From positions 1,674,001 to 1,738,000 of the forward strand of contig NC_088711.1 of NCBI RefSeq assembly GCF_963576615.1: a DNA stretch of 64,000 bases. Reading direction: 5' to 3'. The DNA comes from Watersipora subatra. Lineage: Eukaryota > Bryozoa > Gymnolaemata > Cheilostomatida > Watersiporidae. The position numbers and the translations under genes are program-made. Below the pieces are notes generated by a model. The model worked only from the letters and a program-made list of their open reading frames with translations, was not told the DNA's origin and did not search any database. Below are positions 1 to 64,000 of this stretch, piece after piece. Positions within the stretch are counted from its first letter, which is position 1. Each line of letters begins with the position of its first letter.

Positions 1-2
1 GT

Positions 3-950
3 AGTTTAGAGATTGATGATAAAGATTTCATAGCATGGTTTGATGGTAGTGCATGGTTTGTCAAATGGAAATGGAAAGATGATGAACCGATTCTACAAAA
101 TCATTGCTCTGAATACAAGATAAATGATGATGACAGAAAAGAGTTTGATGAAGGAGTGCAACGCTGGATAGATGATGAATGGCTGGAGTTATATGATAGC
201 ACAGTCCATGGTCTTGTAGAGGGGATAATTCCATTGATGGCTGCAAAACAACCAAACAAGCCCAATAAGATTCGCCCTGTTATGGATTACCGTGAACTAA
301 ACAACTATATTCACAGTAATCCAGGTGTTGAGACTGCAATTTGCCAAGAAAAACTGCGAGATTGGAGGTTAGGGGGAAGCAAAGCATGTCTGTTAGATTT
401 GAAGAACGCTTTTCTACGAATTCATATAGAGCCCAGTCTGAAAAGATTCCAGGCAGTGAAGTACAGAGGTAAGACGTATGTAATGACACGCATGGGATTT
501 GGTTTGAATGTTGCTCCCAAGGTATTGTCCAAGATCATAGATAAAGTGCTTTCATTGGATGAACAGATTTGCAATGGAACTGATCACTACATTGATGACA
601 TTTGGATAAACGAGGAGGTGGTTCAAGCTGATGTTGTTAGAGCTCACTTACTAAGGTTTGGACTTGTGGCAAAAGACCCATTGACACTATCAGATACTCG
701 TGTGTTGGGTCTTAGAGTAAACAATGCAGAAGATGATCAGTACAACTGGAAGCGAGATGGTGATTTGCCTGTAATTTCAGAAAAGGTTACAAAAATAGAC
801 CTTTTTTTAACTAGGCCAACTAGAGAGTCTAATCAGGTCGAAGTTGAGTTTAGTACTTCAGACCTGCTTGATAACAATGCTCAGTTGAATCGAGAGCTTG
901 TTGAATCTGATCTCGATCAAAATAGTGACTTTGAAAACAGACCTGTTTGA
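3..950 (+). pseudogene. Reverse transcriptase fragment of an LTR-type retroelement
   Basis: One frame is open from base 3 to the stop at 948-950 (about 315 residues) and continues off the left edge, so the true start is not visible. It encodes the fingers and palm of a reverse transcriptase: a RPVMDYRELN segment near 278-306, the first catalytic Asp in CLLDLKNAF (Asp codon 396-398), the RMGFGLNVAP segment near 490-520 and the active-site box YIDD at 588-599. All three metal-binding Asp residues are present. The segment between the Asp boxes and the HLLRFGLVAK stretch after YIDD look like a divergent gag-pol group found in many invertebrates rather than a textbook Ty3 or Bel element; I cannot assign the clade. 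The ORF stops soon after the palm, with no connection, RNase H or integrase visible, so this is a truncated copy. The recognition as RT is firm; the classification is not. Confidence 0.85.
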
Positions 951-2430
951 GATAGACATCTTCCTAAGTGGTTATCAAATTTTGTGCTGTAATGGTTGTA
1001 CAAGTCAGTTAATCCTGAGATCTATTAGATGTTATGCTGTATGGTTTTACAGCATAACATCATAGTTTATGTTTGCAGTTTAATTTATTTACAGTTGATC
1101 TTGAGATCAAGAGGGGATGTAGAATGTATTGCCTATTGCCTATGTAGAATGTACAGCCTATTGCAATGCTTACATTACGTCATGCTTGATGCAATGACTT
1201 TGTGTTAGAGATTCACCGGCGTTTTGAATTTGAATAAACTGAGTGTTTGATAAACATACCACAAGAAGCACTAAATGAAAAACATGCATTGGCCGAAGCA
1301 GGTATAAGCTTAAAACAAGATATTTCTTTAGCAGATTCAGCTTGCATAGAGCTTGCACATATAGCAACTAAAATAAAACTCTTAAAATATGCCATGAGTG
1401 AAAAGTATTAAAAAAATGCAAATATTGTTCTGACTTCTGCTTTTAAAAAGGCAACCAATGCATACATGAAATTTTTTTAGCCTGTTGTAAACCTTAGTCA
1501 TGCTTTCTAAATGGAAAAAATTAGTAAACAACCAACTGCAAATAGGATCGACCCACCGCGTGCACTTACAAAACCACAGCGTTGTAAAAATTCCGTCTTT
1601 TTCCATCGCCAGAGGGTTGCAAATATGAGACATAATTTGTAGTGTGAATCTGAATCCATTTTGGTAGCCATGATGTCATGAAATTTACAGCGCAGCGTTT
1701 AAAGCACTTGTAAAACAGTGTGCTTGGCATAGTGCCAAAGAAATTGTGTAATTCATCAGAGACCTCAACCATTGCAAGCGATGGAGTGATGTACTCAATC
1801 CCAGACAACCAGCAGTTTTGTCCTTATTTGGACTCCTCAGTGGAGTATAGTCTTATTTTTTTAGTTAAGCATATAAAGCCCAAGTAGGGATTACCCGCAA
1901 GAGAGTGATGAGAAACAAATTAAATTCAGCTTGCTTATAAATGGGCACAAGGAGTAAGTCTTCATATCGGTCTACTTATCGGTATATGTGTGAATAATTG
2001 TTTATTTTACTGTGCTAGAGCAGTGCTGTTGTTCTAGCAAACATGGAGAGGGGCGTGTCTTTGGTAAAAATGTTGTGAGCTTCCTAGTATTTGTGTAGCT
2101 AACAACGCATGAAGGTGTTTTTATTTTAAATGGTCAAATGGTAAAGTAGTAGTGAGTTGTGTTAAATATATCCAATTACTGTTATCATATAATGATGCTA
2201 TAAGTTTAGTACATAAACTGTATGCTACAACCTATGCATCCATTGCCACCAAGCAGTGAGTCAGTGAAAACAGTTTTATTATTAGTGACAGATGACAACA
2301 ACAATTTAACTAAAAGCATAATGTTATAGGTTATAAAAAATTGATCTAGTTAGAAACTGTAGCAAGTTTGTATACTAAAAACTACTACCATTCTGGATAG
2401 TATCTAAAATCCAGTTCTATTCGGATTATT
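951..2430. other. Non-coding stretch upstream of the TIR gene
   Basis: No supported gene. Between 1250 and 1411 the plus strand has a roughly 55-codon open stretch without a start (it includes the residues ACIELAHIATKIKLL), ending in TAA at 1409-1411. It might be an eroded coding fragment but has no splice sites I trust and no recognisable family. An inverted pair around 1030-1065 (ttatgctgta/tacagcataa) is a small hairpin. The rest is AT-rich sequence. Confidence 0.4.
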
Positions 2431-2436
2431 TTCTAG

Positions 2437-2705
2437 ATGTTAGTATATCGTTGATGTTAGTAGTCTCTCTACACTGTAGTACTTTGTAGGTGTTAGTATA
2501 TCGTTGATGTTAGTAGTCTCTCTACACTGAAGTACTTTGTAGGTGTTAGTATATCGTTGGTGTTAGTAGTCTCTACACTGTACTACTTTGTAGGTGTTAG
2601 TGTTAGTATATCGTTGATGTTAGTAGTCTCTCTACACTGTAGTACTTTGTAGGTGTTAGTATATCGTTGGTGTTAGTAGTCTCTCTACACTGTAGTACTT
2701 TGTAG
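2437..2705. repeat. 53-bp minisatellite, about five copies
   Basis: A direct repeat with unit containing gttagtatatcgttgatg, then agtagtctctctacactg, then tagtactttgtaggt (about 53 bp) runs for five copies with a few substitutions, one two-base deletion (ctctctac to ctctac near 2570) and a small gttagt duplication near 2594-2605. It ends about 50 bp before the first coding exon of the ARM-TIR-SAM gene, so it lies in its promoter, 5' UTR or a 5' intron. Confidence 0.9.
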
Positions 2706-2756
2706 ACCAAGTTTTGATAATGACCATTTTATGGCCATTTCAGAAAGCATTAAACA

Positions 2757-5333
2757 ATGGCATCAAAGAAAGAAAACTTCTTTAGGGCGTTCAGCAACAA
2801 AAAGCCAGAAACTCTGCCTCCAATTGAATTGAATGTGGAAAAGAACATGACACAGATTCCAGTTGGCCCTTCTGATTACATTCAAGAGGCGGAAAAGTGT
2901 TCATCTTCGGTTGAACAGCTGAAGTCTGGAGAATTTTTAGAATTATCTGCCAATAACTCGTTAACTCCCCCTGCACCACCGCAAGCACTGCCACCAGAGG
3001 GTAACAAACCTGGGCTCTCGCTCGCACTTACCATGCAAGCATCGATCCATAATTCTGTGCCACCAGCCCCATCTCCACCTGTACTACCGCCTTCTGTACC
3101 GCTTTCACCAGGAACTAACTTTTTGAAAAGTTTGAAAAGAGTCAAACCTGGCAATCCAGATATTTCAACAAGTCAAGCTCGATTATCTGCCGAAGAGGAC
3201 AAAGCTCTAATGATACCAAAGCCTCCTCCTATGCCAAGAAATGCATCAAGCAAACCTGTAATGGAGACTGCTCAGCGGGACACCTCTTTACCGCCGCTAG
3301 CTGTGAGACTGACTGAGCAGTACACCTGGAGCTGGAAACTCACAGATGATTCTTTGGAAAGATGCAAGGATGAGGTGGCATTTGCTGTTAAAGAGCTACA
3401 AAATGTCAAGCCAATCATTATAACTCAGTCCGCCAAACTCTCACCACTGTTCATGTGAGTGCAGTGTCTATCAGAAGTGTCAACTAGTTACTGAGAGTGT
3501 AAAGCCAGTCAGTTCTCAATAGTTTCATAAGAATATAAGAGTCTAAAGGGAAGTTTAAATAGTCTGACATGAGAGTAGAGTCTGTCAAATGATTTGGAAA
3601 TGTTTAGCAAGTTCCTATTAAACTTAAGTATATCATGGTAAATGCTGTCTTTGTTATATTCGATTGATAGTTGATTTTCTCTTATGTTTATTCACTCTTT
3701 TTTTCAGTCTCGTCAGTCAGGCAACAACAAAGAAACACGCTTGCTCTGAATCTAGTCGACTTGAGATTGTAAGGTTGCTGCTCGAGAAGGATTGGGTTCG
3801 CTTCCTGACTGACTACTTTGCTCTTTTGTTTGAAGTTAAAGACTGGAGCATTAAATACGTCGGAGTTGCTATTGAGAATCTGTTAAAAGGCTTGGGAGCA
3901 TTGCGATATCCAATAATGCATATGCAATCTAAAATAGCTGAAGAAATATTCGATCAGTACTACGAAACAGTATTCCATCACGCTTCACATGCAGTTATTC
4001 TAGCTCTATCTAAAGGAGCTACTGTAGCACCAGGTTTCCATCTGGTCAGGTCATTGTTAGGCACCCTGCAAGACTTCACCTTGGTTCCCAGTGTACGTGA
4101 CACTAAAATGACAAAAGAACAAGTAGAAAGCTTGAAGGTTCTCATGACCGACTATACAGAACAACTTATAGCCCCGTATGACAAGTCTACCTGCTACAGA
4201 GCCTTGAACTTCTTAGAAGAGGATGAAAGCTCTTTGGTGAGACTGCCTTTGCACAGTTTGGTGCGCAAAGGCGCAGGAAAGAGCCCTGATGAGCACGCGG
4301 ATGACATCGAGTATGTGCGAGAGAGACTTACCTCAGTAACTGTTGAGACCCATTTGCGTCTTCCTTGGAGATACCAAGCCGAGTTCAAGTATGCAAATTG
4401 CTTCTATTTCCACGAGCATTGTTAACGTGAGACATGCTGGTTTTTCTTAATTTTATCGGTTATGTGTTTTGAGCTATGTGTAACCTATTTTCTTTATTTT
4501 TAGCTTTTTGATGGCAGCAATAGAACCTGATGGTACGTCTGCTGGACCAAAACGTGACATAGACAGATACCATCGCTTGCTAATCGGTAATGGCAAATGG
4601 CACAAGCTTATAACAGATCTTCATCTTGCGGCACTCGTTAAGGTAGTTGAGAAAGGGGAAGATCATCCAGTGGTGAATTGTGTTCTCACAAATGTACTTT
4701 ATGCATTCAGCTGTGTCATCAATGGAACTGACGTCTGCAGAGATCGTACATTGCAACAGCAAACTTTTCAGCATTTCTTTGAATACATATTCGAGCGCCT
4801 AAACGAGTCACGCAATTTGGACGGTGTCGTCGGAATGATAAAGATATCAATGATTACTATTCTACACAACTTCTCTTACTTCTATGAGCCATGCATACCG
4901 ATCATGCGAGAACGAGGTACGATTTCTTTGGCACGAACTCTTCGTCTGCAGGCTCAAGACTCGGGTACTAGTACGGATTGTTTGCTTATTATAGCATTTC
5001 TGATGAATGAAGCTGATAGCAAAAAGTTGATGAAAATAGCGGATGATGAGCTAAGCTATCTGATCAGTGAACTAGAAAAGTCTATGCTCCGCGCCGGAGC
5101 ATCTGATTACCACCCGGAGGAGATAATCGATGGCCTCAACAGAATCGCTGTCAGTGACATTAACAAGCTCAAGCTGATAGAGTGTGGGGTTCTCAAGCTG
5201 CTGAGCAAGTCACTCAACCCAGTTAAATCACACACCACCGTACACAGAGCCGCTGCAGCCAAAGCCATATGGAATCTGGCTTTCTCTGAAGAAAGCCGTG
5301 AGGAGATCAAAGCTCAGAAAGGGCTTATCTCAG
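2757..5333 (+). CDS. Exons 1-3: N-terminal disordered region and ARM repeats
   Basis: Exon 1 (2757-3454) encodes a low-complexity start with proline runs such as PPAPPQALPPEG and ends at a GTGAGT donor after the codons for LSPLF. Exon 2 (3708-4388, acceptor ctttttttcag) and exon 3 (4504-5333, donor CAG/GTATGAG) encode leucine-rich helices of the armadillo/HEAT kind: RLLLEKDWVRFLTDYF, HLAALVKVVEKGEDHP and AAAAKAIWNLAFSEESREE, the last being the classic ARM third-helix pattern. Exon 4 (6373-6489) adds another repeat with the matching LAVSGALWQLEGKEK. The junctions split codons after AT (exon 1) and AA (exon 2), restoring Ile and Asn. ARM arrays form a solenoid that binds partners or, in SARM1, holds the TIR inactive; whether that applies here is inference. 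Confidence 0.85.
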
Positions 5334-8300
5334 GTATGAGGCTTCATGCTGATGGTCTTTTTCTTGGGCTGTTGATAGAACCTTCCCAAATATATTTCAC
5401 CAAAAATGGCATTTGGGCAAAAGGTAAAAACCAATATTGTGAGAAATTTAGTGGAAGTTGTATAGTAGTCAGCTCTGATATATCTCCATATGTCAAACTA
5501 TCATTCGACGACACCAGTATTCTGCTATGATTATGTTGTACATTCAATCTATGGCATGAAAACTTTATTTCATGTAATTAAATCTAGCCTTAAAACAAAT
5601 TTATCTAGTTAATCTATTACAAAAATAAATAAAAAAGTAAATTATATGTAAAAATTGCTTAGTCATTAATAATTTTTGTTTCATATTAGATATTTTTTAA
5701 TTTAATATTGAATGATCATGTCTAGCCTTTTCACTTGAGCCATATATATTTCACTCAAGCCAGGCTTTCCTCCCCTCGCATCGCTGTCACTTTTCCCTCA
5801 TGATAACTACAAGGAAGTATTGTAACATTTGACAGAATTAACCTAACAAGTTTTGCTCATGTTTCTCTACAAGTTCTCACTTTAATTTTAAGAAAAGCTT
5901 CACAATTTTTCTTCCACTGGTGCAACCAACCAAGCCAGTCTTTTTGAGATCAGTAATTTCAAAACTATAAAATTCAACATGAAGCACTTGTTGCTATTAC
6001 TTGAATCCTGTAGAGCCAAGTTATGTGAAAGAGAACTTTATAACTGATTTACAATACTGCAGTTTCTTGAAAAACTTCGTACATCGTATGATAGATATCA
6101 CTCCGGTCGTGGTCAAATATCTGCTCAAACTTTCAAGCGAAATTCTATGTTGAAAAATTCATATTCTCAAGTGATGGTGAGTTGACTGTAGACTCAATGG
6201 AAGGCTTCTGAGAATGACTACACATGAGTGCATATTACCTGTTTGTTGTAGATAATAACTAGTTCGTTTTATACAGAGTACGTATATCTCTGTTCTGTAT
6301 ATCTCTATGCTCTGTATGTCTCTATGGCCAGCGAATATATCGTCTTTCGCACTTGTCCGCTCCTGTTGGCAGCTCTCAAGTCATTTAAAGACTCGGAGAA
6401 CAAAGAGTTGCGGCTGGCCGTTTCAGGGGCACTTTGGCAACTGGAAGGTAAAGAGAAGCATTTAGAAGAAATCTCTGTAGATGTCAAAGGTAAGTTAGCT
6501 TTAACCATTTTCACGCTTTCTGTTTGTATTGCTGAACAAGGAAAAAAATGATAGTTTTCTATGTGTGGCTTCACTAAAGGCTGTCACTACAAATGTGTTG
6601 ATAAGCTAATGTTACCATGTCAGTGATTACTAATGGTACTATTACTATGCCTATCATAGCTGTGATAGTGTTACCATACTAATTTCACGTCTGAAAGTTA
6701 GCTACTATTGCCTGGATGTACTCAGAGCTATACAACAAGAATTAAATAGTTTTTTGCTGCGATTCGTTGATTTCCTGTAACGGTGTTAGGACAAGCTTGT
6801 GATCACCACCTACAAAAACATCCCAAATTTGCCAGCCCACCTAAGGGCAACCCAAGATTACATTTGACTCTAGGACAAGGAAACCTGACTAGCTGGAGCA
6901 TCATGAGATCTACATCCGCTGTTTCTCTCTATGGCTACAGAGACATCATTTCAAACACTTTATATATAGTCATATTGTGCTCATAAAGGTTATATGGCTT
7001 ACTAGCAGGCCTCAGTTGTTGTTGTTGTACACTGTAGAAGCTGAGCAGAAGCACATCATGTTAAGCTACAACCACCAGGCAAAGACTGAGGTGAATAAGA
7101 TGAAAGACCTGCTCAAACAGCGAGGATTCAAAGTCTGGATCGATCATGAACAGATCACAGCTGGTAAAGACAGCTGGCAGCAGCCGCTGAGTCTCCGTAT
7201 TGTTTTATCCTTAGAGCCTTGAGAAGCAAACACCCTTACTACAATAGCCTTATTATTGCAGGTGGTTCAACACTGGAAGCGATGAGCACGGCTATCGAGG
7301 ACTCCTGTCTGGTTCTCATATTCTTCAGCGAGCCATACAAGAACAGCATCAACTGCCGAGCTGGTGAGTGGCATATAGGATCCCTGATTTATAACTCTAT
7401 CAATTACTCTCAATCAGACCTCTTGCCTCTGTCCAAGTAGTTCTTCCGTTTTATACAAATACTACTGAATGCCCGGCGTTGCATGGGCATTACAAAAGGT
7501 TTTTTCACAGAAAATTTATTTTAACCAACGTGCACATTTACCATTCTAACTTTTAAATGAAGGTGTTTGTTTATTTCTGTGTACTGTGTACTATAAGTTT
7601 AATTAGGTTTATGCTACATGTATATACATATCATACATATATTTTTAGCTTTTTGGGGAAGTCTGGGCACATCTTTTTTTCTAGTCGACTGGCAGTCCCC
7701 TGTGTCATTAAAGATTGGCATGTGTAATAAATATGTCCACAATTATCCCAGGTATGGAAACGTGGCCACATGACATAGTGGCTAGTGAGCCAGCCTGTCT
7801 GCAAAACTGACTTTTCCAAGTTCCATTCTAGTGCGAAGTGGTTTTTTCGTTCCTATAACTTTATTGCTAATACTGGACATACGACAAACAGACCAACAAA
7901 CGCTTAGATTTATGTATATATGGATAAATTGTAGCATCATAAGGCTTTACGTAATTGAATGCTGCACTACTCCGAATATACGTTACCTTGTTATTGTTAG
8001 CTTATTCTTGTGATGAAAATAGTTTGAGGACTTGTGGTGGGTGGGGTGGTGGAGAGGTAGGTGGGAGGAGATTAGAGCTACTTAAGAATTCTTTAACAGT
8101 GGACAAAATAGTTAGCTAGTATTTCACTGAGCTTTAATAACTCTTTCAGCTGCCTCAATAATAGGAAATATTATAAATCTCTCATACTCTATATATTGTG
8201 ATTCGTTTAGAATTTTGACAATTTGTTTGAATGTTTGCCTTCTATTACGACTTGTCTATTCATTTTAATGCTATTAGCTACCCATAAACCTGCAATCACC

Positions 8301-11300
8301 ATAAGCCGTCAACTAAGGTGCAAGGGTTAGTGAAACTGTTGTTTTACATTTAATATGTCTTTTATAACAGTGTGTTGTTGATGCTTTGTATATTGAAAAA
8401 ACTATCTACAGCGGACTATTTTAAGGTAGCATTCAATCTTAACTGATTGTCAACGATTCCATTTGACTTATTACCATATTTACACAACAATTACAACAAC
8501 CAGCAAGCACAACAACCAGCATGACTGAAACAACAGTGAATTGACAAACTTGATGACTTGTAAAGTTTTGAAACCAGAAGATAGATTTAAAACCAATGCA
8601 GCAAGCATCAGCTTTTTCCAGTAACAGGTTATACAATATGTATGCATGTCTACATAGGTTCATAGGATAAGATGAGAAAACTAATAAATGTACATATTAA
8701 TTTCTTTTAATACCAGTTCATGTTTGAACAGCTGTCATGACTTGCGACGCACAAATATCTGCAACTTTTGTGCAATGCTGGGTCAGGCCCTGGTAGTCAG
8801 CTAGCACGCTCGTACCTTTCATTAACACCAGAGATTGTTACCTGTACTTGTTGAACTACCCTCTTGTACTTTCACTACCCTCTTCGAACGCTCATTATTA
8901 AGTCACTGATTTGCATCAACTCGTCATGAAGTATGAGGTCATGTAGCTTTATTAGAAGGAAGGAAAGAGCGCTGAAAAGTGGTGCTGCAGGTATTGTATG
9001 TAGTACTAGTAGTACTAGTAGTAAACAGCAATTTTATACAAAACAATCAATACATCCTACTCTCATAACATAACTTTTTAATTCTCCAATCTGTTACATT
9101 TATACTGCAATAATAAGAGTACTTCCATGCCATCTCCTATTCACTACTCGAAGTCCTATTCACTACTTTCATGAGGGAACTTGTTTGACCTTGTCAAGAC
9201 CTACAGTATATCATACTGGCCAGCTGTCTCCACACCTTAACACTTTTATCTCTTTTAAAATGTGCATATATATTAGTTTCCAATTGCTTTTGGGACTTTA
9301 TCACATTAGCAGTGATATCAGGGGCTTAGTAATTCTATGTAGGTTTAGCACTCAGGACACGGGCCTGTACTCTGATTTTTGTGTTTTTCGCACGCTGCTC
9401 GGTCTCTACTATCTATCAGTTTTTTTGCTGTATATGTGGAGCGTTGGCGCGAACAGACGCAGTACAATTTGATATCTTGTTGAATGTGAACTGGAGTTAA
9501 TCAGAACTCATTGTAGGAGTTATATGCTCTTTTGACTTTTTCCTGTAGCAGGAACTTTCCTTTTTTTGAGTCAACATGAGGGGGAAACAAAAGCACCAAA
9601 CTACCAGCAATGTTAAATTATGTGAATTATTTGCATAAAAAATAACATCCTTTCTAAAAGAACGCAACAAGTCATCAGTGTCGATACCATATGAGACACC
9701 AGAGGGTTTTTCGTTATCAATCCACCCCTGTGAGTTAGCAAAACATGTACATCTAAGTAGTCTCATGAGCTAGCCTAGGCTCCATGAACACATAGAATTT
9801 CATTCCCAAACTGTAAATAAAGCAGATATTTCAAACCATACCAAACTTGCTGGCTGTAAGATGTACTCAAAGTAAAATATTAAAGCACCGTATCTTAATG
9901 TGAACCTGGCCGAGGCATGTAGTTGAAACAAACCTTCCACCTGAAACTTGACCAGTTGAAACAAACCTTCCACCTGAAACTTGACCAGTTGAAACAAACC
10001 TTCCACCTGAAACTTGACCAGTTGAAACAAACCAACCACCAGAGACTTGACTAGTTGAAACAAACCGTCCATCTGAGACTTGACCAGTTGAAACAAACCT
10101 TCCATCTGAGACTTGACCAGTTGAAACAAACCAACCACCAGAGACTTGACCAGTTGAAACAAACCGTCCATCTGAGACTTAACCAGTTGAAACAAACCTT
10201 CCACCTGAGATTTGACCAGTTGAAACAAACCAACCACCTAAGACTTGACCAGTTGAAACAAACCAACCACCAGAGACTTGACTAGTTGAAACAAAGCAAT
10301 GACCTGCGACTTGACCAGTTGAAACAAACCAACCACCTGAGACTTGACCAGTTGAAACAAACCTTCCACCTGAGACTTGACCAGTTGAAACAAACCTTCC
10401 ACCTGAGACTTGACCAGTTGAAACAAACCTTCCACCTGAGATTTGACCAGTTGAAACAAACCAACCACCAGAGATTTGACCAGTTGAAACAAACCAACCA
10501 CCAGAGACTTGACTAGTTGAAACAAAGCAATGACCTGCGACTTGACCAGTTGAAACAAAGGTGAAGCAGTGAAAGGTCTGACCCTTAGTTATAAACATGT
10601 TTTAAGGTCACAATAATTTGAGGGATTATCTTGAAGAAGAATTGATACTTCACCAAAACAGCTCAGCATTAAGACTTGGCATGTGAACCAGCAGCTGACT
10701 ACTTTATACCAGGCATCGTATTAATCACAACGCGTGTTATTAGCAGCTCAGGCTAAAACTATTATTCTTGTGGCTATAAATAGGAGACTGCAAGCTGAGT
10801 TGTTGAACTGCTTTGCTGGTCACCTGTCCGACCACATTAGATTTGCGGCAGTTGACAAGAAGTGACAGAAAGTATATTTTGCAGAGGCTGAGTATGTATT
10901 TGAAAGGCGCAAACCATTCATCCCAGTTCAAGTGCAGGCTGGATACACGCCCGAAGGATGGCTCGGCATTTTATTTGGCTCAAAGTTTCGGTATACCTTG
11001 TGTAAACCTGACAAATATAAGACGGAAGTAGAGGGGCTTCTGGGTAAAGTGAAAGAACTCGCCAGTAGTCAAGCCCAACCTGTAGCAGCCAAGGATGTAC
11101 CAGGTAGCATTACAAACATCATCTATCATTATTTACTACTATTGGAGATGCCTTAGATGGAGATGGATTGAAGATGGTAAATTCTCTAGCTGGTCAGAAA
11201 AACAAAACCTAATACTTGTCTTCAACCTTGTATAAAGAGTTTCTTCATTAGCTCAGATAGTGTAGAATATTAACCAGCACATAGAAATAGTGTCTGTCGT

Positions 11301-13138
11301 ACAGGGCAGTTGTCTAGGAATGTGAATCACAAACACAATTTTGACAATAAAGTATAACAACTTCATACTCAATAATTCTGAGGGCTAAATATTATGCAGG
11401 CCAGTATCCAAGAGTTTGATTCATGGCTTCTCTAACTAGTTACAATTGAAGGAAATAGGATTTGAGGTATGAATTTTAGTGCGGTTACAACTTTTTTTAT
11501 ATTATGATATTATAAAGTGCATTTAAATTTGCCTCTTTTAGGTCATCTTATTCGTAGTTGTTCATTAAGTGAGAACAACTATGCATGTTCACTGCATCGT
11601 TCACATAATTATATATAAATACATAGAGTAAGAACTGAGCCATTTTTATTTTTGTAACATGGTCAAAAAATAGAAATGTTTGCATGTTTCGCGGATATAA
11701 TATTAATAAAGCTTGGTGGAAACGACATAGCCTTAATGTAGCAGTAATAAACTCAATGGACTTTTAAAATATTGCGGTAGACTCATGGCATGGCTCAGTG
11801 TAACATTCTTAGATTCCTAATAAGAGTTTGATAGCAAAGCACACACAGTTATATCTCTAGTAGGATTTGTTTGCTCAACTCACGTCAGTTTTAATTTAAA
11901 CAATGTTCTTGGAACAAAGTGGTAATGATATATTACCATAAATGTTTCCGCCAACCTAATCGATTGCTAATTTACGTGTAATATTTCTTTCTTGCCGTTA
12001 GGGTTCACTACTGCTGGTACGCACACATGACAAACACTTGAAAATTTTTCAAGAAGAGATCACTTATAATTTGCTTGTAGTTATCTGCTCCATAACTACT
12101 TTTACAAATTTAAAAACTTGGCTAGTGACCCACTTCCTTTGATATCCTATTAAGTATACGATTTTTGGCATATTAGTCGATTTTTACTTTATTGATCAAA
12201 ATTGCACTAAGTACATTACTAATAATCATATAATATACACATACGCACATACCAGTATGCATATGTGTGTGCACGAGTACGTGGTGTGTCGCGTGTGGTA
12301 TGCGTGTCTAATGAACAAAGTCACAAGTCATACCAATACAGGTCTATTAGTGTGTGTGGACTTGCTCTTGAGATTATGTTTTCCTAATGGTTGTCTTCAC
12401 ATCTGGTATATATGTACTTGCATAGATGGAATCATACCAGCTTCTACAACCCTTCCTGCTACTACATCTCCTCAACTTCCCTCTCCTAGTCTTCCACCTT
12501 TGGAATGTGAATCATGGAGTTGGCAGCAGACCAGTGAATGGCTTGATGATAACAAACTAGGGCCAATCAAGGACAGGTTGTGCTACTGTACTACTAGTAC
12601 TTCAGCTATGTTATGTGCGCCTGTCTTACAGTTGTGTATAGACTAGTATTATGCGTGTTTGTCCAATGTTTCATAAGTCCTATCAGTTCTATGCGAATAG
12701 GGATATATTCTTCGGCTTTAAGCTATGCACATGTACTCATCATCAATGTTTTATCAATTCGTGAACGACGCATGTACGGATTAACAATTTTCCTGCTTCA
12801 GCTTTGTCCATATATTATAATCTCCATGTTTGAGGTTTTCGCTGGTACATGTGGCATTTGATGACATTTTTTTACATTTGATGTATTTTTCTAAATGGCT
12901 TTAGGAGATGCTTGGGAATCAGGCCAAGGTCTGGTATGAATGTATTAAAAAAATGAGACAGCATTATGAACATTCATTGTTTTACAGTCTGGAAGATGCT
13001 GATGGAACGATGTTAGCCGAGTTAGCCATGCTCTCGTACCAACACAAGGATGTGTTCTATACATTGATATGCAGCAAAACTGGAGCAGACCTAGGCTGCA
13101 TACTACGGTTCAGCAAAGCACTGAAAAAATTAACATAA
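2757..13138 (+). CDS. ARM-TIR-SAM protein, nine-exon gene (complete model)
   Basis: My exon model is 2757-3454, 3708-4388, 4504-5333, 6373-6489, 7038-7163, 7262-7363, 10885-11103, 12426-12576 and 12988-13138; every intron is GT..AG, all phases fit, and the total is 3075 nt, or 1024 residues plus TAA. The ATG is fixed by an in-frame TAA at 2751-2753; a ccatttcag acceptor ends at 2743, suggesting a spliced 5' UTR. Order: disordered Pro/Ser-rich region (1-200), armadillo-type helical repeats (about 235-770), TIR (about 779-905), Pro/Thr linker, SAM (about 955-1022). TIR domains act in innate signalling or as NAD hydrolases, and SAM and ARM usually mediate oligomerisation and regulation; a self-assembling NAD-cleaving sensor is therefore a reasonable inference, not shown here. 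It is not a SARM1 orthologue, whose SAM pair precedes the TIR. Exon 4 and exon 9 borders were chosen by phase and domain continuity and are the least certain. Confidence 0.85.
7038..11103 (+). CDS. Exons 5-7: TIR domain
   Basis: Exons 7038-7163, 7262-7363 and 10885-11103, all starting in phase 1, join to a contiguous TIR domain of about 125 residues. Strand A is KHIMLSYNH, the BB-loop region is FKVWIDHEQITAGGSTLE (assembled across the first junction), then CLVLIFFSEPYKNS, then NCRAEAEYVF across the second junction and FIPVQVQAGYTPEGWLG. The Glu of NCRAE (residue 852 in my model, its codon split by the 3.5-kb intron) sits where catalytic TIRs such as SARM1 carry the NADase glutamate, so activity is possible. 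The Gly-Trp-Leu-Gly segment is typical of lophotrochozoan TIR proteins as I know them. The exon 6 to 7 intron holds a SINE-like repeat and the 33-bp minisatellite. Confidence 0.88.
7462..7925 (+). repeat. tRNA-derived SINE-like element in intron 6 of the TIR gene
   Basis: The copy begins with tgaatgcccggcgttgcatgg and contains a tRNA-like promoter segment near 7753-7830 (box A-like gacatagtggctagtgagcc, box B-like aagttccattctag). It then has the shared 3' module cgttcctataactttattgc, gacaaacagacc and agatttatgtatata. The same order recurs at 26432, 26878 and, on the minus strand, 29928 and 32665, which defines it as a dispersed family. Confidence 0.65.
7926..9900. other. Intron 6 sequence without genes
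   Basis: Part of the 3.5-kb intron between TIR exons 6 and 7. I see G-rich and AT-rich stretches (ggtgggtggggtggtggagagg near 8036-8060) and a short agtactagt triplication near 9002-9022, but no coding signal on either strand. Confidence 0.5.
9918..10557. repeat. 33-bp minisatellite, about 19 copies, in intron 6 of the TIR gene
   Basis: The unit is built on agttgaaacaaaccttccac followed by ctgagacttgacc. Variants replace ccttccac by ccaaccac, ccgtccat or gcaatgac. The order of variants is itself repeated: the block ending in gcaatgacctgcgacttgacc occurs twice, at about 10295-10315 and 10525-10545, so the array grew partly by duplicating multi-unit blocks of about 231 bp (7 units). Because 33 is divisible by 3, several frames are open across it on both strands; these are artefacts. 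Confidence 0.93.
12426..13138 (+). CDS. Exons 8-9: Pro/Thr linker and SAM domain
   Basis: Exon 8 (12426-12576) starts after tgcatag, continues the phase from exon 7 and encodes a linker rich in Pro, Ser and Thr followed by ESWSWQQTSEWLDDNKLG, the first SAM helices. Joining donor GGACAG/GTTGTG to the acceptor ttgttttacag at 12987 gives KDSLEDADGTMLAELAML, matching the usual SAM core of the form F..n.iDG..Ll.L, then DVFYTLI and ILRFSKALKKL before TAA at 13136-13138. An alternative start at the upstream acceptor (12904) would add about 27 residues but breaks the reading frame from exon 8, so I reject it. The GTTGTG donor is weaker than the others. Confidence 0.78.
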
Positions 13139-13540
13139 GGCCAAAGTACATTCATCAACGATGGCTGACGAGGGCAGTACATACACATATGCACACTATC
13201 ATCCTAACGACGTTGCCGGAGATATAACGATGCTGCGAGATTGCGCATCATATGTAAGAATTACAATACAATATTTTTTTCTAACAATTCAACCTCAAGA
13301 CATGCATGCAATGAGGAAGCAGAAGTACAATCAACAAATTTCAGAGCAAGTTTATTATTTATTGAATACTTTACACCCATATACGCTTTCCAACCCATCA
13401 TGGGTAATTCTATGTAATTCTTTACAAATTACACCTTTTTATATATTTAAACGCTGTTTTGTATAAAATTGTAATTTTTTTGTAGAGCTGCTCTATTTTG
13501 CTATTTGATTTTTAAACTAAAAATACAATAAACAAAATAC
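13139..13540 (+). other. Probable 3' UTR of the ARM-TIR-SAM gene
   Basis: The sequence after the stop is AT-rich. A canonical AATAAA hexamer lies at 13527-13532, followed within 50 bp by T- and GT-containing sequence (ccattgtttgcattg), a reasonable polyadenylation site. An ORF from 13161 (about 100 codons) shows no recognisable domain and reads as UTR. Confidence 0.5.
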
Positions 13541-14716
13541 AAAAAACCAATGCAACCATTGTTTGCATTGCCATACAAGCTAATCGTTGTAACAACACGA
13601 GCAAACAAAGAGACATGGATAGTAAGCCTAGACTGTATGGCTGTGGGCTAGAAACACATCTCTTATACCTCAGGTGTCATGAGTAGAGATTAAACTGAGC
13701 ACATAAAGGTAATGCTAACCAACTCAGATGTCATGAGTAGAGATTAAACTGAGCATATAAAGGTAATTCTAACCAAGAGAAAAGAAGCTTACTGATCTAG
13801 CAAGTAGAGAAATATTGTGTGTGTAGAAGAGACTATCTAAATACATGAGTAAAGACTCAGACTAGAAATATTACTCCAAACGTTCTGTGAAGACGTGTAA
13901 AAAAGTTGGTGAGTGAATGGTGAGCAAGCATTCACACTGGGTACAGCAGCTGGTAGTAGCATTTAAAGGCATCTAGCCCACGGATCAGGATGATGGCTAA
14001 ATAGTAACACCGACAGAATGCCTAATGCCTACAAACATACAAAAACACAGCATACAGGTGCACCTTCATATATAACATAGGTAAAGGGAAAAAGTATTTA
14101 GCCGACGCATTGTGCGAGTGTCGTGTCAAAACAAACATTTAGGTCTACATCGATGTAAAATAAAGCTGACACTTCTGTGATTGGCTGAAATAGCTGAGTC
14201 TGACAAACATGATCTCGATTACTTTTTATTAATTTCTATCGCTAGCTAATTTCATGAAGGTTTTTTCTTGAACGACAATGACAACAGAGCGTGATGCAAA
14301 CAATTATTGCTACAAGGACAAAGATGCTCTCATTTGTAACAGCTATGTGAAGGCTACTAGAATAAATTGGAACTGTTTATAAAACCTTTCAGATATTTTT
14401 TGGTAATTAAACTTGTAGAAACCCAGTTTTTCTAGAGTTCGATTTGTGCCATGAACCCAATGTATATTCATACATAGCTCTTTTCACCGAAAAAGAAAGT
14501 TTTTTTCTTGAACAAAAATATGGCTACCAAAATACATGTAGATAAACAAATGTTATTGCTATTATAAGTTGATTATCAATATCAGATAATAAATACACTG
14601 ACGATTCTTCAATAATGGCAATGAAAAATCTAGCACAAACGTCATGGCCTTCACACAATTGAGAACATCATTGCCTTTACGTATCTGAAGCTAATTATTG
14701 TTGTTAATACAAAGCG
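13541..14716. other. Gene-free stretch with a short direct duplication
   Basis: No gene seen. A roughly 54-bp direct duplication (ctcaggtgtcatgagtagag and gattaaactgagca then ataaaggtaat) lies at 13671-13716 and 13725-13769. The rest is AT-rich without recognisable elements. Confidence 0.45.
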
Positions 14717-14724
14717 TTGTTTAG

Positions 14725-15466
14725 TAGAGGTGGAACGAGACACGAGACATCTCAAGTATCGACCTGTCTGGTCTCAGATCGATCTCGTCTCAACCTAACT
14801 GTTACCAAACTCGAGATCGGAAATAGAAATAAAGCGCCTGCGCACGGCTGTTAAAACATGGCTGCAGAAGTTTTGCCAATTTTGGTTCCACCACCAGCCA
14901 AAAAGTCTAAAAGTGTGGTGTGGTCTTATTTTGGCTTTAAAACAGAAGATGGGGAATTTAACCAGCCTATCTGCAAGAAATGAGGAAGAGGTATCCTATA
15001 AAGATTCAAACACATCAGGGCTTCATGAACAGCTCAAAAGAAATCATCCAGAGATCGATTTATCAGAGCAACAAGAACAACAACTCCATATATAAAGTAA
15101 GACCTATTCAATAGATGGTAAAAATAAGTACAAGTACAAAGCGATATGTTTATAATAATTATTATCAATCAAGCCCCAAACTCTTAGAATTATATACCTT
15201 CGCTATTTTAGAGCAGTTTGTGTCACTTTTGTTTACAAAAAATACATGCACATTGCTATTAAAATGTTGTATTTAAATCGTTTACACCAGGAGAAAATTC
15301 AATTTAAAAAAAGGTTTATCAATTTCATATATCAAGTGCGCTAGTCCTTGAGTAGGGAAATCATCACCAAATGCTCATTATTTTACTGTCTCGAATCTCG
15401 AATTTTTACAAGACAGTGTCTCGAGTCTCGTCTCAAACTTAAAAAACCTTTCTCGTTCCAACCCTA
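14725..15466 (+). mobile_element. Non-autonomous hAT-like element with a broken BED finger
   Basis: The ends are inverted: TAGAGGTGGAACGAGA at the left and TCTCGTTCCAACCCTA at the right. They are flanked by an identical 8-bp duplication TTGTTTAG at 14717-14724 and 15467-15474. Eight-bp duplications and this end type indicate the hAT superfamily. Inside, an ATG at about 14858 opens a BED-type zinc finger: KSVVWSYFGFKTEDG, then CKK and an in-frame TGA where the second Cys is expected. After a shift to another frame comes NTSGLHEQLKRNHPEI, the usual second half of the finger. No catalytic transposase region is present. At 742 bp this is an internally deleted copy. Confidence 0.85.
14858..15095 (+). 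pseudogene. Interrupted BED zinc-finger segment of a hAT transposase
   Basis: About 43 codons run from ATG at 14858 to a TGA next to the expected CxxC cysteine, and the finger resumes in a different frame around 14985 through LKRNHPEI with the final His. The two halves together cover one BED domain, the DNA-binding head of hAT transposases; the catalytic body is missing, so no functional product is expected. Confidence 0.75.
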
Positions 15467-15474
15467 TTGTTTAG

Positions 15475-17110
15475 TAGAGTCAGTGTGTAGCCACAGCCAA
15501 TATCTACGCTCCTACACTATGCGTCAGCAATGCATTTCATCCATGTGTGTAGTCAAGCTTTCAAAATACAGTATGAACATGAAAATGTACCAATTGTGAA
15601 TTCTGCGCACAAGTCGACCCGGCATATAATTTGAGGTATAAAGTTGGGGGTAAATATCTTGGTTTTGACATGTACCCGCCGTATCCCCGGCATCCCTCAA
15701 ATTATTTGATTGCCAATAGTTCAGTTGGCATCAGAGGCGGGCGATGCGTAGCTGAGGAAATGGCGTTCAAAAACGCTCATGGTTTTGTGCCGACGGCAAT
15801 CTGTACAACAATAATTAATTAACAAAAGAACGAGAGGTGATAGTTTTAGTTTTAGTGATACCCGCAAGGCACGGCAAACAATATTTCGCCATCGTATTGG
15901 CCCGCCTCGCCAATGAGTGAAACTGTGGCATTTACTAATATGTACGTCTTTAACAGGAAAGCCATACCGCAAAACAAATTTTTGTCAAGAATGGTGATTC
16001 ATACACAAGAAAAAGATGAATGGATAGTAGTGGATACGTAAAATGAATTATCGAAGTGTGGGTTTGTGGGCAGATGCTACGATAAAAGCATTAACCTCGA
16101 AAAAAATTCCAGAAGAGAATCCTAGTGATGACAATTTGGATACTAAAGTTTGGGACTTTCTTTTTGGTCTATCTTATTTGGAGTAGGATTACTAGTACTT
16201 TAATATTTTATAAATAAATCCCTATATGTTATATCATATAATTTTGATTTGCCATGGTTCTTTGAAGTTGAATTTTACTAGAATTTGTGTCATGAAAAAC
16301 GTGACAGGAGTATAAGTCACGGATGGATTTTTAAACTTGAAATATGAGTCATCAAATATGTAAGTTTACACATCTTAATTGCAGCTAAAGGGCTATGAAC
16401 CTTTTACATTCATCGCATCATAAACGTATGTAACAGGATGCGGATGGACAGTTCTAAATGAGTATATATGAACACAGTATATAAATTGGAAAATGCACTT
16501 TCTTTAAATATGTCTTTTTAATAATTTAGTGATTTTTTATACACGCATATAGGGTATGTAGACATTCATACATACAGACATACATGTTGATAGTGTCAAA
16601 TTAGCCATTCGTGTCAAGCTAATCCAGTAGTGCTCACAAATCTACTAATAGTTGGAACTAACACTATAGCTGCACTCTTTAGCTTTTCACTCATGACACT
16701 TTAATATAATACATGTACTAACTTGAATTGGTAACTATAGTATCTAGTTATACGAACCGATATAAAAAACCATCTTGACTTATAACAGTAACACAATAGA
16801 AGTTACAATGATGGTTGGTAGACTGCAATGGTGTATTGCATCTGCATTTCTAAGTAGCACAAAAGAAACCGACTGATGTGTAATATAATAGTTTATGCAC
16901 ATGTATCTAACTAATAATTCTGTTCAAACACTGGTTACAATCTATTACGAGTGGATACATAGCTCAAAAATTTACAATATATTAGATGACTTTCACTGTG
17001 TTTTTGTTGGTTAAGTTAAAAGGCAATTTTTACGATGCCTGAAAGCTATTTTTCATTCAAATCTATGATTGGCAGACCAAAAGCAGCTTGGTATTTCAAT
17101 TTTCTCATGA
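15475..17110. other. Gene-free AT-rich stretch
   Basis: No gene or repeat family recognised on either strand. Short open stretches near 15631-15822 and their antisense lack family features or splice context. Confidence 0.4.
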
Positions 17111-17118
17111 TAGATGTG

Positions 17119-17947
17119 TTTAAACCATAACTGTCACGTACAACTTTTATCGTATGTACTAGGTAAATCAGACACGCTGATTCCGGTTTTGTACTCAAAA
17201 TAAAAATTGGTCCTTTAACTTTCAGAGTAATGAAGGCTTTTTTACAGCGTTTTAATATCGGTCTCAAAAACAACATGATTGGCACAACAAGCTCCGCTCA
17301 TAAATATGTGATGTAGCCTAGCCTTTTAGGAACGAAAGTTAGGGATGTTTAGTCCGATTTAGAATGATAGAAATGTGTGTCTTTTTTACACAGTTTTAAT
17401 ATCAATTAAATATCAATTAAATTAAATTCAGCGTATAAAATAATCTCAGTCTTTTATGAAAGGTAGATGAACTATTTAAAACTGCTCATAGCTTGTTACA
17501 TGATGTTTAATATGCTGAACGCTGAGGAAAATGAGCTCAAAAAAGCGTGATTTTATCCCAAGCTAGCGTTGTTATCGCGCTTTTTTGAGCTAATTTTTAA
17601 ATATGCAATGTTAAATAGCTTATCTACCTTTCAGAAAAGACTGAGATTATTTTGAAGGCTGAATTTAGATAATAATGAGTTTTAAGACACACATCTCTAT
17701 CATTCTAAATCGGACTAAACACCCCTAACTTTCGTTCCTAAAAGGCTAGGCTACATCACATATTTATGAGCGGAGCTTGTTATGCCGATCGTGTTGTTTT
17801 CGAGACCGATATTAAAACGCTGTAAAAAAGCCTTCATTACTCTGAAAGTTAAAGGACCAATTTTTATTTTGAGTACAAAACCGGAATCAGCGTGTCTGAT
17901 TTACCTAGTACATACGATAAAAGTTGTACGTGACAGTTATGGCTTGA
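17119..17947. mobile_element. Fold-back (long inverted repeat) element, copy A
   Basis: Left arm from TTTAAACCATAACTGTCACG, right arm the reverse complement ending gtgacagttatggcttga. The arms extend about 280-300 bp (including aggtaaatcagacacgctga and its complement) and the inner 200 bp is also palindromic around gagctcaaaaaagcg and cgcgcttttttgagct. Nearly the whole 829 bp can fold into one hairpin. The mirrored ORFs with residues RPILKRCKKAFITLKVKG on opposite strands in the two arms are a by-product of the symmetry. I could not establish target-site duplications, so the superfamily is open. Confidence 0.8.
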
Positions 17948-18609
17948 GTATCTATGATGCCTCTTGAAAAGATAGGTTTTTGTTAAATGCAAGGTGCATA
18001 TACTCATTCATGCGTTATACAGTAATGTAAATGCAATCAATGCGAACATATACAAATACACAGGACGTGTATGTATCTATGCCCGTAGATGGAGCCATAA
18101 ATATCATTTCACTATTCATGCTGAGTCAAGCATAGGTCCTGCTATTGAATCTGCTAAAAGAATAAGCCAACCAAATACGTAAATTAAGACAAACTTACAG
18201 CATAAATAGAGAGAATTCCCAGGGTAAATGAAACGAATTGAACAGTGCGAGTGATAACGGATTTGGCTACATCCAAGCAAGGAGATGTATTGGGTAGTAG
18301 CTGTCTTCGGTCATGTTCATCAGTGGGGCAGGAAATAGGGAAACGGCCATGTTGCTGCCAAAACCATAATAATTCTACAGCTCATTTGATTATTCTTCAA
18401 TTATGCTTCGTCGATTGAACAGAACTGTAAATTTGGTATGATGGGAGTTGTTGGCCCCAGGCTACACTGATGTTTGGGCTCAGCTGCGAGTAATCGCAGC
18501 AGTTATTATGAGTTGATAGTGCCAGGGGATTAAGTAGTAAAGCCACTAGTCTACATATGTAAGTAGGTGGAACGAGAGATCCAGCCTCTCTTTGAGACTA
18601 TTCTAAGTA
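17948..18609. other. Gene-free stretch
   Basis: Nothing recognisable beyond AT-rich sequence and short open stretches without family features. Confidence 0.4.
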
Positions 18610-18956
18610 AAGCCTGGTTCCCATATACGTCGCAAAGTAACGGCGACAGCACTGCAGACTATTGCGGGGAAGCGTGAACCTACACGCCAGATACCGTCGG
18701 TAGTTGCAGGCGGTCAACGCAAGAGTTTAGCGCTGTTCAAATTTTGCGACAAGCCGCAGGCAAAACCTTCCCGAAATGCACTGTACAGGTGAAGGTCACC
18801 ATTATTGAAACGGCATGGCGAGAGAACATTTTATGTGATTATGCGATTATGTTTAGCGATGCAGCTTTATATGTGAACAGAAGCCGCCTAGCATCGCAAG
18901 CGTTTTGCTGCACAAGTTACCGCTGAAGTCTCACAATCGATATGGAAACCAGGTTT
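18610..18956. mobile_element. Small inverted-repeat element (MITE-like)
   Basis: Ends AAGCCTGGTTCCCATAT and, inverted, ATATGGAAACCAGGTTT match at 15 of 17 positions and enclose about 350 bp that is clearly more GC-rich than the surroundings (gcggggaagcgtgaacc, caagccgcaggc). No transposase is encoded. The terminal pattern recalls PIF/Harbinger-type MITEs, but the target duplication is not clear. Confidence 0.55.
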
Positions 18957-20214
18957 CCCTCCATACGACAATCATACAATGATTACGAGGCCTAATAAAG
19001 TTATTTTCACACTTCAGATATATTTTACTTTTAGTATTTATCAGGTATAATTCACTATTAGTATTTATCTACTATATAAACGGCAATCTGTGTGTGTACA
19101 TGTTTGTACACCTTATAGAGTAGTCTTTCCTTTTTTTGTCGTACGAACTTTGGTCGTACGAAGCGAACTGAATTAATACGAGCACCGTACTTTTCGGACT
19201 ATTAGCCGCTATTTTTTTCTGATGGTTTGAGCCATGCGGCTTATATCAGGGTGCTTCTAATCTGCGGTTTTTTTCTTTCACCGCTACGGCGCATTAACCG
19301 GAATCTCCGGCTGGTAGGCCTCTATACATAACCTATTCATCGTTTTCTCATTTTCACACAAAAATGACGTAATAATTACAACTCTATGAATTTTTTTAGC
19401 TCTATGACACGCGATGCTTTTTTATCCTCGCCATATGAGGGCTATTTGTTTTCGGCAAATGGTATCAACAATAGACTCTCTCGATGTTAGAATTTGGCGA
19501 TTAAATTCTATTAACTCTATGAAACACGATACCTTTTTTGAGTTTTTGTGAACCTCTATTTCCAGCTTTTCTTGAGGTTCAATTGCTAAATTGCCGTAAA
19601 GGTTTTCACGCGAACAATTGTATTATCTCGAGTAGAAATAGCCTCTAGAATCTAGATTCTCTCACCATCGATCAGACAAAGACACTACAATTTCTTATTT
19701 TACATATCGTCATACCATTATCGTCGTAGTCAGAGTTTTGATGGATAGCTGTTGGTGGAACAGTAATTTTTTATACACACAATTCTATGCAAGAATTGTT
19801 ATTATTAATTCAACATATTGTGGTTGACGCCGGGCCAGGACATTGTAAATTCGTGTAGATATTTTTATATGTTATATCTTGCATGCTGTGTTGTTCTTTT
19901 TATTATACCGTTGTTTTACTCATTATGCTAATACTTATCGTCACTTAAATTGTTGTCATACCAACGCACTAGCGGTCCTATTTATTCATCTTGTTAGCCG
20001 GTATTCTTACCGTTAGCTGTTAGCCAGAACGGGTGATATTATTATATACAAAGGAGCGCGCTCACTTACGTAGTTGAGCAGAACAAATGGCAGTGCGCTC
20101 CTCGGCTAGAGGATTTTCTTTCTCTAACAAAAAATTGAACGAAACCACATGCAATTCATTTTTTTATGAAATAGTCTAGATCGTGCCAAGTAAAGGCCGG
20201 CAAATTCCTTTACA
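18957..20214. other. Repeat-derived sequence preceding the Ty3-like relic, possible 5' LTR at its end
   Basis: Around 19187-19270 the sequence gtacttttcggactattagc and its neighbourhood (gcggcttatatcagg, taatctgcgg) resemble a dispersed hairpin repeat common in animal genomes. The last few hundred bases end in ...cctttaca directly before a primer-binding-like segment, as a 5' LTR would, but I found no matching 3' LTR near 26000, so LTR limits cannot be given. Confidence 0.4.
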
Positions 20215-20592
20215 CTGGTGGCAGTGGTGGGATTGCGCCAAACCTGGCAGGCACTATCTAGATTCTAGAAATTTGGAAATCAAACTCCGGCAGACCTCCT
20301 GCCCTGCTAGCAAAAGCAGCCTCAGTAGAGGAAAACCGGAGTAGTACGGCAAACACCAGGGGTTCCGAATCTGGCCAAAATAGCTGTACGGCTATCCCCC
20401 ACATTCATTGAGAAACCTGGTGTTTTAGAATAAACAAGTTATTCAGCACTTCAGAGAAGGGTTGATGACTGGCACTGCGCCAACCACCCCCTACTCTGTA
20501 AGGCGCTCGACACTACCAAAAAAGCTTAAGCACTCCAAGTCAGGCCACGATCGTCTATAACGGTCCCCCTCACTTGGAGAGAAGCTAAAATC

Positions 20593-21440
20593 ATGTCTCA
20601 AAGGAGGGCAAGGAGTGTAGATCGGGACCGACTAGCTGACGCCATTGGGCAACTTGTCATATTAAGTCGGAACCCAAAACCGGCCTCCCAGTTCACAACA
20701 CCCAAGTATAATGGTGTCGGAAACCCAGAATAATTCATTACCAGATTTAGAGAAATTGCAGCTGCAAATAGGTGGGCTGAGGAGGCCAGCACACTGCACC
20801 TCAGAGAGGCTTTGAAGGAGAGGGAGAGTCCTGTGGAAGGGCAGTCGGGGTGGCAGCCATCTTTGAAACCATCCGAGCCCGATTTGGACTATCTTCCCGA
20901 GAAGCCAGAGCAGAGTTGAGCAGTTTGAAAAAAGAAACCCAAATCTCCCTGCAGGAACACGCAACGGAAATTGAACGGCTAGTCCAAATAACCTACGCTG
21001 AACTGCCCGAACCATTCAGAAGTAACATGGCAAACAAGTACTTCTCAAACTCCCTAAACCATCCCGCCCTACAGCGGCACCTCCTAGCGGTACCCACGGA
21101 GACTCTCGCGGATGTAGTACGAGCTCTAGGAGAATTTCCCCAGATCAAATCTAGAGAATTGACTCTGGCAGAGCCATCCGGGCTGTAGAAAAATCGGAGG
21201 CCAATACAGGATATGGTGTGGTACGCAGTGTCGAACAAGACACCTTGAATGTACTGCTATTCACAGTAAAGCAGCTGGCGAAACAGGTCAAACAGCTGCA
21301 AAACAAGCCAACAGAGCCTCCAGAAAGTAAACTTGCCATTTGTTGGGGATGTGGAGACACGGGATATCTTCGAAAGGAGTGCCCCAGTCAAAAGAAAAAG
21401 GAGTCGGGAAAGGGAAGAAGGCCGCAGCAGTAGCACTCAC
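20593..21440 (+). pseudogene. Ty3-like gag relic with zinc knuckle
   Basis: The ATG at 20593 opens a gag-like frame that meets TAA at 20731-20733, continues in the same frame, then shifts near 20840 into a frame with LSSLKKETQISLQEHA and LQRHLLAVPTETLADVV. A further shift leads to a nucleocapsid-type knuckle CWGCGDTGYLRKEC (about 21340-21382). The knuckle should read CX2CX4HX4C, and the His position is Tyr here. Gag proteins package the element RNA; this copy is dead. The antisense ORF at 42770-43183 is a clear relative (QEHATEIE, RQLLAVPT). Confidence 0.82.
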
Positions 21441-21799
21441 TACTAGCTGCAATAAGGCTCCTGCAAAAACCAGGAAAAAACGAAGTATCGATTCAGCCAA
21501 GGCCTCACCCAGATGGACCTATCCAAAAAAAGTCAGGCTGACCCAGAACTCCACCTGAAGCCACCCCCACAGCTACTGAGACCATTTTCCAAACACTACA
21601 CCTAGAGTCAGGCATGAGTCCTCCCGATGTAAGCACTATGCCTTCCTCTCAGGTACCTTGACGCCCTGTCTCGCAGAGGACAGCCCTCCCCCCCCCCCGC
21701 CATCCAAAGAGACTCACCCAAGCATGTTCTCTACCTGCATGATTGGAGCAGCCTCAGGCAGCCCCTTTCGAGCACAGGGAACCTGCGCAAGCACACTTG

Positions 21800-21937
21800 C
21801 TGGGGTGCCCACCCTCTACCAGTTACTTACTCCCAGGTAAAATCGAAGGTCGAGCAGTGCCCTTCCTGTTGGATACCGGATGCACCACTAATCTGCTGGG
21901 AAAACAGGTGTTCGACCGATTTCTTCGGGGTATATGA
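21800..21937 (+). pseudogene. Aspartic protease segment of the Ty3-like relic
   Basis: The residues VPFLLDTGCTTNLLGKQVF contain the retropepsin active-site box (usually DTGA or DSGA; here DTGC) after a hydrophobic strand. Only one short open piece survives before a TGA at 21935-21937. Confidence 0.7.
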
Positions 21938-22799
21938 GAACGATTGGAGAAGAGTGACACCAATGGCCTGCTCGCTGCTGGGACCTGGTTACCCTTTTAC
22001 GGTGTAATTCGGCTCCCAGTAAGGCTACGCGAAGTGAAGACCTAATAGTCAGATTAATGAAGACGAAATTCTTGGCATGCCCTTTTTTATGGCACACCAA
22101 TGCTCGATGGAGTTCGCATGACCTGTGGTAAAGGTGGATGGGAAGCCATTGGCTTGTACCAACCGAACCAGGAATCTCCTCCAGAAAAAAGTCCAGGTAA
22201 TTAAGGACTTGGTTGTGCCAGCTAAAACAGAGGTTACGGTCAGGTGTAGGTTGACCACACAAATTTTCTGTCCACTCTGGATAATAGAAGCGAACCCTGA
22301 AGGCCCGCTTCTAGCTACAAGCCTGAACGAGCCCGGAGCAGATGGAAAGGTGTTGGTTAGGTGTCTCAACCCGAACCCCTGATCATCTGTTCGAGAACCA
22401 CCATAGGCACTTACACTAGTTTGGAAGCGCCTCCTCTCATCGCCGGCACCCCTCCCCTTAAAGGAGGTCCTGCTGTGCCAATCACCTGAGTCGAGGCCAA
22501 GCCACAGATCCTCCAGCATCTCCAAAAACTGTACCCGGCTGCCAGATCCTCGTGCCAGAATGCAGAGCAGGCTAGAATGCTGGCTACCCTACTGACCAAG
22601 TATGGATCAGAGTTTAGCACTGGAGATGACGATATGGGTAGGACATCGCTCATCAAACACTCTATACCTGTGAAAAACGGGGCCCGACCTATTTGTCAAC
22701 CCCCTCACCGCTTAGGGCCTGAAAAGGAAGTGGAGGCCGAGAGACAGGTATACAAGGACCCATGTAGGACCGATAGACCTGTAGGACCCATAGACCAGA

Positions 22800-23560
22800 G
22801 GGTTGATTGAGCCGGCTGGAGGAGCGTGGAACTCACTTATTGTGTTAGTAAAGGAGAAGGATGGAAAATGGCAGTTCTGTGTGGATTACCGAAGGCTCAA
22901 TGCGGTAACAGAACAAGGCACTTATCCCCTTCCCCGAATAGACGAAAGTCTAGATGCCTTGGCTGGAAGCCGATATTTTAGTACCCTCGATCTCGTCAGC
23001 GGATACTGGCAGGTTCCGCTGGACGAAGATGCCAGGGAAAAATCAGCCTTCATCAATCGCTCAAGTTTGTGGAAATAGAGAGTCCTTCCTTTTGGACTGA
23101 CTTCCGTTTCAGCCACCTTCCAGCGACTGATGGAGAGGGTGTTGCATGGGCTCCACTGACAAACGTTACTATTGTACCTAGAAGATGTGATTGTTATTGC
23201 ACCTTATTTTGAGACCCACCTCCAGCGGCTAGAAGAAGTGTTCTAGCGGCTGCGTCAAGCTGGACTCAAGCTCAAACCAACAAAGTGCGAACTGCTAGTC
23301 TCAAGTGCGGTACTTGGGCCACATAGTAATTAGCAAAGGGGTTGCCACAGACCCAGCCAAAATGGAGGTGGTAGAGCAGTGGCCAGTTTTGCGTGAAGTC
23401 CGGGAACTGCAAGAGTTCTTGGGTACTGTCGGGTACTACCGGCAGTATATCCTTAGGTTTGCCACCATTGCGAAACCCCTCCACCGGCTGGTAAGGAAGG
23501 AAGAGCCCTAGCAATGGACAGGCGAGGAGCGGGCAGAATTTGACACCCTGCGCCACAGCC
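22800..23560 (+). pseudogene. Ty3-like reverse transcriptase relic with altered active site
   Basis: The first open piece (22803-23078) carries SLIVLVKEKDGKWQFCVDYR, PLPRIDESLDAL and FSTLDLVSGYWQVPL, with the first catalytic Asp in TLDL. The next frame continues with LPFGLTSVSATFQRLMERVL, then LLYLEDVIVI near 23167-23196. The box that is YLDD or similar in active enzymes reads YLED, so a metal-binding Asp is replaced by Glu. It continues to TVGYYRQYI near 23425. Several in-frame stops (for example after LHGLH and after LEEVF) show decay. Confidence 0.88.
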
Positions 23561-23599
23561 TCACCACAGCATCGGTGCTGGGGTATCCGGATTTAGGGA

Positions 23600-24050
23600 A
23601 TACCTATATCCTGGACACAGTTGCCAGCGGGTGCGGCGTAGGAACTGTGTTGTCACAGCAGTATCGCGACCAGGAATGAGTGATTGCTTACTACAACAAA
23701 ACACTCACCCCCTCGGAGCGAAATTACTGCGTGACACACAGAGCTGTTGGCAGTAGTCAAAGCGATAAAACACTTCTGACCGTACTTATGTGGACAGAAG
23801 TTTCGGCTTCGCACAGACCATGCTTCCCTGCGATGGCTCTGCCGCAGGAAGAAGCCCTCCCAACAGTTGACGCTTTGGCTAGAGGTGCTAGCCGAGATCA
23901 AGTACAAGCTGGAACACCGCGCAGGATTAAAGCACGGCAATGTCTATGGCTTGAGCAGACAGACCAGCGAAGACTGTCAACAGTGTGCCCAGATAGATTA
24001 CCGCGCTGGGGGTCCAACTCGGCTGAGGTTGGACTAAGAAGACCAGGATG
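23600..24050 (+). pseudogene. Ty3-like RNase H segment
   Basis: Across two or three frames the sequence reads through a typical pattern: IAYYNKTLTPSERNYCVTHR, then a frame with YLCGQKFRLRTDHASLRWL, then a stretch corresponding to LEHRAGLKHGN. The order and the TDHASL box identify the RNase H of Ty3-type pol. Frameshifts near 23750 and 23850 break it. Confidence 0.78.
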
Positions 24051-24059
24051 AGGCTAGGG

Positions 24060-24460
24060 TGATCGGGAAAAACCATGTTCTGTCAGGGATTGCCAGGCCC
24101 GCCAGCTAGGTGGTCGGTTTACGGGTGCCACCCCCTGTTTCCACCAAAACAGCCAAGGTCAACCCGGGATCGGTCGAGGACATCCTGGGATCCTCTGACA
24201 TTGAGCGGGTGATGACCCGAGGCACTACTAGTTGTCACCAGGAACTACGTAAGAGCTGGGCAGAGGTCGCCAGGACTGCATGCGAGATGACCGGCCATAG
24301 GGACCGGCACCCTGTCCCCATGGGAGCACGAACCGGCTCGAGGTCGGCTGAAGCCACCCTGGGATCCAAGGCATCAGCTCAGCTAACTAGCCAGTTGGCT
24401 CGGATGCAGAGCGAGGGCAAGAGTGTCGTAGCCATAATGTACTGAGCAATTCGGAGCCAC
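24060..24460 (+). pseudogene. Spacer coding segment between RNase H and integrase
   Basis: An open stretch at 24110-24445 (about 110 codons) contains SWAEVARTACEMTG and SRSAEATLGS. These match repeats in the antisense element, for example NWAEATRTVHKTVG and SRLAEVTLEP. It is an extra segment not found in ordinary Ty3 pol; function unknown. Confidence 0.6.
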
Positions 24461-24649
24461 ACTGAAGTGTTTTGGAACAGTTGGAGTTGGGGAGCCAAGA
24501 GCTCAGGGTCTTGCATCGCAGAAGGGAATCCCTGAGAATCAGGCAGGATGGCGTGCTGGAAGCCAGAGTGGCCCCTCATGGCCAAACCCGATGGTCTGCC
24601 GTGTGCTCCCCTGGCTAAGAGGAAGCCAGATATCTAGCAGACACATGCC

Positions 24650-25260
24650 ATGACCCACTCCAGGGTGGGGAGGACAGTAAGCCACCTCCAGCTTACTTGG
24701 TATCGGCCCGGAGGGACAGCCGCTGTCCGCAGATTAGTAGGAAGCTGTGAGGTGTGCCAGGCCACCAAGCACAGAGGGACTAAGCCTGCAGGAAGCCTGC
24801 AGCGGTTATATGCTGGCCGACCCTGGCAGGAGGTCGCCGTTGACCTGGTAGGCCACCTCCCCACCACCCCGAGGTAACCACTTTACCCGTTGTAAAGATG
24901 CCATTGCCATTCCGGAGGCCACGGCTCCAGTGGTGGCCAATGCCCTCAACAAAAGTGTGTTCTGCTACATGGGGTTTCCAGAGCAAATCCATACAGACTA
25001 AGGCGCTCAATTTGAGAGCCAACTGATGGAGGAGCTCTGCCAGCTCTGGAAGGTAAGCAAGACACAGACCACTCCCTACCATCCCCAGGCAAAAGAGATC
25101 GTGGAGAGGAACAATCGAGGCCTGGGCGTAGACCAGATGACTCTCTGAGAGCCATGTTGTTGGAATGAGGCCAGGAGGAATGGGATGAGTTCTTGCCCCA
25201 GCTCATGCAATCATACCCTGGCAGCCCCCCCCTCCCCCAATGACAGGCGAGACGGCCAAC
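24650..25260 (+). pseudogene. Ty3-like integrase relic
   Basis: A zinc-binding part with CEVCQATKHRGTKPAG (CxxC half of HHCC) is followed by RPWQEVAVDLVGHLP, which carries the first catalytic Asp. After a frameshift near 24876 the core continues with PEQIHTD, a stop, GAQFESQLMEELCQLW and TPYHPQAKEIVERNNRGL. The second catalytic Asp is in HTD. Stops and shifts make it non-functional. Confidence 0.82.
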
Positions 25261-25990
25261 TTGATGATGTTCGGCAGGGAGTTGTGTCTGCCGGACCAGT
25301 TAGAATGTCACCCCTTCCCACGAAGATGCAATCTGCTAGCGACTACGTGCTGCAGAGGCAGCAGAGGTTGGAAGAAGCGCATGAGGCCCTCAGGGAGACG
25401 CAGATGGATACTAGGCAGGCAGACCAAGAAGACCACCGCCCTTTGCACCTGGGGATTAGGTGTGGTTGGTAAACAGGCGGCGGCGAAGGGGAGCAAATGC
25501 TAAGCTACAAGCTAAGTTCGTGGGCCCCTACTAAGTCATAACCGCCTGGCCCAACCACAACTATGTGGTGGAAAGACAGGGCCAAACCTCGACTCAACAC
25601 CAGTCCAGGTTGAAACCCTATCATGCCTGCCCAGGGAGCTCTGGCCGTGCTTCGGCAACGCTTGAGGCTCAAAGAGGGCCAAATATGAAAGGCGACAACA
25701 GAAGGGCTCGGCCCTCACAAAGAAACTGCCCGCAACCTGATGAAAATTAATGGAGTTCCCTTCCCAAATGTGTCCAGCTGGTAAGCTAGACAAAATGGAA
25801 AAGGCAACTTTATAGACCAATGGTGAAAAAGACAGATTGCGCGAGGGTTCGAACTCTGGACCTCCTGCAGTACCTCTCCAAAGCGAAGTTAGAGAGGAAA
25901 TAAACCCTCTAGAAATCCCCGGTGAGTTAGCTATAGACCTTGACTCCGGACACCTAGCCTGTTTGGAGTCGAGGACAGGCGAGTTGTTTG

Positions 25991-26430
25991 CTCTTTTCGA
26001 TAGCCTGAATTAAAGAGAAGACAACTCATAATTCAATGCTTTTAACTCGTACTTTAGTTTTGTATGACGCATTTTTAATCTATTTGCTGGTATAATAGTT
26101 ACAGTATACATCGAGGATTTTAATTTATCTAATAACTATAATACGCTGCGTCACACGGGACTCTACTAACACTGACAAATGATGAATAGTCCAAGCTAGA
26201 ATTGTTGTATCCACAGCAACGCAAGGAATACTGTAGGTTATCCAGGAAGCTTTCATCACTTGTAAACATTTCTGCATAGTTGAGAACTGATTTGCTTATC
26301 TTTATCTTGATAATCTCTTCAAACTACAAACAGAATTTGTAAGCATATCAGGTGTGCCCATGTGATAATGAATGGTTGGTGATTAACAATAAGTGCACAC
26401 AATGTTGTTTTTTAATTAGCTACTAATAAC
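25991..26430. other. Gene-free AT-rich stretch
   Basis: No gene, LTR or repeat recognised. Confidence 0.4.
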
Positions 26431-26431
26431 T

Positions 26432-26872
26432 AGTTGAATACCTACCGTTGCACAGGTAATAAAATAATCACCCAATGAATTTGAGTAACTTAAGCTCGTA
26501 GCTTTAGCTAGTCTGAATCTTTACTATAATAAGAGCCGTGTCTGTTCATCTGAAGCTAGTATGCGCTTATAAGTGTGATTATAGTCATTAGGCATCATTA
26601 TCTCTCAAGTAATCATGACCTTCACGCGTGCTAGTAGTAACCAATAGCATTTTCGCAAGCACTTTAAGCGTGCATATTTTAATTTGTGTAATATGAGTGT
26701 GCACAATTATTCATTAGTATGGCCAGTTGGGCGCATAGTGCAATAGATAGTACGCTTATCTACAGTACTGGAGGTAGTGAGGTCAAGTCCAGTGCGAAGC
26801 AAATTTTTCGCTCTTGCAACTTTATCGCTATTAGTGGACATACAAATGACAGACATGCAGATTTAATAATTT
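26432..26872 (+). repeat. tRNA-derived SINE-like element
   Basis: Starts gttgaatacctaccgttgca, has a tRNA-like segment near 26718-26800 (cgcatagtgcaatagatag and gaggtcaagtccagtgcg, box A- and box B-like) and ends with the family 3' module (aactttatcgctat, gacatacaaatgacagacat). Confidence 0.65.
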
Positions 26873-26877
26873 ACACT

Positions 26878-27326
26878 AGCTGAACGCCCAGCGTTGCGTT
26901 GGTAATAAAAAAGTTTAGCATAGAAAATTTATATTTAATTGGCAAAGATTCTTTACCCAATAAATTTTCATAACTTAAGCTAGTCTAAATCTTTACTATA
27001 ATAAGAGCCGTTATTATAACATTAGCCGGCACTAGAAAAAAGATGGTGTGGTGATCTTTCACGTAATTATGATCTTCAAGCGTGCTACTGAAGCGTGATA
27101 CATGCTATTTTAACCAATCGGCATTAAAGATTGTCAGGTGCATAAGTATGTACACAATTATTTATTAGAATAGCCAGTTGGACGCGTAGTGTAATGAGTA
27201 GCTCGCCTGTCTGCTTCAACTAGAGGCTCCGAGTTCAATTCCAGTGCAAATCAGATTTTTTGTTCCTAAAACTTTATTGCTATAACACGACACACATACG
27301 GCAAACAAACACTGAGATTCATATAC
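26878..27326 (+). repeat. tRNA-derived SINE-like element, head-to-tail with the previous copy
   Basis: Begins gctgaacgcccagcgttgcg only a few bases after the previous copy ends and repeats its order: tRNA-like segment near 27180-27260 (cgcgtagtgtaatgagtag, ccgagttcaattccag) and 3' module (gttcctaaaactttattgct, ggcaaacaaacactgagatt). It differs enough from its neighbour to be an independent insertion or an old duplication. Confidence 0.65.
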
Positions 27327-28740
27327 CGTAAAACTCTTCCCATGTGGTGGTGTTTTGTTAGAGGTGATGTTCAAATAGAGGGTGGCGTTGTATTTTTAAA
27401 TAGCTCGTCAGATTTTTGAGATGCTATATTACAGGCATTATAGGTGACATTCACTTTGCTTTTACAGGCAAAGTGAATGTCGCCTATATTTTGCACCCTC
27501 CTTTGGGTTGAGCGATATTAACTCTTTTGCATGCAAGAAATTTGATAACTCATCTCAAACTTGATCTTTAAATAAATATGCATTGAGAAGCTGAGAAATA
27601 TCTCTACCAGTAACTGGTAGAGATATTTCTCAACCAGTTTCTCAACTGTTGATATCTATTGTTTGCAATTAACCTACGATGATGTTATAACCTGCGCTGC
27701 AATTTGTTGGGGTTTTAATCTTTTATTTCATTTTAAATTTGAAGGCGTATTTTTATTTTACAACTATAGTTAACAACATTGCATTAAAGCTCATTGCACT
27801 CATTGGTATGTTTGCTAGTCGCCAGCCACAACTGGCTTTTTATGTGCAGTAGAACAGGAGTTATAGGTGCCGATCTATTGTAAGCCGAGTTTAGATGACC
27901 GAAATGATGCCATAAAATAATAAGCTATAAATCTACAAATTGATAAGTTATATCACAATAATCTATCAAATGCTACAAATATATATTCAAAAACAAGTGA
28001 CATAAACAAACCATAGTCATAATATATGCAAAAACAAAAATTAACATTTTTGAAACAAAGATATTCGCATCGCTTGCTCAGCCGGTTGCATTTTGATTGT
28101 TGCTTTTGTTTGGAACAATCTCATCTTCTTCTGGCTGTTCAATACCTTCCACATTGTCTTCTGACCTCAATTCTTTTTCTGCACTGCTGAACTAGTCGAT
28201 ACTAGCGTCCAGACAATATTTTTAGCAGAGCAAAACGTTTACGAGTTGTTATTTTAAAATCTTTTTGCGAAAATAATAATAAACTTTTAGCCGCATCCAC
28301 GCTAAGCCCAACTTTTAGTCTTAAAATAGTAGTACAGGTTCCATCGTAATTGTATGCCATTTTTAATAGACGTCCAAGTATCAAAACCGCTTTAAACAGG
28401 AACTACTATTAGCCTGATACAGTTTTTAATTATCTCTATCGCATTTCTTTCAAAGTTTTAAAGAAAAACCGTAAGCTCTTGAGTTATAAAATGGACTTCA
28501 TTACGAACAGCAACCACAAAAGAGTTAATTGTTAATGATGTAAGAATGTTATTATTAGCACCATTTTGTGGACTTTTTTATGGATAATTTTTTATTACGG
28601 GTTCGCAAGATCAAAGAATGTCAAAGTGGCAGTCAAATAAAGGTGGCATTCAATTAAAGGGTGGTGTTTTATTTTTCAAATTTTCTCCTATAGTGGCGGT
28701 CAAATAGAAGTGGCGTTCAAATAGGCTTTCTTCAGTTTCC
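27327..28740. mobile_element. Possible inverted-repeat element with internal hairpins
   Basis: Sequence at the left (ggtgatgttcaaatagaggg then tggcgttg) is loosely mirrored at the right (tggcggtcaaatagaagtgg and ggtggtgttttattttt). Inside are two strong hairpins: one with arms aggtgacattcactttgc near 27450 and gcaaagtgaatgtcgcct near 27468-27485, and a perfect one at 27593-27631 with 19-bp arms. No transposase seen. Borders and class are uncertain. Confidence 0.4.
27593..27631. repeat. Perfect 19-bp inverted repeat
   Basis: Left arm gagaaatatctctaccagt at 27593-27611, a single A, then the exact complement at 27613-27631. Without a larger loop it would form a cruciform with almost no unpaired bases. 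Confidence 0.9.
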
Positions 28741-29737
28741 ATCGCCTAGGCAATAGGCCTACTGCGCCTGATGTGTAAGCAAAGCTATACTACTAATGAC
28801 ATGAAGGGCATACGACCTTAAATTACTCTCTCAACCAGATCTACAACGCACATTAGTCTGCACCGCAAACCAGAAACCTGACTAACGCCATGACAGACAA
28901 AGTTAAAGTCCAGCAAATAAAGATATGTAAATTTCATTTGTAATAAAAAACTGATCAAACAGGACAACATATTTAGATCGGTGTCAGAATCAAAGTGTTT
29001 TGAGTAAAGATTTACAACATCTACTAATAAATAAGGCGAATATTTTGATAATTTACATGTGATTTTTTTAAGAATCATTCTTTTTACATTTTTTTGGAAT
29101 ATTCAGGTGTCGAACACTGGGCTGCCAAAATCAACAAAGTATCGAGAATAGCTTGTGGGTGACCAAATTCACGCATTGCTTGGTCAAATACACCATTACC
29201 TAAATGGCCTTACCCCTTGAGCCACGAATAGGGCTTGGTTAATGGAAATAATATTCATTGAGCTACTGTCTATGGCTAGAGCTTGATCGACCAAATGTTG
29301 ATATATTAGAATATAGCCATGGCATTGCACTAGCAGAGATTCATATTAATCGAGTCCGTATAACTAGAGCAATAACATTTTGATTTCAAGACCATTCTAG
29401 AATGAAAGCATTCAGCATTCACCATTTCTTAGAGTGAGACGCTTAGGAGCTGGTAAAAAGGTTTGATCTTATGAAGTGTGGTGGACTAATTAACATTTAT
29501 ATTTAATTTTTAGGAGTAACCCATTGATGAAAGTGTGTTTCCTCGCAAGCAAACATTGTACAAACAAACCTTGTATTATGTTATAGTTAGATGAAAATGT
29601 AAGATTCCTACCCATTTGATCTATTCATTAGAACAGTTCATGCCTTTTCTCCTTCTACTAGACATCTACTAAAATTTAATAAAAACCCCCAGTGAGTAAG
29701 ACCTACACTGATGAAAAATTAAGAATCAACCAGCAGC
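28741..29737. other. Gene-free stretch
   Basis: No gene, splice-framed exon or repeat family recognised. Confidence 0.4.
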
Positions 29738-29921
29738 CTAGTACCAACCACCTGCGACACCTAGTACCAACCACCTGCGACACCTAGTACCAACCACCTG
29801 CGACACCTAGTACCAACCACCTGCGACACCTAGTACCAACCACCTGCGACACCTAGTACCAACCACCTGCGACACCTAGTACCAACCACCTGCGACACCT
29901 AGTACCAACCACCTGCGACAC
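29738..29921. repeat. 23-bp tandem repeat, eight identical copies
   Basis: The unit is ctagtaccaaccacctgc followed by gacac (23 bp); I see eight copies with no mismatch. Perfect identity implies very recent expansion. The core accaaccacctgcgac also resembles the 33-bp array at 9918-10557 (ccaaccacctgagacttg). Confidence 0.95.
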
Positions 29922-29927
29922 AAAATT

Positions 29928-30090
29928 GATGTTAATATAAAGACCAATTTTATCTAGTGCAAGCGTTCTTACTGAAGTTTGAGGAACGAAAAATCCTGTT
30001 TGCACTGAATTTGAAATCAGAACCTCCAGGTCTGAAGATAGGCAAGCTAAACCACTAAGCCAAGCGGCTGCATCGCTATACAGTGGAATA
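29928..30090 (-). repeat. SINE-like element, partial, minus strand
   Basis: Read on the minus strand it has ggtttagcttgcctatcttc, a box B-like ctgatttcaaattcagtg and the module ttttcgttcctcaaacttca, matching the family at 26432 and 26878. It abuts the 23-bp array. Confidence 0.55.
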
Positions 30091-30220
30091 GTTGGGGTCA
30101 TATTCATTATATCAGTTAAAATACTCACTCTTAAAGCGCTTGGAAAAACACTATTGGTTACTCCTAGCATGATTTAAAACCATGATTGTGTGAGAGAAAT
30201 TACATGAGAGATCATAGCAC

Positions 30221-30284
30221 GTGTGAAGCTAAGCGTGTGACGCTACGCATGTGACGCTACGCGTGTGAAGCTACGCGTGTGACG
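30221..30284. repeat. 14-bp tandem repeat interrupted by a hAT insertion
   Basis: Units of the form gctacgcgtgtgac or gctacgcgtgtgaa run to 30284. The same motif resumes after the hAT element at 31399 (gtgtgatgctacgcgcatga), showing that the element inserted into the array. Confidence 0.75.
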
Positions 30285-31398
30285 CAGGGTTGGCTCGGTT
30301 TAAACCAATGGTTTAAGCTGAGTGGTTTAAACCAGCCCAAAAAAACCGGTTTTTTATGGTTTTTTCATTGTTTTTTGTGAAAAACAATATTTTAAGCTCC
30401 TAGTGGTTCATGTGCAGTAGAAATGCAATTATATGTAATTATCAGCTGTGGAAGTTTATTTAGGACACAGTATAGTAAATTGATGGCAGAGCTCAAGTTG
30501 AACCTACATGAAATCCTAGCACAACAATGAATTAGTGAATTTCATTTTCAATTGGTTTTATCAAGTGATATGCTGATCTCTTTACTGAAGAAATATAAAA
30601 ACCATGTGAAATATACTAATCCAATCATCGTCTTTAATAATGAATGAATACTTTCTCAAGTCTGGCCAGTGAGAAAGGATTACTTATAATTAGAAACTAA
30701 AACAATAAAATCTTTTTGGGCAAAAGCTTTAAGTTTGCAAACTAATATTTCATTTATTGGGCACAAGCCAAAGTAGTTGGATTGTTAGAATTCAGTTTAT
30801 CAAGTTTGTTGTGTTTTGAAAGGCAAAGGTTTTAAGGCAAAACGTAATAGGTGTGCTGTCGTAACGCGAGGTCACGCAGATAGGCTTAAAGCTCACGTAG
30901 CAAAATGTCAAGCTAAAAACACCAATTTCGACAGTGATGCTAATATTCAGGTGATAGAAGTTGAGTCATCTGCCACTGCTCCAAACACTCACAATGCATC
31001 TGCATTATGCTCTGCTCTACACTACCACACGACTAATTACTACTGGGATTAAAGTTTCTACTTATACATAGAGCTGTATGTAAAATATTCACTTTATGTG
31101 ATAAGATTTCTGCTTTGTATTACATCGATCACGTTTGATTTATACTCATTCTGAAATTTCCATGTTTTCTCTCTTTTTTCCCATAACAACTCCCACAGTA
31201 CCATCTTTAACAGATGATTCCACATATGTATGTTCAATACTCAATCATGCAGCTATAGTAAGTAATGTTAATTAGACTTGAAATTGCAAAAACCTTGGTA
31301 AAATTATAAAAACCATAAAAACCGATTTAAACCATAAAAACCGGTGTAAGCCAAAAACCCTTGTTTTTTCATAAACACAGTGACTTTTTCCAACACTG
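30285..31398 (+). mobile_element. Non-autonomous hAT-like element with BED-like ORF
   Basis: Left end CAGGGTTGGCTCGG and right end, inverted, CAGTGTTGG. Flanking 8-bp sequences are GTGTGACG (30277-30284) and GTGTGATG (31399-31406), a target duplication with one difference. Subterminal regions are mutually inverted blocks rich in aaaaaccggttt and aaccataaaaaccg. A short ORF at 30816-31052 fits a zinc-finger remnant. No catalytic transposase region found. Confidence 0.75.
30816..31052 (+). pseudogene. BED-finger-like remnant in the hAT element
   Basis: About 78 codons contain RNRCAVVTRGHADRLKAHVA and KCQAKN, reminiscent of the second half of a BED finger (…RLKAHL…C) in hAT transposases. The N-terminal Cys pair is incomplete and the catalytic part is absent. 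It may be an exon remnant of the parent transposase. Confidence 0.5.
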
Positions 31399-31789
31399 GT
31401 GTGATGCTACGCGCATGACGCTACGTGTAATGATATGAGTAAAGCATTTAGACTGCTTTGCTATAATAGTAAAGCAGTCTAGACGCTTTACTAGTATAGC
31501 AAAGATTTAGACTGCTTGAGTTACTAGCTTAGGTTACTCACATTAGCCAATTTACTAATGGTAACTACTTTACCTGCCACTGTTTATGAGCTTTGTTTAT
31601 CACCTGTGCGATACCGGACATTCACCTAGTAAACTTATAAAGCCATAAATAGACTTATTTCTAAAAGAATCACACAAAAATTCATAAATTTTAATTCAGA
31701 CAAATAAATGCTTTTAAAATCTTGTCTTTCCAGTCGAGATAAATTCACCAAAAGATGCATCGATCAACCTAGCTTGTTAAAGAACTTAA

Positions 31790-34700
31790 CTACATCAATG
31801 AGTCGTTCCTGCTGTGCAAAGCCTTGTTTCCATACAACACCAAACCTGATCCATGACTCTTGGAAACTAACTGATTGCCTGAGACAACTCCAGCATGAAA
31901 GAATCAGCATAAATCATTGAGAAATTGGTGTTTGAGAGAATAGTGAAAACTCACCTCATTTTGAAAAGACCAAACAAATATGGAAGCTCCAAGCAAGATT
32001 ATTGCAAACAATGCCAAGCAAACCTTGGTCTGCAATGTAAATACAATATATGCATATACATATGTTAGAATTAAACATTGCCGTAATGATAGCTGAGAGA
32101 GTCTGCTGTGTACAAAGTGGGCATCAATATAAGGCAATTGAGATTCATATATATATCTATATACAGTCAAACATGAATAACTCGAACTTCACGGGACCGA
32201 GCGAAAGTGTTCAAGTTATCGAGCGTTCAAGTTATCAGAGCACTGTCACAAGTCCATGTATTTATTTATTAATAGATACATGCACATAAACAAACTATAA
32301 TAGAAATCAAAAGCATAAATGGCTTGTTTCAAATTAAATGCTTCTAATGTAAAGTTTAAAACTTTTTTATCAAAAATTATAGGAGATTTTTCTATCACTT
32401 GAGATTGTTTTGTTGTTTGAGGTGATGTTATTGCCAGGATGTTTTTTAGATTAAAATTGGCAAAACTTGATCGTTGTTGAAATACTCAGAAAAAAAGACA
32501 TCTTTTTCTTTTGAGCGTTTTAACCGGATCAATTTTGCCGATTTTTCTTGAAGTTTATGCAAAGGTCATTTTACTTTTCCATGCTTCCGAAAGGCGATCG
32601 CTAAGCGGATGTTTGGTAAAAATCAAAATTCACCAAACCTTTAGTTGGACAGAAGAACGGCAATGCTGGGCATCCACCTAGTAAATCTATATAATATATA
32701 TATAAATCTCAATGTTTGTCTGTCCATCCGTCCGTTCTTCTGTCCAGCTATAGCGATAGTTTTAAGAATGAGGAATCCGCTTCGAACTGGATTTGAACTC
32801 ACAACCTCTAGTATATAGAGTGTATACACAAGAGAGTTTTGCAACTTTTTAAATCGGGGGTACACTTATGTTTTCTAAATATGACTTTCTCTAAAGTGAT
32901 ATGTTATTATAATATATATTTAACCACGTTTAAAAATACCAACTACACATTTTCTAGTTGCCATCACATTTGGAATTATTAAGCCTTTTAAGTGTGAGAA
33001 TATCTAACAATGGAGTTTATTTCCTTTTTAGTTAAGATATTGGCCATGTTAGAAAAGAAACTCAGTATAAAGCTACATGCTGACAAAAACAGCTTTTTTT
33101 CAGCATGTAGCTGACAAAAAAGCAACCCCGATCAACACTTGAACTGACAGCCCATCCAACCATACTATTTGTAGTAATAGGCGGCCAAACCTGCAATTGA
33201 CGTAAACCAAAAGGTCTCTAGTTAACCATGGTCAGTCAGTTAATAATTTTGGTCCAGATATAAATATGACTCCTGCTAACACTGTATGCTGTGCCTTAGG
33301 CTGGTCAATAGATTTTAACTGAGAAATGTTAGTGTATCAAGGTTTTGCTTTTGCTTTCTAGAACAATGCGGATTAATGTATGTTAATTAGTTTTTAATAA
33401 AATATAATCAAATATGAAAAGTTCAGCAAGGTGGATAGAAGCTGGACTCAGCTCATAAAATTGAGTCTCAATCAGTACCATGCAGACAATCATAGTGTAT
33501 GATTGACTATCCTCATGATGACGAAGCGCCTATGCATCTCATAGAGTACTCATCTCAATGAGTACTTACTCCCTTGAGCAAGACTGGCCTCTCAGTCACT
33601 TTACCAACGCAAGCAATAACTCCAAGACCAAAGAATATGCATCCAATTAGGATCGATGAAAACTTCAGGGCAAACTTGATCCGCCAGGTGATAGGCTCTT
33701 CTGTGAAGAATTCAATCAGCTTTGTTCCCGTTGACCAGCTGCTTCCCCAGCCGATAAGGCAGCTTCCTATCAACTGTGTTCATACAACGATGTATTAAAT
33801 CACTCACATGTAGACAAGCAACTAAAGCGCTGAGTAGGAGTGAACACACAAGGTATACGAGACTGTAATAAAAAGCCACACCTGAAAAGCACGGATGACA
33901 TGAAACAGGCTACTAGTTTAGCTCATTAGCCACTTTGCCCATATTTGGTAAATGTGGTTATTTATAGTGACCAACTGTGCTATTTCTGTTTAATTAAACA
34001 AAAGCCGCATGTACTTGCATGATTTTGCTCCAGTTTTTTTTAGCACTGAATGCATTTAAGTGTTTTCCAGTTAAACCTCAAAATGTGAAGTTAATTCATT
34101 CCTGTTTGCTTTGCTTTTGAACACACAGACAAAAAGCTTAACGATAAACACCTAGGATAATTGCATAGAAGATTCAAATGAACGAATTATACAAACAATG
34201 CATAAATATACAACAGAGTGAAAAGTTAAATTTAAAAGACTGAACCACATAAATAATAATAAGTGAAATAACAAGGACTAGGGAAGGTTTTTTAATGTCC
34301 AATTGCCTCTATGTTAAATATAGGTGGATTGGAGAGTAGCATTGGTCATTCTGATAGATGGTGCATCAGTAAGGATGCGAATAGAGATACAGATCTAGTT
34401 GAACTCAGACTAAGTGAATACAAGTAACTTAGTTATACATGTATATGGTTTTGTTTTTACATTTGATATGTCTTTAAATTGTCTCCAATCACTGTGGCCA
34501 GTTTTTCATTTTAATTCATTTTAGAGTTCTTTTTATTCGCATAGCTACAACTTTTTCATGTAAACTAGTAGATATCTTCAGCGATCAAAAAAATAATCTA
34601 AAGATACTTGATCATAAAGTTTTATAATTTCATATTGTGATTTTAAGAAAAGCATTAACTTGTTATTTTTTACAATTTCTACATTTACACTAGTTTTTTG

Positions 34701-37021
34701 AAAATCTATAATTTTAAAACTATAAAAGGAAAGCATGAAGCAGTGTTTAATATTATCCAATAAATGTACAACCAACCTAAAATTAAATGAGAAATGCGAA
34801 CTCATATACAGGCAGATCTAGGTAATGTCTAGTTCAGTATTTTGTAAATTTTACTATTTGTGCTGATATAATTATGATGCTTGGAAGCCGCCACACTTCG
34901 AATACTGTTTACTGAATAAATGTGTTCTTCATAAACTCACAAAAATTTCCACAACAGACAACATTCATATAAGATGCCATTCACTTTCAATAGTTCTCTA
35001 AAATGCAATGAACATCTATTATAGATGCAAACCATTTATCAGATGTTTAAACACGACTGTATTCTGACTGCAGCATTTATGATGTCCAAAGAATTAGCAG
35101 TGATTAAATAACTTTTGCTAAGCAGTAACTTTCCCGTAGTAACACTTGCTAAAATGCAAAAAATTTGACTCAAAACAGGCTCTAGAGCAGGGGTAGGGAA
35201 CCTATGGCTCTCGAGCCATAGGCGGCTCTTTTGATGATTATATCTGGCTCTTTGATAAATCAGTGGAAAAAATAATCCATAATTTTGTTGTTAATTTAAT
35301 TAACATAATAATTAAAATAATACTAAAATTACAGTAACAATAAACAAAAAAATTGTTCACTTAAAAAAAAAATTTTTTCATTTGCAACTTTTTGATGTGG
35401 CGCGCGCAGCAAAGAGTTTCTAGCCCTTTCTGTACTCCACTGTACGTTTTGACCATGTTTGGCTCTAAATATGCACGCGAGCAGTCATTCTCACACATGA
35501 AGAACATTAAGACAAACCTGCGGTCACATTTAATAGATGGAAGCCTAAAGCATAAAGCTGAACTTCACCACGTATCAACCAGACTACGAAGTTATCAGCA
35601 AAAGCATGCAGCATCAGAAATCGCATTAATAGTAAGAAGTACTTTTTATAATATCTTTGTTATTACATTGTTGTTCAAAATAAATCCTGTTTCTTATACT
35701 CTAAAATTGCTCAAACATACGAAATTTATTGGTCTTCCTTTTCCATTTTATGTTTTCGAGATTCAAAATATACATATGGCTCTTCTGGAATTTACTTTTG
35801 AAACATGTGGGTTTTGTGGCTCTCTCGATCAAAAAGGTTTCTGACCCCTGCTATAGTGTGTCACTCTATAAACATTTATTACATTTGATCTCTTTGAGAA
35901 CATTTGTATCTGAAACTAAATGATCAACAGAGTAGAGTATCCACAGGTTTGTTTTTATTAGTCATTAAAAGTTGGTAAAACGAATACTTAGACCAGAAAT
36001 TCTACTTTATATCCTAATTTTGATAGAGTTTTAGGATTATTTAAAAAGAATACTAGTTTTCAAATTTAATTACAACTGCATGTGACAAAACCTTTATGAA
36101 AAATGACCACTCATTTTATTTCGGTAAACACTGGTAGACATTTGAGCTAACAGGGTTCATCTGTTCTACATTGTACTTCAGAGCTGTTTATGAATATCTA
36201 TCACAGATTTGTATTTACCTTCAGCACATCATGGTTAAAATCACAAGTTGGAAGTTTCATGTGATTTTTCACAAAACTGCTAGATAGCGATGATAGAAAA
36301 CTACTTCGTTTTCAAGTGATTGTCAGAGTTTTAGACAACCAGAGAGTTAAAATACTAATGGTGGCTTGCGCCATACACAATTTCTCTAATTATCAGAATT
36401 TTAAATTATTTGCTAATTGGTGTAACATTGGAGCACCCTTTGTAACAACCGGTATACATCTTCCAATTCCAATACAAATACTTTTCAGGCATTTGATCTG
36501 CCTTTAAGATTATCTACATCAAAACTGGGAGTGATGAAGTGACCTTCATTGAGATCAATTAATTTATTTGCATATAGCGCTGCAACTGGCCAATTTATAT
36601 TATTATTATGTCATATTATAAATCATGGAGTTGGGCGTATAGTCAATAATAGATCATAGTCATTCACCAATATGAAGATCTGATATTGTCATGCACACAC
36701 ATAGACACGTCAGAGATATAAAGATCTGATATTGTCAAGCACACACATAGACACGTCAGAGATATAAAGATCTGATATTGTCATGCACACACATAGACAC
36801 GTCAGAGATATAAAGATCTGATATTGTCATGCACACACATAGACACGTCAGGGAACTATTTTTAAATGGCGGTTTAATCTTAAATATAGGTACAGTAAGT
36901 AGGGATGGTTAATAGTTTACCTTTAAAAAGCACTTACGTAGCAAAAAAAGATGTAGGCACAGAAGCAGAGTGAGGCGCAGCGTCGGAAACATAAAATTCT
37001 GAAAACAGCAGCTACCGTCAT
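31790..37021 (-). CDS. Putative small multi-pass membrane protein, four-exon model
   Basis: Minus-strand exons 37021-36938, 33773-33570, 32029-31955 and 31870-31790 join in phase 0 at every junction with GT..AG borders (donors GTAAGTGC, GTAAGTAC, GTGAGTTT; acceptors ...acacag, ...ttgcag, ...atcag) to about 147 residues ending in TAG. Exon 1 starts with MTVAAVFRILCFRRC and a Cys/Phe-rich hydrophobic run. Exon 2 holds IKFALKFSSILIGCIFFGLG as a clear membrane segment after the polar EFFTEEPITW. Exon 3 is a third hydrophobic segment (KVCLALFAIILLGASIFVW). Exon 4 gives a short polar tail; its acceptor is the weakest choice, as an AG 8 bases upstream would stop after three residues. I do not recognise the family, and exons could be missing in the two long introns. 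Confidence 0.5.
32040..32664. other. Intronic stretch of the minus-strand gene, no further exon seen
   Basis: AT-rich; includes an 11-base direct repeat (gttcaagttatcgagc then gttcaagttatc near 32209-32237) and nothing coding. Confidence 0.4.
32665..32825 (-). repeat. SINE-like element, minus strand
   Basis: On the minus strand: a box B-like gtgagttcaaatccagttcg, the module attcttaaaactatcgctat, then ggacagaagaacgg, gacagacaaacattgag and a TA-rich tail. It matches the 3' half of the family at 26432, 26878 and 7462. Confidence 0.6.
33570..33773 (-). CDS. Exon 2 of the putative membrane protein
   Basis: This is the best-supported exon of the model: 204 nt, phase 0 at both ends, bounded by ...gaacacag and GTAAGTAC. 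It encodes a soluble segment beginning LIGSCLIGWGSSWSTGTK followed by a roughly 22-residue membrane helix and the basic end VTERPVLLKG. Confidence 0.6.
33774..35179. other. Intronic stretch of the minus-strand gene, no recognised feature
   Basis: AT-rich; no exon I can support on either strand. An additional small exon of the membrane-protein gene here cannot be excluded. Confidence 0.35.
35188..35850 (+). mobile_element. hAT element relic with transposase C-terminus
   Basis: Left end CAGGGGTAGGGAACCTATGG and right end GGTTTCTGACCCCTG are inverted copies of a hAT terminus. Flanks CTCTAGAG (35180-35187) and CTATAGTG (35851-35858) agree at 6 of 8 positions, fitting an old 8-bp duplication. The interior keeps a piece of the hAT dimerisation domain. 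At 663 bp it is strongly deleted. Confidence 0.8.
35392..35650 (+). pseudogene. hAT transposase C-terminal dimerisation fragment
   Basis: The plus frame reads VLTMFGSKYAREQSFSHMK, NIKTNLRSHLIDGSLKHKAE and ends in a region with STRLRSYQQKHAAS. The pattern MFGSxYxxEQxFSxMKxxKxxxRSxLxDxxL is the hATC dimerisation block of transposases of the GTF2IRD2/EPM2AIP1 type. The DDE catalytic part is missing. The reading frame runs on past the domain to 35844 only because it meets no stop. Confidence 0.8.
35860..36620. other. Intronic or gene-free stretch
   Basis: No recognised feature beyond AT-rich sequence. Confidence 0.4.
36622..36668 (+). repeat. SINE fragment (tRNA-like part only)
   Basis: The segment tggagttgggcgtatagtca and ataatagatcatagtc resembles the box A region of the SINE-like copy at 26720 (ggccagttgggcgcatagtg). 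The 3' module is absent. Confidence 0.4.
36675..36852. repeat. 46-bp tandem repeat, about 3.9 copies
   Basis: Unit aagatctgatattgtcatgc, acacacatagacacgtca and gagatata (46 bp), starting at 36675, 36721, 36767 and 36813, with one substitution (tcatgc to tcaagc) in the second copy. It lies about 90 bp beyond the exon-1 donor in the first intron of the putative membrane-protein gene. Confidence 0.93.
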
Positions 37022-38220
37022 CTTACGTTTTGTCTGTCCTCAACTGTAAACAGAAAGAATGCGTATTAAGTAACAACTAGACAGAATTTTGTAGCAATGA
37101 TAAGCGGGAGAACTAGAGAGGGTGTTTAAGAAGCGTGGCTTGCGAAAATTAGAGTGTACCACTAATCTTATATAGAGAACGATGACATCAAAAGCAAGTG
37201 TTTCTCAAATCGCAATTGGTTTAGAGGCTGATGCGAATGTTTCAATTTAAAAAAATGATTCTAGTAAATTTGACAAACAAAAATGAATTTCAGATGCTTC
37301 CCCTCAAGCAAACAGAGTATAATATGAAGAAGCTGCAGTTGTATCCTAAAAAGTACTGTCTGCTCTGCTAACACTAAAACTAATACCTCTATCACTTGTT
37401 TATGGTAAACCGATCAAATAGAAGCTACCGTATAATGCATTCACCAAGATTAGCAAACATGAACGCAATCTCGATTGAAGTTTTCCAAAGTACAGCGCAC
37501 CCTCAGGATACGATTACCTAGTTATATGAGTTTTTTTTACGAAATATGGGAAGTGGAACATGATGATTTTTCCACCTAGCCATATGTATCTTATTTCACC
37601 ATACGAATTGAACAAAATTCTCGCCCATGTTCAAATTTGGCAGTCAGTTTGCTTATTACATATGTCGAAATAACAAAGATGCCGATATTCTGTTCACCAA
37701 GAACTTTCTCAAAACTTTTGAAAGGGATATGATGACAGATTTCTCTTATTTCCGCATTCCTCGTGTGAAAAGTGGTACATAATATTTTCCCTTTAAAACC
37801 AGAAGCAAAGTTTGAGTTGCAATCCCTTCAAACAGAAGGTCCGTTGGTCAGACAACCTTCTTTTATTTGCTGACGAAGTGAACTTCATTATGAAAACAGC
37901 ATCATGCGGGTTTTCTTGACGAATTATGCTGAAAAAGGTTTTAATCAGGTCGGCTAAAATTATAGTGAAAACGAAGACAGAAACTGATAGGTGATAACAC
38001 TTTAGTGATAAAAAGTTCAAATTCAGTAAACTTGTTAAAAATACAACTAAAACTTACTTTCAAGTGTGTGCGTTTAGTAAGCTAAACCTATTTAAGGTGA
38101 ATTCAACATTTATGTTATATATATGTCTGACTTGAAGGTAAGAACTCTCCACGGTACTGCATGTAGCACATTGTAATGCAACATTCAATTGCAGATCATA
38201 GCCACTAAATACACTAAAGT
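37022..38220. other. Region upstream of the minus-strand gene, no further gene seen
   Basis: On the minus strand a ctgtttacag acceptor-like end followed by ttgaggacagacaaaac precedes the proposed ATG (about 37045-37021), so a short spliced 5' UTR is possible. Otherwise AT-rich without features. Confidence 0.35.
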
Positions 38221-38221
38221 T

Positions 38222-38284
38222 ACTGTAGGTAACTATACATGTCACTATACATGTAACTATACGTGTAACTATACATGTAGTTAC
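38222..38284. repeat. 12-bp repeat of tgtaactataca type
   Basis: About five units of aactatacatgt with variants (cactatacatgt, aactatacgtgt). Palindromic acatgt/acgtgt cores make each unit partly self-complementary. Confidence 0.85.
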
Positions 38285-38289
38285 TAAGA

Positions 38290-39140
38290 TTAACATACTA
38301 TTTTGATACCAATTTTTAATATGTACAGTATGTTAAGATTTTGATGATTTTTACCAGGAAATGTTTGCATTATATAATTACTATGGTTTCTACACCTCTC
38401 CATATGATTTTTTTCACCATACGATACCAGTCCCTGGAACAAACTAAAATCGTATTCCAAGGGTGTGCTGTAGATAGTTATGTACAAAGTTTTGTTTAAT
38501 GTTGATAAAGTGAACAGCTTTTCGCTAGACCAAACATGGAGGAACAAAAATTAGGCACAAAAGTTTGTGACTAGCAGCTCAAATGTCGTCTTTTGTCAAA
38601 CTAAGGTTACTTGGTAAACAAAATCTACATCCAAGAGTGTAAACATTGCCTGCCAAATAGACTGATATGCAGTTTTGTGAACTTCATGATGGAAACTGTG
38701 ATAAGAAAAATGATGAAAGAAATAGAGGTTAAGTTGCAAATGATTTTCATGTATGCGAAGACAAACATTCTTAGGTTCTTAATATGTCAGCTGTGTTCCA
38801 TGTTGCTCCTTGATTCATAAAAGCTGTCTAGAGTATTATTTTTATACATGTTCTATTTTACTTTTATTTAACTGGCGGCATAGTTCAGTGTTTGTTTGTG
38901 GTCTGAACATTGAGAGTGGCTGGCTTTGGGATTGCTTGTGACGTTAATGCCATGCATGATTCACTAGAGCAACTATTCGATTGTTTTTTGTCTATTTCAT
39001 AATTTATGGTGAAATAATGTAATTGGCAATACACACGATAGCGTTCTAAGGCTGGTATCATGTTTTAGCACTTTCCTGCAACAATTGTTTATTTTTTATT
39101 CCACTAAGTTGAGCTTTTGTGTTATTATTGAACTGAGCAG
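38290..39140. other. Gene-free stretch
   Basis: No gene or repeat recognised before the LTR-like repeat at 39145. Confidence 0.35.
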
Positions 39141-39189
39141 TTGCTAATTGTTGAAGCAGCCCCATCAGTGTTCCGGTGTTATTTCCCCT

Positions 39190-39541
39190 TCTACTGGCTC
39201 AGAAATAATAACGCATGAGAGTAGAGTGCTTGAGTGTATATTTGCATATAACAGGCACAGTCGCAGCCAAAGACTATTCTGCCATCTCAGAAAAGGTGAC
39301 AGCCTTTTATATGGTTGGCCTACGACAACAAGTGATAGTATACATAAGATAGCATAGTCAAACTCGTGATGACGATTACATAAGTTGTGGTAAAAAATTA
39401 TTCAATACACAAGGAAAATGATATAATAAGTGGCTAAATATAGACATGCAAACATGATCACTGCTGCTACCGAATATCACTAAGACAAAGTGTAAGTTTT
39501 TAAAATGTAGCCGACAATGTCTGTGTGCTACAGCCACTACA
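39190..39541 (-). repeat. LTR-like direct repeat (3' on minus strand)
   Basis: Matches 43980-44335 along its length with scattered substitutions and a 3-base indel (caacaag versus caacaacaag). The lower border is blurred because similarity fades below about 39185. Confidence 0.72.
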
Positions 39542-40689
39542 CACTTCTCCATCCCATTGGAGGTACCAGGGAACATTTAATCACGGCTCGGTGAAGGCCG
39601 TGGCAGTTTGGCTAGGCCTGTCTATCATTCGCTCTAACGGTCTAAATAGTTTATTTCTTGAGTCAATAGTCATTCATTGTCAGGGCTAAGTGTCCCATCG
39701 TGATCTCTTATATCTCTGGTTGCATCTCGGGCTTTTTTCCAATGGGCCACAACTTCTAGCAACTGTTGATAGCGTCGTCTGTGTCTTTCAACTATAGTCT
39801 GGCTGGCTGGGCAACATTGTAATATAGTAGTAAGTCTGGCAGTTTAGGGTGGGCTAGCTGAAGAACCTCCTTTGGTCGTCTTAGCCCTTGTGTCGACTGT
39901 GGCTTTGCCATGATCCGCGCCGGCCGAGGGTTATGCCATACCGGCAGGGAACTTGGATTAGGCTTGATTTGTCTCAGCAGAGGAATTGAGTTGGGCTCAT
40001 CAGTTTCTCTTTATGTGTCGTTCCTCTTCTCATTTTTTGGAGTTGTCTCTTCTCTTTTAGAAGTGCTTGCTTCGCCAGGCAGAGTTGACATAGTTAACGA
40101 CCACTCACTTGCAGCCAGAAGAGGCTGGCGGGCCGGGATGTCCTGGTTCCTTCTATTTTTGGTTTTCTCCTCAGTTTCTCTGTATCTGCTTGTCCCAAGG
40201 CAAGCCTGGCCACCTGGAGAAGTTCATGTGCCTCTTCTAACCTCCTCAGGTTTTTAGCACATGCCGAGAGGTCGGTCTAGGCTTGGCGACAACCCTGTTG
40301 ATCTGGCAGCAGCAGCTCTCTCCCATTATCATTCTATGAGTGGTTTCCCCGGTCGTTGAGCGTGGGGTTACATGGCGAGCCCTCATCAGCTGTGGCCACC
40401 GCTCTTCCCATTCCTCTTGACCCCCAACATCCCATTTGAACATTTGAGTGGGGCCCACCCCTTTTAAGACAGGGCCAATGCTGGGAACTGCCATTTTTAG
40501 GGCAAGTTCCATTCTCAGATCAGTCCGAGGTCGTACTCAGTTTTTATTTCTCTGGGTTGGTTTAGGCATGGTCGAGTCCATCCATAGAGGCTGAGACTTG
40601 ATCTTATCAGCTCCCCTCTGCGCTTCCTGCACTCTTTTCTGTTCGGAAGGCACCGGTGAACTATTCTGTGTGACCTGGTACTGAGCAGC

Positions 40690-41660
40690 CACTGCTCCTC
40701 GTCCTTCAGCTTGCAATGGTGTCGGCTTGCTCAGCTTTTAGACTTTCCCTACAGGTCTGGGGTGGCCTCGGCCAGCCTTGAGTCAACTATTTCCATTGTT
40801 TCTAAAGCAGGACCAATTCTCAGAGGCCCGACTGTTTCACGCATAGTCCTGGCAACCTCAACCCAGTTTCTTTGTGGACAAGGAGTCCAGCCCGGCATAC
40901 TTCAGTTCACCACCTGTCCAATGCCGAGGAACTCAGCATGGTTTCTGTCTGCAGCGGTGTCGGCTTGCTCGGCTTTTAGACTCTCTCTACAGGCTCCAGG
41001 GTAACCTCAGCCAGCCTCGAGTTGACCGTTTTGGCTATTTCTAAAGCAGGACCGAGTTTCAGAGGGCCAACCGTCTTATGTACAGTCCTGGTGGCCTCAG
41101 CCCAGTTAGTTTGTGGACAACGAATCTGGCCCGACATACTCCAGGTCATCACCTTCCCAATGCCAAGAGAATTCAGCGTGGCTTCCGTCTGCAGCGGTGT
41201 CGGCTTGCTCAGCTCTTGGGCTGTCCCTACAGGTTCCAAGGTGGCCTCAGCCGGCCTGGAGTCGATCGTTTCCGTTATTTGTACAGCAAGACCCTGTTTC
41301 AGGGGGCCAATCCTCTTGTGCACAGTCCTGATGGCCTCAGCCCAGTTTTCTTGCGGATATGGAGTCTGACCCAAAATACTCCAGGCTATGACCTGCTCAA
41401 TGCCGGGGGTTTTCAGGGGGACTTTGGCCACTCTTGAGTCAACCATGTCTACCACTTTTAAGGCAGGATCAAAACTCAGAGAGCCTACCATCTGCTGTGT
41501 AGTTCTAGCCCAATTTCTTTGTGGAGAAGTTTGGCTGCTCATCACCTGCTCAATGGCGTGGGATCCCAGTGCGACCCTTGCAGGCATTGAGCCAACCGTG
41601 TCCGCCACTTTCAAGGCAGAATCTGGTGTCAGAGGACCGACCGTCTGGCGACCCTGGGGA
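40690..41660 (-). repeat. 240-bp coding tandem repeat inside the antisense element
   Basis: The block with gcagcggtgtcggcttgctc recurs at 40718, 40956 and 41196 (spacings 238 and 240), and shorter degenerate units continue to about 41660. On the minus strand a 212-codon ORF (41614-40976) reads repeats with NWAEATRTVHKTVGPLK, a line of the form GPALEIAKTVNSRLAEVTLE, and a Gln/Thr linker. A single related segment lies between RNase H and integrase in copy 1. Function unknown. Confidence 0.75.
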
Positions 41661-41845
41661 TCCGGGGCCGAGCTTGGCTTCCTTCGTAGTTTTAGCTTTG
41701 TTTCCTATCATCTCCTTTTGGGTGGTTTCTGCCAGGGAGGGTGCTTCTGGCTCTTTTCCGGTCGGTTCATATTCAGGGCCTTAGTGCGGCCAATAGCAGG
41801 CTTTAATGCCACGGCCTTGGCCGATTCCCGGCACGGGTTTCTTAA

Positions 41846-42723
41846 AGGTTGACTTGCAACAAAATTCACATTACAGCTATTTGGTATCAAAGATTCGCCA
41901 TGTCTTACTTTGCTGTGTTGTAGGTGCAAAATATGTGGAAGTGTGATTACAAGCTCTTAAAAGCTCAAAAACAAAAAGCCACCGCAGATTGGAATCAGTG
42001 TATTTCTCTGACGTTGTCGTTACTCTTGATTATTGTTTTGTTACGTGATGTTCTTACGTAAATTGAAAGGCCAATGAAAGGCTCAATATAAAACTTTTCA
42101 TAGCACTAGTTTATGAAAAACACTTCGGGTTTTACCGAAGACCCCGTATCAAATATAGACGCTCGCTACTTTACAGTTTTGCTTCAGCTTGGCCTAATCG
42201 TCTAATCGTGATCTCTAATCATCTAATCGTGATCTGATCATGTGACCCAATACTTTGCAAATAATTTCTGCAGCACTTTTCAATTATCACAGGTGACCAA
42301 CAGGCTCGTCATGATTATTAAACAATGATATGTACTCCTTCGAGCTAAGGTTGAAAAATCAAACGAATTTTTACGGTAAGTTATAAGATATCAGTGCTGA
42401 AAGTGACGATTACAATGACGATTAAGCAGACGCGTAAGAACAATAGACATGGTTTTATTGAATGCGGATTGAGGTACGAATGAGGTTGCGTGAAAGTGTA
42501 CGCAGAAGCCATCTCGTACAACTACGTTCCATTTTTGCCATTTTGGAAAGAGATTCGCAACTACGGCGGTCTTGTGTGGCTGCGATTAACTGTTCGTTTT
42601 TTAGCTTTTAAAAGCTTGTAATCGCATTGCCACATATTTTGCACCTAAAACACAGCAAAGTAAGACATAGTGAATTTTTTGATACCAAATAACTGTAATT
42701 TGAATTTTGTTGCAAGTCAACCT
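41846..42723. mobile_element. TTAA-target inverted-repeat element, copy A
   Basis: Ends AGGTTGACTTGCAACAAAAT and its inverted partner ATTTTGTTGCAAGTCAACCT, with similarity extending about 130 bp into each side. Flanking TTAA is at 41842-41845 and 42724-42727. TTAA duplications occur in piggyBac, Kolobok and some Sola elements; no transposase is visible in the 878 bp, so the superfamily is undecided. It sits inside the antisense retroelement and is therefore the younger insertion. Confidence 0.85.
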
Positions 42724-43560
42724 TTAAAGCTGGGGCACTGTTTTCGAACGTGTCCCTTTCCTCACACTCCTAATAGACCAGGAGGGGTTTCTCTGTGTCA
42801 TGCTTAGAAGAGGGTGTCAGTCTAGCCTTCAACTCCTTGACCTGCTCTGTCAGCTGCTTCATGATTAATATCAGCTGTCCTATCTCAAAGTTGTCCAGGG
42901 TCTGGACCGGCTTGACCTCCGCCACCTCTTCTCCTGGTTCCTGCACCACTCGAAATGGTCGTGCTGCGAGAATTTTGTTAGGCTTTATTAGCAGAAATTC
43001 TCTTCCGGTACTTACTGCATTCACTAGTGCCGGTGTTGGCACAGCCAGTAATTGTCGTTGAACAGCTGCGTTGTTCAAGGAGTTTGTAAATTTCTCCTTA
43101 GTCAGATTAATCCTAGATAGCTCTAGCAGCTCTGCGCACGCGATGTGTACCAGTATTTCAATTTCTGTTGCATGCTCCTGCAACAGGGTTTGGCTAGCCT
43201 TCTTCAGGGTGCCAAGTTTGGCTCGTGCTTGTCAAGCAGACAGCCTGAACTGAGCTCGGATGACATGGAAAATGCCCTCTACTACTTGGACTTGTCCGCA
43301 ACTCTCAGCTTCCTCCTTCAGGGCTTCACACATATGTAAGGAAGCCGCAGCCTCTGTCCATTCATTGGCCCGTGCCACTTCCTGAACTCTGGAAATAAAA
43401 TATTATAAGTCTCCTGTACCGGAGTACTGGGGAGCCTGGAACTGTGTTGCCGGCGTCCATGGTGTCCCCAACAACCTTTCCAGGGCGTCTGCTAGCTGAT
43501 CAGTCTCTGGGTCAGTAATGCGTGCCCTGCGGTACATCTTGCTTCGAACTCTGGGGTTCC
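42724..43560 (-). pseudogene. Gag-like sequence of the antisense element
   Basis: On the minus strand an open piece at 43183-42770 (about 137 codons) includes LLQEHATEIEILVHIACAEL, AVQRQLLAVPTPALVNAV and LILIMKQLTEQVKELKARL, collinear with gag of copy 1 at 20900-21310. Upstream, broken frames at about 43470-43260 continue the match (YSGTGDL, then VARANEWTEAAASLH) with stops. The zinc-knuckle part is lost or displaced by the element inserted at 42723. Confidence 0.8.
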
Positions 43561-43933
43561 ATGGGACGCAGGGTACTACCAGCGCGAAGCTTGGGTTCTA
43601 ACCTTTTTTTCAGTCACTCCCGGATTCAATGTCCCTAATCTAACAGGGTCTCAACGAGTTCAGGGTACAGCTGCGCAACTGCTTGGTTCTCAACCTTCAT
43701 TCGGAGATCACAGTATGACGGATAGGTACAGATTGGTCCTCGAAAACTGGATAGATGTTTAATCAGCACGAAGCTTGGTCTCATCACGGTTCGAGGCTTC
43801 AGCCCTTTTCTGTCGGCTTCGATCTTCTCCCAACCGCCACTTTTGAGGCGGCAAAGGATATTCATTGAAGCCAAACCAAATTGCTGCCAGTGTAGCGTTC
43901 AGATTCGACTTGATTTCACCATTGCCACCAAAG

Positions 43934-44335
43934 TGAAAAACGCTGCTCGGTCTTTCGCAGCACACTAGCTAATTTCCCCTTTTTCAGGCTCAGAAATAAT
44001 AACGCATGAGAGTAGAGTGCTTGAGTGTATATTTGCATATAACAGGCACAGTTGCAGCCAAAAACTACTCTGCCATCTCAGAAAAGGTGCCAGCCTTTTA
44101 TATGGTTGGCCTACGACAACAACAAGTGATAGTATACATAAGATAGCATGGTCAAACTCGTGATGGCGATTACATAAGTTGTTATAAGACATTATTCAAT
44201 ACACAAGGAAAATGATATAGTCAGTGGCTAAATACAGATAGGCAATGATACATGACAACTACTGCTATGGAAGATCACGAAAATAAAGTGTTGTTAAAAT
44301 GTAGCCGATAATGTCTGTGTGCTACGGCCACCACA
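43934..44335 (-). repeat. LTR-like direct repeat (5' on minus strand)
   Basis: On the minus strand it begins tgtggtggccgtagcacaca and ends ...gtttttca before the primer-binding-like segment. Divergence from its partner indicates an old insertion. Confidence 0.7.
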
Positions 44336-47300
44336 GTAAGACAAAAGTCTCAGCAATGCTGGAGAGTATAGGCCTGCTTTTTCATGATGGCAAATACAGT
44401 TTGCAAAAGAAAGCTTCTCAAAGAGACATCATCATCATTAGTCTATGCGTTGCAAAGGATCCTAGGACAGAGCACTTAGTAGAAAATCACAATTCTTCAC
44501 AACAGCTTGTTCTAATGAACTTCTCAGCCTTTATTGCTTCTACTGAAATGGAATGGTTTAACCAATGGAACAGTAACTCTCGTTTAAGTTGCAAACTTTT
44601 ATAAAAGTAGAAGTGAGGCAGGTAGAAGATTTGTGAGGAGATTAATGCAGAAAGATAAACTCAGTGAAGTAAGTAAAGAAGATTACTGAGTTTTCTACAA
44701 GTTTCACCAGTTGATCGAGAAAAAAAATTGAAGCATCAAAGTAAAGTTCCACAATGGTAAAAGAAAATAGGATGGAGCGACATGTGTGCGAAAAAATTGA
44801 AAGTTGAACAATTTATAGGTGAGGGTGACAAGGAGAGGTGTGAGAAGAATTTCAAGGCCTAATCTCACGCTAGTTATTAAACAATGAACCACTGAAACGT
44901 TTTGCTGATAAAATAACTTTACTCCAGAAAAAGACTATAATTGTTGGAAGCCTTAACAAACCCGTGGTAACTTTTGTATAAACAATAATGCACAATTTTG
45001 CATATACATCATCAAATGACTGGTCAAGACCGTAGTTGTTTTTTGAGCCATGATCAAATATGCATGAATATTCTGACCAGCTGCAAGAAAATGGGTGCTT
45101 GAAATGACCTAAAATTTGGTGATTCTACAGAAGACTTTGCTTAACAGATTGTTTCGCCTGAATGTTAGACTTTTATATTTTATAGCTAAACAGCAACTGA
45201 CTGACTACATAAATGAGACAAGTAAGTAAAACCATAATTACATAATAATTACATAATAAATAAGTGAGTCAATATAAACAAAAGAGTCTGAATAGAAAAA
45301 ATATATATATACAAAACAAACAAGTCTGTGATCGATGTCAACAACTAGTACACTGTACGCTAGTACAACATTGAGTGTGGTCAAACAGGAACATCAATGG
45401 TTCTTTCTTTTCTGCTCAGAAGGAGGCAAACACCAAAACAATCAAAGCAGGTCTTTGAACACTGACAGCTTAGTTAGTAATATCTGGCCACAACTCGCAA
45501 AAGCTCATGATGGTGATTGATGAGAAAGGAGAAAGCCAAGCAGCAGTCTTTTTATATACAACCATGGTCAACGCAACACAAGTGTCTAAAGCTATTATCT
45601 GCAGAAAATGACATTAATTTAAAAAAAAAATATAATCCAGAGAAAATTTTTGCATTAAAATTGTAGAGATGTTTCAGCATGCACAATCGACATCACAGAA
45701 AAAAAATGTATATTGAAAATGACAAAATCAAAGAACTTACCTTTGCTGGGTTAAAGAAAACCTAAGACACAAAAAATAAAATGTACAAGAATCAAATAAC
45801 ATATGAAAGTCATATGAACATATAGACTGCTGCTCAGAGATACTGTGTTAGCTATATTACTATATTATATTATGTGGGTGCAGCATCATCAGTTTGTCTA
45901 GTATAAAAACTGCTTTTGTAGTTTCAATTATTATAGATGGAAGGAGGTAAATAAGGCTTTGATTTTCAACTGTTTTTGCATCTCTGAGTGAGTGAAACCC
46001 TAGCCTTACAAAGATTATGGCATGAGTTCCATCTCAATGTTTAATTAAATCATAATACACTACCGTTAGTGAAATTTTTATGCATGTCTAGCACTGTTGT
46101 TTCGTTTATCTCAAACTCTATTTGTACTAGCACCTCATAAAAATATGCATACACAATGTTGTAAAACCAAAAACCAGTAGAGATAACTTGTGATACCAAC
46201 TCTATAAAATTTGCGTTAGTCCTAAAAACCAACGTAGAAAATCTTAAAAGGAGTTTTCCTGTGTTTTAAGATAGCCACGCATTTGACAAACTACTTAAAT
46301 TATTTTCCCGTGATATTATGTTGTTCAAATTCAATTAATATCTTGTATGTCTGTCAGAATACTGAGTGTGTTTATTCAAGTAGTTACTAGCTGTTAGAGT
46401 TTTACGTACATGTACATTTATGTGACAACTTCCATATTTTTCCATAGCCTTTTGTAAATTGTTCCTGTCTTTACTGAGAATGGCTTTCGTTATACTGAAA
46501 TGTCGTTTATTGTATAACATATGGAGTTTTTGTGGGCTTTTAAATGGTGCTTATTTCAGTACATAATTCTGGGATGTAGTTTAACTGTAAATTATATTAA
46601 AAAAGATGCTAATTTATTTTTCAAAACATTCTTAGCCATGAAGAAAGCAAAGAAAAGCGCAATACGTTATGGTTGCAAAAAATAAACACTGTGCATGTGA
46701 GTTGACAACCAAAATATGAGAACAAAAAGCATAAAACTGCCAGAGACTGGCCCGGCCAAGAACACAACCTGCCGCCGGCTACCAGCTGCTGGCACTGAGG
46801 AGACCGGCCGGCTGCCAGGACAGCATTGGAAGGATCAGCCAGCCCCAGAAGGAGGCAGAGCTTCACCGCAATATATGGAGATCACACGGCACCAGCACAA
46901 TAGAGCACAAGAAAGCCCACAACAAACAGTTGATCGTATTGCGCACCCATTCGACTGCACAATATATTTACGTATATACAATTATATTGTTTATACACGA
47001 ACAAAGTGGCTGGTTTTAAGCTGAGCAGTAAAGGTCCACAGCAGATCTTTTACAATATAACAAAATGGTTCCAGTTGTCTTCTGTTGTGTCTAGCAGGTT
47101 TTATCGTGGTAAAAGCAGGTTGAATGCATACTATTGGTTAAAGCAAAGAAGAGTATGATAAAAAATTATCAAGCTCAAAATGGAAGTTGTCTCCCTTTGC
47201 CATTCTAGGAATTTACTTGACTAGTGACAGCTATGGGATCACTTTTTCTCAAGCAATCGATGAGCTAAATGATGCCCACACAAACACAATGACATACAAA

Positions 47301-47840
47301 ACTAGAAAAGGAGACAACGCTGGAAGATTGCAGCCTAGTAAAAAAAATGCAGCAGAGTGCTTATTGAGTTTGTTCAACTAACTTTTTAAAAGTCACGCAT
47401 CAACTTATTTCTGCACCAGCATTCAATTTTTGTTCAAATTTAAATTCACATAAAAGCATTGCAAAAGGATGAAACCCAGCAATGTAGATGAACTAAGCCA
47501 GAAGATCTGCCAAAACTTCAAACAATGTAAAGAGTATACTTCAATGGAAAAAAATGTTATAACAGCTTATTCACATGGATGTAGCACCCACAATCACCAT
47601 GAAGTGACAGAATGAATTTGAGAGCCCAGCCTGCAAATGAGAACACAAGTTTATGGATCAAAGCTAGCCTTCAGATCAACATGTAGGATAGCATGAAGAG
47701 AGTTTTCCTGAATTATAGGACCACTTGAAACTAGATAAGTCAGGCATACTTTATGTGAAGTTACCCTGTAAAAAGCAAACAAAAATGACAATATGTCTTT
47801 GATACAGCAAGAGGAAGTGACTTGAATAGCACACCAAGTT
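44336..47840. other. Gene-free stretch
   Basis: Mostly AT-rich. A GC-richer island at 46740-46870 (cctgccgccggctaccagct and neighbours) has an open frame without a recognisable family and could be a solo LTR fragment; its complement shows nothing better. Confidence 0.35.
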
Positions 47841-47849
47841 GTTCATCTC

Positions 47850-47990
47850 AGATTCAAAAAGACCCTGTCCATTATCTACCAAAAATGATACTGGCTAAAA
47901 GTGACAAGCTATGTTCAAAAATGCATAAACAGATGTATCACCTGTCAGAAAGCCAAACCCAGCCGGAAATGACAACTAGTAAGTCACAAT
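47850..47990 (+). pseudogene. Possible integrase zinc-binding remnant
   Basis: The frame around 47931-47975 reads NRCITCQKAKPSRK, the CxxC part of an integrase HHCC module followed by the usual QKAK, and upstream pieces are compatible with its His part. Stops are close on both sides. Suggestive only. Confidence 0.35.
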
Positions 47991-47999
47991 AAATAAAGG

Positions 48000-50900
48000 A
48001 CTAGAAGATCAAGGCAAATTGTAGAAGACAACAAACGCATTTTGGTTTTAGCTGACCACTGCACCTGATGGCATGTTGTCATTTTACTCCGTGATGGACA
48101 GGCTTCTACGGTAACCAAAGTGGGATCAGTGCACTCTGTTGGTGACAGTAGAGTATAACGAATCGAGTTTTACTCCATCCTATTGAATCAAGCATATTTT
48201 ATCAGAGAAACAGAAAATGTTGGGCTTAGCGCACTCTGTTAACTACACTAGAGGATAATGAAAAGAGAAGCTACCAAGTTTAGAAGTGAGAGTTGTCATC
48301 TCTTTCTCCACTCCAATAAAATATCAATTGGATTGAGATCTACCTCAATGTCTTTTTATAAGCAAAAATTTACACGTACAAAACCGACACAAAGCTGACT
48401 ACAAGCTATTACTACGGCTTGAAATGATGACTAATACAGCATGTTGTAAAATACATGTGAAATATTTGCTCGTAAAATAAGTGCTCTTTGTTTTCCATAA
48501 AATAATATTTAGTTAGTAGTTGGATAATTTTTTAAACTAAGCTAAATTGTTGTCATTACATTCAGCGTAAAAACATATATTAGTTTGTGAAAAAAACATA
48601 AAAATTCATAAACTGGCAGCAGCGATACCATGTAGCAGACCGGCTCCTCTAGACTAAGCGCCTACATTTCTATACTAAACGATCGCTGAACGTCGCCAAA
48701 AAAAGTATTGTTACGTTACGCTGTTCTAAAAGGTTTGAAGTGGGTTTAATTGGTCATCGTCAATCTGTTGGGATCTTTTCTAATAATTTTTAGTCGAGCT
48801 ATAACCGTGCGCTTCCGCTAAGTTCACAGCAGTTTTAAAAAGGTACAGTTTTCGTAATACATGTACATGTAGATTGAAAGTTATTATTATATTGGCTGTC
48901 ATTATTTTATTTTGTCAGTAAATGTTAGTTTGTACGATTGTCATATTTAGCGTACGTTGATAGAGGATGGTTCATGTGGCTTCTTAAGTACTTTTGAAGC
49001 AAAATTACCCTTGTCAGTCTGCAGAAATATGGTCAAATTTGGTGCAGTGTGATAAAGAAGAAACACGCTTTCAATAAATCGGAAATGGAGATTTGTTACA
49101 AGTTTCTGGATTTTTTGTTTCGTAGTGATATATTTGAAATTTTTTATATTGTTTTCCATTATAACGTCCGATCTTCCCTCTTATTTTCAGGCTTCCTTTT
49201 TGCACTAGGCCTACTGTTTTTATTCTATCTTTATTGCAAAGTTTTGTAGATTGTTAGAGGTATGGCAGTGTTTTTCTCTAACTTTTGAATTTTGAGAAAA
49301 GCGTACCAGTTTTTCTTTTCTCGTCAATACTACCACTTCTTAAGATCCATAATTTTAAACTGTAAAAAACCGAAGCAAATAGGTTTATTTCATATTATTC
49401 ATACTCCGTGAAATTGGAATATGTGCCGGAGAACTGCATACGTGTGTGTATTGATTTATAAAACTGAAATTTTTTGGGCAACTTCAAGTTTCGTATGTTA
49501 GAAATGACATTAGATGTTAATTCCAATATTTGCTCAAATTTCTCTTTGTCTCTCGTTGAATTTGCATGTTCGATCGAATGGTGTGCAAAAAAACGCTTCA
49601 ATTGCTCATCTCACCATAGTTGTTTGGCTCTACTTCATTACAATCTATAACAGTATCTCGATTGATGTCACGTCTGCGATTATATTTATATTTTTTGTGG
49701 CATAATTATAGTGTGCCACTAAATATAATATGGCTAATCTCTCAACTCCAGTTCATTTTGTATGAATAGCAGTAAAAAGAGAGCAAGCCAGCTATCTAAA
49801 GCATTCTCATTTTTGGGTGATTAAAGGAAAGTATACTAGTATATAGTACGACTAATTTATCTTCTTATTTTGCTCAGGTATTACAGTCTTCAGACCTCAT
49901 AGGATTTCCAAGCGTTATGCGTATTTTGTCTTTGGTAGAATGTTTTTATGCTATCTGTTTGCCAAATTATTAAAAAGATTGAGAGTGAGTAATGATGGAT
50001 GTTCAAGTCAAACATCAACTTGAAATGTTCTGTTTATGCTGATTGTTTTCTAATCTTTTTCTTTTTTTTGTAGTTTTTATTTCTATTCTTATTTTACTAA
50101 TAATAATATTTATTATTTTCTAATAATTTCTTTGTCAACTCTTTTGTTGTCAGATAGCCCCTTGCTCCTTTTTTACATGGCCACCGGAAGTTCAGTTCTT
50201 ATACCTTAGGGAAGTATTTGTCTCTCATTTAATTGCAAGCAAATTACGTTTTAAACATCTTCAAATTTATGTTGTAATTTTCGGAAACATTTCTAAATCT
50301 TTTAAAATTCTAATTAACTATTGCTCGAGTCAAATATCATACCAACGAGCTGGTTGACATTGTTTAGATATGCTTATTTGTATTTGACTAAATAATTGTA
50401 GAATATATGGTAATTTGTTTTAAATTGAACTTTAAACATTTATTTTAGATTTGTACTTAGTTTCAAGACATCTAAACATAAGATGAACATTTAAACATAA
50501 GGTTAAACTAAACAGCTCATGTGATTTCTTTTTACACCTGCCGTGATGACAGAACTAGCTTTTTGCTTGGAAGCACCGGTTAGTGACTCAAAGAACAAGA
50601 AGGTTAAACCTTTCATCACAGCATTTAAAACAGAACTTATAGTCATTCAGCAAGGTACATAATTATTTTCAATATCATTTCTGCACACAGACACAAGCAC
50701 AGGATTCTACCAATGAATTGCTGAAGTGCCAGATAATGTAGGCTAATCATATTTTAAAGAATTGCCAAGTTCAATTAGTGCATTGATTGCAAAAGTACAT
50801 GGTCTTGACATTGATATCAATGATTTTGAAACATGAAAGATTAATTGCCCATCAATCTGCTATTAACTCAGGTGTAGTTATAAATTTATATCATTGGAAA

Positions 50901-51290
50901 AGTTTTGTCTGTTCAGCATCCCAAATATCTTATTGCGTGGTTCAAAAATGTACAAAAACAAATAGCTTGCTCATGGGTAGCTTGTACAATGAAAAAATAG
51001 ATACATGCATTTGTAATATTGCAGATCAGTTAGATATTTTAGTTGTGGAAATTTGAGCTCCAAGTTGTCTGAAGCTCAGTGAATTTATAGTCAAATGTCA
51101 ATTTACGACTCGACTCAACATACAAATTTTCTAATATATGACGTAAAATTTCACCAAATGGTCAACCTTCGTCCAATGTAATTTTCAACAAACAATGTTC
51201 GAACTTTCTCAGAACACTAAAGTTTTGTACGTGAAAATAAAAAGGCCGGTAAAAATTAAACAGATCATAAAATGAGATAAACTATATAAA
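48000..51290. other. Gene-free AT-rich stretch
   Basis: No gene or repeat family recognised. Short open stretches (49049-49249, 50787-51056) have no splice context or domain. Confidence 0.35.
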
Positions 51291-51298
51291 AAAGTTAG

Positions 51299-52103
51299 TT
51301 TAAACCATAACTGCCACATGCAACTTTCATCGTAGTTTCTAGGTAAATCAGACACGCTGATTCCAATTTTGTACTCAAAATAAAGATTGTTTCACTAACT
51401 TTCAAAGCCATGAAAGCCTTTTTAAAGCGTTTGAATATCCGTCTCGAAAACAGCACAATCAGCACAACAAGCTCCACCCATAAGTATGTGGCGTAACCTA
51501 GCTTTTTAGGAACAGAAGTTAGAGATGTTTAGTCCAATTTAAAATGATAGAGATGGGTGTCTTAAAACCCATTATTATTTAAATTCAGCCTTCAAAATAA
51601 TCTCAGTCTTTTCTGAAAGGTAGATAAGCTATATAACATTGCATATTTAAAAATGAGCTCAAAAAGCGCTATAACTACGGTAGCTTGTGATAAAATCGTG
51701 CTTTGTGAGCTCATTTATCTTGCCGTTCAGCTTATTAAACATCCTGTAACAAGTGACAAGCAATTTTAAATAGTTTATCTACCTTTCCTAAAAGAATGAG
51801 AAGATTTTTAAGGCTGAATTTAGATAATAATAGGCTTTAAGACACTCATCTCTATCATTCTAAATTGGACTAAACATCCCTAACTTCCGTTCGTAAAAAG
51901 CTAGGATAGGTCAAATATTTATGGGCGGAGCTTGTTGTGCCGATTGTGTTGTTTTTGTGACCGATATTAAAACGGTGTAAAAAAGCCTTCATTACTTTAA
52001 AAGTTAGTGGATCAATCTATACTTTGAGTACAAAATCGGAATCAGTGTGTCTGATTTACTTAGAAAGTATGATAAAAGTTGTACGTGACAGTTATGGTTT
52101 AAA
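51299..52103. mobile_element. Fold-back element, copy B
   Basis: Begins TTTAAACCATAACTGCCACA and ends gtgacagttatggtttaaa, with the same internal blocks as copy A (aggtaaatcagacacgctga; gagctcaaaaagcgc and its partner). Arms have diverged from each other (for example cgtagtttctagg versus cttagaaagtatg) more than in copy A, so copy B is probably older. Confidence 0.8.
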
Positions 52104-52495
52104 TTTTATGTTGTTTCTGTTTTAGTTTCTGTTCTACGACGAGTTTGACTTGCAGAGCTCAGAGCGAATTATCTTTGCATGTTTAGGTTTCACTTTATTT
52201 CCTTAGCTATGCAAATAGTTCAACCACAATATTGGTCTTTAAAACTATTGGTGTTGCCAATATCATATCTTTAGCAGAAAAGTTTGCTTGCGAAAACCAA
52301 AAGGTTTTCAACTGTTTTTGAAGATTATAAAGTGATATGAATTTATGGATTAATATTTTTTGTGAAAAATTATGTGCTTGCTTTGGACGTAACATTAGCA
52401 TCGCTTCTATTCAAAAAGAAGCTGTCAAAGTTTTGCTGCATTTTGCTCAATTTATTTTAATTTTGGAGTTATCTAAATTTGTGACTACTACAAAT
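52104..52495. other. Gene-free stretch
   Basis: AT-rich, no feature recognised. Confidence 0.35.
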
Positions 52496-52498
52496 CTA

Positions 52499-52885
52499 CT
52501 AAGCATCTCAGGTGCTCTATCTCAACTGAAGCCATCTAAGTTCACGACAAATGGTCTTATTGAACCTAAGCGTATCAGGTGCTCTTATCTCAACTGAAGC
52601 CATCTAAGTTCACGACAAATGGTCTTATTGAACCTAAGCATCTCAGGTGCTCTATTTCAACTGAAGCCATTTAAGTTCACGACGAATGGTCTTATTGAAC
52701 CTAAGCGTATCAGGTGCTCTTATTTCAACTGAAGCCATTTAAGTTCACGACGAATGGTCTTATTGAACCTAAGCGTATCAGGTGCTCTTATCTCAACTGA
52801 AGCCATCTAAGTTCGCGACGAATGGTCTTATTGAACCTAAGCATCTCAGGTGCTCTTATCTCAACTGAAGCCATCTAAGTTTACA
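52499..52885. repeat. 66-68-bp tandem repeat, about 5.6 copies
   Basis: Unit: ctcaactgaagccatctaag, ttcacgacaaatggtcttat, tgaacctaagcgtatcaggt and gctcttat (66-68 bp). Copies differ by agcatctcagg versus agcgtatcagg, ctctat versus ctcttat, and cgacaaat versus cgacgaat, in alternating combinations. The last copy degenerates at about 52885. Confidence 0.92.
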
Positions 52886-52889
52886 ACAA

Positions 52890-54243
52890 ACGATTTCATT
52901 GACTTTGAGCTGAAGGACATTTTCAGCCAGTGAACAGTAATAGTTAAAATAAATTGAAAACCGCTTCTGTTAATAGTTTAAATGTTCAAATGTGCTGAAG
53001 AGTGTTTCCATTGCAATAGGTATTTAACTTTATTTGCTTATAATTAAATTTCTAGAAAATAGTGTGTAGTTGAAAAATAAAATGACTTCTGCATTCGCTA
53101 ACATATACCCGTTCGATCAAATCTTGAGCTTTCGTATCACCTGATTGAACCAATTTGAGCATGACTGAGAATATTATCTCAAGCTTTTGGTGGATTGCTA
53201 GTGTGATTATCGTGTCTCAGTTTCAGAAAGTTTATAAGCACTTTTTGTTTACGACATAAATCACATCTGTTCTTAGAGATAGTACACATGAGCGCTTTAG
53301 TGTTTTAAATGTTCATGTGAATTTTTTTCTGTTGAAACAACCTGAAATATGCATAAATTTTGCAAAGCATTATTGTGTTATAATATGTAAACTTTTAAAA
53401 AACTACAAATAAATAGATATACTATATTGTTTGCTTATGGATGACTGGCTACTCTGTGGCCCATGCACATTTTATGATCAAATACTGTCATTGAGGAATA
53501 TTTGAACGGTCATCATCATTCGAACTTTCAAGGATATAAGTTACAACAGGACCCATAATCATTTGTGGATGTGGCAAACTTACAAAATCAAGCTCAATCC
53601 TGGCAAATGCTTTTTGCTGCTAATTTAATTACAGTAAATTATTGTTTTGTTTATTCTGTTTCATTAATCTAAATGATCGCACGAGCTAAAATTCCACTGC
53701 TCGTCGTAAATGGTATAAAAAAATTTAGCGCATCAATTCACGTGTTTAATTGCGCTGAACATTTTTTTCATGCTCTTGAACACTATGTTTTTTTGTGTCA
53801 CATCACGCACTGTACCACAAGTGAGGTTCGGGAAAACCAGACATAATACATGGCCTCTCATTTCGTTTATTGTGTAGTGCTCGGCTTTCAACCATCTTGA
53901 GCTGCAATGTCACTGGCAAGCTATAATCACTAAAAACTGAAAATATCAGTTAGATTTTGTCTGGTTCGCTAATTAAGACAAGGAAAACATTGCATCTACA
54001 TATGAAAATCTGTCTATTTTTAGGACTACATCTGACAGATATCACGTAATCATCCTGCCCTGCAAGACTCTTTGCTCACAAACTGCTCTGATTTGTTATA
54101 TCCCTCCTCCCAACACGCTTCTCACACCTAGGGAAACCTATGAAACTAAAGATATGGCTGCACTTAGAACAAGTTTATCTTAAAACACATTGGAGCAGTT
54201 GCCACTAAAGAGTCATCTGTCATAGAAAACTCACCTCTCTCAG
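52890..54243. other. Stretch before the SR-rich gene, no exon assigned
   Basis: AT-rich. Just before the first modelled exon, 54205-54243 reads in another frame as ATKESSVIENSPLS, similar to residues ATKESVIANE inside that exon; it may be repeated coding DNA now outside the frame, or an alternative exon part. Further upstream exons of gene 3 may exist but are not recognisable. Confidence 0.35.
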
Positions 54244-54690
54244 ATGTCATCTGTAACAATAAAGTCAATTGTCGCTGATGAGCCATTTGCCAGTGAAGAG
54301 TCTGACATGCCATCCCTTAGCAGCAAGCCACTTGCCGCTGAGGAGCAATCTACCACGGAAGATCTACCTGCTAGTAAAAAACCATATCCTGCTAAGGAGA
54401 ACCTAGTTGACTCTGATGTGGCAACTGTCACAAAAGAGCCATCTGCCGTGACACAGCTATCCGCTACTAAAGAGTCAGTCATCGCTAACGAGCGAGTGGG
54501 CCCCGCAGATTTATCTGCTCATAATGAACCACTTGTAGTTGTAGCATCACCTATCACCAAAGATTCTTCTATTGCAAAAACAATATCTGTTACTGAACAG
54601 TCTGTTATTAAAGAACCGCCTGAAAGTCAAAAGTTAGATGTCCTTAAACAGACAGCACCTATGTCGGGAACCTCTCTCTCTAGCAAGAGT
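54244..54690 (+). CDS. Tentative first exon of the zinc-finger/SR gene
   Basis: Preceded by the pyrimidine-rich acceptor cacctctctcag and ended by donor AGT/GTAAGT, 447 nt, phase 0 at both ends, fitting the next exon. It encodes an acidic, Ser/Thr-rich, loosely repetitive segment with recurring K-E-P/S units (TKEPSAVTQ, ATKESVIANE, VIKEPPESQ). It has no domain. It may begin at the ATG at 54244 or be internal. Assignment to this gene rests on phase and position only; a TAG closes the frame upstream at 54223-54225. Confidence 0.5.
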
Positions 54691-57600
54691 GTAAGTAGTA
54701 CCTCATCATAGAAGGTGTCGAGCAGATTTGTCAACGACTATTACCTGTATGAAGGTTTTGGCAGCTCTAATAGATAGTGTATCAGAAAAGGGCACTCGAG
54801 TTAATATGCTTGTTCGAGTAAGCCTTAGGGCTCATCTCACAGTTTGATTGAATTAATTATCAGGTATCTTTTACTTACTGTAAAATAGTGTTGATTCGGA
54901 GCATCCTATCAGTAAGAATTGAATTGAAACGAGTCTTTACTGTCACCATAGAGGAATTGACTCGATTCTCTATTTTCAATAAGCAAAACGACTCGAGTCA
55001 AACTGCACCAATCTTTCCCTTTTTTATTACTGCGTTGATGGAAAGTATATCACGAACAGTGATATCTTAAGTAACCCAATCTGTTACGTGGTGTGTACCA
55101 AAACAAAGATGTTAGTGTAGTCCTATGTTGCCAGCCGCACACGGTGTTACAAGACCTCGATATCACTGTGTATATTTTTTGATCATTAATATGTACTACG
55201 CAACAATATAGGTGAACTCTATGGTTTGCCTGCGTACTGACAATAAGCTTGTTTATAAGCTTAATAACTGCCCGTGAAAATCATTCATTTTTTCGAAAAA
55301 CCTTGATAATGACCCGCATTTGTACTTATACAAAAACGTTGATCACGGAATGCAGTGGTAACAGATCTACTCAAAACTTCGCCACAATAAATTTAGGAAG
55401 TTAGGTTATCATTGGGCCAAAAATGAACCAGTTGCATAGTTTTTCCTCTATTCACGAAACAGCATAAAAACGGGTTTTAATTTGTTTTAATTTCCGGTTT
55501 AGGATGAATAAAAGAAATGTTGTCTACAGTGACCTAAACATATTTTTGCTAGTGAGATCCTTCAACACTGGGGCAGAAATATTTTTGGTTACTACATTTT
55601 TATATTAGATAATGTATGTCTTCCTTTTTGTCAAACAGCAAAAATGATAGCGCTTTCCTTTTGTAGCCGGTATCACTATACTAAAAAAATATTAAACTAT
55701 CCGTTTGTTTTTCAAATACATTTATTCTTGTGTAGAGTTTTTTGCTGATTCTAAAAACTTTAAATTCAAGTTATATGACAGAAACTCTGCTTTCACACCA
55801 AAAATACCGAGTTTATGCCAGCAAAAATGGTAGGCATGACATGATTCCACTGAGAAAAAACAATGAATTTTTCAGTGAAAGTGAAACAGTTGATACTTGC
55901 TATACAAACAGTCAATAGACTGAGTTAATGCGTCTAGCTAAAGTAGCAATTGTGGGTTATTGTTATTTTGATATATTGTCATTGGGCAGTTTTTTCTAAG
56001 AATTGATAAAGAATTGATTTTGTTCATGTGGGAGAATTGAATCGCCTCGTTGAAGTTAAGATAGTTGAAGGTTGACTTGCAACAAAATTCACATTACAGT
56101 TATTTGGTATCAAAAGATTCACCATGTCTTACTCTGCTGTGTTGTAGGTACAAAATATGTGGGAATGTGATTACAAGCTCTTGAAAGCTCAAAAACGAAC
56201 TGTTATTCGCAGCCATCTTGAAAACGACGTGGTGTGGAATCTCTTAATTTTGATGACGTTCTCAAAATTTTTGGTTATTGTTTTGACACGTTATGTTATC
56301 ATGTGAATTGAAAGGCCAATAAAAGGCTTAATATAAAACATCTCGTAGCACTGGTTTATAACAAACATTTCGGGTTTTACCGAAAAGCCCGTATCAAATA
56401 TAGATGCTCGCTACTTGACAGTTTTTTCGGCTTGGTCTAATCGTTTAGTCGTAATCTGATCATGTGATCCATACTTCCTGCCAAACAGCGTGAATAATTT
56501 TTGCAGCATTTTTCGACTATCACAGGGACCAACAGGCTCGTCATGTTCATCAGAGGATGATATGCAATCCTTCAAGCCGAGGTTGAAAAATTAAACAAAT
56601 TTTTACGGTAGGTTTTGAGATATCAGTGCTAAAAGTAACAGCATTACAACGATGATGAAACAGACGCGTAAAGACAATAGACATGGTTTTATTGAATGTA
56701 TGAAGTATATTTGTGAAAATATTTTGACGAATGAGGTTGCAATGAAAGTGTAAACAGAAGCCATCGTGTTCATCTCCGTCTCATTTGAGCCGTTTTGGAA
56801 AATGACTCCGATCTACAGCGTTTTCGTGATGGCTGCGATGAACTGTTCATTTTTTAGCTTTTAAGAGCTTTTAATCACATTCCCACATATTTTGCTCCTA
56901 CGGCACAGCAGAGTAAGGCATGGTGAACCTTTTGGTACCAAATAACTGTAATGTGAATTTTGTTGCAAGTCAACCTTTAAAGAATTGAGAATTGAATTGT
57001 GATGTTTTTGCAATGAATTTTGAATTGAATCGATTCCTACGCGATCTATGATGCAAAAGATTTTGGAATTGAATTGTTATTTTTTTGATGAGAATTGAAA
57101 AGACTCAGTCATTTTTCAAAGCCCTATAAACATCTCTGGTGTGTATTATTTACAGGTGACAGCTAGTCATTTATTGATAGCTGAGAAGGTTGCTGGATTA
57201 ACAATAAGAAATCAGCTGTTCTCCTGCCAGGTATGCTACTGTGTGTGCAGGTCATTGCATTTTCCACCCATTAATGACTCATATTGTTTAGAAGAAATCG
57301 TACTCTAATCTGCATTATTCAATTCTCACTGCTGTAATTAGGCATAACTGATATGTATCTTAACCTTTTCACTCCCAAATAAATTTCTTTTGTCGGAAAT
57401 AATTACATATTTAGTAAAATTTTATGTTTCACAAGAGCACGTATAAAATGTCGTAATTTTTGAACCACGCAGTTTATTTGAAATATTTTGGCACCAAATT
57501 ATTCAGCATAAAATTTTACATCAACTGATGCCATAAAATGCCACAAATGTGTAGCAGAATGAGCTCAGACACTTTTTCAGTCATTTTCGCTAAGGAAATG

Positions 57601-60600
57601 ATCCCGTCTGAACCGGATGATTTACCAATCTTATTATAGCCCACAGCATTCTTATCACCGCTGAAAATAATAACTCTCAGTAGTGTTATTGATCAGTAAA
57701 AATTAATCAAAGTCCATAGATCTAAAATTAGGTCTATGGACAATACATTACTACTACTAGTAAAAATTTCGTAGTTGTAATGCGTCTGATATGACTGTTC
57801 GGTCCCTAGAAGAAATGGCGATAAAAAATAGTTTTTGTAAAACGAAACTTCGCTCAAGATGAGTTGTAAATATATTTTTTATTGGCTCAACTCATGCAAA
57901 CAAGTGTTTCCTTCCGTTTAAGTACAGTTACGATAGGCAAATTAATTAAATAATCAGAAACATTTGGTACGAAGCCTATCAAGGCCGTATTATGCGGCTC
58001 TTGACCATACGCAAACGCCGAGTCGTACTACGCTGCTCATGGCAAAAGAGTTAAGATGTTCAGGAGAGAAATGTCCGTATTCAGTGTCCATATCCAGTGT
58101 CCGCATCCAGTGTCTGTATCCAGTGTCCGTATCCAGTGTCCGTATCCAGTGTCCGTATCCAGCTATATCCAGTGCTCTCCAAGCGAGTTCGCATGACTTT
58201 GTACTGTATTGCTTGACCATAGACCTTGTGTACAGCAGTCTACCTTCGCTTGTGTCCTTGTGTAGTTTATACTGCTGAGCCTGATCTTTTATTGCAGCTG
58301 TGTCCAGACTTGCTGAGACCTGTAGAGCTTAGTACCTACACAGAACACATTAGTCAGATCCAGCACATGAAGGTACGATGTCAGCTCGCTATATCTCGTC
58401 AGTTTTGAATAAGCTGTTGCTGCATTGTTCTGTTCAATTTAGTATTGAACGCCTCCATTTTTGGTTTGTAGAACGTTTTTGATTGGCTACTGACTTCCGA
58501 TGCTCCTTCGATGCAGAAGTACGAGGTATGAGTGATTCGTTATTCGGCATTTACCTCCTCCCTCAAAGTTCAATTTATTAGTTTAGTTATTTTGTGTATG
58601 AGCTAGTTTTATCATAGTTCGCTGTAGTAGGCTCATTAGAACAGCTCGTGATGTGTGTCGCTGATAGCATTGGCAGACGCGCTGACTTTCACCGCTAATT
58701 CTTTCTTTCACCACACTCTTTTATGCTTGGCAGCTGCTCGCTGGAAAGATCAAGGCATCACAAAGAGTTGCAGGCCTATTTTGTGAGGTAAACATCTTAC
58801 TAACAACTATTCAATTTTGATTCAAATCTACAATCACATTTTGGCTAGTTTTCTATTTCTTACAAATATGCGTTTTTTATGATATGTTAGCTCATTTTTG
58901 CTGCTTCTACATGTACACTTGCTCTTTCTTTTGTTGCAGTTCTGCAGAAAAGCGTCATTCAATGTCATAGACATAAAGAGTCATCAAGGTCACCTGTCAT
59001 CTGACCGACACGTCAATGTAGTCAAGGTAAGTCCTGTTCTACCTGGAATCAGAATAAATGACTTGTTCTATTGGTTGCAAGTTGTCATGTCCATATCAGG
59101 CTATATTCTTTTATAGAGTTTGAAATCTAGCTACTCGCAGCAGTTGGAAAATCTTAGAAAAACTACTAATGCCTCTACTCATGCCAAGATCACACCATCC
59201 TTATCACAGGAAGAGAAAAGGCTTCGTCATATGCAGAATTTAGACAAAGACAACACTTTGTCAACGTAGGCAGAACTTTTTTCATTTTGTTTATCAACGA
59301 TGTATTATAGTCTCCAGACTCTAAGTCATGCTTTGTTCTTGCAGTTGATCAATCAACTTGTGAAACGGTGCATCATTTTTAGGAATGTGTCTTTGTATCA
59401 TATTTGTCTAGATTAGACTCATACCTCGCACTGTATTAGGATCAAGCATAATATTCACATTTTATGCAAGTTTTTATGAGACAGAATAATCTTGTAAAAC
59501 ACTAGTTAATCACAATGTAGTTTGTTACCTTGTATTCTGTCAAATAATGGGCTTTGTATTACTTTGTTACCTTGTATTCTGTCAAATAATGGGCTTTGCG
59601 GTATAAACATTCAGTCTCTTTTGGGATTTTGCTGCGCATCTTTAAACCATTAAACTGGACAGTGGCTAAATTAATAAATATTGCTAAATATGTGTTTATC
59701 ATCAGGATTAAAAGCTACATGTAGACTAAAACATTCATGGCTACTAGGCAGATGTGTCCGGTGTAGGGAACAATTCTCAGAACTCTTTAGATAGTGCTGG
59801 CTTTTATTTGCGTGCCTTTAATAGTCTTTCATTGTATTTATGAAACCTATAGATGTTTCATATTGAATTTCAGTTCTCCAGGCACGTCTTCTCTGAAAAC
59901 TAAGGATGACAAAAGAAAGCAAGAAGTCCATAAGAGTAACGAGAAAATCAATTTGTCTGACTGCAAAGCAATTTCATCACAGTCCCACCAAGGCGCAGGG
60001 CGCTCTCCAAGCTGGTCACCAATTCGCAATTCTGCATCACCTTTGGCGGACAAGACCAGTGATGTCGAGGTAGTTGCAGTTCATAAACTGACTCCAAGTC
60101 ATTCAGATCATTTATCAGGAAAATCCACAACTTTTAGACAGAATCCTGTGGGACATAGCTCTTATTCAGCTCAGAAATCTACCTCTCTTAGGCTACAGTC
60201 TCGGTCTCCTCGTCGCCGATCCCACTCTCCTCGTCGCCGATCCCGGTCTCCTCATCGCCGATCCCGGTCTCCTCATCGCCGATCCCGGTCTCCTCGTCGC
60301 CGGTCTCCTCGTCGCCGATCCCGTTCTCCTCGTCGCCGTTCCCGTTCCCCTCGTCGCCGATCCCGTTCCCCTCGTCGCCGATCCCGGTCCCCTCGTCGCC
60401 GATCCCGTTCCCCTCGTCTCCAGTCTTATTCTCTTCATCCCCAGTCTCACTCTCCCCATCTCAGCTCTCCTCATCCCCGATCCCACTCACCTTTTGGTCG
60501 GGTCTCTTCTCCTCTTTCTTCGTCCCGCTCTCATTTACCCCGTTCTCGCTCTCCTTTTTCTCGGTCCCATTCTCATCTGCAATCTCATCCTCCTCATTTA

Positions 60601-63039
60601 TTGTCATACTCGTCTCATCTTAGCACTGATTCTCTCCTTCAGAATGCCTTTTCTCTGTATTCTCATTCTTCACAACATCCGGCCAGTTCTCCTCCGCATC
60701 AGCAATCTACTAGTGCCCTTCATATTCAATCTCATTCTCAACGATCCCATTCTCCTCAACTGCTGCCGGCTCATTCTCCTCAACCTCAATTTTCTCCTCA
60801 ACCTCAATTTTCTCCTCATCTACAATCTCATTCACCAAAACACCAATATCAGTCGAGTAACACGGATCATCGTTTCTGTCATTCACCGCCATCTTCGCGA
60901 TGTAGCTCTAGATCAAAGCAGGGAGATACATGGTCTTCCGACAGGTCTCAAATAGCACTTAAAGACAAGAGAAGAGACTACCAAAGAGCGTCAAGATCAC
61001 CTATCCGGCGAAGGACTTTGCGATCATCTCGTTCTAGATCTCCAACATACTCGCGTCGTAATTCTTCAAGGTCTCATGATCGGTCAATAAGGAGTAGGTC
61101 AAGGGATAGATTTTCAAAAAAAAGACATGTGCCTTCACCACCATCTGCTCAGAGGGTAGGTATAGTAAGGAGAAGGTTAAGACCAAGACCTCTCTCTCCT
61201 TGGAGTATAAATAGTCTGACATTTCTTGTTGAAAAGAAGTGGACTGACTATTACGAGAAGTATTATAGCGCTGGCACAAGAAACGATACTCAGTGTCTCA
61301 CAGTGCAGCAAGAATATCTTCAAGCGTACAAGGGCTTCTTTATGGAGGATCCTCAGTTCGACCTAATTTACTCAAAGTTGTTCAAGCCAGAAACATTGCG
61401 GGCACTGCTCTCTGAGAGAATAGACCGTGGCTCTCCTGGTCCATGCCACAGAACGCTGTCTCATAGTAACTCTCCTCTCAAAGGATTTGACATTGAGTCA
61501 GATAAACTAGTTGGCAAAGAAAGGAGGGAAGACAGATGGAACCGAAGGCTAGATGAGGAACCACGTGTTCAATCCCGAGCCCACCATACTAGTTCAGCAG
61601 ACAAAGACCGATATCCTTACAAAAACGATGTAAGCTTGTCTGAGTCTCGACAGCCTAGAGGAGAGACCAATTCTTTTATCGCTCCTCTCAGTTCTCCTGT
61701 TTCCTCACATATGCCAGAGGTTGCCTCCCTTCAGTCATTCGACAAGCTCAAAAGCCTCATTAGAGAGAAACTCAAAATTCCAACGGGAGAGAAGGCAAAG
61801 CCTACAGCATCTCTATCCAGCTCTATACAAGTACCTGAATTGGTCAAACAAGCACTGCATCAAATCAACACCACCAAAGTTAGAGATGAACCCGAGGGGC
61901 CTCAAGCACCGTCATTCTCCTCTGGCAATTTGGTATGCTCATTTTATACATACTGATATCGCAAAACAGCTCGCTTTGTTGTATTCTTGTCTGACTAAGC
62001 ATTGGTATGCCACGAGCCATCCAAAACAAGCAAACTGATTTTTGCTATCTTTCAGCGATTCCACAATCCTTTCCTCGGCTTTGTTCACAATGTGTTGAGT
62101 GGGATACTGAAGATGACTGGCCTCCAGGATGATGTGGTATGTTGCACTGGTTTGGTAGAATATGACTCCTGCACTTTGCGCTCAGTTGTTCAGCGCTTTC
62201 TTACTATTTTCATTGCATCGTCTTCCTATGTGTTTTAATGGCACCCTATAAGCGGGTTAAAAACATACAAAGAGTGCTTTATACGCAGGCCCATCTTCCT
62301 TTTCCTTATACTCATTTTCAGGATGCTTTTTATATTGTGAACTCATTAAGTTTTTGGCTATGATTAAATAACTCATGGTTTTGCCACTAAACTTGCCACG
62401 GTTTTATATCCATGCAGTTTTCTTGAAATTAGTTACTGTTGAGTCAGATCTGCAACTGTAACGTGTTATCATTGCACATATTGGAGGATGTAACTGATTG
62501 AGCGGTGAACATGCTACATAAACAGTCTACATGACGGCTATTTGTTTGTGCAATAGGTGGTAGTACCAAAGTACTCGTGTATCATTCTTGAGCAGTTCAT
62601 TGCGAAATGTTTATGTCCATCTTAATAACATTTAGTTTTGCTACAATCAGGTTGGCGCACACTATTATAGTTTCTGTTATATTCAATTACCTTAGCCTTC
62701 ACCTCTTTATTTGCATGAGTCTATGTAGATGATATGAACAGGCTTAGATGTTGCATGTTCTATTGCCATTACTCTTGTGTCCTCCACTCAATCTAGGACA
62801 CAGGTAACGCCCCAGCAGGTGCTCGCTCACAGCTCTATATCGAACAGCGGCGAATGCATGAGAGCATGGTGACACCAGAAGGCCATCTTCTCATTCGCAT
62901 GGCTCGCATGACCCTTGCTAATGTGCAGAGGCTCGATTCCAAGTTCGGGGCATCTCATGTGGATGTTGTCTCTATTCTCAAAAACCTTGACCGGGATGTT
63001 CTCCAGCTTATAGCCGATACTCCTATGCTCAAGCAATAA
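54244..63039 (+). CDS. Matrin-type zinc-finger, Arg/Ser-rich nuclear protein (at least eight or nine exons)
   Basis: Exons: 54244-54690 (tentative), 57156-57230, 58298-58372, 58734-58787, 58940-59026, 59117-59265, 59874-61932, 62056-62136, 62797-63039. All borders are GT..AG; junctions are phase 0 except one (59265/59874), and the sum is about 1089 residues plus TAA. Two C2H2 fingers of the matrin/U1 type (H-x5-H spacing) come first, then a charged linker, a long Ser/Arg tract, and a C-terminal region with no family I know. Matrin fingers plus RS dipeptides are typical of nuclear RNA-processing or transcription cofactors (ZNF638, ZNF318 and CIZ1 are broad analogues); a nuclear RNA-linked role is inferred. 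The start codon is not certain and upstream exons may be missing. Introns hold a TTAA element and a 13-bp array. Confidence 0.8.
54720..56060. other. Intronic stretch of the zinc-finger/SR gene
   Basis: AT-rich with no exon or repeat that I can support. Confidence 0.4.
56069..56976. mobile_element. TTAA-target inverted-repeat element, copy B
   Basis: Same ends as copy A (AGGTTGACTTGCAACAAAAT and inverted partner) and collinear interior (catttcgggttttaccgaaa; tagatgctcgctacttgaca; agacaatagacatggtttta). Flanks are TTGA at 56065-56068 and TTAA at 56977-56980, so one side of the duplication has mutated. Length 908 bp, about 30 bp more than copy A. It lies in an intron of the zinc-finger/SR gene. 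Confidence 0.85.
57156..59026 (+). CDS. Exons for two matrin-type zinc fingers
   Basis: Exon 57156-57230 (VTASHLLIAEKVAGLTIRNQ then LFSCQ) joins 58298-58372 to form FSCQLCPDLLRP with TEHISQIQHMK: CxxC, a spacer, then His-x5-His. Exon 58734-58787 (KIKASQRVAGLFCE) joins 58940-59026 to form LFCEFCRKASFN with SHQGHLSSDRHVNVVK: again CxxC and His-x5-His. The two finger units share the same exon layout, with an intron inside the CxxC region, and similar lead-ins (KVAGL, RVAGL), so one probably arose by duplication of the other. Confidence 0.85.
58073..58162. repeat. 13-bp tandem repeat, about seven copies
   Basis: Unit gtccgtatccagt with single-base variants (gtccatatccagt, gtccgcatccagt, gtctgtatccagt). 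It lies in the intron between the two half-exons of the first zinc finger. Confidence 0.9.
59515..59605. repeat. 46-bp direct duplication
   Basis: Two adjacent copies of ttgttaccttgtattctgtc then aaataatgggctttg (first 59522-59557, second 59567-59598), separated by tattac. In the intron before the large SR exon. Confidence 0.85.
59874..61932 (+). CDS. Large Arg/Ser-rich exon
   Basis: Acceptor tattgaatttcag, donor TTG/GTATGC; about 686 residues. The first 100 are charged and polar. Then, at 60187-60420, comes a dense array of the SPRRRSR type (18-bp period, tctcctcgtcgccgatcc), grading into SPHLQSHS-type Ser/His/Pro repeats to about 60850 and mixed RS sequence to 61150. Next is a compact, non-repetitive part: SINSLTFLVEKKWTDYYEKY, then AYKGFFMEDPQFDLIYSKLF, likely a folded helical domain unknown to me. 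Codons before 59874 in the same frame are intronic, although the frame happens to be open from 59794. Confidence 0.88.
62056..63039 (+). CDS. C-terminal exons of the zinc-finger/SR gene
   Basis: Exon 62056-62136 (ctatctttcag/..GTG/GTATGTTG) encodes RFHNPFLGFVHNVLSGILK and MTGLQDDV; exon 62797-63039 encodes a helical, charged end with LYIEQRRMHESMVTPEGHLL and SHVDVVSILKNLDRDVLQLI, stopping at TAA 63037-63039. Both are phase 0. They are rich in amphipathic helices and could be a protein-interaction domain; no family recognised. Confidence 0.8.
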
Positions 63040-63439
63040 ACGGTCTTAACAGTAGATAAAGTTAATTCCACTTTTGATGCCAGTAAATGAAAGCATACCT
63101 GACCAATCCTAAACACGGGACAGTCAGCGTTACACCGTTAGACCGGGTGGTGTCTTCCATCTCTCACAATTGACAAAGAGTAATGCTGGACAACTGTAAT
63201 CAGCTATTCATATGATATCACATTAACAGAGCTTGATTAAGAGCCTGCAATGACTCCTTATACACATGAGGGTGCTGAAAAGACATTAAATCAACAGCGT
63301 AATGCTAGAACACTAAGAACTAGATTAGTAGAACTGAATATTAGAATACTGAACACTTCACTGCACTCAACTGCTCACGTCAGTTCTAGACAACACCATT
63401 CTATCTATAATGCAGCAGCTCAACAATTTGTTTCCACAT

Positions 63440-63505
63440 AGCCTAATTCCAACAGGGAAGATGACTGATCTTCATGATGATGTGGTATGTTGCACCGTCT
63501 TGGTA
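63440..63505 (+). pseudogene. Decayed duplicate of the exon at 62056-62136
   Basis: The segment gaagatgactgatcttcatg, atgatgtg, gtatgttgcacc and cttggtat matches the end of exon 62056-62136 and the start of its intron (aagatgactggcctccagga, tgatgtg, gtatgttgcactgg), including the GTATGT donor. The 5' half is eroded. It lies about 400 bp after the gene's stop. Confidence 0.65.
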
Positions 63506-64000
63506 TAGTTATCCATCTTCATCCTTTTGACCAAAGCTATGTAATCAACCCTTATTCGTTTCATGATATTTTTGAATATTTTGATTTAGCCTGCTCAAAT
63601 TTGTTTCGTAGGGCTTTAATGGTTAGCATTGCAAGTTTTTGGCAGGTGTAAACATGTTTATTTTAAACTTACATTTAAAATTTACCATGTACATGTAGAT
63701 AAAGTTGTCTGTCATCTCAAGTTTATATTTAGTAGTTAAATTGTACATGATGTTCAACTCGGTTATAATATCCAGAATAAAATGTTTCAATCCAACTATG
63801 ACTGCATTGTTACGTTTCTGGAACTTCCTTTGCACCGGTGTCATACATTCCTTACGTCACTAGCTATGCACATGAACTGCAGTATCGAAAGCTTTTGCCA
63901 AGGTTATGATGGTCTTATATTGTATGCATGTGATATTGTATTAAATATAGTATATTCTATATCTGCTGCTGTCTTGTCAATGTGAGGATCTTTTTTTGTG
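63506..64000. other. Right end of the window, nothing recognised
   Basis: AT-rich sequence. No exon or repeat can be supported up to the edge. Confidence 0.4.

Follow-up and report, generated by a model that had tools for sequence, protein, structure and literature searches.

SARM1 is the animal TIR protein with a well-studied NADase. In the bryozoan Watersipora subatra, a 64-kb stretch of contig NC_088711.1 (hereafter the window) was originally predicted to encode the same parts as SARM1 in another order, with an ARM solenoid followed by the TIR and a single SAM domain. The questions raised by this locus are whether it holds one intact gene of this kind, whether that gene is a rearranged SARM1, and what its product might do. 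A separate family with the same three parts reordered, and long kept in animals, would be a natural test of the arrangement required of restraint, catalysis and clustering.

We rebuilt the gene model from the sequence and obtained an intact nine-exon gene on the forward strand (2757-13138), whose 3075 nt comprise 1025 codons including the stop and encode 1024 amino acids. All eight introns are of the GT..AG type, their phases agree and there are no internal stops, and the model was recovered exactly as predicted. An in-frame stop at 2751-2753 sits ahead of the ATG at 2757. The features are as follows (Bugula, Bugula neritina; P numbers, homologues).

Exon 1, 2757-3454, forward strand: amino acids 1-233, covering the proline-rich N-terminus and the beginning of the solenoid; donor CAT/GTGAGT.
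Exon 2, 3708-4388, forward strand: helical solenoid; 61 of 218 aligned residues identical to Bugula P0004.
Exon 3, 4504-5333, forward strand: ARM-type solenoid; 117 of 276 identical to Bugula P0004.
Exon 4, 6373-6489, forward strand: last ARM repeat; 14 of 27 aligned residues identical to Bugula P0004.
Exon 5, 7038-7163, forward strand: TIR from beta-A to the BB loop; holds E813 and the T816-A817 insertion.
Exon 6, 7262-7363, forward strand: TIR from the BB loop to NCRA; 24 of 34 aligned residues identical to P0001.
Exon 7, 10885-11103, forward strand: end of the TIR with the GWLG motif and last helix; all 74 residues align to P0001 and 23 are identical.
Exon 8, 12426-12576, forward strand: linker and first SAM helix; homologue alignment and tail profile.
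Exon 9, 12988-13138, forward strand: remaining SAM, stop TAA at 13136-13138; tail profile.
E852 codon, 7363..10886, forward strand: split by the 3.5-kb intron 6, with G at 7363 and AG at 10885-10886.

By a simple consensus count with a maximum of 9, donors reach at least 7 in four of the eight introns and 6 in another three; the remaining donor, that of exon 8 (CAG/GTTGTG), scores 5 and is weak in that 40% of the GTs in the window score equally well by this count. Four of the eight acceptors rank in the top 10% of all AGs in the window; the acceptors of exons 7 and 8 do not stand out. At the weak sites, it is homology that proves the junctions. Homologues align to every exon: exons 1-4 with Bugula P0004, and exons 3-9 with the seven others examined (P0001, P0011, P0012, P0035, P0032, P0040 and P0059), each of which aligns to exon 3 in part. 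Just 117 of the 233 residues of exon 1 align to P0004, 38 of them identical, within amino acids 108-233; residues 1-107 found no match among the relatives compared. Exon 4 aligns to P0004 over 27 of its 40 residues and to P0001 over all 40 (11 identical), and its border at 6373 is spanned by P0004 and by all seven other homologues.

The nearest counterparts were found in Bugula. A search with residues 640-1024 returned seven proteins, including EB796_002545 (P0004), which matches Watersipora residues 108-763 at 33% over 692 columns. EB796_002544 and EB796_002542, at 57% and 53%, were the two best of six proteins from a search with the TIR-SAM end, and Bugula provides the best match for both halves of the Watersipora protein. 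Each of the three Bugula models is on a contig of 42,558 bases, which we infer to be one and the same. Were the Bugula annotation taken at face value, the Watersipora locus might comprise two adjacent genes, one for an ARM protein (as EB796_002545) and one for a TIR-SAM protein (as EB796_002544). The Bugula models are indeed separate where Watersipora has one gene, the match to EB796_002545 stops near the exon 4/5 border, and EB796_002542 is present as a second TIR-SAM model. However, exons 4 and 5 are in phase across an intron of 548 bases with a donor scoring 9 of 9, all seven of the other homologues examined span this junction in one protein, and both Bugula TIR-SAM models take as their start a methionine that lies within the first TIR strand (M783 in Watersipora), as truncated models would. 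We consider two genes very unlikely. Because of the neighbouring tags, the internal-methionine starts and the end of the EB796_002545 match near exon 4/5, it is the Bugula gene that has probably been split by annotation, into EB796_002545 and EB796_002544, and the Watersipora locus provides a complete bryozoan gene. EB796_002542, a second TIR-SAM copy close by, is a candidate tandem duplication.

Pfam recognised the TIR in the Watersipora protein (TIR_2, 1.6e-19, amino acids 782-875; TIR, 1.5e-5), ARM-type models were weak (Arm at 0.17), and no SAM model matched the whole protein, with SAM_1 reaching 0.2 on the tail alone. As single-sequence Pfam is weak for them, the putative ARM and SAM domains are assigned by family comparison. 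Among 56 members picked by hand from the family, TIR_2 was found at E<=0.01 in 56, Arm in 38, SAM_1 in 14, SAM_3 in 13 and SAM_2 in 12, and most members reach no single SAM model. With a profile of 123 other tails, itself made without the Watersipora tail from an alignment built with it, the Watersipora tail reached 51.9 bits and the best of 2000 shuffled versions of it 7.0; the Bugula proteins scored 50.7 and 48.3 bits. The score of the Watersipora tail also backs the exon borders at 12576 and 12988. The TIR is followed by a tail of 60 residues or more in 123 of 124 relatives, P0114 being the exception, and the column of W955 is Trp in 119 of 123 tails. Such column counts cover 124 of 126 homologues, leaving out P0004, which lacks a TIR, and P0007, a WD40 protein with multiple TIRs.

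A second profile of 18 tails, Watersipora included, found 75 sequences at E<=1 in a PDB set. Among the best 60 of these 75, the top matches were SAM domains of ETV6, liprin-beta-1, SARM1 (8.8e-6) and SHANK, and one was not a SAM domain, the de novo helix bundle 9u78 (0.0027). The top E-values belong to chains that carry multiple copies of the ETV6 SAM, at about 16-19 bits each, and the matches chiefly span the first half of the SAM domain. ARM, TIR and SAM folds are predicted in two relatives. The AlphaFold model of Owenia P0012 has an all-helical solenoid at 39-367 and a helical tail at 562-633, both mostly of pLDDT >90, a TIR at 388-512 (75-97 by block, with 58 in the BB-loop block) and disordered linkers; that of Bugula P0127 has a TIR and a helical tail in the form of a helix bundle (tail blocks 83-94, BB-loop block 61). 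No isolated SAM chain was among the fold-search matches listed, which the solenoid or the TIR dominates, so that the SAM call rests on the sequence profiles and the predicted helices; whole SARM1 and TIR-1 chains were listed with poor superposition (TM 0.21-0.29). The predicted order of ARM, TIR and one SAM behind the TIR is borne out by the tail profile and by the 123 relatives with a tail, and we have very little doubt about this anatomy, as judged from sequence.

A search with the relative P0002 gave 192 proteins at E<=0.001. Carriers among the matches listed (the best 120 of 192, P0002 included) include Pocillopora, Nematostella, Oculina, Acropora, Porites, Lingula, Owenia, Capitella, Tubulanus and many molluscs, as well as Glandiceps, Ptychodera, Saccoglossus, Branchiostoma, Petromyzon and Lepisosteus; many matches are closely alike, and their number is not one of independent lineages. 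The Watersipora protein matches 126 of 126 homologues at E<=1e-3, a rate that is support and not frequency, as the set was gathered by homology. Of the best 45 of these 126, 44 begin to match at residue 509-620 and stop at 1014-1024; P0004 is the exception and covers 108-763. Relatives from Lingula (LOC106161607), Owenia, Capitella, Lottia, Mytilus, Nematostella (LOC5512767), Branchiostoma, Petromyzon (LOC116942174) and Lepisosteus have the ARM-TIR-SAM order as in Watersipora and are colinear with it to the last residues. These database relatives share the Glu and the GSTLEAM and GWLG motifs with the Watersipora protein, which differs from them in a longer N-terminus, an H for the W after SYN and two additional BB-loop residues. 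On these comparisons the ARM-TIR-SAM family is old and widespread across animals, from corals to lamprey and gar, and its domain order is neither novel nor uncommon; the earlier view of an invertebrate oddity is not supported.

The literal term ARM-TIR-SAM did not occur in any of the 21 listed out of 23 open-licence papers using ARM-TIR, TIR-SAM or ARM-TIR-SAM, which does not imply that the family is undescribed, and we saw no functional test of a family member in the open-licence literature. The term TIR-SAM is used in two of the 21, one on amphioxus and one on Arabidopsis (PMC10242710). A cDNA of an amphioxus TIR-SAM hybrid gene, Brafl1_131196, was published in 2008; it resembles the Watersipora gene in this pair by name, whereas its description, in the part of the paper drawn on here, mentions no ARM part (PMC2575513). 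ARM-TIR proteins form a class in oyster (PMC4346834), and Aplysia has 10 TIR proteins with Armadillo-type folds (PMC9334734); both combine such a fold with a TIR as in Watersipora, but the relevant excerpts mention no SAM to compare with the Watersipora tail. Arm and ankyrin repeats are described in combination with TIR in choanoflagellates (PMC6040629), and TIR2-like TIRs in ctenophores (PMC11797021). One homologue, P0006, has a TIR followed by a SAM_2-like tail (0.012, under the Pfam cut-off) as Watersipora does, with ankyrin repeats in place of ARM; the TIR-SAM pair may occur behind another repeat scaffold.

We further found several bryozoan peculiarities. The most distinctive feature of the Watersipora protein, by alignment, is the BB-loop insertion of T816 and A817, which adjoins the exon 5/6 junction and is a gap in 124 of 124 homologues; it is common to Bugula P0127 and P0128 and absent in P0129-P0132. 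The Trp after SY-x in the AA loop, present in 124 of 124 homologues and a feature of this collected set and not of a published family definition, is H788 in Watersipora and Lys in P0127 and P0128. In the tail, the motif APEFFY has become HKDVFY in Watersipora and HKDTFY in Bugula, and its proline, P in 120 of 123 tails, is replaced in Watersipora. In a tree that took in no Bugula TIR-SAM proteins, and from which we read only that the Watersipora branch is long, this terminal branch measures 1.13, the third longest of 57 ingroup tips. Branches are long in general, support on the path to Watersipora is 44-81, and the grouping with P0001, P0003 and P0005 (support 81) possibly comes from long-branch attraction. 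The long branch, the lost invariant Trp and the altered tail motif are what a decaying or fast-diverging copy would show, one in which family-invariant residues have been lost on the bryozoan branch. Against this, all nine exons are intact, and the insertion, the Trp loss and the HKD-FY tail recur in two Bugula proteins; we regard decay as highly improbable. The Watersipora gene is, by these comparisons, an intact, lineage-modified bryozoan member of the ARM-TIR-SAM family.

SARM1 and C. elegans TIR-1 likewise combine ARM, SAM and TIR within a single protein and, like the Watersipora protein, have the Glu together with an acidic residue in the BB loop; they differ from the Watersipora protein in placing SAMs ahead of a C-terminal TIR and in a Trp-Glu pocket pair, where Watersipora has a TIR followed by a single tail SAM and Asn-Glu (SARM1 architecture and activation are treated in PMC7688312 and PMC9153377). 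The ligand-binding pair is given in a survey as W71 and E75, with the Trp four residues ahead of the Glu (PMC7075850). This Trp position corresponds to N848 in Watersipora, as placed via the alignment of RPS4, whose W sits at N848. The SARM1 BB-loop consensus in the same survey is E-(R/K)-L-E-A-G, in which residues 1, 2 and 6 are important for catalysis (PMC7075850). Set against it by eye, the Watersipora loop E813-Q-I-T-A-G818 agrees at positions 1, 5 and 6 and differs at 2, 3 and 4; of the catalysis-relevant residues, 1 and 6 agree and 2 differs.

A SARM1 orthologue with shuffled domains would account for the common parts, for the recovery of the SARM1 SAM by the tail profile and for a BB loop as long as the SARM1 consensus. 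However, the Cat1 loop is equally long and aligns with the Watersipora TIR without a gap, so that this length is not specific to SARM1. A profile of six family TIRs ranks Cat1 (4.5e-8) and RPS4 (6e-4) ahead of SARM1 (0.008), and the search with the single Watersipora protein gave no SARM1 at E<=1. The different order, the one SAM, the different TIR class and the Asn at the pocket Trp likewise speak against a reshuffled SARM1, an origin that we reject as extremely improbable; in this respect the original prediction found no support. The survey assigns the SARM1 TIR to its group 24 (PMC7075850), and the ARM-TIR-SAM family may fall in group 18.

The Watersipora TIR carries the family motifs CRxEAEY and GWLG in the alignment columns. 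NCRA begins at residue 848, which makes the Glu of NCRAE E852; its column is Glu in 123 of 124 homologues and Gln in one, and in the profile alignment it lies with the Glu of Cat1 and RPS4. Cat1 and SPARTA cleave NAD. Oyster TIR-STING has reportedly been studied in this connection as well. In 2020 a survey named SARM1 as the only metazoan TIR with known NADase activity; as excerpted here, it also finds the catalytic-position Glu in >70% of all TIRs and in >90% of the TLR1/2/6/10 subgroup, notes that Glu frequency need not track reported NADase activity, and proposes a Glu role beyond catalysis (PMC7075850). The catalytic position predicted for this Glu was thus upheld, but because the same residue occurs in >70% of all TIRs, E852 is weak evidence of NAD cleavage, which we consider plausible for the Watersipora protein.

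Starting from the gene, domain order, family membership and conserved Glu that the sequence comparisons establish, a mechanism can be proposed for this probably cytosolic protein. The ARM solenoid would hold the TIR apart, or sense a ligand or partner; once triggered, the TIR and the C-terminal SAM would cluster; clustered TIRs would cleave NAD+ via E852, with BB-loop residue E813; and either the product or the NAD loss would lead to a defence or cell-death response. Such working would be SARM1-like except that the clustering module would flank the TIR on its opposite side, placing the TIR directly between the restraining and clustering parts. We give this NADase mechanism close to an even chance. 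Alternatively, the protein may be a non-enzymatic scaffold whose TIR binds other TIRs, such as those of Toll-type receptors or MyD88, whose SAM and ARM recruit partners and in which E852 is structural. This is a real possibility, though short of even: many TIRs with no reported activity also have the Glu, the survey excerpts propose a non-catalytic role for it (PMC7075850), the SARM1 pocket Trp is Asn in Watersipora, and Hydra TRR-2 and MyD88 TIRs were among the best matches in fold searches, by which enzyme and scaffold TIRs were not separable. On the other hand, the Glu, the acidic BB-loop residue and the tail domain are all retained, and the TIR profile puts Cat1 and plant RPS4 first. No death-domain model, a feature of MyD88-type adaptors, matched the whole protein at E<=1 among six Pfam families.

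More broadly, ARM-TIR-SAM proteins might be a second line of animal TIR NADases clustered by SAM domains, distinct from SARM1, retained from corals to lamprey and gar and bearing the clustering module at the C-terminus. In bryozoans the insertion, which brings the BB loop to SARM1-consensus length (E..xAG), would be a natural variant that may alter how the TIR is held or activated. We offer this tentatively, as possible but below an even chance.

In the window, tblastn with the 126 homologues (E<=1e-3) detected no paralogues outside 2700-13200, no known RNAs were found at gathering level, and seven other open reading frames of the 42 listed gave no Pfam match at E<=0.01. One frame without such a match, of 721 amino acids (59791-61956), abounds in Ser-Arg-Pro repeats. 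Another, of 315 amino acids (3-950), enters from the window edge and by eye resembles a piece of a retroelement reverse transcriptase. Tandem repeats lie directly upstream of the start codon (2430-2705, 53-base unit, 5.1 copies) and downstream of the gene (13669-13776, two 54-base copies, 94% matches). A further one, with a 33-base unit in 19.4 copies and 90% matches, occupies 9921-10559 within intron 6, which interrupts the E852 codon.
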